The notes below the pieces were generated by a model that had not been told where the DNA came from, did no database searches, and saw only the letters and a program-made list of their open reading frames with translations. 64,000 nt of DNA from Fulvia fulva (taxonomy: Eukaryota; Ascomycota; Dothideomycetes; Mycosphaerellales; Mycosphaerellaceae): positions 3,720,001 to 3,784,000 of the forward strand of contig NC_063014.1 in NCBI RefSeq assembly GCF_020509005.1, in the 5' to 3' direction. Shown piece after piece: positions 1 through 64,000 of the stretch (its first letter is position 1; every line of letters begins with the position of its first letter). The position numbers were made by a program, and so were the translations under genes.

Positions 1-1000
1 TAGGCTTTAGCTAAGCGATATAGTTATCGCGCTCCTTTAGCTAGGCTTATAGATCCGTAATAAACGCGGTAGTACGCTTACCTAAGCTCTACTTAGTAGC
101 TAACTTAGTCTAGGTCGCTTTGAGTTCGCTAGCTAGATCTATATTACGACTACGTAAGTTCTTAATCTTAGCGGCCGCCTTCTTACCTAACTTCTTTAGG
201 TAAGCGATCTTAGCTACTAAGTCCTTATCGTCCCTAAGCTCGTCGAGTATTACTTAGAGCGATACTAACTTATCCTTATACCAATTAGCCTTAGCCTATA
301 GCCGACTCTTCTAAGTAGTTAATACCTCCCGGACCTCCGTAAGACCGAGGTAGGCGAGACGGTATTTGTCTAGGACATCTAGCTAGGCTTCTAGGTTCTT
401 AGTAACCGAGCGAGAAAGCTCCTTAGCTATAGCGATCTAGAACTCGGTAGGGTTATACCGTAGCCTATATTCTACCTCTTCGCCCTTCTAGGTAAAGTTA
501 ACCGGCATTGTATAGCGGTAGCTAAGATGTTCCTCCTTCCGCGTACGTATACCCTATTATAGGGTCTTATCCTCTCTACCTATACGGAGTCGAGTTTCCT
601 TCTTAGACTAACGTCGGTTATACTTATTACGTAGTAGCTCTTAGTACTTCTAGCGCCGACGTTCTTCCTCTTACTAACGAGCCTACTTAGTGTCTCCGCG
701 ACCCTAAGTCTCGTTCTATGTCTCTTACGCTATATTACGTAGTCGTTCTATACCTACGGTATCGTCGAAATCCGGATCCTACTACGACTCGTCTTCTACC
801 TCTTACTACGCTACGCTAAGTACGCCGTTCCGCTTTTATCGGGCTTCTCGGAGGAACGCCTTCGTAAGAGGGTTTAGGTTAAGTCTTAGGATAAAGGATA
901 ATTCGTCTAGTCCGATAGTAGTATTAGTACCTACGGCTATTCGAGTCTCGGTCGTACGCGGTCGTAGTAGCGATACGTAGTCTATAATCGTACGACTCGG
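1..1000 (-). pseudogene. RIP-decayed gag-like fragment, charged and coiled-coil rich
   Basis: Read on the minus strand, this stretch gives a long, highly charged conceptual protein broken by TAA/TAG codons of the kind RIP makes from CAA/CAG. The first part (about 1000 to 520) is acidic and then rich in Arg/Glu/Gln; the second part (about 510 to 1) starts at an ATG followed by PVNFT and continues with heptad-like Leu/Lys/Glu/Asp runs such as KLGKKAAAKIKNL. That composition resembles the N-terminal coil region of Ty3/gypsy Gag proteins, as in the better preserved gag of gypsy C at 18.4-20.9 kb. No capsid, zinc knuckle or protease is visible and the fragment runs off the left edge. Assignment to a gag is inference from composition and neighbourhood only. 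Confidence 0.4.
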
Positions 1001-1139
1001 CGATCTAAGGGCGGTAGAACTTAATAATACGGATAAGGCGTAAGATAGGGCGCAAACGTATCAATACCTTAGAATCGAATAAGTTCTATAAAGAAGAGAA
1101 GATAAGAAAGTCGCGAAGATACGATAAAGTAAACGTCGA
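1001..1139. other. unassigned RIP-affected spacer
   Basis: About 140 bp between the gag-like frame and the first recognisable pogo transposase codons. It may hold the edge of either element. I see no terminal inverted repeat or target duplication here. Confidence 0.3.
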
Positions 1140-1705
1140 GGTCGGGGTCTAGGGTCCGGGCGCGCTAGCGTACTAGGTCACGTAGTACTAAGTATAGTCT
1201 TACGAGGTGAACCGTAACAGTTCTTACTTATACGTAATATAAAAGAGAAGTATAGTATCCTTAACTAGGACACCTATAACTTCGACGAGACAGGGTTTAT
1301 AATAGGTATTATTACGTCTTAGAGCGTCGTTACGGGTTTAGAAAGGCGTAGTAGAAAGAGGAAGGTCATTTAATAAAGTAATAGAGAATAGGTAATAGTA
1401 GTTAAGACTATCTATATAGACGGAATAGCGCTCCTACCCTACGTTATCCTTATAGGCAAATAGTATATTAGTACCTAGTACGAAGACGGTAACTTGGGTC
1501 TAGACTAGATAATCGGGCTAATAGAGAACGGCTAGACTAATAATAAGTTCGGTATACGGTAGCTAGAGTATTTCTAGAAGTATACTATAGCTCGTACGAC
1601 TAGGGTATAGAGACTACTTATTATTAATAGCTACGAGAGCTATAACTCGAAGGTATTCTAGAATCTATAGAAGGAATACAAGATCTTAGCCCTATATATA
1701 CTATC
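1140..1705 (+). pseudogene. pogo/Fot1-type DDE transposase, N-terminal part of the catalytic domain (RIP-decayed)
   Basis: The plus-strand frame reads KEKYSILN-stop-DTYNFDETGF, the classic start of the DDE domain of pogo/Fot1/Tigger transposases with the first catalytic Asp in DETGF. It continues through RRSRKRKV, IYIDGIALLPYVILIGK, YEDGNLGLD and LLIINSYESYNS, the region that holds the second catalytic Asp in this family (here Asn or lost), up to ILALYILS at 1705. At least ten in-frame stops interrupt it, nearly all explicable as CAA/CAG/TGG to TAA/TAG. The N-terminal helix-turn-helix/CENP-B-like half is not recognisable. The frame is cut exactly at the 5' end of LINE A and resumes after it at 5120, so one transposase gene was split by the LINE insertion. 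Confidence 0.82.
1692..1705. repeat. target-site duplication of left LINE A, 5' side (pairs with 5120-5133)
   Basis: CTATATATACTATC directly precedes LINE A and is repeated directly after its (ATCT)n tail at 5120-5133, followed there by the rest of the pogo gene. The left limit is slightly uncertain because the tail of the LINE is itself CTAT-rich. A perfect duplication shows that the left LINE A is a true target-primed insertion whose flanks have not been rearranged. Confidence 0.85.
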
Positions 1706-1782
1706 GGTCGACGACGAGAATCACCTGTACGTGGTGTCGGCTACGAACCTCTCGTCTAGCTACGAGAGAGCCAAGTATTCTC
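1706..1782 (+). ncRNA. candidate HDV-like self-cleaving ribozyme at the LINE 5' terminus
   Basis: The first 77 nt fit the HDV-type double pseudoknot. P1: GGTCGAC (1706-1712) pairs with GTCGGCT (1736-1742), 7 bp, starting with the G1-U wobble typical of the cleavage site. P2: GAGAAT (1716-1721) with ATTCTC (1777-1782). P3: ACC (1723-1725) with GGT (1733-1735), loop TGTACGT. P1.1: GT (1727-1728) with AC (1743-1744). L3 has U at its first and G at its sixth position, as in the HDV U20-G25 pair. P4: CTCTCGT (1749-1755) with ACGAGAG (1762-1768). J4/2 reads GCCAAG with the catalytic C at 1771 in the usual C-N-A-A context. Such ribozymes are known to process the 5' ends of R2 and some other LINEs. 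Fold made by eye; activity untested. Confidence 0.82.
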
Positions 1783-2009
1783 ACGCTGGAGCGTCGTGGG
1801 CGCGACGGGCGCGTAGCGTAGTCGAAGCCGCGGCGAACAGAGGACTACCAGCAAAACGGGTATGAAAACCATCCGACGAGCGTGTACTCGTGTCGGGAGC
1901 GAGTCCCTCTTCTTTCTACGTGTAAGAAGGGCGCGGAACCGTGGCCTATACGCTCGACAGGACACCTCTGGTATGAGTGCAGAATTTTCACCTCCGGAGA
2001 CCGCAAACC

Positions 2010-2091
2010 GAGCGGGCTAAGCGACGAACATTGGACGAGCGGACTACAGAACAACAACTGAGCGGACTATGCAACGGCGTCGAGCGGACTA
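2010..2091 (+). repeat. array of four GAGCGGRCTA motifs in the LINE leader
   Basis: The 10-mer GAGCGG(G/A)CTA starts at 2010, 2037, 2060 and 2082, so spacings are 27, 23 and 22 nt. The intervening sequence is only weakly similar. The array is kept in the right copy (about 52097-52178) and, mutated, near 17.69-17.77 kb. Confidence 0.8.
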
Positions 2092-2256
2092 CGAAACAAT
2101 CTGGTGTTTGCCAGCGGGCAATGCGGTGGGTAGGTGGACACGCGACGAAGCCTATAAGGGCCTGTTGAACACCCGGTATGGGAACGAGGGTTTTGCCTAA
2201 GGCACTGCCTGTCCCGCTACACAACGCACCTAGTCTGACATGGTAGATTGCGACGA

Positions 2257-2312
2257 GGAAAAGACGATAGCCTGAGCAGGGAAAAGACGGCTGTTAGGAC
2301 GGGGAAAAGACG
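2257..2312 (+). repeat. array of three GGAAAAGACG motifs at exact 23-nt spacing in the LINE leader
   Basis: GGAAAAGACG starts at 2257, 2280 and 2303. The spacing is exactly 23 nt both times, while the sequence between the motifs is not conserved, which suggests binding sites rather than plain tandem duplication. The mirror array is at about 51876-51931. Confidence 0.8.
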
Positions 2313-2895
2313 TACAATGCAAGTGGATTAGTTCTGTGATCGGGGAGGATCGAGGGCAGGGTTATAAGGAACTTCATATTGGTTAGTAGGTGGAAACGCA
2401 AGGAGTACGCTGCCCGGCGTGGTGTGTGCCCCGAGCAAACCTGCGAGGCATGGACGGCCGCTTTCTAGAGATAGGCTGCGGTAACGCGAAGGGCGTCAAA
2501 ACCTGGGGCGTGGTGTACACTGGCAGCGACGGCTGACACTGTCTGTACAGCCCGAGAGGACGGATGCGCATGTCGGTCAATAGAGAGCACTAAAGGGCTT
2601 AGGCCTATGGAGGTGGATATTGGCTTAAGGAGCAAACAGGGAGGGAGGGCGTAGAGGGAAGCTTTTGCTCCGGGCTAACCTCTCGAAACGAGGCTACACG
2701 GTGGTGCTAGATGAGTGGGAAAGCGCGGTTAAGACTTGTCACCTTATCTCGTAGCTAGCTTGCTAAATACGATTCCTTCCTTGCCAGGCTACGCCCCGGG
2801 GCAAGGCAAAAGCGTTAGCCGACCATTTCTTTTCGACGCAAGTAGAGGCAGACCTTACGGACATCGACCCGAGCACATACCCGGAACCCCTGGAC

Positions 2896-4926
2896 ATGGA
2901 TTGGGCGGTTAGCCCTAACACAGTAACAGGAGTCATAAGTAAGCTAAAGGGACGAAAAGCCCCAGGCCCAGACAGGATACCAAACGTACTGCTAAAAGAG
3001 TGTAGAGAAGAGATCGCGCCGAGCCTTGCAAACCTATTTACCGCGTGCCTACGGCTAGGGTATCACCCGAAGCCGTACAGAGAGTCTATGACAGTAGTGC
3101 TACGCAAGCCACAGAAGGAAGACTATACTCAGCCCAAGTCGTACAGACCAATAGCACTTCTAAATACGATAGGGAAGGTCCTAGAAAAGATAGTAGCCCA
3201 GAGACTTACGCAGCTTGCCGAGGACAACCACGTACTCCCAGCAACACAGATGGGGGGAAGAAGCCAGCGATCGACACTAACAGCAATGGAGCTAATTACG
3301 GAGCAAATCCAGACCCTCTGGCACTACGGCAGGAACCGAGCGGCGTCCTTACTATCCCTCGACATCGCAGGGGCCTTCGACAACGTCTCACACCAAAGGC
3401 TAATACATATCCTACAGCAGAAAGGCATCCCCCAGTGGGCAACGTCGTTCGTCTTCTCCTTTCTCCAGGAACGGACGACATACCTAGTCCTAGGAAGGTA
3501 CACGTCCGACCCGGTGAAGGCAGAGACTGGAATACCTCAGGGATCTACTCTCTCCCCTATCCTGTTTCTAATATTTATGTCGGATCTAATCCCCCTACTC
3601 ACCTCTCCGCAAACCTCAGCATCGGGGTTCGTAGACGATACAAACATCCTAGCCTGGTCAGACTCGACAGAAGAGAACTGTCGCCTCCTTGAAGATAGGC
3701 ACAAGAAATGCGAGGAGTGGGCAAAGAAGCATGGTGCCCGGTTCGCCCCTGAAAAGTACCAACTTATACACTTCAGTAAAGCGAGAACACACCATAATAT
3801 GAAGGCGGCGGTAAGAATCCAAGGCTACGAGACCAAGCCATCAGCGGAGCTACGAGTACTAGGGATCTGGCTCGACCCGAAGCTAAGCTGGAATGTACAG
3901 ATTAAGAAAGCCCAGAGTCGAGCGCAAGTCAATGAAGCCTCGATAAAGAGGCTTACGGCATCTACATGGGGAGCAACATTCGACAAGGCAAGAGTAATGT
4001 ATAAGGCGATCGTCAGACCAGCTATGTTGTACGGGGCACAGATTTGGGGAACAGGAGGCGCAGGCAAGCCGATCCCGAAACGGATAGAGCAACCCCTAAA
4101 CAGGACACAGGCAGGCAACCTACGTAGGGTACTAGGCGCATACAAGACAACGTCAACAAGCACGGTAGAAATGGAGACAGGAATACCACCAATCGGCCAG
4201 TACATCCGGGGAATGAGAATTCAATACGCGGCAAAGACGACAGGTTACCTAGCACAAACCACGATCCAGGAGGCAAAGAATAAGATAGAAAGCCGCTACC
4301 GGAGAGGGGCAGGATATAGGACAAGCCAAAAAGAGGATGACCTTACGACCTTTACGGCCGTACAGACAAGCACCGAATGGCTAGCACGAAAGGAGGAGGA
4401 GCGTAGGACTCGCCAGGCCGGCGGGAGCAAGGCTAAGACCCAAAACCTAGCGGAACAGATAGCGAGCTGCCTATGGGAGCAGGACTGGAAAAGGAAGCCC
4501 CCTAAGACAACAGGCCCGATAGCGCTCCGAGCCTTCCAGAGACACAATTACCAGCTATATAGGGACCTGACAAGGGCCGAAGCAAGCATAGCGATCCAAA
4601 TCAGGTCCGAACACATTGGATTAAGGGCCTACCTGTTCAGAAGACGCGCACTAGACATCTATAGCCCAGCCTGCCAGTGTGGCTACCCATCGCAAAACCC
4701 AGAACATATGCTACTACGATGCCCGCAGTGGGCGAGAGGCAGGGGAAATTGGAGGCACCAAGCGGGAAGGAGAGACTACAAGTCAATTATTAGGGACAAA
4801 GGCAACATTCGCCGAATCTCTCGGTGGATACTACAGCAGGGATACCTCCAGCAGTTTAGCCTCGCGAGCGAGACGGAGGAGTGGATAGACAAGAGGCGGA
4901 AGCGAGGGGGGTTGCAGATAGGGTAG
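2896..4926 (+). CDS. LINE A ORF2 fragment: reverse transcriptase with C-terminal CCHC box, endonuclease lost
   Basis: A 676-codon ORF for a non-LTR reverse transcriptase that copies LINE RNA at a nicked target. In order: fingers motif KAPGPDRIPN (about residues 21-30), YRPIALLNTIGK, motif A SLDIAGAFDNVSH with catalytic Asp156, motif B GIPQGSTLSPILF, motif C FVDDTNILAW with Asp247 and Asp248, LRVLGIWLD, thumb region VRPAMLYGAQIW, then a basic C-terminal region ending in C593-x-C595-x8-H604-x4-C609, the CCHC box usual in LINEs. No APE endonuclease precedes it and no RNase H triad is evident. The first ATG is used as start; the frame is open upstream to about 2765 without an ATG and reads like the normal ORF2 linker, so this start is a by-product of the internal deletion. 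The right copy encodes the same protein. Confidence 0.93.
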   Translation: MDWAVSPNTVTGVISKLKGRKAPGPDRIPNVLLKECREEIAPSLANLFTACLRLGYHPKPYRESMTVVLRKPQKEDYTQPKSYRPIALLNTIGKVLEKIVAQRLTQLAEDNHVLPATQMGGRSQRSTLTAMELITEQIQTLWHYGRNRAASLLSLDIAGAFDNVSHQRLIHILQQKGIPQWATSFVFSFLQERTTYLVLGRYTSDPVKAETGIPQGSTLSPILFLIFMSDLIPLLTSPQTSASGFVDDTNILAWSDSTEENCRLLEDRHKKCEEWAKKHGARFAPEKYQLIHFSKARTHHNMKAAVRIQGYETKPSAELRVLGIWLDPKLSWNVQIKKAQSRAQVNEASIKRLTASTWGATFDKARVMYKAIVRPAMLYGAQIWGTGGAGKPIPKRIEQPLNRTQAGNLRRVLGAYKTTSTSTVEMETGIPPIGQYIRGMRIQYAAKTTGYLAQTTIQEAKNKIESRYRRGAGYRTSQKEDDLTTFTAVQTSTEWLARKEEERRTRQAGGSKAKTQNLAEQIASCLWEQDWKRKPPKTTGPIALRAFQRHNYQLYRDLTRAEASIAIQIRSEHIGLRAYLFRRRALDIYSPACQCGYPSQNPEHMLLRCPQWARGRGNWRHQAGRRDYKSIIRDKGNIRRISRWILQQGYLQQFSLASETEEWIDKRRKRGGLQIG

Positions 4927-5119
4927 TCATCAGGGCAGGCCCATGACACTAGCGTACCCCTAACAAGGGAAATTTAAGACGACAACGAGGAGGAAAAGAC
5001 AGGCGGGAAGGAGGAGGGGTTTTCACCAACACGGTTTCCCCTCTATATATACAAAAACAAGATAGCATAGCTGCATAGGCCAAAGGGCACTACAACAGCT
5101 TAATGAAATATCTATCTAT
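4927..5119 (+). other. LINE A 3' UTR and ATCT-repeat tail
   Basis: After the stop codon lie about 170 bp and then the tail (ATCT)n. The block GGGTTTTCACC followed by a CGG...TTTCCC segment recurs in the LINE B 3' end (about 39030-39065), although the rest of the 3' UTRs differ. A short tandem repeat instead of poly(A) is typical for several non-LTR clades. The shared block is a candidate recognition site for the reverse transcriptase. Confidence 0.75.
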
Positions 5120-6015
5120 CTATATATACTATCGTACGCCTCGTACTTACTCTAGCTATTAGATATAGGTTGCTATTCGTCTTTAAAGAAGGTATACGTT
5201 ACTTAGCTCTCGGGCTTAGTACGCTAGCGTATTACTTATATCGATAAAGTAGAGTTCCTACGCGCCTTCTAGGTAGCCTATAACGCTATATTTAGATAGG
5301 AGAACATCCTATCGAGCTTTAGAGGCGCTAGTTCAGTTCTATTTAATCTATAGGTAGTAATAGACAAGCTTAATATTAAGCTACGTATACTAACCCCTCT
5401 AGCTCCGGACTCTACCCCTTAGGAGTCGAAGACACTATAAAATATAAAAGAATTCGACTCTTAATTAATACTAGTAACGAACAAAATGCGTGCCCGGGTA
5501 GGTTTATCGCTAGACTCGTTATAGGAAGGGGTATATTAGCTTATAAAAGGGATTAGAGAGATAGCGTATTAGATAGCTCTTATACGAAGCGAGATTAGTA
5601 AGCTACGTAAGTCTTACGAGGCCCTTATATAGCGGAAAGTACGAAAGCGTAAGTTTATTTAGTCTAGAGGGTCTCTAACCTTCGATAAGGCGTCGTAATT
5701 AATACCTCTAGAGGATACTAGGAGGTAAGAAGTAAGTAGAGAGTCGCTAGATAGTGTTTAGCTAGTACTAAGGCTACGACGCTATAAGCGATATAGCGAG
5801 TTAGGGTATAACGTACGTACCTATTAAGTAGACTTACTAGATAGCGAAGAATCTAAAGAGGAATTGTCCTCCTAGTAACGATTCTATAGGATATTGTGGT
5901 ATTAAGATACCGTCGTAATTAAAGTAGAAGTAGTATAGTTCTTAGTAAAAGTAGCCCGCTCGGTAGTAGAGCCCGCTCGATAGTAAAGTACGTTAGCCTC
6001 TTTAAGAGTAATACT
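5120..6015 (+). pseudogene. pogo/Fot1-type transposase, C-terminal part (RIP-decayed), left copy
   Basis: Continues the frame broken at 1705: YASYLLQLLDIGCYSSLKKAYVTQL, corresponding to the PLDVGCF-type segment with the third catalytic Asp, then LRAFQVAYNAIF and ENILSSFRGASSVLFN, which match the end of the DDE domain of Fot1-like transposases. A low-complexity C-terminal region rich in Arg, Lys and Ser follows, with IRSEISKLRKSYEAL near 5590. Several RIP-type stops interrupt it. The Copia element is inserted at 6016, and about 50 bp of flank follow at 11630. Original length and terminal inverted repeats cannot be fixed. The same fragment is present in the right arm at 48277-49172. Confidence 0.8.
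6011..6015. repeat. ATACT target-site duplication of the left Copia (pairs with 11630-11634)
   Basis: ATACT stands immediately before TGTTAAGATG of the 5' LTR and again immediately after TTTAACA of the 3' LTR. Five-bp duplications are normal for Copia integrases. Confidence 0.95.
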
Positions 6016-6250
6016 TGTTAAGATGTAGCATCTCAAAGGGAGTCAACAATCAGGAAGTGATCTGGCAGCCTGAGGCATCCACGATGACTCAGCTTGTAGG
6101 GAGATACCTTCTCTCCCCTTTAGCTTAGATAGACATCCAACACAATCAACATATTGGTTCCTGATATATTGCTGCATGCTCGTGCTATTAGTCAGTTGAA
6201 GATTGATCTCTTACTCCACTCCGCTGCCATCCACCCGTACCTGTTCAACA
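6016..6250 (+). repeat. Copia 5' LTR
   Basis: Starts TGTTAAGATG and ends GTTCAACA, 235 bp. It is identical to the 3' LTR over the first 180 bp or so; all five differences fall in the last 50 bp and are RIP-type changes in the 3' LTR. Confidence 0.95.
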
Positions 6251-6265
6251 GGTTATGAGCCCGGG
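6251..6265 (+). promoter_or_regulatory. primer-binding site for a half initiator tRNA-Met
   Basis: GGTTATGAGCCC follows the 5' LTR directly. It is the reverse complement of GGGCTCATAACC, the anticodon stem-loop of initiator tRNA-Met, and not of the tRNA 3' end. This is the arrangement known for Drosophila copia and Ty5, where a cleaved half tRNA primes minus-strand synthesis. Confidence 0.85.
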
Positions 6266-6698
6266 TTTGTGCAGGAATAAGAGCAACCTATATCAGTACA
6301 GGTTACTTGTATCCCTTGCTATCGTAGCAGAAAACATCTGGGAATCAGAAGTCTACCCCGTCTATCCTGTCAAGGAGCTTAGTTCGATACTAAGTGATAG
6401 GTAACCTAGACAAGGACTCTGTGCGGCTTACTCAAAGCCAATACCTTGAAGATACTCTGTAGGCAGAACTGCATCGAGATACTATCAAGAAGGACTTCAA
6501 GTAAGTCATTTGAAGCTCTGCTAGGAGAGACAGACCTGTGTCCTAGCCCCGAGACCTCACACCGCTCCTTCTTTACTTTACCAAGCAGGCCTTGGTATCC
6601 ACACCTACGAACTTTCCTATTCTACACTAGAAGCCTCAGCAGGATCTGAGCCACCACTTTGGAACATACACACCTTGTTTCATTACATCCAATTTATT

Positions 6699-7733
6699 AT
6701 GGATCTATACCAAGAGAAGACAGAGGAGAAGGGAGGCAAAATCCCAATTCTTGGGAGGGACAATTGGAAGAGATGGTTCAACCTTCAGAGATACAAGATG
6801 GAGAGCTAATCAGCATTCTTTGCAATTGATGACCTAATGGAAGTGTCTTTTGACAACATCAAGGGCAAGACTCTGAAACTCCAAGAAGAGGCTACAACTA
6901 AAGAGATCCTCAATACGCCAACATGGACAAGGCACAATGCAGTATGCAACTTCAGTATCCTTAGTAGGATCACAGAAGAAGATGAATTTGAGCTTGAGGG
7001 CTCATGTGAATCTGGAAGAGCTGCTGAGAAGTGGGTGTATCTCTGGAACAAGTATAGCCAGGTGCTACCAACCCATACACATGAGCTCACAAAGCAATTT
7101 GTGACCTTTGAGATGAGTGAAGAGTTCACCATCAGATCTGCATGGACACACCTGGTTTCTCTTGGAAAAAGGATTGCTGATGTTGACCCAGAGGGTCAGC
7201 ATTACAGGAAAGCTGATGTGAGGATGACCCAGCTCTTAAGCTCGCTGCCACCTGACTACCATGTAGCCAGGGATACTATAATGGCTCAGCCAAAGATGGA
7301 TCATGAAAGGACCTTAAAGATCCTTGAAGCTCAAGAAGCCAGGTTGGATCCCTCTAAGGCTGAGTATGGCATGGCAGCCACCTGGGTCAAGCCCTCAGGT
7401 CTAGCAAGACCACTCTCCTGCCTTCTCTGTGAGAAGGATCATCTGATCAAGGACTGCCCTAGTTTGCCTGAGGCAAGAAAGGTCCTTAGATCTCATTCCC
7501 AACCACCATCTTCCCAGAATACAACACATGTCAAGAAGAAGAGAACTCCACCACCCACTTCAAGGAGGACACCAAGAGAGAAGTCCTCTATAGAAGAACT
7601 TAAGAAAATGGTGAAGAAACTCAGCTCTGACATGCTGTCACTCCAGAAGAACCAGGCCCAGTCTTATACCTCTAAAGCAAAGAAGACTGAGAAGGTTTCT
7701 CCGCCCAAGAGTCACCATGCAGCTCATCCCTAG
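6699..7733 (+). pseudogene. Copia gag (one in-frame stop)
   Basis: Gag of a Copia element, which would form the particle packaging the element RNA. The frame starts at ATG 6699 (MDLYQEKTEEKGGKI) and runs to TAG 7731-7733, 344 codons, with one TAA at 6807-6809 (codon 37), best explained as CAA mutated by RIP. The open part from the next ATG (6837) is 298 codons. The WKRWFNLQRYKM segment and the helical region after it match copia-type Gag; near the C-terminus a zinc knuckle CLLCEKDHLIKDC (residues 241-253) is followed by a basic Pro/Ser/Lys tail. The knuckle is C-x2-C-x3-H-x4-C, one residue shorter than the usual CCHC box. pol begins 5 nt after the gag stop in another frame. Confidence 0.9.
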
Positions 7734-7738
7734 AGACA

Positions 7739-10700
7739 ATGTCTGATGATGATGAGTATGATGAAGTGGCTCACTCAACTGCAGAAGTCCAAGGCAAGTT
7801 CCCCTCGTCAGAGTGGTTACTTGACTCCTGTGCTTCATCCCATATGACTGACCAAAGCTGCCTCTTTAGATCTATGACTCCCTTGACAAGGAAGAAATGG
7901 ATCAAAGTGGGAGGTGGGTTTTTATTGGCCACTCATATTGGGAATGCAGAGATGAGTGGGAGAGCTGGCAGAAAAGTTGTTTTGGAAGATGTCCTGCTTG
8001 TACCCAAGCTAGGAGTGAACCTGGTTTCATGGAACCAGTTTAGCAAGCAGTTTGGTGTGCAACCTCCATCATTTTCTCTTGTTTCCCCCTCTGGTGAGAC
8101 TGTTGTCCAGACAAAGCTCCTTGGGGGGGTTCCATTCATTGATGAGATTTCTCCTCTCCTACAAGAACGGGCACATTACTCATCATGTGCACCACCAATG
8201 GAGAATGCCTTTGTGACTGCTCAATCAGAGACCGACCTGAAGCAGTGGGAGCTTTGGCATAGAAGATTTGCACACTTTGGGAAGAATTTGCTCCAGAATC
8301 TTCACAAGGTAACAGACTTGAAAGAACCCATTCCTATCCCTAAGGATGGCTTTCACCAGTGCAGAGTATGCTCAATAGCAAAGATGAAGAAGTACAAAGG
8401 CAAAGTTACAGAGAGAAGACCTGAAAGACTTGCCCTTGTATCTATTGACATATGTGGCCCACTACCAATCTCAAGACTAGGATTCAAATACTGGCTTGAG
8501 ATTGTTGACAACTTCTCTAGGAAGAAGTGGACCTTTCCTCTTAGGAAAAGAGAAGATGCTCCAGTTGCTCTCCAGAACTGGAAGATCAAAGCAGAGAGGA
8601 AATCATCAGCGCAGCTGAAAGCAGTAAGACTTGACAATGCAAAAGAACTTATTGCATTAGTGAAGCAGTGGGAGAAGGATTTGGGGATTGGGCTCGAGCC
8701 GACTGAGGCATACAACTCTCTACAGAATGGACCAGTTGAGAGGTCAATACAAACCTCAGAGGACTCTATAAGGGCAATGCTTGAAGAGGCTAAAATGCCG
8801 GTTGAATTTTGGCCTGAAGCACTAGAGGCCCAAACTTATATGAGGAACAAACTGCCAAATGGCCCAGATTACGATAGGTTCAAGGTTTCACCAGATGAGG
8901 CTTTTGATGGTATCAAACCGACCATCAACCATTTGAAAGTTTGGGGATGCAAAGCTGTTGTCTATATGGACACAAGATCCCAACCTCAATAGGCAAGAAG
9001 TGACAAGCTAATGAATAGGGGTAAAGAAGCAGTGTTTATTGGGTATGTTGAAAACACAGCTAAAGCCTGGCTCTTTTGGGAACCAGACATGAGAGCTGTT
9101 AAACAACACACACATGCAGACTTCTTTGAGGACCAGCCTGGAGGTGATATAGGTCTCAATGTTCCAACATTGAATCTACTAAGCAGTGCACCAGCTAGGA
9201 AGCCCTTAGGAAGGCCGAGGAAGAACGTATCCTTAGGACAATCTACCTACCATTCAGGCGTCCATCAGAGCCCCCCCGAAATAGATCAGCCAATTGAGAG
9301 CCCTAAAGTCGCTCAGCCGAGAAAGCTGTTTGTGCAACTTCCCCAGCCTCCGGAGAACGTAGGGGAATTTCAGAAAATCGATCAGCCAATTGAGAGAAGC
9401 TCCCTAGATCCCCAGGAAATAGACGTTACTAGGTCACAAGTGACGGTCCCTAAATCATCCCTTAGAAAGAGAAAGGCTGACTATGATGTTGAGGGCTATG
9501 ACATGAAACAGAAAGCCCCAAAATCCATGGTCCCTAAGCCCGAACTAACCACTGAAGTGGGAGAAGCAATGGACCTCTCAGAGAACCTTGCTGCTTTTCA
9601 CCAAGCTTTCTTTGTAGCCATGCAATCAGTGGACAGTTCAATACCATGGGATAGCGAATTCCTGGAAGAAGTTGAGGAAATGGCCTTTGCAGCAACTGTA
9701 GAAGCCATTGCATACAAGCAAGAGGTCCCAATTCCAAAATCCTACAAGGATGCTGTGAATGACAAGAAATGGGGACATCTTTGGAAGGAAGCAGTCCAAA
9801 AGGAACTAGATGCTCTACAGAGTAACAACACCTGGGAAAATTCTGTTCCACCAAAAGGAGCAAATCTGGTTACATCAAGATGGGTCTTTGATATTAAGAG
9901 AAGCATTAGTGGAGCTATTGAAAAGTTCAAGGCTAGACTAGTTGCAAGGGGCTTCTCACAGAAGTTTGGTGTTGACTTTATGGAGACATTTGCACCTACA
10001 GTAAGACAGGACACCCTTAGGGTGTTTATGGCTATTGTGTGTAAGAAGGATCTTCATCTTCACCAAGTGGATGTGAACAATGCATTCACAGAAAGCACCC
10101 TCCATGAAGACATCTTCATGTTACCACCACCAGGAGTTGAGCTTCCACCAAACATGGTGTTCAAAATCCTCAAAAGCTTGTATAGACTTAAGCAAGCAGC
10201 TAGAGATTGGAATCAACTCTGTGTGTCAAAGCTCAGAGAGATTGGATTCACACAGTCAGAAGTGGACCCATGCCTACTTATCTATAAGAAGAGGGAGATC
10301 ATAATCCTTATACATGTGGATGACATTCCAATTGCTGCACCAAAGTTGACAGATGTTCTCTGGTTCAAAAGAGAACTTGGCAAGATCTTCAAGATCAAAG
10401 ATCTAGGTGAACCTGAAAAGATCCTTGGCATGAGAGTCACAAGGGACAGGAAGAGAGGAATCCTGAAACTTGACCAAGGACACTTTGTTAGGGACAGCCT
10501 AGCCAAGATGGGAATGAACCATGAGAAGGCAGCACCTACACACTCACCCATGGACAGCTATGAGGCCCTCAAACCTTCAAGCCACATGGATGAGAGGTGT
10601 GACAAGGCAGAGTACCAGAGTATTAATGGTACTTGGATGTGGCCAGCAACAATCACAAGGCCAGACATTGCTTTTGCCCTAGGAAGGATGAGCTCATTTG

Positions 10701-11299
10701 TGAGTGACCCATCCACCTACCACATGAAGGCTTTGAAGAAGATCACTAGGTACCTAAGATCATACCCTGATCTAGGACTTCAGTTCTCAAAGTCTGGAAA
10801 AGGACACCTTATTGGATACTGTGATTCTGATTATGCAATGGACAAAGCAGACAGAGTCTCAATCCTTAGGTATGTCTTCTTCCTCTGTGGGGCACCAGTT
10901 TCTTGGATGAGCAAGAAGCAAAAGTCTGTAGCAACATCCATAATGGAGGCTGAATACATGGCCATGAATGCATGTGCGAAGCAGTCCCAATTCCTAGCTT
11001 CACTGCTAAGGGAAATGGATTGTCCAGAGTTAGTGGGAGACTGTTCCCATCAACCAAGAATCACTGGAAACCAGGAGACTGTATCAAATTTGAGACCAGT
11101 CCAATTAAGAGGTGACAATCAAGCTGCCCTCACCCTAGTGAAAGATGCACATGTTCATGACAAGTCGAAGCACATTGACATTGCCTATAACGCTGTTAGG
11201 AAACTTTGGTGGAGGAGGCTTATTGCTGTTGAGTACACCCCAACCTCTGAGATAGTTGCAGACGGGTTTACAAAACCAAAGACTGGTCCACACTTCTAG
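7739..11299 (+). pseudogene. Copia pol: protease, integrase, reverse transcriptase, RNase H (one in-frame stop)
   Basis: A 1187-codon frame broken by one TAG at 8990-8992 (codon 418), in the conserved stretch joining integrase to the GYV motif; CAG to TAG by RIP would explain it. Domain order is that of Copia. Protease: LLDSCASS with Asp29. Pre-integrase: LWHRRFAHFGKN, then CRVCSIAK. Integrase: Asp237 (SIDICGP), Asp299 (RLDNAKE), Glu334 (NGPVERS), a DD35E spacing. Pro-rich linker about 470-580. RT: RWVFDIK, Asp778 in VDVNNAF, HVDDI with Asp861-862. RNase H: GYCDSDYA, MEAEYMA, LRGDNQAAL, and SKHIDIAYN. The ATG at 7739 may not be used in life, since Copia pol is normally made as a Gag-Pol fusion; the phase relative to gag would need a -1 frameshift, or one indel occurred. 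Confidence 0.93.
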
Positions 11300-11383
11300 A
11301 GGTTTGTAAGCCAGCTGAACCTGTCATAAAAAGGTCCAAGTACTATTGACAGGAAGTGAGCAGACTGTAACCTCCCATACGAG

Positions 11384-11394
11384 ATGAGTGGGAG
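11384..11394 (+). promoter_or_regulatory. Copia polypurine tract
   Basis: GATGAGTGGGAG-type purine run directly before TGTTAAG of the 3' LTR. Its position fits the plus-strand primer; the run contains a T and is not strongly pure. Confidence 0.6.
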
Positions 11395-11629
11395 TGTTAA
11401 GATGTAGCATCTCAAAGGGAGTCAACAATCAGGAAGTGATCTGGCAGCCTGAGGCATCCACGATGACTCAGCTTGTAGGGAGATACCTTCTCTCCCCTTT
11501 AGCTTAGATAGACATCCAACACAATCAACATATTGGTTCCTGATATATTGCTGCATGCTCGTGCTATTAGTCAGTTGAAGATTAATCTCTTACTCCACTC
11601 CGCTACTATCCACCCGTACCTATTTAACA
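11395..11629 (+). repeat. Copia 3' LTR with RIP at its outer edge
   Basis: 235 bp, TGTTAAGATG to TTTAACA. Against the 5' LTR it has five changes, all in about the last 50 bp: GATTGA to GATTAA, CTGCCA to CTACTA (two changes), and CTGTTCAACA to CTATTTAACA (two changes). Each is CpA to TpA on one strand or the other. Confidence 0.93.
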
Positions 11630-11687
11630 ATACTTATATATTCTAGATAGATATATATAGTATATACTCTACTTTTAAGACACCCTA
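11630..11687. other. short flank between Copia and gypsy C, including both target duplications
   Basis: ATACT (11630-11634) closes the Copia duplication; CCCTA (11683-11687) is the complement of the TAGGG duplication of gypsy C. The AT-rich piece between is probably the tail or flank of the pogo element. Confidence 0.7.
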
Positions 11688-11892
11688 TATCACGAGACTA
11701 TAGTACGAGAGTATAAGGGTATAGTATTAATAAAGTCGATAGCTAAAGAGAGAAGAGAGTCTAAGAACGAGGCCTATACTTAAAGGCCGAGGTGTCGGGC
11801 GTCGGCATCGGGCCGAGCTTAGTCATCCGGGTCACGTGACCCGGGGTCACGTGATCAGATTCGAATCCTTTACTTGCGGAGCGGCCGTAACA
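11688..11892 (-). repeat. gypsy C 3' LTR, left arm
   Basis: 205 bp, identical in mirror image to 42400-42604. It begins (minus strand) TGTTACGGCC and contains two CACGTG boxes around ACCCCGGGT at about 11828-11855. A G-rich purine tract adjoins at 11893-11905. Confidence 0.88.
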
Positions 11893-12331
11893 CCACCCCC
11901 CCTCTAAAACACCTTCGTCTCGAAGCGTATATCCTCAAATCTCCCTTAGCGTAAACGTAAAAGCTTTATTATCCTCTATATCGTTCGTTTCGTCTATTAG
12001 CTCTAATAACTTACTAAAAGTAGTTACTAAAACCCTTTTAATATAGCTATCGTTAGTATTAGGCGTATAGTTATCCTTAGCTAGAGCTATAGGGCTATTA
12101 CCTTTACGTAGGGGCTATATCGTTACGGTTAACTAAGGTAATAGATCTATTACGTTCGCGTCCGGCGTTATATTAACTAAGGTATTATTCGGAATCTAAT
12201 TTTCTAGCGGATAGAAGTTAATCGGTATAGACTTAGTTAGGTTATTATACTTAAAGTCTACGACTACCTTTAGTATATCCTTATATACTACGCTCGCGGG
12301 CTTCTAGATAGACTTACTATCTAAATAGCCC

Positions 12332-12443
12332 TTCTATTTTACTAGTATAGTAATGCCTCTACCCTTCGGCTTAGAATCTTAGACGCGTTCTATTTTACTA
12401 GTATAGTAATGCCTCTACCCTTCGGCTTAGAATCTTAGACGCG
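12332..12443. repeat. 56-bp tandem duplication, two units, in gypsy C
   Basis: Two adjoining copies with a period of exactly 56 bp (12332-12387 and 12388-12443), identical as far as I can see. They lie in the chromodomain-coding part of pol. Because 56 is not a multiple of three, the duplication shifts the frame. The same duplication is at 41849-41960. Confidence 0.92.
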
Positions 12444-15057
12444 TTCAACCTCCTAGGTCTTAAACGTATTACTAGTTTTATTAGTAACCTCGATCGGCGG
12501 CGGTCGTACGTTATCTTCTAGATCTACCGGTCGGAGAAGATTTAAATAGAAGGAGTTATATACGCGGATCGTCTCTAGTAGGGCAATACTATACGTATTC
12601 TTACCGAGCGCGGTAGTAATTATTACCGGTCTAAACTATTTGATATTAAGCTTCTTAGCTAGGCGTAATGACTTCTAGTTCTTAGTATTAATATAGACAC
12701 GGTCGCCTAGGCTATATCGCGGTAGTATAGTACGGTATATATTAGCGTTATCTACTTATAGGGCTTAATCGTAACGTAAGTATCCGTATAGGTACGTATA
12801 GAAGTCCTTTATCTATTAAGTAAAACGCTCTGCCTTTTCGGCGGATAGGTATTACCTAGTAGGTATTAGACGCTTAGGGAGGCTATCTCTACTAAAGTTA
12901 CTAGTACGGGGATTACGACCTCATTTAGTAAAGAATAGCAACATACCTATTGCTTCTATAATGTAGTTATTCTTTACGAATCCCGCTAGCGGAAGCCACT
13001 ATACGTAATCTCCTTATACGTAGTCGATAAAGACACGGAGGTACTTCTCTATCTCCTTATTTATGTTCTTAGACTGTCTATCGGTCTTAGGGTAGAAGGC
13101 TATAGACAACTTATAGACTTTCCCTACTAGTTCGTAGAAGCGTTACTAAAAAGCTAATAGCTACTAACTACCTCGATCTATAACGATAGACAGAGGGGTA
13201 CTATATAAGCGGTAGTAGTCCCGGACGAAGACCTCGGCGATATATTCGGCCGTTATCTCCTTTACTAGGATCATATAGTATCCCTTACCCGTACGGTTAG
13301 TAATCGTAAGGGTATTAGTATATATAACGCTATTATAATTAGTACTCTTCGGTAGTCCTACTACGAAATCTATAGCAATTTCGTTCTATAGTTTAAACGG
13401 GATTAGTAAGGGTTTTAGTAGCCCTAGGTATTACGTCTACGAGGGTTTTAACGAGCGGCATTCGTAGTACTTAAAGATCTTATTACGTATATACTACGAA
13501 AAGCCGGGCTAGACGAAGTCGTAAGTAATAAGCTCGTAGGTCTTCGTACGACCTAGGTAACTAGTAGAGGGGGTACTAAAATATACTTAGAAGACCTTAA
13601 AGCGTAAACCCGGTACGTCTAGTACGAAGACGTTATAGCCGCCGTATCTATTCTTAATATAGATAAGGCCGCCTATAGCTACCGCCTCGCTATTATCTAT
13701 ATAGTGCTAGCGTAGTAGCGTATAAGGCTCTCCTACGTCTAACTAGCGTAACGCTTACTATAGCTCCGCTTCTCCGTATATAACGCGGATTGTAGTTATA
13801 AGTTCATTGTCCTATCGGCCTAGACGGATCTCTATTAGCGAGATATTAAGGAATCGGTACTTAGGTAGTAACGTCTGTTCTTATTACTATCTTCGTAGGT
13901 CGTTATCATTTATAGGGACGTCCTATAGCCGCCGTATTAGAGTATTAGGTTTGATATTCGTCTTACTAGGGATATAGACAATCTTAAAGTAGAACTACGA
14001 TAAGAACTCGGACTAACGTACCTAGCGTCTATTTAGGACCTTAGTACTCGTAAACTATTCAAGGTTCTTATAATTAGAGTATACTAGGATTAGCTTACCG
14101 CTTTCGTCGGTAAGGTTTTCGAAGTCGGCCTTATCTCTATTAATGTCTCTAGATATAAGCTCTAGCTTCTATTCCTTAAAGGCTTTTACGATAGCTAGTA
14201 GTTCCTTATTATAGATGTCGTAGTTATATTCTTATAGCGACATCTTCTTAGACATAAAAGCTACTAGGCGCTATATACCGTCTTCTCCTCGCTACGACAT
14301 TACTATAGTAGTAACGAAGTCCGACGTATCCGTTTCGAGCTTCGTTTCTCGCCTAGGTACGAAATGTACGAGTATAATATCGTCCTTAGCAAACGCTTGT
14401 TTTATACGTTCGAAAGCGTCCTAATATTCGTTACCCTATACCTATAATACGTCTTTCTTAGTAAGCTATATTATCGGGTAGGCGATGCCTAAGTAGTTAC
14501 GAATAAACCGCCTATAGAATTTATAAAAGCTAAGGAAGGACAGAATATCTATTAGGTTACGAGGGGTCTCCTATTCTTAGATTACGGCGATCTTGTCCTT
14601 ATCTATCTTAATACCGTCCGCGCCTATAATTAAGCTAAGGTACTTCGTCTCTTAGACGTAAAACTCGTACTTATCGATGTCGAGTTAAAGTCCTACCTCC
14701 TATAGCTTCGCTATAACCTTCTTAACGTAAACAATATACTCCTCTAGGGTATCGCTAAATATAAGTACGTTATCGAGGTACGCGGAGGTAAAATCGTCTA
14801 GGTACTCTCGGAGCGCGTTATTAGTATATAACTAGAAGGTACCGGGTATATTATAGAGACTAAAGGGTATTACTAGACATTCGAATTGACCGTAGCGCGT
14901 AGTAAGTACCGTTTTCTACTCGTCCCCTTCCGCGATACGTAAACGATTAAAGGTAGCGATTATATCGAGCTTAGTAAAGTACTTCTTACTACTAATCCGG
15001 TTAAGGGTATCTTAAATAAGTAGGATAGGGTACCTCGATTTTATAGTAAAAGCGTTT

Positions 15058-15151
15058 TGTTATAGTCTCCCTATAGAGTATATAGAAGGTAGGGACAGAA
15101 GAGCCTTAGAGTACTTAGAAGTCGTTAAGAAGTAAAAGTCTAGCTTAGTAT
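15058..15151 (+). repeat. LTR scrap of gypsy D, left arm
   Basis: About 94 bp, the mirror of 39141-39234, beginning TGTTATAGTC right after the AAACG duplication. It matches one end of the full D LTR at 22500-22593 and ends where the LINE B tail begins. Confidence 0.85.
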
Positions 15152-18068
15152 ATAGATAGATAGATTTGTCATTCCCCTGTTCTAGGACCCTATCCAGCCT
15201 ATACAGGTGTATATCTATTGTTATATATAACGGGAAACCCGAATAGGTGAAAACCCTTCCCGCCCCCGACTACTCCTTATCTAGATTAGCTTTCCCTCTG
15301 AACGTACGTAGTCTATGTCACTACCCCGTTAGCCCCCGCTCCTAGCCGGTCTCGTCGCGCTACGTCGTGTCCTCTCTTCCTACACTACTCCTACTAGACG
15401 GTACTGTTCTAGCTAGCCCTTCTCTAGTATCTAGTTCGTAATACGCCATAGGTCCTTAGCGTTATTAAGAAGTGCCCTAATCGTCCGGTTCCTCGCCTTT
15501 GCTATCCACTCCCCCCTTCCTAGCGATCACCTCGGACAGACGAGGAGTGCGTGCCGTACGTTCTAGGAGCGATAGCCGTAGGGGTAGCTAGTATTCGTGT
15601 ATCCTAGAACCTTCCTCTATAATAGGTACCCCTAGAGGCCGATGTGTTCGCTTCGTAGTTAGGTTGCTATACTACTCTATACCCTCGTAAGGCGGTAGTA
15701 GATAAACTTCGGGGGGTGCTTAACCGCGGATTTTGTAGCTAACTATTCCTTAGGTTGTCCCGCTAGCTAAGGGCGTCCACTATGCCCTATAACCTAGTTG
15801 TTCTACCTCTCTTTCTATAGTTGCTCTATAAACGATTTCTTACCTTCCTATTATATTACTAGCTATTCGTCCCTTACCCGGTAGTTCGGCTCGTTTCCGG
15901 GTCGAATGCCCTTATACGCTAGTACTAATTCGCGGGCCCTTACGACTGTACTAGCGATAACCTTCTATACTAGGTACTGTGCCGACTTGCCTAAGTAGGA
16001 GGTCCGTAGTCCCTAGATGTATAGGTCGATCGGCGGTATAGCGGTCTCGTGCTTAAGCATCCTCGTTAGTATCGACTTATATGCCCCGGTGACCTTCCTT
16101 AGGCATTGGTTTTGAATCTTTACTAGCGGCGCGACGAGTCCCTTCGATAGGCAGGCCCTCTCGCCTAAGGACCACACTTGGCTGCTATAGGTAAGGACTG
16201 GCCGTATAATAGCCGTATATAGAAGTCGTGACTACCGGAAGTCCGCCCCCTATATAGACGTAGTGAGCCTCTGGCATAATGCTATATTCTGTTTAGCTTT
16301 CCGTAATATTGCCTATACGTACTTCCTCTACCGTAGCGCCGGGTCTACCTATAGTCCGAGGATCCTAAGCTGATTTGCCGGGTTAGTCGTATACCCCTAT
16401 ATCTAGATAGAAGCTTGTATATTGTAGAACCGTAGCCGGCGCGTAAAGTGTATCAGATTGTACTTTTCTGGGGCAAACCGAGCCCCGTGCCTCCTAGCCC
16501 AGTCCTCGCAGATCTTGTGCTTCTCTTCTAGTAGCCTACAGTTCTCCTCAGTCGAGGAAGACCACGCTAGGATGTTTGTGTCGTCTACGAAGCCGCTCGC
16601 AGCGGTGTTCTGGGATTCTAGGGCTGGGAGCAGCGTCGCCATAAAGAAGAGGAACAGAATAGGTGCTAGCGTTAAGCCTTACGGAATTCTAGTATAGACT
16701 ACTTGAAATAGGCTTCTGTACTAGCCGACTAGGATCGACGTACTACGGTTTTAGAGGTAGGACCGTACGAAGTTAACAAGCTATATAGGGAGTCCTTTCG
16801 ACCTTAGGATATAGAGTAGCCGCGGGTATGACACGTAGTCGAAGGCTCCTAATATGTCTAGGCTAAGTAAGGAAGCCACCTTGTCCCTATTCTTATACTA
16901 GATAGCCTTTACCTAAGAGGTGATAAGTTCTATCGCGGATAGCGTCGATCGCTATAGGCGCGCACCTATCTAGGTGTCCGGGAGTAGGGATAAGGAAGGA
17001 ATCGTATTTAGTAAGCTAGCTACGAGATAAGGTAACAAGTCTTAACCGCGCTTTCCTACTTATCTAGTACTACCGTATAGCCTCGTTTCGAGAGGTTAGC
17101 CCGGAGCAAAAGCTTCCCTCTACGCCCTCCCTCCCTATTTGCTCCTTAAGCCAATATCCACCTCTATAGGCCTGAGCCCTTTAGTGCTCTCTATTGACCG
17201 ACATGCGTATCCGTCCTCTCGGGCTATATAGACAGTGTTAGCCGTCGCTACTAGTGTACACTACGCCCTAGGTTTTGACGCCCTTCGCGTTACCGTAGCC
17301 TATCTCTAGAAAGCGGCCGTCTATACCTCGTAGGTTTGCTCGGGGCATACACTACGCCGGGTAGCGTACTCCTTACGTTTCTACCTACTAACTAATATAA
17401 AGTTCCTTATTACCCTACCCTCGATCCTCCCCGATTATAGAACTAATCTACTTGTATTATACGTCTTTTCCCCGTCCTAATAGCCGTCTTTTCCTTGCTT
17501 AGGCTATCGTCTTTTCCTCGTCGTAATCTACTATATCAGACTAGGTACGTTATGTAGCGGGATAGGTAGTGCCTTAGGCAAAACCCTCGTTCCTATACCG
17601 GGTATTTAATAGGCCCTTATAGGCTTCGTCGCGTGTCTACCTACCCACCGTATTGCCCGCTAGTAAACACTAGATTGTTTCGTAGTCCGCTCGACGCCGG
17701 TATATAGTCCGCTTAGTTGTTGTTCTGTAGTCCGCTCGTCTAATATTCGTCGCTTAGCCCGCTCGGTTTACGGTCTCCGGAGGTAAAAATTCTACACTTA
17801 TACTAGTGGTGTCCTATCGAGCGTATAGGCCACGGTTCCGCGCCCTTCTTATACGTAGAAAGAAGAGGGACTCGCTCCCGACACGAGTATACGCTCGTCG
17901 GATAGTTTTTATACCCGTTTTGCTAGTAGTCCTCTATTCGCCGCGGCTTCGCCTACGTTACGCGCCCGTCGCGCCTACGACGCTCTAGCGTAAGAATACT
18001 TAGCTCTCTCGTAGCTAGACGAGAGGTTCGTAGCCGACACTACGTATAGGTGATTCTCGTCGTCGACC
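15152..18068 (-). mobile_element. LINE B, internally deleted RIP-decayed copy with complete 5' end
   Basis: From the ATCT-type tail at 15152 upward on the minus strand come a LINE B 3' UTR, the C-terminal part of ORF2, and RT sequence to 16990. There the ORF2 stops inside the RT fingers region and the sequence jumps to the leader (17005-18068) at its ORF1-proximal end. So ORF1, endonuclease and part of RT are missing. A 79-codon frame at 16403-16642 keeps FVDDTNILAW and GARFAPEKY. The 3' part (15152 to about 16400) is identical in mirror image to 37.9-39.14 kb; 16400-16990 is homologous but differs at many RIP sites and is less mutated here than in the right arm. The 5' flank (18069 on) has no copy of the sequence next to the tail, so this is a rearranged junction, not a simple insertion. 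Confidence 0.83.
17992..18068 (-). ncRNA. RIP-damaged copy of the 5' HDV-like ribozyme
   Basis: Counterpart of 1706-1782 with four substitutions, all RIP-type. P1 and P4 are untouched. One change breaks the P3 closing pair next to the loop (G to A at the place of 1733), one breaks P1.1 (G to A at the place of 1727), one turns a P2 G-C into G-U, and J4/2 becomes GCTAAG, which is still a permitted form. I would expect it to be crippled. It marks the exact 5' end of the leader. Confidence 0.72.
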
Positions 18069-18235
18069 ACTCTCCTTATATAGGGGGTACTACTATACTT
18101 AGTATAGTAGTATATTATAACGATATAAACTTTACTTTAGGGCGTACTTATCGTAGCGAATATTAGTAAGCGCTAATTAGGCTTATAACTATTACGTTAT
18201 TTATATAGAAAGTTATTATACGGACTTATATAGGG
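18069..18235. other. AT-rich 5' flank of gypsy C
   Basis: 167 bp between the end of the LINE leader and the gypsy C 5' LTR. It has no recognisable frame. It ends in TAGGG (18231-18235), the 5' target duplication of gypsy C. Confidence 0.6.
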
Positions 18236-18425
18236 TGTCACGGCCGCTCCGTAAGTAAAGGATCTGAATCTAATTACGTGACCCGGATGACTAAGCTCGG
18301 CCCGATGCCGACGCCCGACACCTCGGCCTTTAAGTATAGGCCTCGTTCTTAGACTCTCTTCTCTCTTTAGCTATCGACTTCGTTAATACTATACCGTTAT
18401 ACTCTCGTAATATAGTCTCGTAATA
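18236..18425 (+). repeat. gypsy C 5' LTR
   Basis: Starts TGTCACGGCC, ends GTAATA (CA mutated to TA), 190 bp. It is 15 bp shorter than the 3' LTR (42400-42604), having one instead of two CACGTGACCC-type units; loss between short direct repeats explains this. TAGGG precedes it. Confidence 0.85.
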
Positions 18426-20940
18426 CTTCGATAGCTTATATTAAGGACGCTACTATACTTAGCGCCGCTTAAGACTCTAGAAATCGCGATATTACGACTC
18501 CTTAAAATCCCCGACTCGTACTAGCGTAAAAGTAGCGTAGTACTCTCTCTTTCTCCCTAGATCAAGACGCTAAGAAGGCGTATTACTATATTATAGCTAG
18601 GCTATAGGGTACTACTAGCCCTAGCGGCGGCGGCGGCGCGAATACTTAATATATCGAGCGCCGCGCGCGACTAACTCGAAACTTAGAACTTTTTACGCGA
18701 TCCGATCAGTATACCTAGTCCGACAATACCGTCCTACTAGATCCCTTTACTAAGTATGCTAATAAGGAACGCGCGGTTCTCGATAGGCTCCTAGAAGAGG
18801 AGGAAGGAGAGTATATCTAACCCGAAATTATAGATACTTTTAACCTCGTAGTAGCACTCTACGAGAGCGATATTATAGACCACCTCGATAAGAATAGGTT
18901 AACCGACATACTCGTAAGGACTTTACTATTAACTCTATAGACTACCGCGGTCGTATCGGGATATACCGTATCCTACTCGACTAACTACGGTTACTTAACG
19001 CGACTTAGTTTCACGACTATGTCTAGAACTAACTAGAGTCAATTACCTACGCCCTTAGTAAACTCGAGGCTAATTACCGCTAAGCTATCCTAGATAGGGC
19101 GGCGCTATATTAAGCTAACGAGCTAAATAAGAAGAAGTTCAAGGAAGTATATACCGAACTATAATATACGGAAAAGTATAAGTAGGAACATAAGTAGGAC
19201 CTAGAACAAGCTAATAAGGACCTTATAAAGGCTAACTAGGACGTTACTAAGTAGAGGAAGTAGGCTAATAACTAGTATAGCTCTACTAAGACTACCGAAA
19301 AGGAGGTCGATATATTTAAGATTAAAGTCGCTAAACTAGAAACACTCGTAGCGGACGACTCCGCCTCTACGGCTACCGACGTAGTAGGGCTATAGTAGAC
19401 TATCGCTACGCTTATATAGGATCTCGAGGAAGCTAAGCGTAGCTATACTACCGAGAAACCTAAGGAGCGTAGCGCCCGCTCCCTCTCCGAGTCACGACGT
19501 CGACGCGGCGATAGACTAGCTAAAAAGCCCGCCGAATAACCCGCTACGAAGCCTACGCGGAAGTAACGTAAGGAGCGATTCGCTAATAACTCCTCCGACC
19601 CCGATTCCTCCGACTCGTCCTTAGACTCTAATTCTGCTTTTAAAGAGCGTCCGCGCCGTAAGAGTAAGGGTAAGGATAAGAGATTGAGAAAGAGATAAGA
19701 GACCGTTATCGTCGACGACGACGACTTCGAGATTATAGATAGTAGCGTAGATATCGTACGCTATGTCCTAACTATAGTAGAAGACTTTAAGACGAGTTCC
19801 CGTATCGAAGTACCTAAGCCTAAATTCTTAGGAGAGAATATAGGTAGTAAAGACTCGCCGATACTTAATAAGTAGACTACTTAACTCGGTAATAAGCTTA
19901 CCGCTTCTATCTTTAAGAACGTACTATCCGCCCTACGTTTTGTATAAGAAACTACTATAGGGTTAGTATACTCTATACTCCGTAACTATATTCCCTAGAA
20001 GATCGTCTTCTCTAAGGTTCCCTCCGCGAGCCGGCTATTTAAGAGCGTAAAGAAATGCCCACGTTTCCTAGATAAGAACTTCGGCGACTATAATCCCGAG
20101 GGTACCGCGCGTAATAATATAGACGCGCTTAAGATAGTAGAGAATAAAAAGTTCTCTAAGTTCTATACTAAGTTCTAACGTAAGCGCGCCTAGCTCCTAT
20201 AAGGCGCGAGCCGTAAGTACGAGGTTATCGAGCTTAAGAAGAAGCTAAGCTTTAAGTACCGTAATCGACTAGTCGTACTACCTAACGCGAAGTCGGTTAA
20301 GGAGCTTACTCGGCAATACTACCGCCTAGAGAGCGAGCTAGCTTAACTTGAATACGACCTACTACGTACTAAGAACGACGAGAAGAAGGATAAGAAGACG
20401 ACTATACCTAAGGGTAACGGTACGGTATCGGTACCTTCTATAGTAGAGTAGATTATACTACCGGTACTCCCTTTAGATAACGGTATACCTCTCGGCCGCT
20501 CTCCTTATACTAATTAGCCGCTCCTTCCGTAGAAGGACTGCCCTAATTAGTATAAGAACCTTATATAACTTACTTAAGATTAGCGTACTTAGATTATCGC
20601 TAGCGGTAGCTACCTACGCTACCGGGGTACCGGCTACGTCTTAGGCGCCGCCGGCTACCTACTTGACCTATACGAGCGTCCTAAGAAGAAGGCTAATAAT
20701 AACGGCCTTACGGTTACTAAAGTACCGGCGGGAAATACCTAAGCTATTATTTGAGCGTAATAGATAATAGTCCGCCTTAGGAAGTCTTATACTAGAACTA
20801 ATACCCTTACGAACCTTATTAATATACCCGTACCGTATAGGCGTTTTCCTTATAAGCCCGAGCGAGCACGCCCTCTTCTATAGAAGTAGATAAAGGACCC
20901 GAAGTCTCGTATTACTTTGTAGTAGAGGGTAGGGCAAATA
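18426..20940 (+). pseudogene. gypsy C gag (RIP-decayed)
   Basis: The plus-strand frame, broken by RIP stops, reads in order: an N-terminal region; a coiled-coil part (about 19100-19480: ELNKKKFKEVYTEL and similar); an Arg/Ser and acidic linker with runs such as DSDSSDSS and KSKGKDKRLRKR (19500-19720); a capsid-like part starting VPKPKFLGENIGSKDSP (about 19810) and extending to about 20400; then a zinc-knuckle relic at about 20610-20665 reading YLRYRGTGYVLGAAGY, in which every expected Cys and His of a C-x2-C-x4-H-x6-C box has become Tyr. TGC to TAC and CAC to TAC are the changes RIP makes on one or the other strand. Family: Ty3/gypsy Gag. No start codon can be chosen with confidence. Confidence 0.75.
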
Positions 20941-20942
20941 GA

Positions 20943-20961
20943 ATATATATATATATATATA
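20943..20961. repeat. (AT)n microsatellite
   Basis: About nine AT units between the gag and protease regions of gypsy C. Confidence 0.9.
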
Positions 20962-20989
20962 CCTTTCTTAATAATAGTACTAACTCTAA

Positions 20990-22074
20990 ACTCGTAAACA
21001 CTTCCTTTACGTAAAAACATAAATTCCCGCTCTACGATATTAAGCCCTTTACGCTAGGCCTAGGTAATAGCTCCTAAGCACTAATAATTATTACTAAAGC
21101 CACAAATATTAAACTGAACCTTTAAGGCTATATCGAGACGGTCAAATACCTAGTTACTAATACCTACTACGATATAGTCCTTAGCCTTAGATAGCACGCG
21201 AAGTATAGCTCTTATAAAGACTAGAAGCGAAGCCTGCTTACCTTTAACGACGTTGACTATTAAAATCACACTCTCTATAAGAACGTTAGCCTACTAGTAA
21301 CGTTACCTATCCCCGAGTTACTACTAACGCCGGTACTCGACTACGATAGCCTTAAGGGACCCGATATCCGCGACATACCGGTCCCTTAGCCCCTCGAAGT
21401 CGGCGCTAAAAGAACTAGGGCTAGGTATAGAGACGATATTAAGTAGATCAACTTATACGAACTCTAGAGACTCTATCGTACAAGAGGTACGGAAGTATAT
21501 ACTATATAGATTAACCTACGCGAAGTATATACGGCTAAGAGCGCGGCCAATCTAGTTATAGTATAAGCGTTAGGGCTTTACGCTATAATAGTACGAAAGG
21601 ATATAGGCGGTAACGCTATATTCGCGTACGCTATATATATTAAAGATAGCTACTATAGAACGCTCCGTTATCGATAGGAGTACTAGGTAGAGACCTACGT
21701 AATAAACGTAGCTAATTATAACGTGTTTATAGAAAAGCTATACCGGAAGTAGAAGGACCCCGACGTACTCGGTAAGCTATCGGCTATATACTATTATTAG
21801 CAAGCTCTGTTCTCGAAGTTAGAGTTAGATAAGCTACTACCTTATCGCCCTAGCCTAGATTATAAGATTAAGCTAAAGAAGGATACTCGGCTACCGTTTA
21901 AGCGGCCCTATCCGATTTCGAATAGAGAGTTAGAAGTAGTAAAAGCTTAGGTAGATAACTAACTTTAGAAAGGTAACATCTAACGTAGTAACTTTTCTAT
22001 AGTATTACTAGTAATTATCGTACGTAAACTAGGTACTAGACTACGCGTCTATATCGACTACCGCGCTCTAAACG
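20990..22074 (+). pseudogene. gypsy C pol, N-terminal part: protease region to start of RT (RIP-decayed)
   Basis: The plus-strand frame shows, near 21840-22070, the start of a Ty3/gypsy reverse transcriptase: LPYRPSLDYKIKLKKDT, LPFKRPYPIS, then the fingers with [11 protein letters not shown] ending at 22073. The region 21000-21800 lies where protease and the RT connector are expected, but I find no clear DTG/DSG motif. At 22070-22074 (AAACG) the gene is interrupted by gypsy D and continues with AFTIKSRYP at 39240. The join is exact at the five-base duplication, so both halves come from one pol gene. Confidence 0.8.
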
Positions 22075-22593
22075 TGTTAGGGCGAGAGCCTAGCCTATAA
22101 GATATAAGAGTAAAAGCGAGAATGTAGGTACGAAGTATAGATATAAAGGGTATAGTATAATTGCTACATAAAACGAAAGACGAAGAAAGTAAGAGAGGCC
22201 TAGGGAAGGCTAGATACTTATACTCGACCCTCGCGAGTACGTGTCCCCGTATTAATAGGGCTAACCCGTACGAAGCCGCGCTTAGTAGCTTTGCTTAAAA
22301 CCTTATTCTAACCTGCCCTACGTTCCGAGTCTTCTACGTGCTTCTTCTAGGGTCTAGCGTAGTCGCGGGTACTTGCGGGAGTACCGTAAGTTATATAGTT
22401 ACGAGCCGAAGTAAATCTGTTAAGGTTTAGTAGAGTAGTGAATTTAGAGGGCTAGGTCCCGTAGTAAATATTACGGGGTATATAATTCTTAGCGCTTATA
22501 TACTAAGCTAGACTTTTACTTCTTAACGACTTCTAAGCACTCTAAGGCTCTTCTGTCCCTACCTTCTATATACTCTATAGGGAGACTATAATA
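22075..22593 (-). repeat. gypsy D 3' LTR, complete (519 bp)
   Basis: On the minus strand it starts at 22593 as TATTATAGTC (TG mutated to TA) and ends CCTAACA at 22075, next to the AAACG duplication. A G-rich tract (complement of 22597-22605, GGGGGGGCTAC-like) lies just before it and fits the polypurine tract. Its first 94 bp match the remnant at 39141-39234. Confidence 0.85.
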
Positions 22594-22639
22594 GTAGCCC
22601 CCCCGAATAAAGCTAAGTTCCTACGAAGCCGTAGTAGTT

Positions 22640-22654
22640 CTATATATCGAGGAT
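22640..22654. repeat. 15-bp target-site duplication of the inner LINE A copy (pairs with 24653-24667)
   Basis: CTATATATCGAGGAT occurs immediately before the truncated 5' end and immediately after the tail of the LINE at 22655-24652. Joining its flanks restores the gypsy D pol tail. Confidence 0.92.
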
Positions 22655-24652
22655 CAGCCCAAGTCGTACAGACTAATAGCACTTCTAAATACGATAGGGA
22701 AGGTCCTAGAAAAGATAGTAGCCTAGAGACTTACGTAGCTTACCGAGGACAACTACGTACTCCTAGTAACATAGATAGGGGGAAGAAGCTAGCGATCGAT
22801 ACTAATAGTAATAGAGCTAATTACGGAGCAAATTCAGACCCTCTAGCACTACGGTAAGAACCGAGCGGCGACCTTACTATCCCTCGACATCGTAGGGGCC
22901 TTCGATAACGTCTTATACTAAAGGCTAATACATATCCTATAGTAGAAAGGCATCCCCTAGTAGGTAACGACGTTTGTCTACTCCTTTCTCTAGGAACGGA
23001 CGACATACCTAGTCCTAGGAAGGTACACGTCCGACCCGGTAAAGGCAGAGACTGGAATACCTTAGGGATCTATACTCTCCCCTATCCTGTTTCTAATATT
23101 TATGTCTGATCTAATCCCCCTACTCACCTCTCCGCAAACCTTAGTATCGGGGTTCGTAGACGATATAAACATCCTAGCCTAGTGAGACTCGATAGAAGAG
23201 AACTGTCGCCTCCTTAAAGATAGGCACAAGAAATGCGAGGAGTAGGCAAAGAAGCATAGTGCCCGGTTCGCCCCTAAAAAGTACTAACTTATACACTTTA
23301 GTAAAGCGAGAATATACTATAATATAAAGGCGGCGGTAAGAATCCAAGGCTACGAGACCAAGCTATTAGCGGAGCTACGAGTACTAGGGATCTGGCTCGA
23401 CCCGAAGCTAAGCTAGAATATATAGATTAAGAAAGCCTAGAGTCGAGCGCAAGTTAACGAAGCCTCGATAAAGAGACTTACGGCATCTATATAGGGAGCA
23501 ACATTCGACAAGGCAAGAGTAATGTATAAGGCGATCGTCAGACTAGCTATATTATACGGGGCACAGATTTAGGGAACAGGAGGCGTAGGTAAGCCGATCC
23601 CGAAACGGATAGAGCAACCCCTAAATAGGATATAGGTAGGTAACCTACGTAGGGTACTAGGCGTATATAAGACAACGTTAATAAGCACGGTAGAAATAGA
23701 GACAGGAATACTACTAATCGGCTAGTATATCCGGGGAATAAGAATTCAATACGCGGCAAAGACGATAGGTTACCTAGTATAAACCACGATCTAGGAGGTA
23801 AAGAATAAGATAGAAAGCCGCTACCGGAGAGGGGTAGGACATAGGACAAGCTAAAAAGAGGATGACCTTACTACCTTTACGGCCGTATAGACGAGCACCG
23901 AATGGCTAGCACGAAAGGAGGAGGAGCGTAGGACTCGCTAGGCCGGCGGGAGTAAGGCTAAGACCTAAAGCCTAGCGGAATAGATAGCGAGCTACCTATA
24001 GGAGCAGGACTAGAAAAGGAAGCCCCCTAAGACAACAGGCCCGATATCGCTCCGAGCCTTCTAGAGACATAATTACTAGCTATATAGGGACCTAACAAGG
24101 GCCGAAGCAAGCATAGCGATCCAAATTAGGTCCGAACACATTAGATTAAGGGCTTACCTATTTAGGAGACGCGCACTAGACATCTATAGCCTAGCCTACT
24201 AGTGTGGCTACCTATTGCAAAACCCAGAACATATACTACTACGATGCCCGTAGTAGGCGAGAGGTAGGGGAAATTGGAGGTACCGAGCGGGAAGGAGAGA
24301 CTATAAGTCAATTATTAGGGACAAAGGCAACATTCGCCGAATCTCTCGGTAGATACTATAGTAGGGATACCTCTAGTAGTTTAGCCTCGCGAGCGAGACG
24401 GAGGAGTAGATAGATAAGAGGCGGAAGCGAGGGGGGTTGTAGATAGGGTAGTTATTAGGGCAGGCCTATAACACTAGCGTACCCCTAACAAGGGAAATTT
24501 AAGACGACAACTAGGAGGAAAAGACAGGCGGGAAGGAGGAGGGGTTTTCACTAATACGGTTTCCCCTCTATATATATAAAAACAAGATAGTATAGCTATA
24601 TAGGCTAAAGGGCACCATGACAGCTTAATGAAATATCTATCTATCTATCTAT
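22655..24652 (+). mobile_element. LINE A copy, 5'-truncated, RIP-decayed
   Basis: Starts inside ORF2 at the counterpart of position 3131 of the left LINE A and is colinear with it to the (CTAT)n tail. Codon-by-codon comparison shows the RIP pattern clearly: CAG to TAG, CAC to TAC, TGG to TAG, while non-CpA positions are mostly unchanged. The 5' truncation and the 15-bp duplication are the normal result of incomplete target-primed reverse transcription. It sits in the chromodomain end of gypsy D pol. Confidence 0.92.
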
Positions 24653-27600
24653 CTATATATCGAGGATGTTTAGCTTTAGTACTAGGCCTAGGCCTAATGT
24701 TATAGTCGATATACTATTAGTAAGCCCTGTCGAAGAGCTTAGATTCGAAAAGCCTGCCGATATTAACCTCTAGGCCGTCTACGCGGGCGTAGTATTCTTC
24801 GATTACTTAAAGATTAAAGATAATATATTAGATAGGTTCCTATAAGGTATCCTACTTAGGGCAACCTTACTATTCGACTTTATACTTAATCGGCGGTAGC
24901 CCTTTAATATCCTTAGGCTCTACGCGGATTCCCCGGATCTTACGGACGGTATAGTCGTTAGAAGGTAGGTCAACCGGCTCGTCGACTTCTACTTTATCGG
25001 GAGGACCTAGTATGTCTTAGTTTTGGTTCGGGAATAGGTCCTTAGCCGACGGCCGAAGGCGTACGGGATAGAAGACGTCGTAGATCTTTATGTTCGTAGG
25101 AAGAGCTAGACGGTAGGCGTATAAACTAATACGCTCGGTAATCTCAAAAGGACCTAGGTTCTTCTAGCTTAGCTTCTTAAAGGGGCGGTCCGTCTTAATG
25201 TTCTTAGAGTTAAGGTAGACTATATCGCCTACTTAGTAGTCGGGAGCTAGCTAGCGACGACGATTAGCTTAATCCTTATAGATTGCTTATACGTATACTA
25301 TCTCGTCGTAGACTTCTTTATAGATCTATAAGAGTATAGTAGCGAACTCGTCTACTACTTACTCGTTTACGTCTTTAGTAGGCGGGAGAGGCTCTTCTAG
25401 TTCTATACCTATACGAGGGTAGTAACCTCTCGTAGTATAGAAGGGAGAGTAGCTAGTAGTCTCCGAGTCCTAGTTACGAGTAGCGAACTCTACCGTAGAG
25501 ATATACTAAGGCCAATCCTTCTAGTAGTAGTCGACGAAGTAATAAAGGACCTACTCGAGGATAGCGTTCGTAATTTCGGTCTAGCCGTCGGTCTGTAGCT
25601 AAAACCTAGTCGAGAGGTTATACTTAATACCTAGGATAGTATATAGACGCTTCTAGAAGTACGAGATGAACTAGGAGCCTCTATTAGAGGTAATGCTATC
25701 CGGGAGGCCTTAAAAGCGCTAGACAAATTCGTAGAACAAGCGAGTAGTCTCCTTTACGGTTATAATCTAGTACGGGATTATATACCGGTCCTTAGAGTAA
25801 CGGTCCACAATTACTAGAAGGGCCTTTACCTTTACGCCGCTAGAGGTCTTACCGTAAGGAAGATCGGTAATAAAGTCTATAGTAATGTACTTCTACGGAC
25901 GATTAGGAGCCGGGAGAGGGTATAAGAGACCGTAGGGGCGGTAGCGGTTAGCTTTAGCTCTTCGGTAAGTAGCGTAGTTTAGTACGTAGCGGCGGACGTC
26001 TTTCTAGGAATACGGCTACTAGTAATACCTAGCGAGGAGCTTATAGGTCTTAGCTACGCCTAGGTGACCCCTAGAGGCGGAGTCGTAGACGATTTAAAGA
26101 ATCTTAGCTCGAATATTAGAGCCTTTAGGCTACGGTACGTAAAGCTTCTTACGGAAGTAGACGACACCTTCCTAGAGCTCGTACTTAGATAGCGAGAAGC
26201 CCGGGAATGTCCTCGCGCTAGATTCAAGGGCCTAAACTAACTCTTAGGCGTCTAGGTCGGTATTATACGCTATTCGTACTCGTGCTATAATGCCCTTAGG
26301 TTACTCCTTATTATCAAACCCCTTAAAGTCTAATTCGGATAAGCCGTCGGTCGTTACTAAGCCCTCTTTATCGTCGTTCAAGTCCTTAGCGTCCGAGGCG
26401 TATTCTTTAGGCTCGGATTTATTGTTACTCTCGTTAAGGTAGGTAGGAGCGAGTACGAGAGTAGTAAAGGAAGCGGCGAGCGTAGGCTAGCCGTTTAATA
26501 GGTACTCTTAAAGCTCGGAAGAGAGGTTATACTCTTTAATAACTTGTTACTCTACGATTTACTAGCCCCCTCTTCGATTAACTAGAGAGTTACTAGGGCG
26601 GCGGGTAAGGGCGTCGGCTATCGAGTTAGCCTTACCGGGCGTATACGAGATTATAAAGTTGAACCGGGAGAGGAACTCGCTCTAGCGGGCCTAGCGACGA
26701 TTAAGTAGCTTACTCTTTATAAAGTAGACGAGGTTCTTATAGTCGGAGCTTACTTAGACGGGTATAGTAGAGTCTTCGAGCTCGGGGCGCTACTCTATAA
26801 AAGCTTTAACGATAGCGAGAAGCTCCTTGTTGTAGATCTCGTAGTTATACTCCGTAGCGGTCATCTTCTTAGAGAGGAAGGCGATAGGTAACTAGGGAGA
26901 TTTAGGCGAGCGGCGTTATAGTAGGACACCGCCTACTACGCCGTCGGATACGTTAGTCTCTATACGGGTCTCTAGTTCGAAATCGAAGTACTATAGAAGC
27001 GGGTTCTTAATAAACTTCGCTTTAAGCAAGTCAAAAGCCTCCTAGTATTCGTCGGTCTAGGCAAACTTCTCACCCTTACGCGTAAGCTTCGTTAAAGGGC
27101 GTACTACGCCCGAGAATACGTAGATAAAGCGGCGGTAGAAGTTAGTAAAGCCTAGGAAACCCTAGACCTCCTTAACGTTCGTAGGACTATCCTATTCGAC
27201 GATAGCGTCGATCTTCTCTTAGTCTATCTTAATACCGTCTACGGTAATAATTAAACTAAGGAACTTGACTTCGGTCTTCTCAAACTCGTACTTATCGATG
27301 TCGAGCTATAAGCCGGCGTCTACGAGCTTCTAAAGGACCTTATAGACGTACTCGCGGTGCTCCTCCTTAGTCTCGCTATAGACTAGGATGTCGTCGATGT
27401 AGGTAGTATAGAACTAATCGAGGAACTCCTAAAGGATGTCGTTAATAAAGTTCTAGAAGGTACTAGGCCCGTTATAAACGCCGAAGGGCATAACGAGCGA
27501 CTCGAATAGCCCGTAGCGAGTACGGAAGGCTATAAGATACTCGTATCCTTCTACTATTCGTAACTTGTTAAACGTAGCGATAACATCGAGCTTAGTAAAG

Positions 27601-28560
27601 TACTTGGCCTTAGAGAAGCGTTCGAGCGTCTCCTAAATTAACGGTATTAGGTAGCGGTTCTTCTTTATAATAGCGTTTAAGCCTCGGTAGTCTACGTAGA
27701 AGCGTAGGCTACCGCCGGGCTTCTTAACGAATATAACGGGACTACTAGCGCTAGAACGGCTCGCTCGAATAAACCCCTTCTTTAGGTTCTCTTCGAGGTA
27801 TCTCTTAAGGACGATAAGCTCTTCTCGGGATATAGAATATAGCGGTCCGAACGGTATCTCTACACCTTCTTCTAGCTTAATCTTATAGTCGTAAGGGCGA
27901 TAAGGAGGCAGCTCGTCTACGGCTTTAGTATCGAATACGTAGAGGATATAGTATATCTAAGGAGGGCCCTTCGTAGTAGGGTCGGTAGGTATACGCTTCT
28001 TATCGAGCTTCTCGAGGGCGATGTCGATATCGCGGAGAGAGGCGGCGAAGACTTAAGCTTTAGGCTACTTAGTAGTAGTAGTAAAGGTAGCGGCGTCTAC
28101 CTAGAAGATCTTAGTATACTTAGGGCCGCGCTAAGGCGGCGGAGAAGGCGGAGGTACCGGAGGAGCTTCTAGAGGGAAGCTAATAGTAAGGGAAGTCTAG
28201 TCGATAATAGGTTAGTATCGTCTAAACTAGGGGAGGCCGAGGATAAACTTCTAATACGGTAGGGACGTAAGGAAGCTAGTGATCGACATACGCTTGCCTC
28301 CGAGAGTGATTGACGTATATATAATATAAGTAATCTTACTAGTAGTAGTCTCTATACCGTTAAAGAGTTTAAGGGTACGAGGGTACTTTAGTTCCTAGGG
28401 TTCGAGGTTAAGAGAGGTCGCGAGTTTATAGTCTATAAAAGACTCGCCTAGTACGCTAGTGTCTATAAGAGTAAGATCGGAAGAAGAGAGTTTCTTTAAG
28501 CCGATTTTTATATTCGTAACGAACGGTTTATAAGCGTAGTCCTTACCCGTCTCGTTATAT

Positions 28561-29298
28561 AGGTCTAGCTATACTATATTGATCCTCAACTTCTTTCCTC
28601 TCTTTACTTTCGGTAAACGTTATTCTTAGTCTTTACCGCGTCGATAAGGAAGACCTAGGCTTTTTCCTACTTAGCGGGAGTAGTAGGAGTAGGCTCGATA
28701 GCGCCGATAGCGCCGCGAACCGGGTTACGGGCGTTACGGGTAGCGAGCTACGGATAGTTAACTACGACATAGCCTAGACCGCCGTAGTAGGTATAGAGTC
28801 CGGCCTAGCGACGGCGAAGCTTCTCTTCGGGAGTAAGCTTACCGTTAACGAGGCCCTAGACTCGAGGGACGGCGGTACTAGCGCTAAGATCTATAGCATT
28901 ACCTATAGAGACGGGCGGGAGAGCCGTAGAAGCGGCGGCGCCTAGTAGAGTAGCGAAGTAGCTTCCGGGACTACGAGGCTAACGACCTTAAGAACGGGAA
29001 GCGAGGAGAGAGGCGGTATATTCTATATTAGAGTCGAGGCGCTAGTAGGTCTCGACGAGCTTACGGAAGCTTATAGTACCGACGTCCTTATCCTCGAGGG
29101 CTCGAAGAAGCTCTACTAATAAGCTATAGCGGAGAGTACTCTTCTTAGTCTCTTCGTTATAGCCGGTAAACCCGATATCGCGGTTAAAGGCCGCGAGGTA
29201 CTCGGCAAAGCTCTTGTTCTTCTAGAGGAGGTTATAGATAGCGTTCTAGGCGGTAGCTCTACGGTCTAGATCACTAAAGGTAGTACGGAGGTCCTATA
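28561..29298 (-). pseudogene. gypsy D gag, C-terminal fragment (RIP-decayed)
   Basis: Minus-strand frame upstream of the protease. A zinc-knuckle relic YTYYGGLGYVV at about 28770-28810 has Tyr where Cys and His are expected. Further upstream, Ala/Glu-rich helical sequence (about 29000-29290) resembles the C-terminal capsid region. The rest of gag, the leader and the 5' LTR are missing: LINE B sequence begins at 29299 and the element resumes only in its 5' LTR at 39141. Confidence 0.65.
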
Positions 29299-32200
29299 TT
29301 AGATAGATAGATTTGTCATTCCCCTGTTCTAGGACTATATCCGGCCTATATAGGTATATATCTATTGTTATATATAAAGGGAAACCCGAATAGGTGAAAA
29401 CCCTTCCCGCCCCCGACTACTCCTTATCTAGTTTAGCTTTCCCTCTAAACGTACGTAGTCTATATCACTACCCCGTTAGCCCCCGCTCCTAGCCGGTCTC
29501 GTCGCGCTACGTCGTGTCCTCTCTTCCTATACTACTCCTACTAGGCGGTACTGTTCTAGCTAGCCCTTCTCTAGTATCTAGTTCGTAATACGCCGTAGGT
29601 CCTTAGCGTTGTTAAGAAGTGCCCTAATCGTCCGGTTCCTCGCCTTTGCTATCTACTCCCCCCTTCCTAGCGACTACCTCGGATAGACGAGGAGTACGTA
29701 CCGTACGTTCTAGGAGCGATAGCCGTAGGGGCAGCTAGTATTTGTATATCCTGGAACCTTCCTCTATAATAGGTACCCCTAGAGGCCGATGTGTTCGCTT
29801 CGTAGTTAGGTTGCTATACTACTCTATACCCTCGTAAGGCGGTAGTAGATAAGCTTCGGGGGGTGCTTAACCGCGGATTTTGTAGCTAACTATTCCTTAG
29901 GTTGTCCCGCTAGCTAAGGGCGTCCACTATGCCCTACAACCTAGTTGTTCCACCTCTCTTTCTATAGTTGCTCTATAAGAGATTTCTCACCTTCCTATTA
30001 TATTACTAGCTATTCGTCCCTTGCCCGGTAGTTCGGCTCGTTTCCGGGTCGAATGCCCCTATACGCTAGTACTAATTCGCGGGCCCTTACGACTACACTA
30101 GCGATGACCTTCTATACTAGGTACTGTGCCGACTTGCCTAAGTAGGAGGTCCGTAGTCCCTAGATGTATAGGTCGATCGGCGGTATAGCGGTCTCGTGCT
30201 TAAGCATCCTCGTTAGTATCGACTTATATGCCCCGGTGACCTTCCTTAGGCATTAGTTTTGGATCTTCGCTAGCGGCGCGACGAGTCCCTTCGATAGGTA
30301 GGCCCTCTCGCCTAAGGACCACACTTGGCTACTATAGGTAAGGACTGGCCGTATAATAGCCGTATATAGAAGTCGTGACTACCGGAAGTCCGCCCCCTAT
30401 ATAGACGTAGTAAGCCTCTGGCATAATGCTATATTCTATTTAGCTTTCCGTAATATTGCCTAGACGTACTTCCTCTACCGTAGCGCCGGGTCTACCTATA
30501 GTCCGAGGATCCTAAGCTGATTTGCCGGGTTAGTCGTGTGCCCCTATATCTAGATAGAAGCTTGTATATTGTGGAACCGTGGCCGGCGCGTAAAGTGTAA
30601 TAGATTGTACTTTTCTAGGGCAAACCGAGCCCCGTGCCTCCTAGCCTAGTCCTCGTAGATCTTGTGCTTCTCTTCTCGTAGCCTATAGTTCTCCTTAGTC
30701 GAGGAAGACTACGCTAGGATGTTTATGTCGTCTACGAAGCCGCTCGTAGCGGTGTTCTAGGATTCTAGGGCTGGGAGCAGCGTCGCTATAAAGAAGAGGA
30801 ACAGAATAGGTACTAGCGTTAAGCCTTACGGGATTCTAGTATAGACTACTTGAAATAGGCTTCTGTACTAGCCGACTAGGATCGACGTACTACGGTTTTG
30901 GAGGTAGGACCGTACGAAGTTGACAAGCTACTTAGGGAGTCCCTTCGACCTTAGGATGTAGAGTAGCCGCGGGTATGACACGTAGTCGAAGGCTCCCGAT
31001 ATGTCTAGGCTAAGTAAGGAAGCTACCTTGTCCCTATTCTTATACTAGATGGCCTTTACCTAAGAGGTAATAAGTTCTATCGCGGATAGCGTCGATCGCT
31101 ATAGGCGCGCACCTATCTAGGTGTCCGGGAGTAGGGAGTGTTCCTCTGCCGCCTCGGAGAGTCTCGTTATAACTAGCTTCTTAAGCGCCTTCCTAAGAGT
31201 ATTAAGGAGCGCAATTAGGCGGTACGATTTCACCTACGTATAGTCTTCCTTCTACGGCTTACGTAGGACCACTGTCGTCGATTATTTAAAAGCTATCGGG
31301 TGGTACCCGGTCTGTAGGTAGGCGTTAAAGATCGCTATAACTACTAGGGCTAGTTGATCTCTACACTTCTTTAGTAGCTCGTTTAGGATCCTATCCGGCC
31401 CCGGGGCTTTCTTCGCCGGCAACTTCCTTAGCACAGCGGCAACTTCTCCCTCGGACACCTCCTATTAGACCGCGATACTAGGGGCTAGGGGAGTAGAGCT
31501 GTTTATGTCGCTTAGATCAGCCTCGACTAGGGGCGGGAAGAACTTGCTAGCTAGTAGACGCGCCTTGGCCTCGGGGTCGCTAACCGGGCCACTAGGCGAT
31601 TGTAGCGCTAGGATAGAGAAGGAGGGGCCCTGTATAGGGTCCTGTCGGGCCCATTTCGCTAGCTTCTATATCCTCTCTAGCTTGCCGGCGATTTCTTCTA
31701 CTATAGCCCTCTAGCCGACTACTTTCTCCCTTCGTATTATAGCTTTCTTCTGTTAGTATGCCTCCCTATATACGTTCTAGGCCTCCTCGCTATAGCTGCT
31801 CGTCTATACCCGGCGGGCTCTCCTTACTTCTCTTACTACCGTAGTGTACTCCGGCGTCTAGTATAGTTTGGACTATGTCGTTAGTTAGGCAAGCGGAACG
31901 TAAAGTGAGGTCGCTTTTCTTATTTCGTCTGTTAACCCCTAGACTGCTTCGTCTATCTCGTCTTTACTGTTGTATTGCTACTACGCGATCTGGACTAGCC
32001 TCTTAGAGTCATCGAGGTACGCCTAGATGTTAGCCTAGTAGGCCTTTCCCTAGTTTGGCTTAGGGGTTCTCGCTAGTGTACGTTATATCTATATCGTAAT
32101 AGAGGTCCTGACTAGTATATAGTCTAACGACGCCTCGAGTTCATGTTCGATCCTATAGTAGGTTACTATATAGTAGTGGCTATCTAAGATCTAGTAGAGG

Positions 32201-34253
32201 TCGATCGTGCCTTAGAGTCCCCCTCTCTTCTAGGTGCCCAGGTCCTTCGGGGTATTAAGGGCAATTACGTTACTCGCTATTAAGTCGAGTACTTCGTCGG
32301 CTATAGGGTGCGGCTATATAAGGCTTTCCTAGGAAGGGTAGTGTATGTCGAAGTCTCCTACTACGATGTGGTACCCTTGTCTCTTAAGCGCACTGTCTAG
32401 GTGTCTATAGACCCCTAGGTCGCGGCTAGACCTCGAGGCTAGCGGTTGTATATATAGGTTGTGTATCTAGGTGCTACCTACGTAGAGGGAGGTAATATCG
32501 CCCCCGCCTTCTTCGTCTACGTAGTATACTACCTCCCAGTCGGATTCTAGTATGTCCTTACTAATATAGAAGTACGTGCGGGGTCTACCGTCGCCTCGTA
32601 GGCATGTCGTATAGCCTAGTGACTTGTAGGTCGTTGGTCTCTTATAGTACGGGTTAATCTATAGCTCCTAGATTATAAGGACGTAGTGGACGCGCGGGTC
32701 CGCCTCGTGTAGGAAATAGTTCTAGACTATATCCTTACTATAGTTAACGTTATACTAGATGATGCTAAGCGTGTCGAGGCTAGTTATCGGTATCGACAAT
32801 CATTTCCTCTATATCGTCCTATGTCCTACTGCCCTATACGTCCTAGTCTACGCCTATCGGCTGTGTACTAAAGGGGAGCCGGGCCTAGTTAGATTCCCTC
32901 GCCGTAGCTAGTAGAGCACGTGGCCTCCCGTACGCCCTAGGTTACGTATCCTTTACATCGTTCTCGGCCCTAGGGCGCTTATGCCCGACCGCCGCTAGTT
33001 AGTTCCGGTGTAGGCTAGCCTTACGGTCGCCGTAGAATCTTAGGGCGACGGTTCTGTTTATAATTGCCTTGTTTTTCGCTAGTTTCCGCTATAGGCATTC
33101 CGCACTATACGATAGGTAGTGCCCCGGACAGTTCGCGTACCGTCTCGTAGTCGATATACAGTCCCTAGATATATAGTCTCCTATATAGTTCGAGTAGGCC
33201 TACTTATTTATACACGTGTAGGTTTGGTGTCTATACTGTTAGTATTTAAAGCATTAGAGGACACGAAAGGATAAGGAGTACTTTTCTACTGTCTTAAGGC
33301 TATATTGCTAGACTAGGCCTTGTTCTATCGCTAGATCCGCCGCTTTTACGTCTTGTAGCTATACTATTAGCGCCGAGGCCTTCTTGCCTTCTGGCCATTT
33401 CCTATAGAGCCAAGTCGCCTTCTGGATTAGAGAGTTAAGAGTGACCGGGTTGTCCTCTTAGAGAGCGCGTAGGTGACCCTAGTTAGTTAGGTCAAACTCC
33501 TTAGGTATGTCGTGGACTAGGATCGTGAATTGTTTCGTTAAGACCTTCGCTAATGCCGTAACCTTAGATACCTACTGTGGCTATACCTCTAGGTGCCTCC
33601 TAGCAGTAGTAGAGCTAGTATAGATCTATAGAGTGCCGTTAGACTATTAGTTCACTACGACCACCCCTAGTTAGTTAATTCGTTAGGCGAGCTCCTTGTT
33701 CGATAGCTTCGTAACTTCGGCCTAGTCTTCCTTTACTATAATGCGGATCGTAACTATATCGTACGTTAGGCGGGGGCCTAGTATCGATGCCGCGACCGAT
33801 GCCTAGCTATAGGGGTGTTGATTCCGGGTGGCCTTACTAATCGCCTAGGACGTCGTCCTCATTTCTTATTGCCCTCGGTAATACGATAGTATAAGCGCCG
33901 TACGTAGCTAAGTGATCATTACCTATAGAGACCGGTAAGGGAGCTGATCGTTAGTTTCTATACTTTTTACGTCCTCTATAAGTTGCTACTAGTTGTCTTA
34001 GGGGGGCTTCGCCTATAGGGCCGTAGGCGCCGTTAGTGCCGTAGCCTAGTAAGGAAGGAATCGTATTTAGTAAGCTAGCTACGAGATAATGTAATAAGTC
34101 TTAACCGCGCTTTCCTACTTATCTAGTACTACCGTATAGCCTCGTTTCGAGAGGTTAGCCCGGAGCAAAAGCTTCCTTCTACGCCCTCCCTCCCTATTTG
34201 CTCCTTAAGCTAATATCCACCTCTATAGGCCTAAGCCCTTGAGTGCTCTCTAT
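29299..34253 (-). mobile_element. LINE B, near full-length, RIP-decayed (left partner of the head-to-head pair)
   Basis: Minus strand: 5' leader fragment (34253 to about 34055), ORF1 (about 34040-32800), ORF2 with endonuclease (about 32760-32040), RT (about 31420-30450) and C-terminal region, 3' UTR and tail at 29299. It is colinear without indels with 34254-39140 (paired coordinates sum to 68439) but differs at scattered RIP sites. A 69-codon open frame at 31505-31714 is antisense to ORF2 and I consider it chance. Neither end shows a target duplication with its neighbour, because the gypsy D segment between the two insertion points is gone. Confidence 0.85.
34186..34253. other. 68-bp asymmetric spacer at the centre of the LINE B palindrome
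   Basis: The left copy keeps 68 bp more leader than the right one. The leader of the left copy ends at GTGCTCTCTATA (34253) and the right copy starts GCGTAGAAGG (34254). The two copies are thus fused leader to leader. Confidence 0.85.
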
Positions 34254-34394
34254 AGCGTAGAAGGAAGCTTTTGCTCCGGGCTAACCTCTCGAAACGAGGC
34301 TATACGGTAGTACTAGATAAGTAGGAAAGCGCGGTTAAGACTTATTACATTATCTCGTAGCTAGCTTACTAAATACGATTCCTTCCTTACTAGG

Positions 34395-35640
34395 CTACGG
34401 CACTAACGGCGCCTACGGCCCTATAGGCGAAGCCCCCCTAAGACAACTAGTAGCAACTTATAGAGGACGTAAAAAGTATAGAAACTAACGATCAGCTCCC
34501 TTACCGGTCTCTATAGGTAATGATCACTTAGCTACGTACGGCGCTTATACTATCGTATTACCGAGGGCAATAAGAAATGAGGACGACGTCCTAGGCGATT
34601 AGTAAGGCCACCCGGAATCAACACCCCTATAGCTAGGCATCGGTCGCGGCATCGATACTAGGCCCCCGCCTAACGTACGATATAGTTACGATCCGCATTA
34701 TAGTAAAGGAAGACTAGGCCGAAGTTACGAAGCTATCGAACAAGGAGCTCGCCTAACGAATTAACTAACTAGGGGTGGTCGTAGTGAACTAATAGTCTAA
34801 CGGCACTCTATAGATCTATACTAGCTCTACTACTGCTAGGAGGCACCTAGAGGTATAGCCACAGTAGGTATCTAAGGTTACGGCATTAGCGAAGGTCTTA
34901 ACGAAACAATTCACGATCCTAGTCCACGACATACCTAAGGAGTTTGACCTAACTAACTAGGGTCACCTACGCGCTCTCTAAGAGGACAACCCGGTCACTC
35001 TTAACTCTCTAATCCAGAAGGCGACTTGGCTCTATAGGAAATGGCCAGAAGGCAAGAAGGCCTCGGCGCTAATAGTATAGCTACAAGACGTAAAAGCGGC
35101 GGATCTAGCGATAGAACAAGGCCTAGTCTAGCAATATAGCCTTAAGACAGTAGAAAAGTACTCCTTATCCTTTCGTGTCCTCTAATGCTTTAAATACTAA
35201 CAGTATAGACACCAAACCTACACGTGTATAAATAAGTAGGCCTACTCGAACTATATAGGAGACTATATATCTAGGGACTGTATATCGACTACGAGACGGT
35301 ACGCGAACTGTCCGGGGCACTACCTATCGTATAGTGCGGAATGCCTATAGCGGAAACTAGCGAAAAACAAGGCAATTATAAACAGAACCGTCGCCCTAAG
35401 ATTCTACGGCGACCGTAAGGCTAGCCTACACCGGAACTAACTAGCGGCGGTCGGGCATAAGCGCCCTAGGGCCGAGAACGATGTAAAGGATACGTAACCT
35501 AGGGCGTACGGGAGGCCACGTGCTCTACTAGCTACGGCGAGGGAATCTAACTAGGCCCGGCTCCCCTTTAGTACACAGCCGATAGGCGTAGACTAGGACG
35601 TATAGGGCAGTAGGACATAGGACGATATAGAGGAAATGAT
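34395..35640 (+). pseudogene. LINE B ORF1 (RNA-binding Gag-like protein), RIP-decayed
   Basis: The frame begins near GCACTAACGGCGCC, just after the leader. Basic and Ala/Thr-rich sequence is followed by a central region with MRTTS-like stretches, and by a cluster of zinc-knuckle relics at about 35170-35350: one in a CFKYQQYRHQTYTC context and another reading CPGHYLSYSAEC. This is typical of Tad1/I-like LINE ORF1 proteins, which bind element RNA. Several Cys codons have become Tyr, and TAG/TAA stops are frequent. The start codon is not certain. Confidence 0.65.
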
Positions 35641-35649
35641 TGTCGATAC

Positions 35650-38600
35650 CGATAACTAGCCTCGACACGCTTAGCATCATCTAGTATAACGTTAACTATA
35701 GTAAGGATATAGTCTAGAACTATTTCCTACACGAGGCGGACCCGCGCGTCCACTACGTCCTTATAATCTAGGAGCTATAGATTAACCCGTACTATAAGAG
35801 ACCAACGACCTACAAGTCACTAGGCTATACGACATGCCTACGAGGCGACGGTAGACCCCGCACGTACTTCTATATTAGTAAGGACATACTAGAATCCGAC
35901 TGGGAGGTAGTATACTACGTAGACGAAGAAGGCGGGGGCGATATTACCTCCCTCTACGTAGGTAGCACCTAGATACACAACCTATATATACAACCGCTAG
36001 CCTCGAGGTCTAGCCGCGACCTAGGGGTCTATAGACACCTAGACAGTGCGCTTAAGAGACAAGGGTACCACATCGTAGTAGGAGACTTCGACATACACTA
36101 CCCTTCCTAGGAAAGCCTTATATAGCCGCACCCTATAGCCGACGAAGTACTCGACTTAATAGCGAGTAACGTAATTGCCCTTAATACCCCGAAGGACCTG
36201 GGCACCTAGAAGAGAGGGGGACTCTAAGGCACGATCGACCTCTACTAGATCTTAGATAGCCACTACTATATAGTAACCTACTATAGGATCGAACATGAAC
36301 TCGAGGCGTCGTTAGACTATATACTAGTCAGGACCTCTATTACGATATAGATATAACGTACACTAGCGAGAACCCCTAAGCCAAACTAGGGAAAGGCCTA
36401 CTAGGCTAACATCTAGGCGTACCTCGATGACTCTAAGAGGCTAGTCCAGATCGCGTAGTAGCAATACAACAGTAAAGACGAGATAGACGAAGCAGTCTAG
36501 GGGTTAACAGACGAAATAAGAAAAGCGACCTCACTTTACGTTCCGCTTGCCTAACTAACGACATAGTCCAAACTATACTAGACGCCGGAGTACACTACGG
36601 TAGTAAGAGAAGTAAGGAGAGCCCGCCGGGTATAGACGAGCAGCTATAGCGAGGAGGCCTAGAACGTATATAGGGAGGCATACTAACAGAAGAAAGCTAT
36701 AATACGAAGGGAGAAAGTAGTCGGCTAGAGGGCTATAGTAGAAGAAATCGCCGGCAAGCTAGAGAGGATATAGAAGCTAGCGAAATGGGCCCGACAGGAC
36801 CCTATACAGGGCCCCTCCTTCTCTATCCTAGCGCTACAATCGCCTAGTGGCCCGGTTAGCGACCCCGAGGCCAAGGCGCGTCTACTAGCTAGCAAGTTCT
36901 TCCCGCCCCTAGTCGAGGCTGATCTAAGCGACATAAACAGCTCTACTCCCCTAGCCCCTAGTATCGCGGTCTAATAGGAGGTGTCCGAGGGAGAAGTTGC
37001 CGCTATACTAAGGGAGTTGCCGGCGAAGAAAGCCCCGGGGCCGGATAGGATCCTAAACGAGCTACTAAAGAAGTGTAGAGATTAACTAGCCCTAGTAGTT
37101 GTAGCGATCTTTAACGCCTACCTATAGACCGGATACTACCTAACGGTATTTAAACAATCGACGATAGTAGTCCTACGTAAGCCGTATAAGGAAGACTATA
37201 CGTAGGTGAAGTCGTACCGCCTAATTACGCTCCTTAACACTCTAAGGAAGGCGCTTAAGGAGCTAGTTATAACGAGACTCTCCGAGGCGGTAGAGGAACA
37301 CTCCCTACTCCCGGATACCTAGATAGGTGCGCGCCTATAGCGATCGACGCTATCCGCGATAGAACTTATTACCTCTTAGGTAAAGGCTATCTAGTATAAG
37401 AATAGGGACAAGGTGGCTTCCTTACTTAGCCTAGACATATCGGGAGCCTTCGACTACGTGTTATACCCGCGGCTACTCTATATCCTAAGGTCGAAAGGAC
37501 TCCCTAAGTAGCTTATTAACTTCGTACGGTCCTACCTCTAAAACCGTAGTACGTCGATCCTAGTCGGCTAGTATAGAAGCCTATTTTAAGTAGTCTATAC
37601 TAGAATCCCGTAAGGCTTAACGCTAGTACCTATTCTATTCCTCTTCTTTATAGCGACGCTACTCCTAGCCCTAGAATCCTAGAACACCGCTACGAGCGGC
37701 TTCGTAGACGACATAAACATCCTAGCGTAGTCTTCCTCGACTAAGGAGAACTATAGGCTACTAGAAGAGAAGCACAAGATCTACGAGGACTAGGCTAGGA
37801 GGCACGGGGCTCGGTTTGCCCTAGAAAAGTACAATCTGATACACTTTACGCCCCGGCTACGGTTCTATAATATATAAGCTTCTATCTAGATATAGGGGTA
37901 TACGACTAACCCGGCAAATCAGCTTAGGATCCTCGGACTATAGGTAGACCCGGCGCTACGGTAGAGGAAGTACGTATAGGCAATATTACGGAAAGCTAAA
38001 CAGAATATAGCATTATGCCAGAGGCTCACTACGTCTATATAGGGGGCGGACTTCCGGTAGTCACGACTTCTATATACGGCTATTATACGGCCAGTCCTTA
38101 CCTATAGCAGCCAAGTGTGGTCCTTAGGCGAGAGGGCCTGCCTATCGAAGGGACTCGTCGCGCCGCTAGTAAAGATTCAAAACCAATGCCTAAGGAAGGT
38201 CACCGGGGCATATAAGTCGATACTAACGAGGATGCTTAAGCACGAGACCGCTATACCGCCGATCGACCTATACATCTAGGGACTACGGACCTCCTACTTA
38301 GGCAAGTCGGCACAGTACCTAGTATAGAAGGTTATCGCTAGTACAGTCGTAAGGGCCCGCGAATTAGTACTAGCGTATAAGGGCATTCGACCCGGAAACG
38401 AGCCGAACTACCGGGTAAGGGACGAATAGCTAGTAATATAATAGGAAGGTAAGAAATCGTTTATAGAGCAACTATAGAAAGAGAGGTAGAACAACTAGGT
38501 TATAGGGCATAGTGGACGCCCTTAGCTAGCGGGACAACCTAAGGAATAGTTAGCTACAAAATCCGCGGTTAAGCACCCCCCGAAGTTTATCTACTACCGC

Positions 38601-38960
38601 CTTACGAGGGTATAGAGTAGTATAGCAACCTAACTACGAAGCGAACACATCGGCCTCTAGGGGTACCTATTATAGAGGAAGGTTCTAGGATACACGAATA
38701 CTAGCTACCCCTACGGCTATCGCTCCTAGAACGTACGGCACGCACTCCTCGTCTGTCCGAGGTGATCGCTAGGAAGGGGGGAGTGGATAGCAAAGGCGAG
38801 GAACCGGACGATTAGGGCACTTCTTAATAACGCTAAGGACCTATGGCGTATTACGAACTAGATACTAGAGAAGGGCTAGCTAGAACAGTACCGTCTAGTA
38901 GGAGTAGTGTAGGAAGAGAGGACACGACGTAGCGCGACGAGACCGGCTAGGAGCGGGGGC
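35650..38960 (+). pseudogene. LINE B ORF2: APE endonuclease and reverse transcriptase, RIP-decayed
   Basis: Order of domains: endonuclease about 35690-36420, with IQYNVNYSKD near the start, a degraded QE-(P/L)-W motif (IIQELQINPYY), GDFDIHYP (the GDFN/DxH element) and LDYILVR; a charged linker; then RT with KAPGPDRILNELL (about 37030), YRLITLLNT, SLDISGAFDYV, RIPQGLTLVPILF and GFVDDINILA (about 37700), followed by FALEKYNLIHF. The C-terminal region keeps LRSEHIGLQGYL. The FVDD aspartates survive. Stops replace Gln and Trp throughout. The protein would nick the target and copy the LINE RNA; this copy cannot code for it. Confidence 0.82.
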
Positions 38961-39140
38961 TAACGGGGTAGTGACATAGACTACGTACGTTCAGAGGGAA
39001 AGCTAATCTAGATAAGGAGTAGTCGGGGGCGGGAAGGGTTTTCACCTATTCGGGTTTCCCGTTATATATAACAATAGATATACACCTGTATAGGCTGGAT
39101 AGGGTCCTAGAACAGGGGAATGACAAATCTATCTATCTAT

Positions 39141-39234
39141 ATACTAAGCTAGACTTTTACTTCTTAACGACTTCTAAGTACTCTAAGGCTCTTCTGTCCC
39201 TACCTTCTATATACTCTATAGGGAGACTATAACA
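39141..39234 (-). repeat. gypsy D 5' LTR remnant (94 bp)
   Basis: Matches 22500-22593 and ends in TATAACA next to AAACG (39235-39239). Read on the minus strand it begins TGTTATAGTC. It shows that the other end of gypsy D is here, 17 kb from 22075. Confidence 0.88.
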
Positions 39235-42200
39235 AAACGCTTTTACTATAAAATCGAGGTACCCTATCCTACTTATTTAAGATACCCTTAACCGGATTAG
39301 TAGTAAGAAGTACTTTACTAAGCTCGATATAATCGCTACCTTTAATCGTTTACGTATCGCGGAAGGGGACGAGTAGAAAACGGTACTTACTACGCGCTAC
39401 GGTCAATTCGAATGTCTAGTAATACCCTTTAGTCTCTATAATATACCCGGTACCTTCTAGTTATATACTAATAACGCGCTCCGAGAGTACCTAGACGATT
39501 TTACCTCCGCGTACCTCGATAACGTACTTATATTTAGCGATACCCTAGAGGAGTATATTGTTTACGTTAAGAAGGTTATAGCGAAGCTATAGGAGGTAGG
39601 ACTTTAACTCGACATCGATAAGTACGAGTTTTACGTCTAAGAGACGAAGTACCTTAGCTTAATTATAGGCGCGGACGGTATTAAGATAGATAAGGACAAG
39701 ATCGCCGTAATCTAAGAATAGGAGACCCCTCGTAACCTAATAGATATTCTGTCCTTCCTTAGCTTTTATAAATTCTATAGGCGGTTTATTCGTAACTACT
39801 TAGGCATCGCCTACCCGATAATATAGCTTACTAAGAAAGACGTATTATAGGTATAGGGTAACGAATATTAGGACGCTTTCGAACGTATAAAACAAGCGTT
39901 TGCTAAGGACGATATTATACTCGTACATTTCGTACCTAGGCGAGAAACGAAGCTCGAAACGGATACGTCGGACTTCGTTACTACTATAGTAATGTCGTAG
40001 CGAGGAGAAGACGGTATATAGCGCCTAGTAGCTTTTATGTCTAAGAAGATGTCGCTATAAGAATATAACTACGACATCTATAATAAGGAACTACTAGCTA
40101 TCGTAAAAGCCTTTAAGGAATAGAAGCTAGAGCTTATATCTAGAGACATTAATAGAGATAAGGCCGACTTCGAAAACCTTACCGACGAAAGCGGTAAGCT
40201 AATCCTAGTATACTCTAATTATAAGAACCTTGAATAGTTTACGAGTACTAAGGTCCTAAATAGACGCTAGGTACGTTAGTCCGAGTTCTTATCGTAGTTC
40301 TACTTTAAGATTGTCTATATCCCTAGTAAGACGAATATCAAACCTAATACTCTAATACGGCGGCTATAGGACGTCCCTATAAATGATAACGACCTACGAA
40401 GATAGTAATAAGAACAGACGTTACTACCTAAGTACCGATTCCTTAATATCTCGCTAATAGAGATCCGTCTAGGCCGATAGGACAATGAACTTATAACTAC
40501 AATCCGCGTTATATACGGAGAAGCGGAGCTATAGTAAGCGTTACGCTAGTTAGACGTAGGAGAGCCTTATACGCTACTACGCTAGCACTATATAGATAAT
40601 AGCGAGGCGGTAGCTATAGGCGGCCTTATCTATATTAAGAATAGATACGGCGGCTATAACGTCTTCGTACTAGACGTACCGGGTTTACGCTTTAAGGTCT
40701 TCTAAGTATATTTTAGTACCCCCTCTACTAGTTACCTAGGTCGTACGAAGACCTACGAGCTTATTACTTACGACTTCGTCTAGCCCGGCTTTTCGTAGTA
40801 TATACGTAATAAGATCTTTAAGTACTACGAATGCCGCTCGTTAAAACCCTCGTAGACGTAATACCTAGGGCTACTAAAACCCTTACTAATCCCGTTTAAA
40901 CTATAGAACGAAATTGCTATAGATTTCGTAGTAGGACTACCGAAGAGTACTAATTATAATAGCGTTATATATACTAATACCCTTACGATTACTAACCGTA
41001 CGGGTAAGGGATACTATATGATCCTAGTAAAGGAGATAACGGCCGAATATATCGCCGAGGTCTTCGTCCGGGACTACTACCGCTTATATAGTACCCCTCT
41101 GTCTATCGTTATAGATCGAGGTAGTTAGTAGCTATTAGCTTTTTAGTAACGCTTCTACGAACTAGTAGGGAAAGTCTATAAGTTGTCTATAGCCTTCTAC
41201 CCTAAGACCGATAGACAGTCTAAGAACATAAATAAGGAGATAGAGAAGTACCTCCGTGTCTTTATCGACTACGTATAAGGAGATTACGTATAGTGGCTTC
41301 CGCTAGCGGGATTCGTAAAGAATAACTACATTATAGAAGCAATAGGTATGTTGCTATTCTTTACTAAATGAGGTCGTAATCCCCGTACTAGTAACTTTAG
41401 TAGAGATAGCCTCCCTAAGCGTCTAATACCTACTAGGTAATACCTATCCGCCGAAAAGGCAGAGCGTTTTACTTAATAGATAAAGGACTTCTATACGTAC
41501 CTATACGGATACTTACGTTACGATTAAGCCCTATAAGTAGATAACGCTAATATATACCGTACTATACTACCGCGATATAGCCTAGGCGACCGTGTCTATA
41601 TTAATACTAAGAACTAGAAGTCATTACGCCTAGCTAAGAAGCTTAATATCAAATAGTTTAGACCGGTAATAATTACTACCGCGCTCGGTAAGAATACGTA
41701 TAGTATTGCCCTACTAGAGACGATCCGCGTATATAACTCCTTCTATTTAAATCTTCTCCGACCGGTAGATCTAGAAGATAACGTACGACCGCCGCCGATC
41801 GAGGTTACTAATAAAACTAGTAATACGTTTAAGACCTAGGAGGTTGAACGCGTCTAAGATTCTAAGCCGAAGGGTAGAGGCATTACTATACTAGTAAAAT
41901 AGAACGCGTCTAAGATTCTAAGCCGAAGGGTAGAGGCATTACTATACTAGTAAAATAGAAGGGCTATTTAGATAGTAAGTCTATCTAGAAGCCCGCGAGC
42001 GTAGTATATAAGGATATACTAAAGGTAGTCGTAGACTTTAAGTATAATAACCTAACTAAGTCTATACCGATTAACTTCTATCCGCTAGAAAATTAGATTC
42101 CGAATAATACCTTAGTTAATATAACGCCGGACGCGAACGTAATAGATCTATTACCTTAGTTAACCGTAACGATATAGCCCCTACGTAAAGGTAATAGCCC

Positions 42201-42399
42201 TATAGCTCTAGCTAAGGATAACTATACGCCTAATACTAACGATAGCTATATTAAAAGGGTTTTAGTAACTACTTTTAGTAAGTTATTAGAGCTAATAGAC
42301 GAAACGAACGATATAGAGGATAATAAAGCTTTTACGTTTACGCTAAGGGAGATTTGAGGATATACGCTTCGAGACGAAGGTGTTTTAGAGGGGGGGTGG
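39235..42399 (+). pseudogene. gypsy C pol, C-terminal part: RT, RNase H, integrase, chromodomain (RIP-decayed)
   Basis: After the AAACG duplication the frame continues AFTIKSRYP, then [26 protein letters not shown] and YLDNVLIFSD (the YxDD active site as YLDN, Asp lost), with DIDKYEF near 39620. RNase H about 39940-40140. Integrase about 40450-41450: HHCC region, then LDFVVGLPKS-like and DRGS-like segments. A GPY/F-like part lies near 41560-41700. A chromodomain starts EVERV near 41845 and is disrupted by a 56-bp tandem duplication, then LVKQKGYLDSKSIQKPAS follows. The tail runs to a purine tract (about 42380-42399). RIP stops throughout. The left arm has the mirror copy. Confidence 0.83.
41849..41960. 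repeat. 56-bp tandem duplication in the gypsy C chromodomain, right arm
   Basis: Mirror of 12332-12443. Two identical 56-bp units; the insertion shifts the reading frame inside the chromodomain. Confidence 0.92.
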
Positions 42400-42604
42400 T
42401 GTTACGGCCGCTCCGCAAGTAAAGGATTCGAATCTGATCACGTGACCCCGGGTCACGTGACCCGGATGACTAAGCTCGGCCCGATGCCGACGCCCGACAC
42501 CTCGGCCTTTAAGTATAGGCCTCGTTCTTAGACTCTCTTCTCTCTTTAGCTATCGACTTTATTAATACTATACCCTTATACTCTCGTACTATAGTCTCGT
42601 GATA
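42400..42604 (+). repeat. gypsy C 3' LTR
   Basis: TGTTACGGCC to GTGATA, 205 bp, followed by TAGGG (42605-42609), which matches the duplication before the 5' LTR at 18231-18235. It contains two CACGTG boxes around ACCCCGGGT. Confidence 0.9.
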
Positions 42605-42662
42605 TAGGGTGTCTTAAAAGTAGAGTATATACTATATATATCTATCTAGAATATATAAGTAT
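42605..42662. other. flank between gypsy C and Copia, right arm
   Basis: Mirror of 11630-11687. It begins with TAGGG and ends with AGTAT, the complement of the Copia target duplication. Confidence 0.75.
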
Positions 42663-42992
42663 TGTTAAATAGGTACGGGTGGATAGTAGCGGAGTGGAGT
42701 AAGAGATTAATCTTCAACTGACTAATAGCACGAGCATGCAGCAATATATCAGGAACCAATATGTTGATTGTGTTGGATGTCTATCTAAGCTAAAGGGGAG
42801 AGAAGGTATCTCCCTACAAGCTGAGTCATCGTGGATGCCTCAGGCTGCCAGATCACTTCCTGATTGTTGACTCCCTTTGAGATGCTACATCTTAACACTC
42901 CCACTCATCTCGTATGGGAGGTTACAGTCTGCTCACTTCCTGTCAATAGTACTTGGACCTTTTTATGACAGGTTCAGCTGGCTTACAAACCT

Positions 42993-45900
42993 CTAGAAGT
43001 GTGGACCAGTCTTTGGTTTTGTAAACCCGTCTGCAACTATCTCAGAGGTTGGGGTGTACTCAACAGCAATAAGCCTCCTCCACCAAAGTTTCCTAACAGC
43101 GTTATAGGCAATGTCAATGTGCTTCGACTTGTCATGAACATGTGCATCTTTCACTAGGGTGAGGGCAGCTTGATTGTCACCTCTTAATTGGACTGGTCTC
43201 AAATTTGATACAGTCTCCTGGTTTCCAGTGATTCTTGGTTGATGGGAACAGTCTCCCACTAACTCTGGACAATCCATTTCCCTTAGCAGTGAAGCTAGGA
43301 ATTGGGACTGCTTCGCACATGCATTCATGGCCATGTATTCAGCCTCCATTATGGATGTTGCTACAGACTTTTGCTTCTTGCTCATCCAAGAAACTGGTGC
43401 CCCACAGAGGAAGAAGACATACCTAAGGATTGAGACTCTGTCTGCTTTGTCCATTGCATAATCAGAATCACAGTATCCAATAAGGTGTCCTTTTCCAGAC
43501 TTTGAGAACTGAAGTCCTAGATCAGGGTATGATCTTAGGTACCTAGTGATCTTCTTCAAAGCCTTCATGTGGTAGGTGGATGGGTCACTCACAAATGAGC
43601 TCATCCTTCCTAGGGCAAAAGCAATGTCTGGCCTTGTGATTGTTGCTGGCCACATCCAAGTACCATTAATACTCTGGTACTCTGCCTTGTCACACCTCTC
43701 ATCCATGTGGCTTGAAGGTTTGAGGGCCTCATAGCTGTCCATGGGTGAGTGTGTAGGTGCTGCCTTCTCATGGTTCATTCCCATCTTGGCTAGGCTGTCC
43801 CTAACAAAGTGTCCTTGGTCAAGTTTCAGGATTCCTCTCTTCCTGTCCCTTGTGACTCTCATGCCAAGGATCTTTTCAGGTTCACCTAGATCTTTGATCT
43901 TGAAGATCTTGCCAAGTTCTCTTTTGAACCAGAGAACATCTGTCAACTTTGGTGCAGCAATTGGAATGTCATCCACATGTATAAGGATTATGATCTCCCT
44001 CTTCTTATAGATAAGTAGGCATGGGTCCACTTCTGACTGTGTGAATCCAATCTCTCTGAGCTTTGACACACAGAGTTGATTCCAATCTCTAGCTGCTTGC
44101 TTAAGTCTATACAAGCTTTTGAGGATTTTGAACACCATGTTTGGTGGAAGCTCAACTCCTGGTGGTGGTAACATGAAGATGTCTTCATGGAGGGTGCTTT
44201 CTGTGAATGCATTGTTCACATCCACTTGGTGAAGATGAAGATCCTTCTTACACACAATAGCCATAAACACCCTAAGGGTGTCCTGTCTTACTGTAGGTGC
44301 AAATGTCTCCATAAAGTCAACACCAAACTTCTGTGAGAAGCCCCTTGCAACTAGTCTAGCCTTGAACTTTTCAATAGCTCCACTAATGCTTCTCTTAATA
44401 TCAAAGACCCATCTTGATGTAACCAGATTTGCTCCTTTTGGTGGAACAGAATTTTCCCAGGTGTTGTTACTCTGTAGAGCATCTAGTTCCTTTTGGACTG
44501 CTTCCTTCCAAAGATGTCCCCATTTCTTGTCATTCACAGCATCCTTGTAGGATTTTGGAATTGGGACCTCTTGCTTGTATGCAATGGCTTCTACAGTTGC
44601 TGCAAAGGCCATTTCCTCAACTTCTTCCAGGAATTCGCTATCCCATGGTATTGAACTGTCCACTGATTGCATGGCTACAAAGAAAGCTTGGTGAAAAGCA
44701 GCAAGGTTCTCTGAGAGGTCCATTGCTTCTCCCACTTCAGTGGTTAGTTCGGGCTTAGGGACCATGGATTTTGGGGCTTTCTGTTTCATGTCATAGCCCT
44801 CAACATCATAGTCAGCCTTTCTCTTTCTAAGGGATGATTTAGGGACCGTCACTTGTGACCTAGTAACGTCTATTTCCTGGGGATCTAGGGAGCTTCTCTC
44901 AATTGGCTGATCGATTTTCTGAAATTCCCCTACGTTCTCCGGAGGCTGGGGAAGTTGCACAAACAGCTTTCTCGGCTGAGCGACTTTAGGGCTCTCAATT
45001 GGCTGATCTATTTCGGGGGGGCTCTGATGGACGCCTGAATGGTAGGTAGATTGTCCTAAGGATACGTTCTTCCTCGGCCTTCCTAAGGGCTTCCTAGCTG
45101 GTGCACTGCTTAGTAGATTCAATGTTGGAACATTGAGACCTATATCACCTCCAGGCTGGTCCTCAAAGAAGTCTGCATGTGTGTGTTGTTTAACAGCTCT
45201 CATGTCTGGTTCCCAAAAGAGCCAGGCTTTAGCTGTGTTTTCAACATACCCAATAAACACTGCTTCTTTACCCCTATTCATTAGCTTGTCACTTCTTGCC
45301 TATTGAGGTTGGGATCTTGTGTCCATATAGACAACAGCTTTGCATCCCCAAACTTTCAAATGGTTGATGGTCGGTTTGATACCATCAAAAGCCTCATCTG
45401 GTGAAACCTTGAACCTATCGTAATCTGGGCCATTTGGCAGTTTGTTCCTCATATAAGTTTGGGCCTCTAGTGCTTCAGGCCAAAATTCAACCGGCATTTT
45501 AGCCTCTTCAAGCATTGCCCTTATAGAGTCCTCTGAGGTTTGTATTGACCTCTCAACTGGTCCATTCTGTAGAGAGTTGTATGCCTCAGTCGGCTCGAGC
45601 CCAATCCCCAAATCCTTCTCCCACTGCTTCACTAATGCAATAAGTTCTTTTGCATTGTCAAGTCTTACTGCTTTCAGCTGCGCTGATGATTTCCTCTCTG
45701 CTTTGATCTTCCAGTTCTGGAGAGCAACTGGAGCATCTTCTCTTTTCCTAAGAGGAAAGGTCCACTTCTTCCTAGAGAAGTTGTCAACAATCTCAAGCCA
45801 GTATTTGAATCCTAGTCTTGAGATTGGTAGTGGGCCACATATGTCAATAGATACAAGGGCAAGTCTTTCAGGTCTTCTCTCTGTAACTTTGCCTTTGTAC

Positions 45901-46553
45901 TTCTTCATCTTTGCTATTGAGCATACTCTGCACTGGTGAAAGCCATCCTTAGGGATAGGAATGGGTTCTTTCAAGTCTGTTACCTTGTGAAGATTCTGGA
46001 GCAAATTCTTCCCAAAGTGTGCAAATCTTCTATGCCAAAGCTCCCACTGCTTCAGGTCGGTCTCTGATTGAGCAGTCACAAAGGCATTCTCCATTGGTGG
46101 TGCACATGATGAGTAATGTGCCCGTTCTTGTAGGAGAGGAGAAATCTCATCAATGAATGGAACCCCCCCAAGGAGCTTTGTCTGGACAACAGTCTCACCA
46201 GAGGGGGAAACAAGAGAAAATGATGGAGGTTGCACACCAAACTGCTTGCTAAACTGGTTCCATGAAACCAGGTTCACTCCTAGCTTGGGTACAAGCAGGA
46301 CATCTTCCAAAACAACTTTTCTGCCAGCTCTCCCACTCATCTCTGCATTCCCAATATGAGTGGCCAATAAAAACCCACCTCCCACTTTGATCCATTTCTT
46401 CCTTGTCAAGGGAGTCATAGATCTAAAGAGGCAGCTTTGGTCAGTCATATGGGATGAAGCACAGGAGTCAAGTAACCACTCTGACGAGGGGAACTTGCCT
46501 TGGACTTCTGCAGTTGAGTGAGCCACTTCATCATACTCATCATCATCAGACAT
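42993..46553 (-). pseudogene. Copia pol, right copy (one in-frame stop)
   Basis: Same protease, integrase, RT and RNase H frame as at 7739-11299, with the same TAG at 45300-45302. The two open segments translate identically to those of the left copy. Confidence 0.93.
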
Positions 46554-46558
46554 TGTCT

Positions 46559-47593
46559 CTAGGGATGAGCTGCATGGTGACTCTTGGGCGGAGAAACCTT
46601 CTCAGTCTTCTTTGCTTTAGAGGTATAAGACTGGGCCTGGTTCTTCTGGAGTGACAGCATGTCAGAGCTGAGTTTCTTCACCATTTTCTTAAGTTCTTCT
46701 ATAGAGGACTTCTCTCTTGGTGTCCTCCTTGAAGTGGGTGGTGGAGTTCTCTTCTTCTTGACATGTGTTGTATTCTGGGAAGATGGTGGTTGGGAATGAG
46801 ATCTAAGGACCTTTCTTGCCTCAGGCAAACTAGGGCAGTCCTTGATCAGATGATCCTTCTCACAGAGAAGGCAGGAGAGTGGTCTTGCTAGACCTGAGGG
46901 CTTGACCCAGGTGGCTGCCATGCCATACTCAGCCTTAGAGGGATCCAACCTGGCTTCTTGAGCTTCAAGGATCTTTAAGGTCCTTTCATGATCCATCTTT
47001 GGCTGAGCCATTATAGTATCCCTGGCTACATGGTAGTCAGGTGGCAGCGAGCTTAAGAGCTGGGTCATCCTCACATCAGCTTTCCTGTAATGCTGACCCT
47101 CTGGGTCAACATCAGCAATCCTTTTTCCAAGAGAAACCAGGTGTGTCCATGCAGATCTGATGGTGAACTCTTCACTCATCTCAAAGGTCACAAATTGCTT
47201 TGTGAGCTCATGTGTATGGGTTGGTAGCACCTGGCTATACTTGTTCCAGAGATACACCCACTTCTCAGCAGCTCTTCCAGATTCACATGAGCCCTCAAGC
47301 TCAAATTCATCTTCTTCTGTGATCCTACTAAGGATACTGAAGTTGCATACTGCATTGTGCCTTGTCCATGTTGGCGTATTGAGGATCTCTTTAGTTGTAG
47401 CCTCTTCTTGGAGTTTCAGAGTCTTGCCCTTGATGTTGTCAAAAGACACTTCCATTAGGTCATCAATTGCAAAGAATGCTGATTAGCTCTCCATCTTGTA
47501 TCTCTGAAGGTTGAACCATCTCTTCCAATTGTCCCTCCCAAGAATTGGGATTTTGCCTCCCTTCTCCTCTGTCTTCTCTTGGTATAGATCCAT
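46559..47593 (-). pseudogene. Copia gag, right copy (one in-frame stop)
   Basis: Mirror of 6699-7733 with the same TAA at 47483-47485 and the same zinc knuckle. Confidence 0.9.
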
Positions 47594-48026
47594 AATAAAT
47601 TGGATGTAATGAAACAAGGTGTGTATGTTCCAAAGTGGTGGCTCAGATCCTGCTGAGGCTTCTAGTGTAGAATAGGAAAGTTCGTAGGTGTGGATACCAA
47701 GGCCTGCTTGGTAAAGTAAAGAAGGAGCGGTGTGAGGTCTCGGGGCTAGGACACAGGTCTGTCTCTCCTAGCAGAGCTTCAAATGACTTACTTGAAGTCC
47801 TTCTTGATAGTATCTCGATGCAGTTCTGCCTACAGAGTATCTTCAAGGTATTGGCTTTGAGTAAGCCGCACAGAGTCCTTGTCTAGGTTACCTATCACTT
47901 AGTATCGAACTAAGCTCCTTGACAGGATAGACGGGGTAGACTTCTGATTCCCAGATGTTTTCTGCTACGATAGCAAGGGATACAAGTAACCTGTACTGAT
48001 ATAGGTTGCTCTTATTCCTGCACAAA

Positions 48027-48041
48027 CCCGGGCTCATAACC
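48027..48041 (-). promoter_or_regulatory. half-tRNA primer-binding site, right Copia
   Basis: Mirror of 6251-6265: GGTTATGAGCCC on the minus strand, adjoining the 5' LTR. Confidence 0.85.
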
Positions 48042-48276
48042 TGTTGAACAGGTACGGGTGGATGGCAGCGGAGTGGAGTAAGAGATCAATCTTCAACTGA
48101 CTAATAGCACGAGCATGCAGCAATATATCAGGAACCAATATGTTGATTGTGTTGGATGTCTATCTAAGCTAAAGGGGAGAGAAGGTATCTCCCTACAAGC
48201 TGAGTCATCGTGGATGCCTCAGGCTGCCAGATCACTTCCTGATTGTTGACTCCCTTTGAGATGCTACATCTTAACA

Positions 48277-49172
48277 AGTATTACTCTTAAAGAGGCTAAC
48301 GTACTTTACTATCGAGCGGGCTCTACTACCGAGCGGGCTACTTTTACTAAGAACTATACTACTTCTACTTTAATTACGACGGTATCTTAATACCACAATA
48401 TCCTATAGAATCGTTACTAGGAGGACAATTCCTCTTTAGATTCTTCGCTATCTAGTAAGTCTACTTAATAGGTACGTACGTTATACCCTAACTCGCTATA
48501 TCGCTTATAGCGTCGTAGCCTTAGTACTAGCTAAACACTATCTAGCGACTCTCTACTTACTTCTTACCTCCTAGTATCCTCTAGAGGTATTAATTACGAC
48601 GCCTTATCGAAGGTTAGAGACCCTCTAGACTAAATAAACTTACGCTTTCGTACTTTCCGCTATATAAGGGCCTCGTAAGACTTACGTAGCTTACTAATCT
48701 CGCTTCGTATAAGAGCTATCTAATACGCTATCTCTCTAATCCCTTTTATAAGCTAATATACCCCTTCCTATAACGAGTCTAGCGATAAACCTACCCGGGC
48801 ACGCATTTTGTTCGTTACTAGTATTAATTAAGAGTCGAATTCTTTTATATTTTATAGTGTCTTCGACTCCTAAGGGGTAGAGTCCGGAGCTAGAGGGGTT
48901 AGTATACGTAGCTTAATATTAAGCTTGTCTATTACTACCTATAGATTAAATAGAACTGAACTAGCGCCTCTAAAGCTCGATAGGATGTTCTCCTATCTAA
49001 ATATAGCGTTATAGGCTACCTAGAAGGCGCGTAGGAACTCTACTTTATCGATATAAGTAATACGCTAGCGTACTAAGCCCGAGAGCTAAGTAACGTATAC
49101 CTTCTTTAAAGACGAATAGCAACCTATATCTAATAGCTAGAGTAAGTACGAGGCGTACGATAGTATATATAG
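48277..49172 (-). pseudogene. pogo/Fot1-type transposase, C-terminal part, right copy
   Basis: Mirror of 5120-6015. Its N-terminal partner (the counterpart of 1140-1705) is not found on the far side of the right LINE A; gypsy F is there instead. Confidence 0.8.
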
Positions 49173-49365
49173 ATAGATAGATATTTCATTAAGCTGTTGT
49201 AGTGCCCTTTGGCCTATGCAGCTATGCTATCTTGTTTTTGTATATATAGAGGGGAAACCGTGTTGGTGAAAACCCCTCCTCCTTCCCGCCTGTCTTTTCC
49301 TCCTCGTTGTCGTCTTAAATTTCCCTTGTTAGGGGTACGCTAGTGTCATGGGCCTGCCCTGATGA

Positions 49366-51396
49366 CTACCCTATCTGCAACCCCCCTCGCTTCCGCCTCT
49401 TGTCTATCCACTCCTCCGTCTCGCTCGCGAGGCTAAACTGCTGGAGGTATCCCTGCTGTAGTATCCACCGAGAGATTCGGCGAATGTTGCCTTTGTCCCT
49501 AATAATTGACTTGTAGTCTCTCCTTCCCGCTTGGTGCCTCCAATTTCCCCTGCCTCTCGCCCACTGCGGGCATCGTAGTAGCATATGTTCTGGGTTTTGC
49601 GATGGGTAGCCACACTGGCAGGCTGGGCTATAGATGTCTAGTGCGCGTCTTCTGAACAGGTAGGCCCTTAATCCAATGTGTTCGGACCTGATTTGGATCG
49701 CTATGCTTGCTTCGGCCCTTGTCAGGTCCCTATATAGCTGGTAATTGTGTCTCTGGAAGGCTCGGAGCGCTATCGGGCCTGTTGTCTTAGGGGGCTTCCT
49801 TTTCCAGTCCTGCTCCCATAGGCAGCTCGCTATCTGTTCCGCTAGGTTTTGGGTCTTAGCCTTGCTCCCGCCGGCCTGGCGAGTCCTACGCTCCTCCTCC
49901 TTTCGTGCTAGCCATTCGGTGCTTGTCTGTACGGCCGTAAAGGTCGTAAGGTCATCCTCTTTTTGGCTTGTCCTATATCCTGCCCCTCTCCGGTAGCGGC
50001 TTTCTATCTTATTCTTTGCCTCCTGGATCGTGGTTTGTGCTAGGTAACCTGTCGTCTTTGCCGCGTATTGAATTCTCATTCCCCGGATGTACTGGCCGAT
50101 TGGTGGTATTCCTGTCTCCATTTCTACCGTGCTTGTTGACGTTGTCTTGTATGCGCCTAGTACCCTACGTAGGTTGCCTGCCTGTGTCCTGTTTAGGGGT
50201 TGCTCTATCCGTTTCGGGATCGGCTTGCCTGCGCCTCCTGTTCCCCAAATCTGTGCCCCGTACAACATAGCTGGTCTGACGATCGCCTTATACATTACTC
50301 TTGCCTTGTCGAATGTTGCTCCCCATGTAGATGCCGTAAGCCTCTTTATCGAGGCTTCATTGACTTGCGCTCGACTCTGGGCTTTCTTAATCTGTACATT
50401 CCAGCTTAGCTTCGGGTCGAGCCAGATCCCTAGTACTCGTAGCTCCGCTGATGGCTTGGTCTCGTAGCCTTGGATTCTTACCGCCGCCTTCATATTATGG
50501 TGTGTTCTCGCTTTACTGAAGTGTATAAGTTGGTACTTTTCAGGGGCGAACCGGGCACCATGCTTCTTTGCCCACTCCTCGCATTTCTTGTGCCTATCTT
50601 CAAGGAGGCGACAGTTCTCTTCTGTCGAGTCTGACCAGGCTAGGATGTTTGTATCGTCTACGAACCCCGATGCTGAGGTTTGCGGAGAGGTGAGTAGGGG
50701 GATTAGATCCGACATAAATATTAGAAACAGGATAGGGGAGAGAGTAGATCCCTGAGGTATTCCAGTCTCTGCCTTCACCGGGTCGGACGTGTACCTTCCT
50801 AGGACTAGGTATGTCGTCCGTTCCTGGAGAAAGGAGAAGACGAACGACGTTGCCCACTGGGGGATGCCTTTCTGCTGTAGGATATGTATTAGCCTTTGGT
50901 GTGAGACGTTGTCGAAGGCCCCTGCGATGTCGAGGGATAGTAAGGACGCCGCTCGGTTCCTGCCGTAGTGCCAGAGGGTCTGGATTTGCTCCGTAATTAG
51001 CTCCATTGCTGTTAGTGTCGATCGCTGGCTTCTTCCCCCCATCTGTGTTGCTGGGAGTACGTGGTTGTCCTCGGCAAGCTGCGTAAGTCTCTGGGCTACT
51101 ATCTTTTCTAGGACCTTCCCTATCGTATTTAGAAGTGCTATTGGTCTGTACGACTTGGGCTGAGTATAGTCTTCCTTCTGTGGCTTGCGTAGCACTACTG
51201 TCATAGACTCTCTGTACGGCTTCGGGTGATACCCTAGCCGTAGGCACGCGGTAAATAGGTTTGCAAGGCTCGGCGCGATCTCTTCTCTACACTCTTTTAG
51301 CAGTACGTTTGGTATCCTGTCTGGGCCTGGGGCTTTTCGTCCCTTTAGCTTACTTATGACTCCTGTTACTGTGTTAGGGCTAACCGCCCAATCCAT
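49366..51396 (-). CDS. LINE A reverse transcriptase ORF, right copy
   Basis: 676 codons, translation identical to 2896-4926, including Asp156, Asp247-248 and the CCHC box. Here the ATG lies only about 35 nt after the end of the leader because of the 104-bp deletion, and the upstream linker codons seen in the left copy are absent. Whether it is translated is unknown. Confidence 0.92.
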   Translation of the reverse strand: MDWAVSPNTVTGVISKLKGRKAPGPDRIPNVLLKECREEIAPSLANLFTACLRLGYHPKPYRESMTVVLRKPQKEDYTQPKSYRPIALLNTIGKVLEKIVAQRLTQLAEDNHVLPATQMGGRSQRSTLTAMELITEQIQTLWHYGRNRAASLLSLDIAGAFDNVSHQRLIHILQQKGIPQWATSFVFSFLQERTTYLVLGRYTSDPVKAETGIPQGSTLSPILFLIFMSDLIPLLTSPQTSASGFVDDTNILAWSDSTEENCRLLEDRHKKCEEWAKKHGARFAPEKYQLIHFSKARTHHNMKAAVRIQGYETKPSAELRVLGIWLDPKLSWNVQIKKAQSRAQVNEASIKRLTASTWGATFDKARVMYKAIVRPAMLYGAQIWGTGGAGKPIPKRIEQPLNRTQAGNLRRVLGAYKTTSTSTVEMETGIPPIGQYIRGMRIQYAAKTTGYLAQTTIQEAKNKIESRYRRGAGYRTSQKEDDLTTFTAVQTSTEWLARKEEERRTRQAGGSKAKTQNLAEQIASCLWEQDWKRKPPKTTGPIALRAFQRHNYQLYRDLTRAEASIAIQIRSEHIGLRAYLFRRRALDIYSPACQCGYPSQNPEHMLLRCPQWARGRGNWRHQAGRRDYKSIIRDKGNIRRISRWILQQGYLQQFSLASETEEWIDKRRKRGGLQIG

Positions 51397-52405
51397 GTCC
51401 AGGGCAAGGAAGGAATCGTATTTAGCAAGCTAGCTACGAGATAAGGTGACAAGTCTTAACCGCGCTTTCCCACTCATCTAGCACCACCGTGTAGCCTCGT
51501 TTCGAGAGGTTAGCCCGGAGCAAAAGCTTCCCTCTACGCCCTCCCTCCCTGTTTGCTCCTTAAGCCAACATCCACCTCCATAGGCCTGAGCCCTTTAGTG
51601 CTCTCTATTGACCGACATGCGCATCCGTCCTCTCGGGCTGTACAGACAGTGTCAGCCGTCGCTGCCAGTGTACACCACGCCCCAGGTTTTGACGCCCTTC
51701 GCGTTACCGCAGCCTATCTCTAGAAAGCGGCCGTCCATGCCTCGCAGGTCTGCTCGGGGCACACACCACGCCTGGCAGCGTACTCCTTGCGTTTCCACCT
51801 ACTAACCAATATGAAGTTCCTTATCACCCTGCCCTCGATCCTCCCCGATCACAGAACTAATCCACTTGCATTGTACGTCTTTTCCCCGTCCTAACAGCCG
51901 TCTTTTCCTTGCTCAGGCTATCGTCTTTTCCTCGTCGCAATCTACCATGTCAGACTAGGTGCGTTGTGTAGCGGGACAGGCAGTGCCTCAGGCAAAACCC
52001 TCGTTCCCACACCGGGTGTTCAACAGGCCCTTACAGGCTTCGTCGCGTGTCCACCTACCCACCGCATTGCCCGCTGGCAAACACCAGATTGTTTCGTAGT
52101 CCGCTCGACGCCGTTGCATAGTCCGCTCAGTTGTTGTTCTGTAGTCCGCTCGTCCAATGTTCGTCGCTTAGCCCGCTCGGTTTGCGGTCTCCGGAGGTGA
52201 AAATTCTGCACTCATACCAGAGGTGTCCTGTCGAGCGTATAGGCCACGGTTCCGCGCCCTTCTTACACGTAGAAAGAAGAGGGACTCGCTCCCGACACGA
52301 GTACACGCTCGTCGGATGGTTTTCATACCCGTTTTGCTGGTAGTCCTCTGTTCGCCGCGGCTTCGCCTACGCTACGCGCCCGTCGCGCCCACGACGCTCC
52401 AGCGT

Positions 52406-52482
52406 GAGAATACTTGGCTCTCTCGTAGCTAGACGAGAGGTTCGTAGCCGACACCACGTACAGGTGATTCTCGTCGTCGACC
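52406..52482 (-). ncRNA. candidate HDV-like ribozyme, right LINE A
   Basis: Identical in sequence to 1706-1782, with all helices P1, P2, P3, P1.1 and P4 and the J4/2 GCCAAG preserved. The first ribozyme nucleotide is at the point where LINE and gypsy F sequence meet. Confidence 0.8.
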
Positions 52483-54616
52483 TACGTCGATAATAAGTTT
52501 ACTTCTAACGTTTATCGCTTTAAGGATAGACTTAGTCCTAACGGCGTAGACCCTACTCCTAACTACTCCGCTAATTACGTACTCGAGTTTACGTACTACT
52601 CGGCTATACCGGATTATTAGCGTCGCCTAATCTTTCTACCTCGTACTTAGACCTAACTAAGTACCTATAAAGGGGCCCTCTAGGCCCCCTTACGGCCCTT
52701 TCTTATAATACGGATATACGATAGAGTTCTTTAAGAGATACCCCTTCGAGATTTTTTGCTTCCTACTCCGGCTAGGTACCTTCTAGACACCTTCCTCCCC
52801 CCCTTTAGATAGGTATTCCCTCGTCGTAGCGAGGCGTACGCTATTAGGTACGTTTAGAGAGATACCGTAGCTAATCTCGATCGGGGATTTACCGTCTAGT
52901 CCCGTATAGGGCTGACTATTATAAGTAAAGGCCGCTATATATAATAGCCTTACCTAATTATCTTAGTCCTAATTATAGTAGATACGTAGGTAATTCTCTA
53001 ACTATTAGTTTATATACTTAGTCTAACTATCCGACTATAGGTAGAATATAGTACTAAGTCGCTTCTTTACTACTAAGAAGTAGTAGAACGAGCTCTAGTA
53101 GACGCTAGTAAATACCGAGCCTCTGTCCGAGACGAGTTCTTCTAGTATACCGGTATTATAACTACCTCCCTATAGAATAGGCCCGCTAGTTTAATAGCGT
53201 CGATGTCCTTCGTTATTAGTAGGTACCGTACTATCTTAGAGAAGCGGTTAATAATAATAAGGACCGAGTCGTATACCTTACCGCTAAACTCTACTAAAGG
53301 CGGTAATCCCGTTATAAAGTCTATTAATAGGCTCTTCTAAGGTATCCCTAGTACTTATAACGACTAAAGTTTACTAAATAGCTTATAGTACTTTATCTTC
53401 GCCCTATAGTAGACGTTATATTCGGTAATATATTCGTAAATATCTTTAGTAATACCGGGGTAGTAGTACTTAGCGGCGATAACCTATCTTATTCTTAGCT
53501 TACCGTAGTAGCTAGTAACGGGGTCGTTATAATTCCGCCGAAGGATCTCCTACCGTAATACGGGAACGTTTAGGACGTAAACTCGCCTATTATACCTTAG
53601 GAGGCCTTCGTTATTAAGTTTCTATTCTAGCCCTCTACCGGGCTTTCTAGGTACCTATTTAGTACCTACGGAGGACTCTTTAGATACCTCTCCGTTACTA
53701 TCTCCGGCTATAGGTATAACCCCGGCTCGGATGTCTTTAACGAAAGCGTCCCTCCGCTAAACCTCCTAAAGGAAGTTAATAAGCTATTCCGGCGGCTCTA
53801 CTATCTATACTAATTCGCCCTTCGCTACTATAATAACGAGTAAGTAAGGTACTAGGATATTACGTATCCCTATACTAGCTAAAGGTCCTACCCTAGTAAG
53901 GTATAGGCCGTTAATAGCGTCGAGGGAGTCTACTATAGAGTCTTACCCCTTATCCTAGAGGAGTAAGCTCGCGAGTATTAGCTAATCCTACTAATCGCCC
54001 TCTAGCTAAGGCATAAACGAGGGCTCCGTATCCTTGTTACTACCTACTAGGTACCCTTTAGGTGTCTTTATAGGGGCTTTAGGGTCACTCTAGGCGCCCC
54101 TTAACTTTTACTATAGGAGTATAAGTAGGCTCCGTAGCTCGTTTCTCTTCGTAGTGTTCTTAAACCCCTTAAAGTAGTCTAGTCTTTACGAGAGGCCGTC
54201 CGAGGGGTTCACCGTCCCCTTCTTATATTTAATAACGAAGTTATATACTACTAGCCTCTCTATAATATAGGCCTATCGCCCTAATAACTCTTAAGTCGTT
54301 ATTAAGTACTTCGTATTATAGTAATCGGTAAGTATACGGATTAGGTATACTAAGCCTCTAAGATAATAGCGCTAGACCTTGAAGTATTCGCTAATTACTA
54401 TAAGCTCCCTATCGGGAGTCCTATATCTTATTTCGGGCCTAACGAATCTCTTAGAGTAGTATACGACCGGGTGCTAGTACCGTTACTTAGCTTTACTTAT
54501 ATCTAGTTATAGGAGGATACCTACGTACGGGGCGTTACTTATATCGGTAATTACTATAATAGGTAGCTAAGGGTCGAAGTGCCTTAGTATAGAGGCGCTC
54601 TTAAAAGCCGCTTTAA
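52483..54616 (-). pseudogene. gypsy F pol fragment: RNase H, integrase and C-terminal tail (RIP-decayed)
   Basis: Minus strand: RNase H about 54610-54180, with KAASILRHFDP, APYVGILLQ, HPVVYYSKRF and ELIVISEYFKV; then a zinc-binding and core integrase region about 53600-52950 with KYYYPGI, DFITGLPPLVEF, VLIIINRFSK and ELVSDRGSVF (catalytic Asp residues visible); then a low-quality tail to 52483. RIP stops are present but sparse enough to read the domains. The RT and everything upstream are missing: a LINE starts at 54617 and other LINE sequence lies beyond it. No LTR was found. The cut at 52483 coincides with the 5' end of the right LINE A. Confidence 0.78.
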
Positions 54617-57600
54617 GTAGATAGATAGATAGATAGATATTTTATTAAGCTATTATAGTGCCCTTTGGCCTATATAGCTATACTATCTTGTTTTTGTATA
54701 TATAGAGAGGAAACCGTGTTAGTGAAAACCCCTCCTCCTTCCCGCCTGTCTTTTCCTCCTAGTTGTCGTCTTAAATTTCCCTTGTTAGGGGTACGCTAGT
54801 GTTATAGGCCTGCCCTAATAACTACCCTATCTACAACCCCCCTCGCTTCCGCCTCTTGTCTATCTACTCCTCTGTCTCGCTCGCGAGGCTAAACTACTAG
54901 AGGTATCCCTACTATAGTATCTACCGAGAGATTCGGCAAATGTTGCCTTTGTCCCTAATAATTGACTTATAGTCTCTCCTTCCCGCTCGGTACCTCCAAT
55001 TTCCCCTACCTCTCGCCTACTACGGGCATCGTAGTAGCATATGTTCTGGGTTTTGTAATAGGTAGCCACACTAGTAGGCTAGGCTATAGATGTCTAGTGC
55101 GCGTCTCCTAAATAGGTAAGCCCTTAATCTAATGTGTTCGGACCTAATTTGGATCGCTATGCTTGCTTCGGCCCTTATTAGGTCCCTATATAGCTAGTAA
55201 TTGTGTCTCTAGAAGGCTCGGAGTGCTATCGGGCCTATTATCTTTAGGTGCTTCCTTTTCTAGTCCTACTCCTATAGGTAGCTCGCTATCTATTCCGCTA
55301 GACTTTAGATCTTAGCCTTGCTCCCGCCGGCCTAGCGAGTCCTACGGTCCTCCTCTTTTCGTGCTAGCTATTTAGTACTTATCTATAAGGCCGGAAAGGT
55401 AGTAAAGTTATCCTCTTTTTAGCTTGTCCTATGTCCGGCCCTTCTCCCGTAGCGGCTTTCTATCTTATTCTTTACCTCCTAGATCGCAGTTTATACTAGG
55501 TAATCTGTCGTCTTTATCGCGTATTAAATTCTTATTCCCCGGATATATTAGCCGATTAGTAGTATTCCCGTCTCTATTTCTACCGTACTTATTAATATTG
55601 TCTTATATACCCCTAGTATTCTTTATAGGTTACCTACCTATATCCTATTTAGGGGTTACTCTATCCGTTTCGGGATCGGCTTACCTACGCCTCCTATACC
55701 CTAAATCTATGCCCCGTATAACATAGCTAGTCTTACGATCGCCTTATATATTACCCTTACCTTATCGAATATTACTCCCTATATAGACGCCGTAAGCCTC
55801 TTTATTAAGGCTTCGTTAACTTGCGCTCGACTCTAAGCATTCTTAATCTATACGTTCTAGCTTAGCTTCGGGTCGAGCTAGATCCCTAGTACTCGTAGCT
55901 CCGCTAATAGCTTAGTCTCGTAGCCTTAGATTCTTACCGCCGGCTTTATATTATAGTACGTTCTCGCTTTACTAAAGTATATAAGCTAGTACTTTTTAGG
56001 GGCGAACCGGGTACTATACTTCTTTACCTACTCCTCGTATTTCTTATACCTATCTTTAAGGAGGCTATAGTTCTCCTCTATAGAGTCTAACTAGGCTAGA
56101 ATGTTTATATCGTCTACGAATCCCGATACTAAGATTTACGGAGAGGTGAGTAGGGGGATTAGATTAGACATAAATATTAGAAATAGTATAGGGGAGAGAG
56201 TAGATCCCTAAGGTATTCTAGCCTCTACCTTTACCGGGTCGGACGTATACCTTCCTAGGACTAGGTATATCGTCCGTTCCTAGAGAAAGGAGTAGACGAA
56301 CTTTATTACCTACTAGGGGATGCTTTTCTATTATAGGATATATATTAGCCTTTAGTATAAGACGTTATCGAAGGCTTCTACGATATCGAGGGATAGTAAG
56401 GACGCCGCTCGGTTCCTACCGTAGTACTAGAGGGTCTGAATTTACTCCGTAATTAGCTCTATTACTATTAGTGTCGATCGCTAGCTTCTTCCCCCTATCT
56501 ATATTACTAGGAGTACGTAGTTGTCCTCGGCTAGCTACGTAAGTCTCTAGGCTACTATCATCTCTAGGACCTTCCCTATCGTATTTAGAAGTATAATTAG
56601 TCTATACGATTCGGGCGAAGTATAGTCCTCCTTCTATAGCTTACGTAGTACTACTATTATAGACTCTCTATACGGCTTCGGGTGATACCCTAGCCGTAGG
56701 TATACGGTAAATAGGTTTACGAGGCTCGGCGCGATCTCTTCTCTATACTCTTTTAGTAGTATATTTAGTATCCTATCTAGGCCTAGGGCTTTTCGTCCTT
56801 TTAGCTTACTTATAACTCCTGTTACTATATTAGAGCTAACCGCCTAATCTATATCTAGAGGTTCCGGGTATATACTCGGGTCGATATCCGGAAGGTCTAC
56901 CTCTACTTACGTCGAAAAGAAATAGTCGGCTAGTACTTTTGCCTTACCCCGGGGCGTAGTCTAGGCAATCCCTTCGCGGTCTACGATTAGAGGGAAGTAA
57001 GAGGTTCTTTATACTTTAGGTAGTCGTGCCTATTTAGCTAGTCTCTATATCTATTCCGAGTGTTCTATAATCAGCCCTATTGTCGCTCTCTAGTCCTATA
57101 GTTTATTACGTCGTATCTATACCTTCTTCTCTTATATCGCGCGACAGTATTACTCCTACGTCTCTTAGGTATACTCCTTCGTCTACTATCGCCTTGCCCT
57201 TCTAGCCTCCTTTACCTTCGTAGAGTATTTAGGGGTCTAGAAGGCCTTCTACTATATTAAGGGCCGGAGTAACGGCGTATATTGTTCCGCTACCTACTAT
57301 ATAACCGAGGTAATCTGTTCCGCTACTTAATCTAGCTAAGCTATCGTCTCGAGTTCCCTATACTACGGTAGGTTCGCCATTAGGAAGTCTCTTATATCAT
57401 CCTAGCGTACCTTCTTCTAGTTACGGTATAGTTCGCTTACTAGCTCCTCGATTACCTTAACCCCTAGCGTCGTTTAAATAGGTATATAGTCTAAGGAGGT
57501 CTCTAGCGCGTAGTCCGGTCGGGATTAGACTAGTCTCTCTTTAAGTTCTCGTAATAGAAAGTATAGGTCGATTATACTTATACTTATACGGGCCTTCTAC

Positions 57601-58140
57601 GTCTCTATTCCCTTTAGGGTTACTAAGGCTATTCTATAGCGTACGGTTATATTAAGTAGCTTCCCCCCTAGGAACGCGTACGGGGGAGTAAAGTCGAGTC
57701 CCTACTATAGGTAGTAGAGGTTAAAGTCGCCGAGGAGTACTTTATATCTTAGCTTAGGGTCCGCTCTAGGTAGGCGAGGGTTCCTAGTTCTCTACTCGTC
57801 CGACCCTACGGTAGCGGATTATAAACGTTATAGATCTAGATAGAGCCTTATGTCGTATCGATCTAGATTAATATTATGTCTCCTAGGTTACCCTACTACG
57901 GTAGTATAACCTTCTACGACTTAAGGTCTATAGTCTTACTTACGTATATATATATATCCTCGGAATAACGCCTCGTTCGCCCGTAATTAAGGTATAGTAT
58001 CTCCGGTCATTATAAGTAGCTAGGAGTTATACGTAGGAGTTAATCTATAGTTCCTATACCGTAATAACGTAGTACCGTAGCGGGTCTAGCTCTTATAGAA
58101 AGTAGTGCTAGACCTTATACCCCCTTTTGTTTATATTATA
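54617..58140 (-). mobile_element. LINE A-type copy with complete ORF2 region, RIP-decayed
   Basis: Minus strand. The tail (GATA-type repeats in plus orientation) is at 54617, the 3' UTR matches LINE A, RT is at about 56830-55950, and, unlike the two intact LINE A copies, an endonuclease domain is kept at about 58110-57000: YHVIAVQELWINS-like near 58050 and GERGVIPRICIYVSK after it. It ends near the ORF2 start at about 58140; no ORF1 or leader follows. It supplies the sequence missing from LINE A and shows where the deletion in LINE A begins on the ORF2 side (CTACGCCCCGG, about 56950). Confidence 0.83.
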
Positions 58141-58450
58141 CTATATCATCAAAATGATCTATATAGATAGATTACCGAGATACGTCTACCGCTTTAGTAG
58201 TAGAATAAGCGACTTCGTCGTTGTATATTTCCTCGGCGAACCGTAGAGACGACGTCTATCGGCGCTATTGCTAAATATAATATATTCGAAAGCCCTTATT
58301 AAGACTATTCTAACGATCTATAAAGTAGGCTACTACCCCTAGAATTTAGGGAGTTCTATCTTATTTCATTTAGATAGCTTAAAGTTCTCGTTACCCTGTT
58401 TCTTTAGCTCTAAACGCCGCGGAGGTGCCTAGCTATATTAGGTAACTCCT
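58141..58450. other. unassigned fragment, possibly a LINE RT scrap
   Basis: About 300 bp of RIP-type sequence. In one plus frame a stretch YKVGYYP...LGSSILF could be the region before the RT fingers (YHPxxFRxST in LINEs), but it breaks off. I cannot assign it with confidence. Confidence 0.25.
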
Positions 58451-60035
58451 AGGTAATAGTAGCCTAGGCTACGGTACTACCGGCGCCTATAGCTCTATAG
58501 GTAAAGCTCCTCTAAGACAACTAGTAGCAACTTATAGAGGACGTAAAAAGTATAGAAACTAACGATTAGCTCCTATACCGGTCTCTATAGGTAGTGATTA
58601 CTTAGCTACGTAGGGCGCTTATACTATCGTATTCCCGAGGGTAATAAGAAATGAGGACGACGTCTTAGGCGATTAATAAGGCTACCCGGAAATCACACCC
58701 CTATAGCTAGGTATCGTTCGCGGTATCGATACTAGGCCCCCGCCTAACGTACGAAATAGTTACGATCCTTATTATAGTAAAGGAAGAGTAGGCCGAAGTT
58801 ACGAAGCTATTAAATAAGGAGCCGGAACTAGCTAGCGGCGGTCGGGTATAAGCGCCCTAGGGCCGAGAATAATATAAAGGATACGTAACCTAGGGCGTAC
58901 GGGAGGCTACGTACTCTACTAGTTACGGCGAGGGAATCTAACTAGGCCCGGCTCCCCTTTAGTATATAGCTAATAGGCGTAGACTAGGACGTATAAGGTA
59001 GTAGGACATAGGACATTATAGAGGAAATGATTGTTACTAATAATAACTAGCCTCGATACGCTTAGTATTATCTAGTATAACGTCAACTATAGTAAGGATA
59101 TAGTCTAGAACTATTTCCTATACGAGGCGGACCCGTATATCTACTACGTTCTAGTAATCTAGGAGCTATAGATTAACCCGTACTATAAGAGACTAACGAC
59201 CTATAAGTTACTAGGCTATACGATATACCTACGAAGCGACGGTAGACCCCGTACGTACTTCTATATTAGTAAGGATATACTAGAACCCGACTAGGAGGTA
59301 GTATACTACGTAGACGAAGAAGGCGGGGGAGATATTACCTCCCTCTACGTAGTAGTACTTAGATATACAATATATATATACAACCGCTAGCCTCGAGGTC
59401 TAGCCGCGACCTTAGGGTCTATAGACACCTAGATAGTACGCTAAAGAGATAAGGGTACTATATTATAGTAGGAGACTTTGATATATACTACCCTTCCTAG
59501 GAAAGCCTTATATAGCCGTACCCTATAGCCGACGAAGTAATCGACTTAATAGCGAGCAACGTAATTGCCCTTAATACCCCGAAGGACCTAGGTACCTAGA
59601 AGAGAGGGGGACTCTAAGGCACAATCGACCTCTCCTAGATCTTAGATAGCTACTACTATATAGTAACCTACTATAGGATCGAATATAAACTCGAGGCGTC
59701 GTTAGACTATATACTAGTTAGGACCTCTAGTCCGATATAGATATAATATATACTAGCGAGAATCCCTAAGCTAAAATAGGGAAAGGCCTACTAGGCCAAT
59801 ATCTAGGTATACCTCGACGACTCCGAGAGGCTAGTCTAGATCGCGTAGTAGCAATATAATAGTAAAGACGAGATAGACGAGGTAGTCTAAGGGTTAGTAG
59901 ACGAAATAAGAAAAGCGACCTTACTTTACGTTCCGCTTACCTAACTAATAATATAGTCTAAACTATACTAGACGCCGGAGTATACTACGGTAGTAAGAGA
60001 AGTAAGGAGAGCCCGCCGGGTATAGACGATATAAG
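58451..60035 (+). mobile_element. LINE B copy, truncated and internally deleted, RIP-decayed
   Basis: Begins with the start of ORF1 (compare 34395 on), follows it to about 58820, then jumps to the counterpart of 35425, leaving out about 690 bp of ORF1 including the first zinc knuckles. It then runs through the end of ORF1 and the endonuclease (GDFDIYYPSQ near 59470; LDYILVR near 59700) and stops at 60035, in the linker before RT. Neither the leader nor the 3' end is present. Confidence 0.83.
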
Positions 60036-60240
60036 GGCGCGCGTACTATAGAGTCTAATTAAGATAGTTGTTGTTCTACGAAGCTACGAAAGAGGAGCGC
60101 GAGGCGCGGCGGGCTTATAAGGAAGCGCTAAGCCGCGCTAACCTAATACGGAAGGTCCGCGGCTTAGCCGGGCCGACGCTTCGGTAGTAAAGTAGCGCGG
60201 GTCGCCCGTAATAGTACCCTCCCTCCCAAAATACGCCTTA
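60036..60240 (+). pseudogene. short charged frame, gag-like
   Basis: GC-rich for this window. The plus frame FYEATKEEREARRAYKEAL (from about 60085) is a strongly charged helix that goes on as LIRKVRGLAGPTLR before RIP-type stops begin. It resembles coil parts of gypsy Gag proteins, but is too short to place. Confidence 0.3.
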
Positions 60241-63200
60241 GTCCTCTAAGCGTTATCTATCTTATAAGTCTACTTGCCTATACTACTCTATAGTCTCGCG
60301 AAAGCCTAATTATCCTCTAGAGCCTTGTCCTTATCTAGTAACACCTCTGTCTCTAAATCCACCTTTAGTTCATCCTTTAGCCTATCCGCGACCGGCTTCC
60401 TTTAAGAAACATATTGCCTAGTTAGCTAGCTTACCCTAGACCTAAGTCTGTCTTTGGCTAGTACTCGCGTATAATCCTTATAGCTAAGGTTAGGTATCAT
60501 TATAGGCTCTATAGGTCTTACTAGAGCATCGGTATAACTACTAGTACTATCGTAGAGCTAAGGGCGGTAGATAAGACCGGTGACCCTAGTTACGACGGTA
60601 GGCTTTCCCGTAATCTAGCTAGTATAGCGGTACGTAGTAAATATATACGGAGCAGATTCTATTAAAGGTATAGTTCGAGGCGACTCATTCGTAACGGTGT
60701 CGTTCTACTAAGTGACCCTAATCGTGTTAAGCCTAAGTACCTTAGTAGCTAGTAGAGACTAGTCGGATAGAGCTACGAAACCTATAGGCGTAGACAACTC
60801 CGGCCGGTTATAGTGAAAGTCTATAATAGCGGCGGCTACGTATTTAAACATGTCCTTAGCCGGTTACTAGGTCTTACTATCCTCCTCATTCTAATATCCT
60901 AGCCATTTCACCTTGTACTAAGTGTCCACCTTACGCTTCTGTCCCTTCTTTACCTTGCCTACTCGCTTACGAGTATATATGTCTAGAATCTTCTCTACTT
61001 CGTATATCGGGGAAGCAGGTGTAGCTACTACGTCGGCGATCGTATTAGCTTCGGTCGTGTCGAGCTCGATAACTACCGGCGGCGGCGGTACGAGGTGCTA
61101 GTCTTCGAGTAGAGGCAAGTTTAGGTCGTCGGCTTTTTGTAGAAGGGAGGTGTAGAAGCAGTTGTCGAGCCCTACTATCGTATCTAACAAGTCTAGCTTG
61201 TACGAGAGTCTAGTAGGCATCACCTTAGTGATTCTATAGGGACTAGCGTATCGTCTATCGAGCTTCTTAGACGGCCGTATCGTACGGATATTCTTTGTAC
61301 TAAGGTACACTATATCGCCTACTTTATAATCTAGTAGGATATTTCGATAGCGATTCGCGGCCTTAGCTTATAGCGCTTACGACATTCTTATATTCTCTTA
61401 TAGATTCTTATATAGGCTATATAGTCGCTTAATAAACGTCTCGGCAGATTTGCTGTCTAATCGCTATAGTGTCGTTATCTATCGGTCTTTACCTACCTAC
61501 ACGTCGATACGCTCCGTAAATTCTAGATTGTAGCTAAGCGTAGTATAGAGAGGAGATACGCCGGTAGTCTCTAAGATATAGTTATTGATTACGAATTGCG
61601 CTAGACAAAGCTAGTCTACCTAATCACTTTGTGCCTCGTTAACGAATATACGTAGGTACTGTTCTATAGCCTAGTTCGTACGCTTAGACTGTCCGTTAGT
61701 CTTAGGGTAGTAGGAAGAACTCAGCTTACGATTAATACGCAATATCTTATAGAGCTTCTTCTAGAAAGTCGCGATCTACTACCGCCCTCTGTCCGAGGTA
61801 ATAGTGTTAGGTAGGCCTCGACGGCAAAAGACGTGTTTAAGGAAAAGTCTTGCCGCGTTCTATACTATTATAGCTCCGATAGGAATCAACTCGACTTCTT
61901 TAGTTAGTCGGTCCGTAACGGTTATAATATTGTTATAAGTTATACCGTTAACGGTACTGTCTAGAAGTTCTACGACGAAGTCGACTACGATATGTCTCTA
62001 AGGTCGGTCCGGAACAGAAAGTAGGTACAATAATCCTAGTGGCTAGGTATATAGAAATTTCGATGTGCGGTAGGTACGGCAATTCGCGGTATATCTACGT
62101 ACGGATCTTACTAGCCTAGGCTAGTAGAATTCACGTGCTACGAGTTCGTATATACGTGCCCGCCCTAGATGTCCTACTACTAGAGTATCGTAGTTCATCT
62201 TGATCAATCGAGTCTATAGAGCTTAGTCATTTAGTACCTATAGGCTCTAACCTTCGTACTAATTACGGATATATAACATGTCGCTATCTACCTTGTAATA
62301 CGCAGGGTGTATCTTTGCCTTCTATAACAAAGGAGGGATAGTACTACTATCCTTCTATAGTAGCTTAATAGCTGCTTTAAGCTCGCTATCTAAAGCGTAA
62401 GCGGTCGTTATACGGTATTCGAGTTCGGCTTTAATCTAGACTTTATACGTAGGCTATACTAACTACGGTGCTAGCTCAGGTTCTAGAATGAACTCTACGG
62501 CTTTAGGGTTCAGTAGAGTCGTGTCTTCCTCCTCGGGCGTATCTTCGACGGTAGCTTATATAGAGTCGATCTTAAGGAATCGCTCCGGCGGAAGTAATGT
62601 CTAATACTAGTGCTAATTTCTCGGATCGTCTACCCCCTACGGAAGGTCCTAGCTACGTCTCGTTAGGCTATCTAGCTTAGTTCCTTATACCCCGGGGCGA
62701 TATATAATCTAGAAGTTGAATTGCGATAGGAACTCTACCTACCGTGCTTACCGACGATTTAGCTACTTCGTCGTTATAAAGTATTTCAAGTTCTTATAGT
62801 CCGTAAATACCTTAACTAGCTCGCTACTATTATCTGCTTTATAGGCTAGCTCCGGTCGCTATTCCTCGAAGGCCTTAATAATTACGAGGAGCTCCTTGTC
62901 GTAAATCTCGTAATTGCACTCCTACGGACTGAGCTTCTTCGAATAGAAGGCTACCGGGTGCAAAACGCCTTCGTTATTATACTATAATAACACTCCTACG
63001 TTCATAAAGTCTAAGGAATCCGTCTCTACTACGGTCTGTCTACCCGGAACGTAATACGCGAGTATACCCGCTTTACTAAATGTAGCTTTTAATGCGTCGA
63101 AGGCGCGCTAACAATCTACTGTCTAGTCGATTCTCCGATTCTTATGATTACTAGGTCCTTCGCTTCTTGTTAGATTGGTCAAAGGTACGGCTAGTCGTAA

Positions 63201-64000
63201 GAAGGCCTTAATAAAGCTACGGTAGAAGTTAGCGAAGCCTAGGAAGGCCTATACATCTTTTAGGTTTATTAGTGCTTCCTATATCTATATGTATTCGAGC
63301 TTCTCTAGATCTATCTCAATTCCGTTAGGCGTGATAATTAGTCCTAGGTACTTAACTCGCTACTAATAGAATTCGTACTTGTCGATGTCTACCGTTAGCC
63401 CTACGTCTCTAAGCTTAATAAGGACTTTACGTATATACTCGATATGTTCTTGTAGTATATCGCTAAAGATTAGTACGTTATCTAGGTATACGGAGACGAA
63501 GTTATCTAAATGTTCCTATAACACCTTGTTAATATAAGACTAGAACGAGGCTAGGCCGTTATATAGTCCGAAGGGTAATACGAGGCATTCGTATATACCG
63601 TATCGTGTCGTAAACGCCGTTAACCATTTATGCCCCTCTACAATACGTAACTTATTAAAGGCTACTATAATGTCTAGCTTCGTAAAGTACTTCTTACCGT
63701 GTATACGGTTAAGCGTCTCCTATATTAGGGGAATCGGATATCTATTCTTGATCGTAATAGCGTTAAGGCCGCGGTAGTCGATATATACTCGTAGCCCTCT
63801 ACCTAGTTTCCTTATAACTAGGACCGGCGTAGGCGATTGACTTGTCTTTTAGCCTACTTTACGTATTTTGCCTTCTTCGGATTGCTCTAGTATCTACTTC
63901 TTTACAGCTTCATTTTCCTTCTTAGCTAAGCCGTAGGGTTTGCGATATAGTGGCTCCTAGGGCCCGTCCGGTTTGATATAAATCTCGTGATCTATCCCGG
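60241..64000 (-). pseudogene. gypsy G pol: RT, RNase H, integrase, GPY/F module, chromodomain (RIP-decayed, cut by the window edge)
   Basis: Minus strand, entering from the right edge. RT about 64000-63300: [11 protein letters not shown], then YLDNVLIFSD near 63480 and VDIDKYEFY near 63380. RNase H about 63080-62700. Integrase about 62270-61420. GPY/F-type module in an open frame of 70 codons at 61098-61310: YLSTKNIRTIRPSKKLD, then SYKLDLL and FYTSLLQKADD. Chromodomain about 60990-60860: YEVEKILDIYTRKRVG...QYKVKWLGYQNEEDS, with the aromatic residues largely kept. A tail to about 60250 shows nothing recognisable. Stops are fewer than in C and D, so it may be younger. This is the clearest chromovirus-type element of the window. 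Confidence 0.83.

Follow-up and report, generated by a model that had tools for sequence, protein, structure and literature searches.

The window analysed here is a 64,000-nt stretch of the Fulvia fulva genome (assembly GCF_020509005.1, contig NC_063014.1, positions 3,720,001 to 3,784,000, forward strand). On its plus strand, two exact copies of a 14-bp target-site duplication, CTATATATACTATC, at 1692-1705 and 5120-5133, enclose an inserted element that consists of two parts. The upstream part, at 1706-2784, is a non-coding, WEIRD-like module, with a length of 1,078 nt if it ends at G2783 and of 1,079 nt if it ends at C2784, whose first 77 nt (1706-1782) constitute a candidate HDV-like ribozyme with a predicted cleavage site before G1706. 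The downstream part, at 2785-5119, is a 5'-truncated LINE fragment, which lacks the first 404 residues of a 1,118-aa ORF2 and retains the last 714, with the reverse transcriptase domain at approximately 3115-3867 and the end of the ORF at 4926. Two further copies of the module lie on the minus strand of the window: one at 51403-52482, with a perfect ribozyme and another junction with the same LINE, and one at 16992-18068, which is 92% identical, carries RIP-type mutations and is fused to another LINE; for neither did a simple search reveal a target duplication. In addition, three consecutive ORFs at 6810-11299 read like the gag, integrase and reverse transcriptase of a Copia-type LTR element.

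An earlier note on this DNA had described a full set of HDV parts, in the right order and connectivity, at 1706-1782, and each pair that it named is indeed a standard one. P1 is formed by 1706-1712 and 1736-1742, with seven standard pairs out of seven, two of them G-U (G1706-U1742 and U1708-G1740), while all six nucleotides of 1716-1721 pair with 1777-1782 in P2. The segment CACCUGUACGUGGU (1722-1735) comprises an extra C at 1722, located between P2 and P3, the three pairs of P3 (ACC/GGU, 1723-1725 with 1733-1735) and the 7-nt loop L3 (UGUACGU, 1726-1732). Together with the 3' strand of P1, the dinucleotide AC completes the segment 1736-1744 and supplies the partners of L3 for the two pairs of P1.1, G1727-C1744 and U1728-A1743. 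A 7-bp P4 hairpin (1749-1768, with 1749-1755 paired to 1762-1768), which is also present in the nested minimum free energy fold, is followed by J4/2 (AGCCAAGU, 1769-1776) and by the 3' strand of P2 at 1777-1782. P1, P2, P3 and P1.1, with P4 in addition, thus stand in the order of the nested double pseudoknot. The letters that the note had assigned to the active site, namely a U and a G at positions 1 and 6 of L3 and a C in J4/2, are found at U1726, G1731 and C1771; we take these to fill the corresponding HDV roles, with C1771 as the presumed catalytic nucleotide. The predicted cleavage point likewise falls, as had been claimed, at the first transposon nucleotide past the target duplication, in that G1706 adjoins the repeat ending at 1705. 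The site directly 5' of P1 is therefore the end of the element, the sequence common to the copies starting at the first nucleotide of P1.

The earlier note had proposed a covariance and descriptor search as a check on this fold. When the first 100 nt were dinucleotide-shuffled 30,615 times, a generic HDV descriptor, which was written with the candidate already in view, never matched at nucleotide 1 and matched at any position in four shuffles. With matches whose P1 begins GGTCGAC left out as copies of the same ribozyme, a scan of 719,010 strand-positions from the window and the fetched loci gave no other compact match; one loose match, with a span of 294 nt and a P4 of 4 bp, occurs on the minus strand of the window. 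An Rfam search of the entire window returned nothing that reached a gathering score. When 1690-1900 was searched with E up to 10, the sole match among 4,227 families was RF02682, an HDV ribozyme family, in an alignment that starts at 1706 and covers the full family length. Its score of 13.1 bits does not reach the gathering score of 44. The E of 3.6 is for the library as a whole, and dividing it down to the single family gives about 0.0009; once 1,111 bases were searched, RF02682 dropped off the list. According to the accessible text of PMC5640933, most representatives of the HDV class were detected through structure and not through sequence.

The nested minimum free energy fold retains P2 and P4, P1 and P3 being displaced by other small hairpins, and has a z-score of -0.15. 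As isolated capped hairpins, P1 and P3, calculated at -9.3 and -1.7, nevertheless come out stronger than the main competitor, at -5.5, in a rough estimate that leaves pseudoknot costs outside the calculation.

Comparison of the window ribozyme with RF02682 (HDV-F-prausnitzii, bacterial going by its name), made through the consensus in the Rfam search alignment, shows that the core CACCUGUACGUGGU is equal at 13 of 14 bases. The single change, a G for C at position 2 of L3, is offset by a reciprocal change in the P1.1 nucleotide with which it pairs. Common to both are P3, the length of L3 and six of its seven letters, including U1 and G6, the extra C, and GCNAAG in J4/2, whereas the letters differ in P1, P2, P4 and one P1.1 pair; in P1 and P2, the pairing is kept despite the changed letters. 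The identity of the P3/L3 core is informative because the descriptor did not demand those letters. On these grounds, 1706-1782 is a candidate HDV-like self-cleaving ribozyme, a designation against which must be set an Rfam score far below gathering and a nested fold that disfavours P1 and P3.

The ends of the module were read in 45 copies, made up of 40 perfect copies among the matches listed and five others, namely L010, L011 and the three window copies that start at 1706 and, on the minus strand, at 52482 and 18068. Since 40 of the 45 had been chosen for a perfect 77-mer, the test on the 5' side is the difference between the flanks. The shared G is preceded by 44 distinct 12-mers, and the last flank base before it is A in 18 copies, T in 16, C in 7 and G in 4. 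The only repeat among the flanks concerns L001 and L073, which have the same 12 upstream bases on different contigs and at different LINE junctions, perhaps through insertion into the same repeat. With the geometry of the fold, the start of the RF02682 alignment at 1706 and these differing flanks, the claim of an HDV-like fold at the exact 5' end of an element holds.

The 3' end, which had no part in the choice of copies, is identical in 45 of 45, and reads CCTTCCTT followed by G, or by A in the RIP-mutated copy starting at 18068. As the next base is C in 41 copies and T in four, C may be the last base of the module RNA and provide a single base of microhomology. On contig C1, among the matches listed, the 3' end lies at an offset of exactly 1,059 for 49 of the 52 5' ends; of the other three, two have it at 1,054 and 1,058, respectively, and the third lacks a 3' end. 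End words insensitive to RIP count 452 5' ends and 550 3' ends in the genome, in which the 77-mer ribozyme occurs 131 times in perfect form. A group of three module copies at C1 8,826,063-8,836,478, spaced by about 4.67 kb, was considered as a ribozyme multimer and rejected, as their identical 35-nt upstream flanks indicate a local segmental (tandem) duplication that includes the flank. Two adjacent head-to-head pieces in the window, at 34043-34253 on the minus strand and 34255-34396 on the plus strand, correspond to query nt 875-1085 and 944-1085 at about 92% identity; they contain the 3' end of the module and the beginning of a LINE junction of the window type, and the pair looks like an inverted, 5'-truncated insertion.

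Inside the module, there are two short arrays with unrelated motifs and a period of about 23 nt, four copies of GAGCGGRCTA at 2010-2097 (spacing 22-27 nt) and three of GGAAAAGACG at 2257-2312 (spacing 23 nt), which are possible protein-binding sites. Furthermore, 1756-1767, which overlaps P4, is complementary over 12 nt to 2747-2758 near the 3' end of the module, and this is the only inverted repeat of at least 12 nt among the matches listed in the module. When the last 100 nt were shuffled 2,000 times, complementarity of this length never arose; with the whole rest shuffled, it arose in 2 of 300 trials. Pairing between the arms, the upstream one of which lies in P4 and L4, would abolish P4, and may serve to turn the ribozyme off after synthesis of the full RNA.

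Downstream of the module, the sequence is very different from copy to copy, and the 45 copies have 33 distinct junctions. The partner is recognisable as a LINE in 40 of them, and at least three families are represented, among others the 1,118-aa ORF2 family, the partner of L002 and one closest to P0001; the partners of L075, L078, L095, L100 and L101, each judged from 47 nt only, have no LINE assignment. The module at 1706-2783/2784 is therefore separate from the LINE, as follows from its constant 3' end, the number of distinct junctions and the several LINE families. On the 1,118-aa LINE, the junctions range from upstream of ORF2 to well within it, and that of L006 falls near the end of the ORF2 of its partner. 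On this LINE, 13 distinct switch sites were mapped, and C precedes the switch at all 13, against a background of 25% C in the L012 locus; nine of these sites have CC and four GCC, to be compared with the GCC*A/U of Magnaporthe.

The 1,118-aa LINE family seems to have been active recently, since 25 of the 27 loci L012-L038 have no stop in the matched part and 24 of the 27 have the 1,118-aa open frame, beside mutated copies with many stops. The partner of L002 shares 99% identity over 133 aa with a reverse transcriptase of Stemphylium lycopersici, hinting, as one of two readings, at movement of a LINE between species. The RVT_1 families L039-L072, with ORFs of 1179-1275 aa, were considered as further LINEs and rejected, as they carry gag-like and protease-like ORFs and are, by this reading of the ORFs, of Ty3 type with LTRs. 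The HDV descriptor had no match in the four upstream slices of L069-L072, and a scan of viral contigs for LINE relatives gave no confirmed match.

Variation among the copies is dominated by RIP. On C1, 17 further copies keep the first 20 nt and all differ from the perfect 77-mer: G-to-A changes affect both L3 (at P1.1) and P3 in 14, L3 only in one, P3 only in one and neither in one, and most other changes in older copies are also of RIP type. These changes lead us to infer that ribozyme function has been lost from most old copies, the 131 perfect ones being young. The genome copies display no covariation, being too alike, and most variants are of RIP type or within the P4 loop; two single changes, found in copies that RIP had already mutated, each disrupt a P2 pair. 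Five older C1 copies (L137, L139, L140, L146 and L147) have TA in place of AG in the P4 loop; one of the two base changes is not RIP-type, and the shared difference suggests an older source lineage with a change in an unpaired loop.

There are several source haplotypes, each found at several junctions. The window copy and L011 have the same junction and a private variant at nt 574, present in two of the 14 full-length module copies compared, and their flanks differ; this pattern suggests that a finished chimera was re-copied with its exact 5' end intact. In the pairs L001/L007 and L010/L011, the junction is shared and the module haplotypes are different, a pattern consistent with hot spots at which switching recurs, such as have been reported for Magnaporthe.

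The observations that have to be explained are thus the constant ends of the module, its fusion to several 5'-truncated LINEs at many points, and the target duplication around the window copy. The explanation that we favour, at a probability of about three in four, is a WEIRD-type RNA that has its 5' end defined by an HDV-like ribozyme and propagates by serving LINEs as a template-switch partner. In a longer transcript, the first 77 nt would fold into the double pseudoknot, and the RNA would cleave itself before G1706 with the participation of C1771 and the U-G pair of L3, leaving a 5'-OH. A LINE reverse transcriptase engaged in copying LINE RNA would halt after a C and jump to the 3' end of the module RNA, where a single G of the cDNA would probably pair with a terminal C. 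The module RNA would then be copied as far as the 5' end made by the ribozyme, and the chimera inserted. Chimeras that come to lie in transcribed DNA would release the same exact 5' end again for re-copying, and read-through transcripts would in this manner give both free RNA and new chimeric copies their exact start back. Nuclear copies, chimeras included, are the likeliest templates for transcription of the source RNA, because the nuclear assembly contains no head-to-tail junction and the module has no unusually stable fold. If correct, this mechanism would account for the exact length of WEIRD-type RNA, which would be uncapped and self-trimmed, and whose new copies would regain their start wherever they landed. 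The copies also provide dozens of natural junctions for studying how LINE reverse transcriptases jump between RNAs.

The earlier note had regarded the ribozyme as the 5' end of the LINE itself, and the arrangement in the window, where it adjoins the target duplication with the LINE downstream of the module, agrees with that view. However, the module has its own exact 3' end and 33 junctions with at least three LINE families, and its junctions with the 1,118-aa LINE extend from upstream of ORF2 to well inside it, that of L006 being near the end of ORF2, all of which makes a native LINE end very improbable indeed. A different objection is that the 5' end might be the transcription start of an internal promoter, with the HDV-like fold a coincidence or an inactive relic. 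Promoters, too, can yield exact 5' ends, and both the preference of nested folding for another hairpin and the Rfam score under gathering speak for this reading. Yet the absence of the descriptor at nucleotide 1 of any shuffle argues against it, as does the near-identity of the P3/L3 core to RF02682 in letters that the descriptor left free, with the compensated P1.1 pair. Moreover, simple patterns for the Pol III A and B boxes found neither box in the module, a result that bears on Pol III and not on a Pol II promoter; we regard the promoter reading as improbable.

The source could also be an extrachromosomal self-cleaving RNA (a satellite, a viroid-like circle or an RNA akin to the VS plasmid) that is nuclear only in the form of copies captured by LINEs, and in which a single ribozyme, acting on a multimer, would generate the two exact ends. 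An exact 3' end without poly(A), together with the lack of a recognised solo copy, makes such a source possible, and the exact 5' end, the unit length, the 12-nt complementarity that joins both ends and the occurrence of several source haplotypes, each at several junctions, also speak for it. No solo source locus was recognised among the 45 copies read out of roughly 550, five of those 45 having unassigned partners, nor is any reported for Magnaporthe in the accessible text of PMC2104539. Against this stands the folding energy of the module (L011), which at -372.7 is weaker than the mean of 60 shuffles (-386.8, standard deviation 9.1) and hence shows no unusual stability. End-to-start junctions with a gap of 0-30 gave 0 matches in 67 Mb of the nuclear assembly, a result expected under this and the other readings alike; with no circular junction and a weak fold, a viroid-like or retrozyme circular RNA is not supported in nuclear DNA. 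There is also no opposite-strand ribozyme in the Rfam list, which is a weak test, as the HDV-like one is unlisted there too. An extrachromosomal source as such is therefore unlikely, and we consider quite unlikely the fuller proposal that fungal WEIRD-type RNAs are self-cleaving satellites, in which one ribozyme would make both ends from an extranuclear multimer or circle, the 12-nt pairing would dismantle P4 and so shut the ribozyme off, and entry into chromosomes would occur solely as the acceptor of LINE template switches.

The preferred reading, a ribozyme-trimmed RNA that serves as template-switch partner, has its closest structural counterpart in the MINE chimeras and WEIRD RNA of Magnaporthe grisea, which were reportedly described by Fudal et al. 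in 2005. As far as the accessible text of PMC2104539 (Gogvadze et al. 2007) shows, MINE consists of a full-length, 1,113-nt non-coding WEIRD fused to a 5'-truncated MGL LINE, is attributed to template switching during LINE reverse transcription, and has the switch-site consensus GCC*A/U; WEIRD is described there as an abundant RNA of unknown function for which no gene was found. Marks of such chimeras that recur here are a full-length non-coding 5' part with constant ends, a 5'-truncated LINE as 3' part with a variable junction, and a flanking target duplication, of 14 bp at the window copy. Common to both systems are thus a non-coding RNA of about 1.1 kb with a full 5' end, truncated LINE fragments joined at many points, target duplications, a C before the LINE switch as a trend, and the lack of any observed solo copy. 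Unlike in Magnaporthe, several LINE families serve as partners here, and module ends number in the hundreds. The likeness is one of architecture. The word "ribozyme" has no occurrence in the accessible part of PMC2104539, and no literature joining WEIRD or MINE with a ribozyme was found in a search that lay outside most subscription journals.

HDV ribozymes themselves are known from fungi: 230 variants in 26 fungal species were reported by Li and Breaker in 2017 (PMC5640933). The remark in the earlier note that no description was known for a Tad1-like fungal LINE therefore needs qualification, although "retrotransposon" and "transposon" do not occur in the main text of that paper, as far as it was accessible. 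The fungal variants and the window ribozyme have in common the double pseudoknot and the extra C between P2 and P3. They differ at the cleavage pair, which is C-G in the consensus of the variants and G-U in the window, and in P4, which contains a loop E in the variants and is a plain 7-bp helix without one here. Among retroelements, R2 and the L1Tc/ingi elements of trypanosomatids have been described as carrying HDV-like ribozymes at their 5' ends (PMC3774820 and PMC4035085, in their accessible parts). As in the present case, the ribozyme there stands at the 5' end of a non-LTR element, in Drosophila R2 at the exact junction; in R2 and L1Tc/ingi, however, it is the element's own, whereas here its carrier is a separate RNA, attached to the LINE through template switching. 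If the proposed mechanism is correct, HDV-like ribozymes would thereby gain a further retroelement setting, that of the template-switch partner and not of the LINE.
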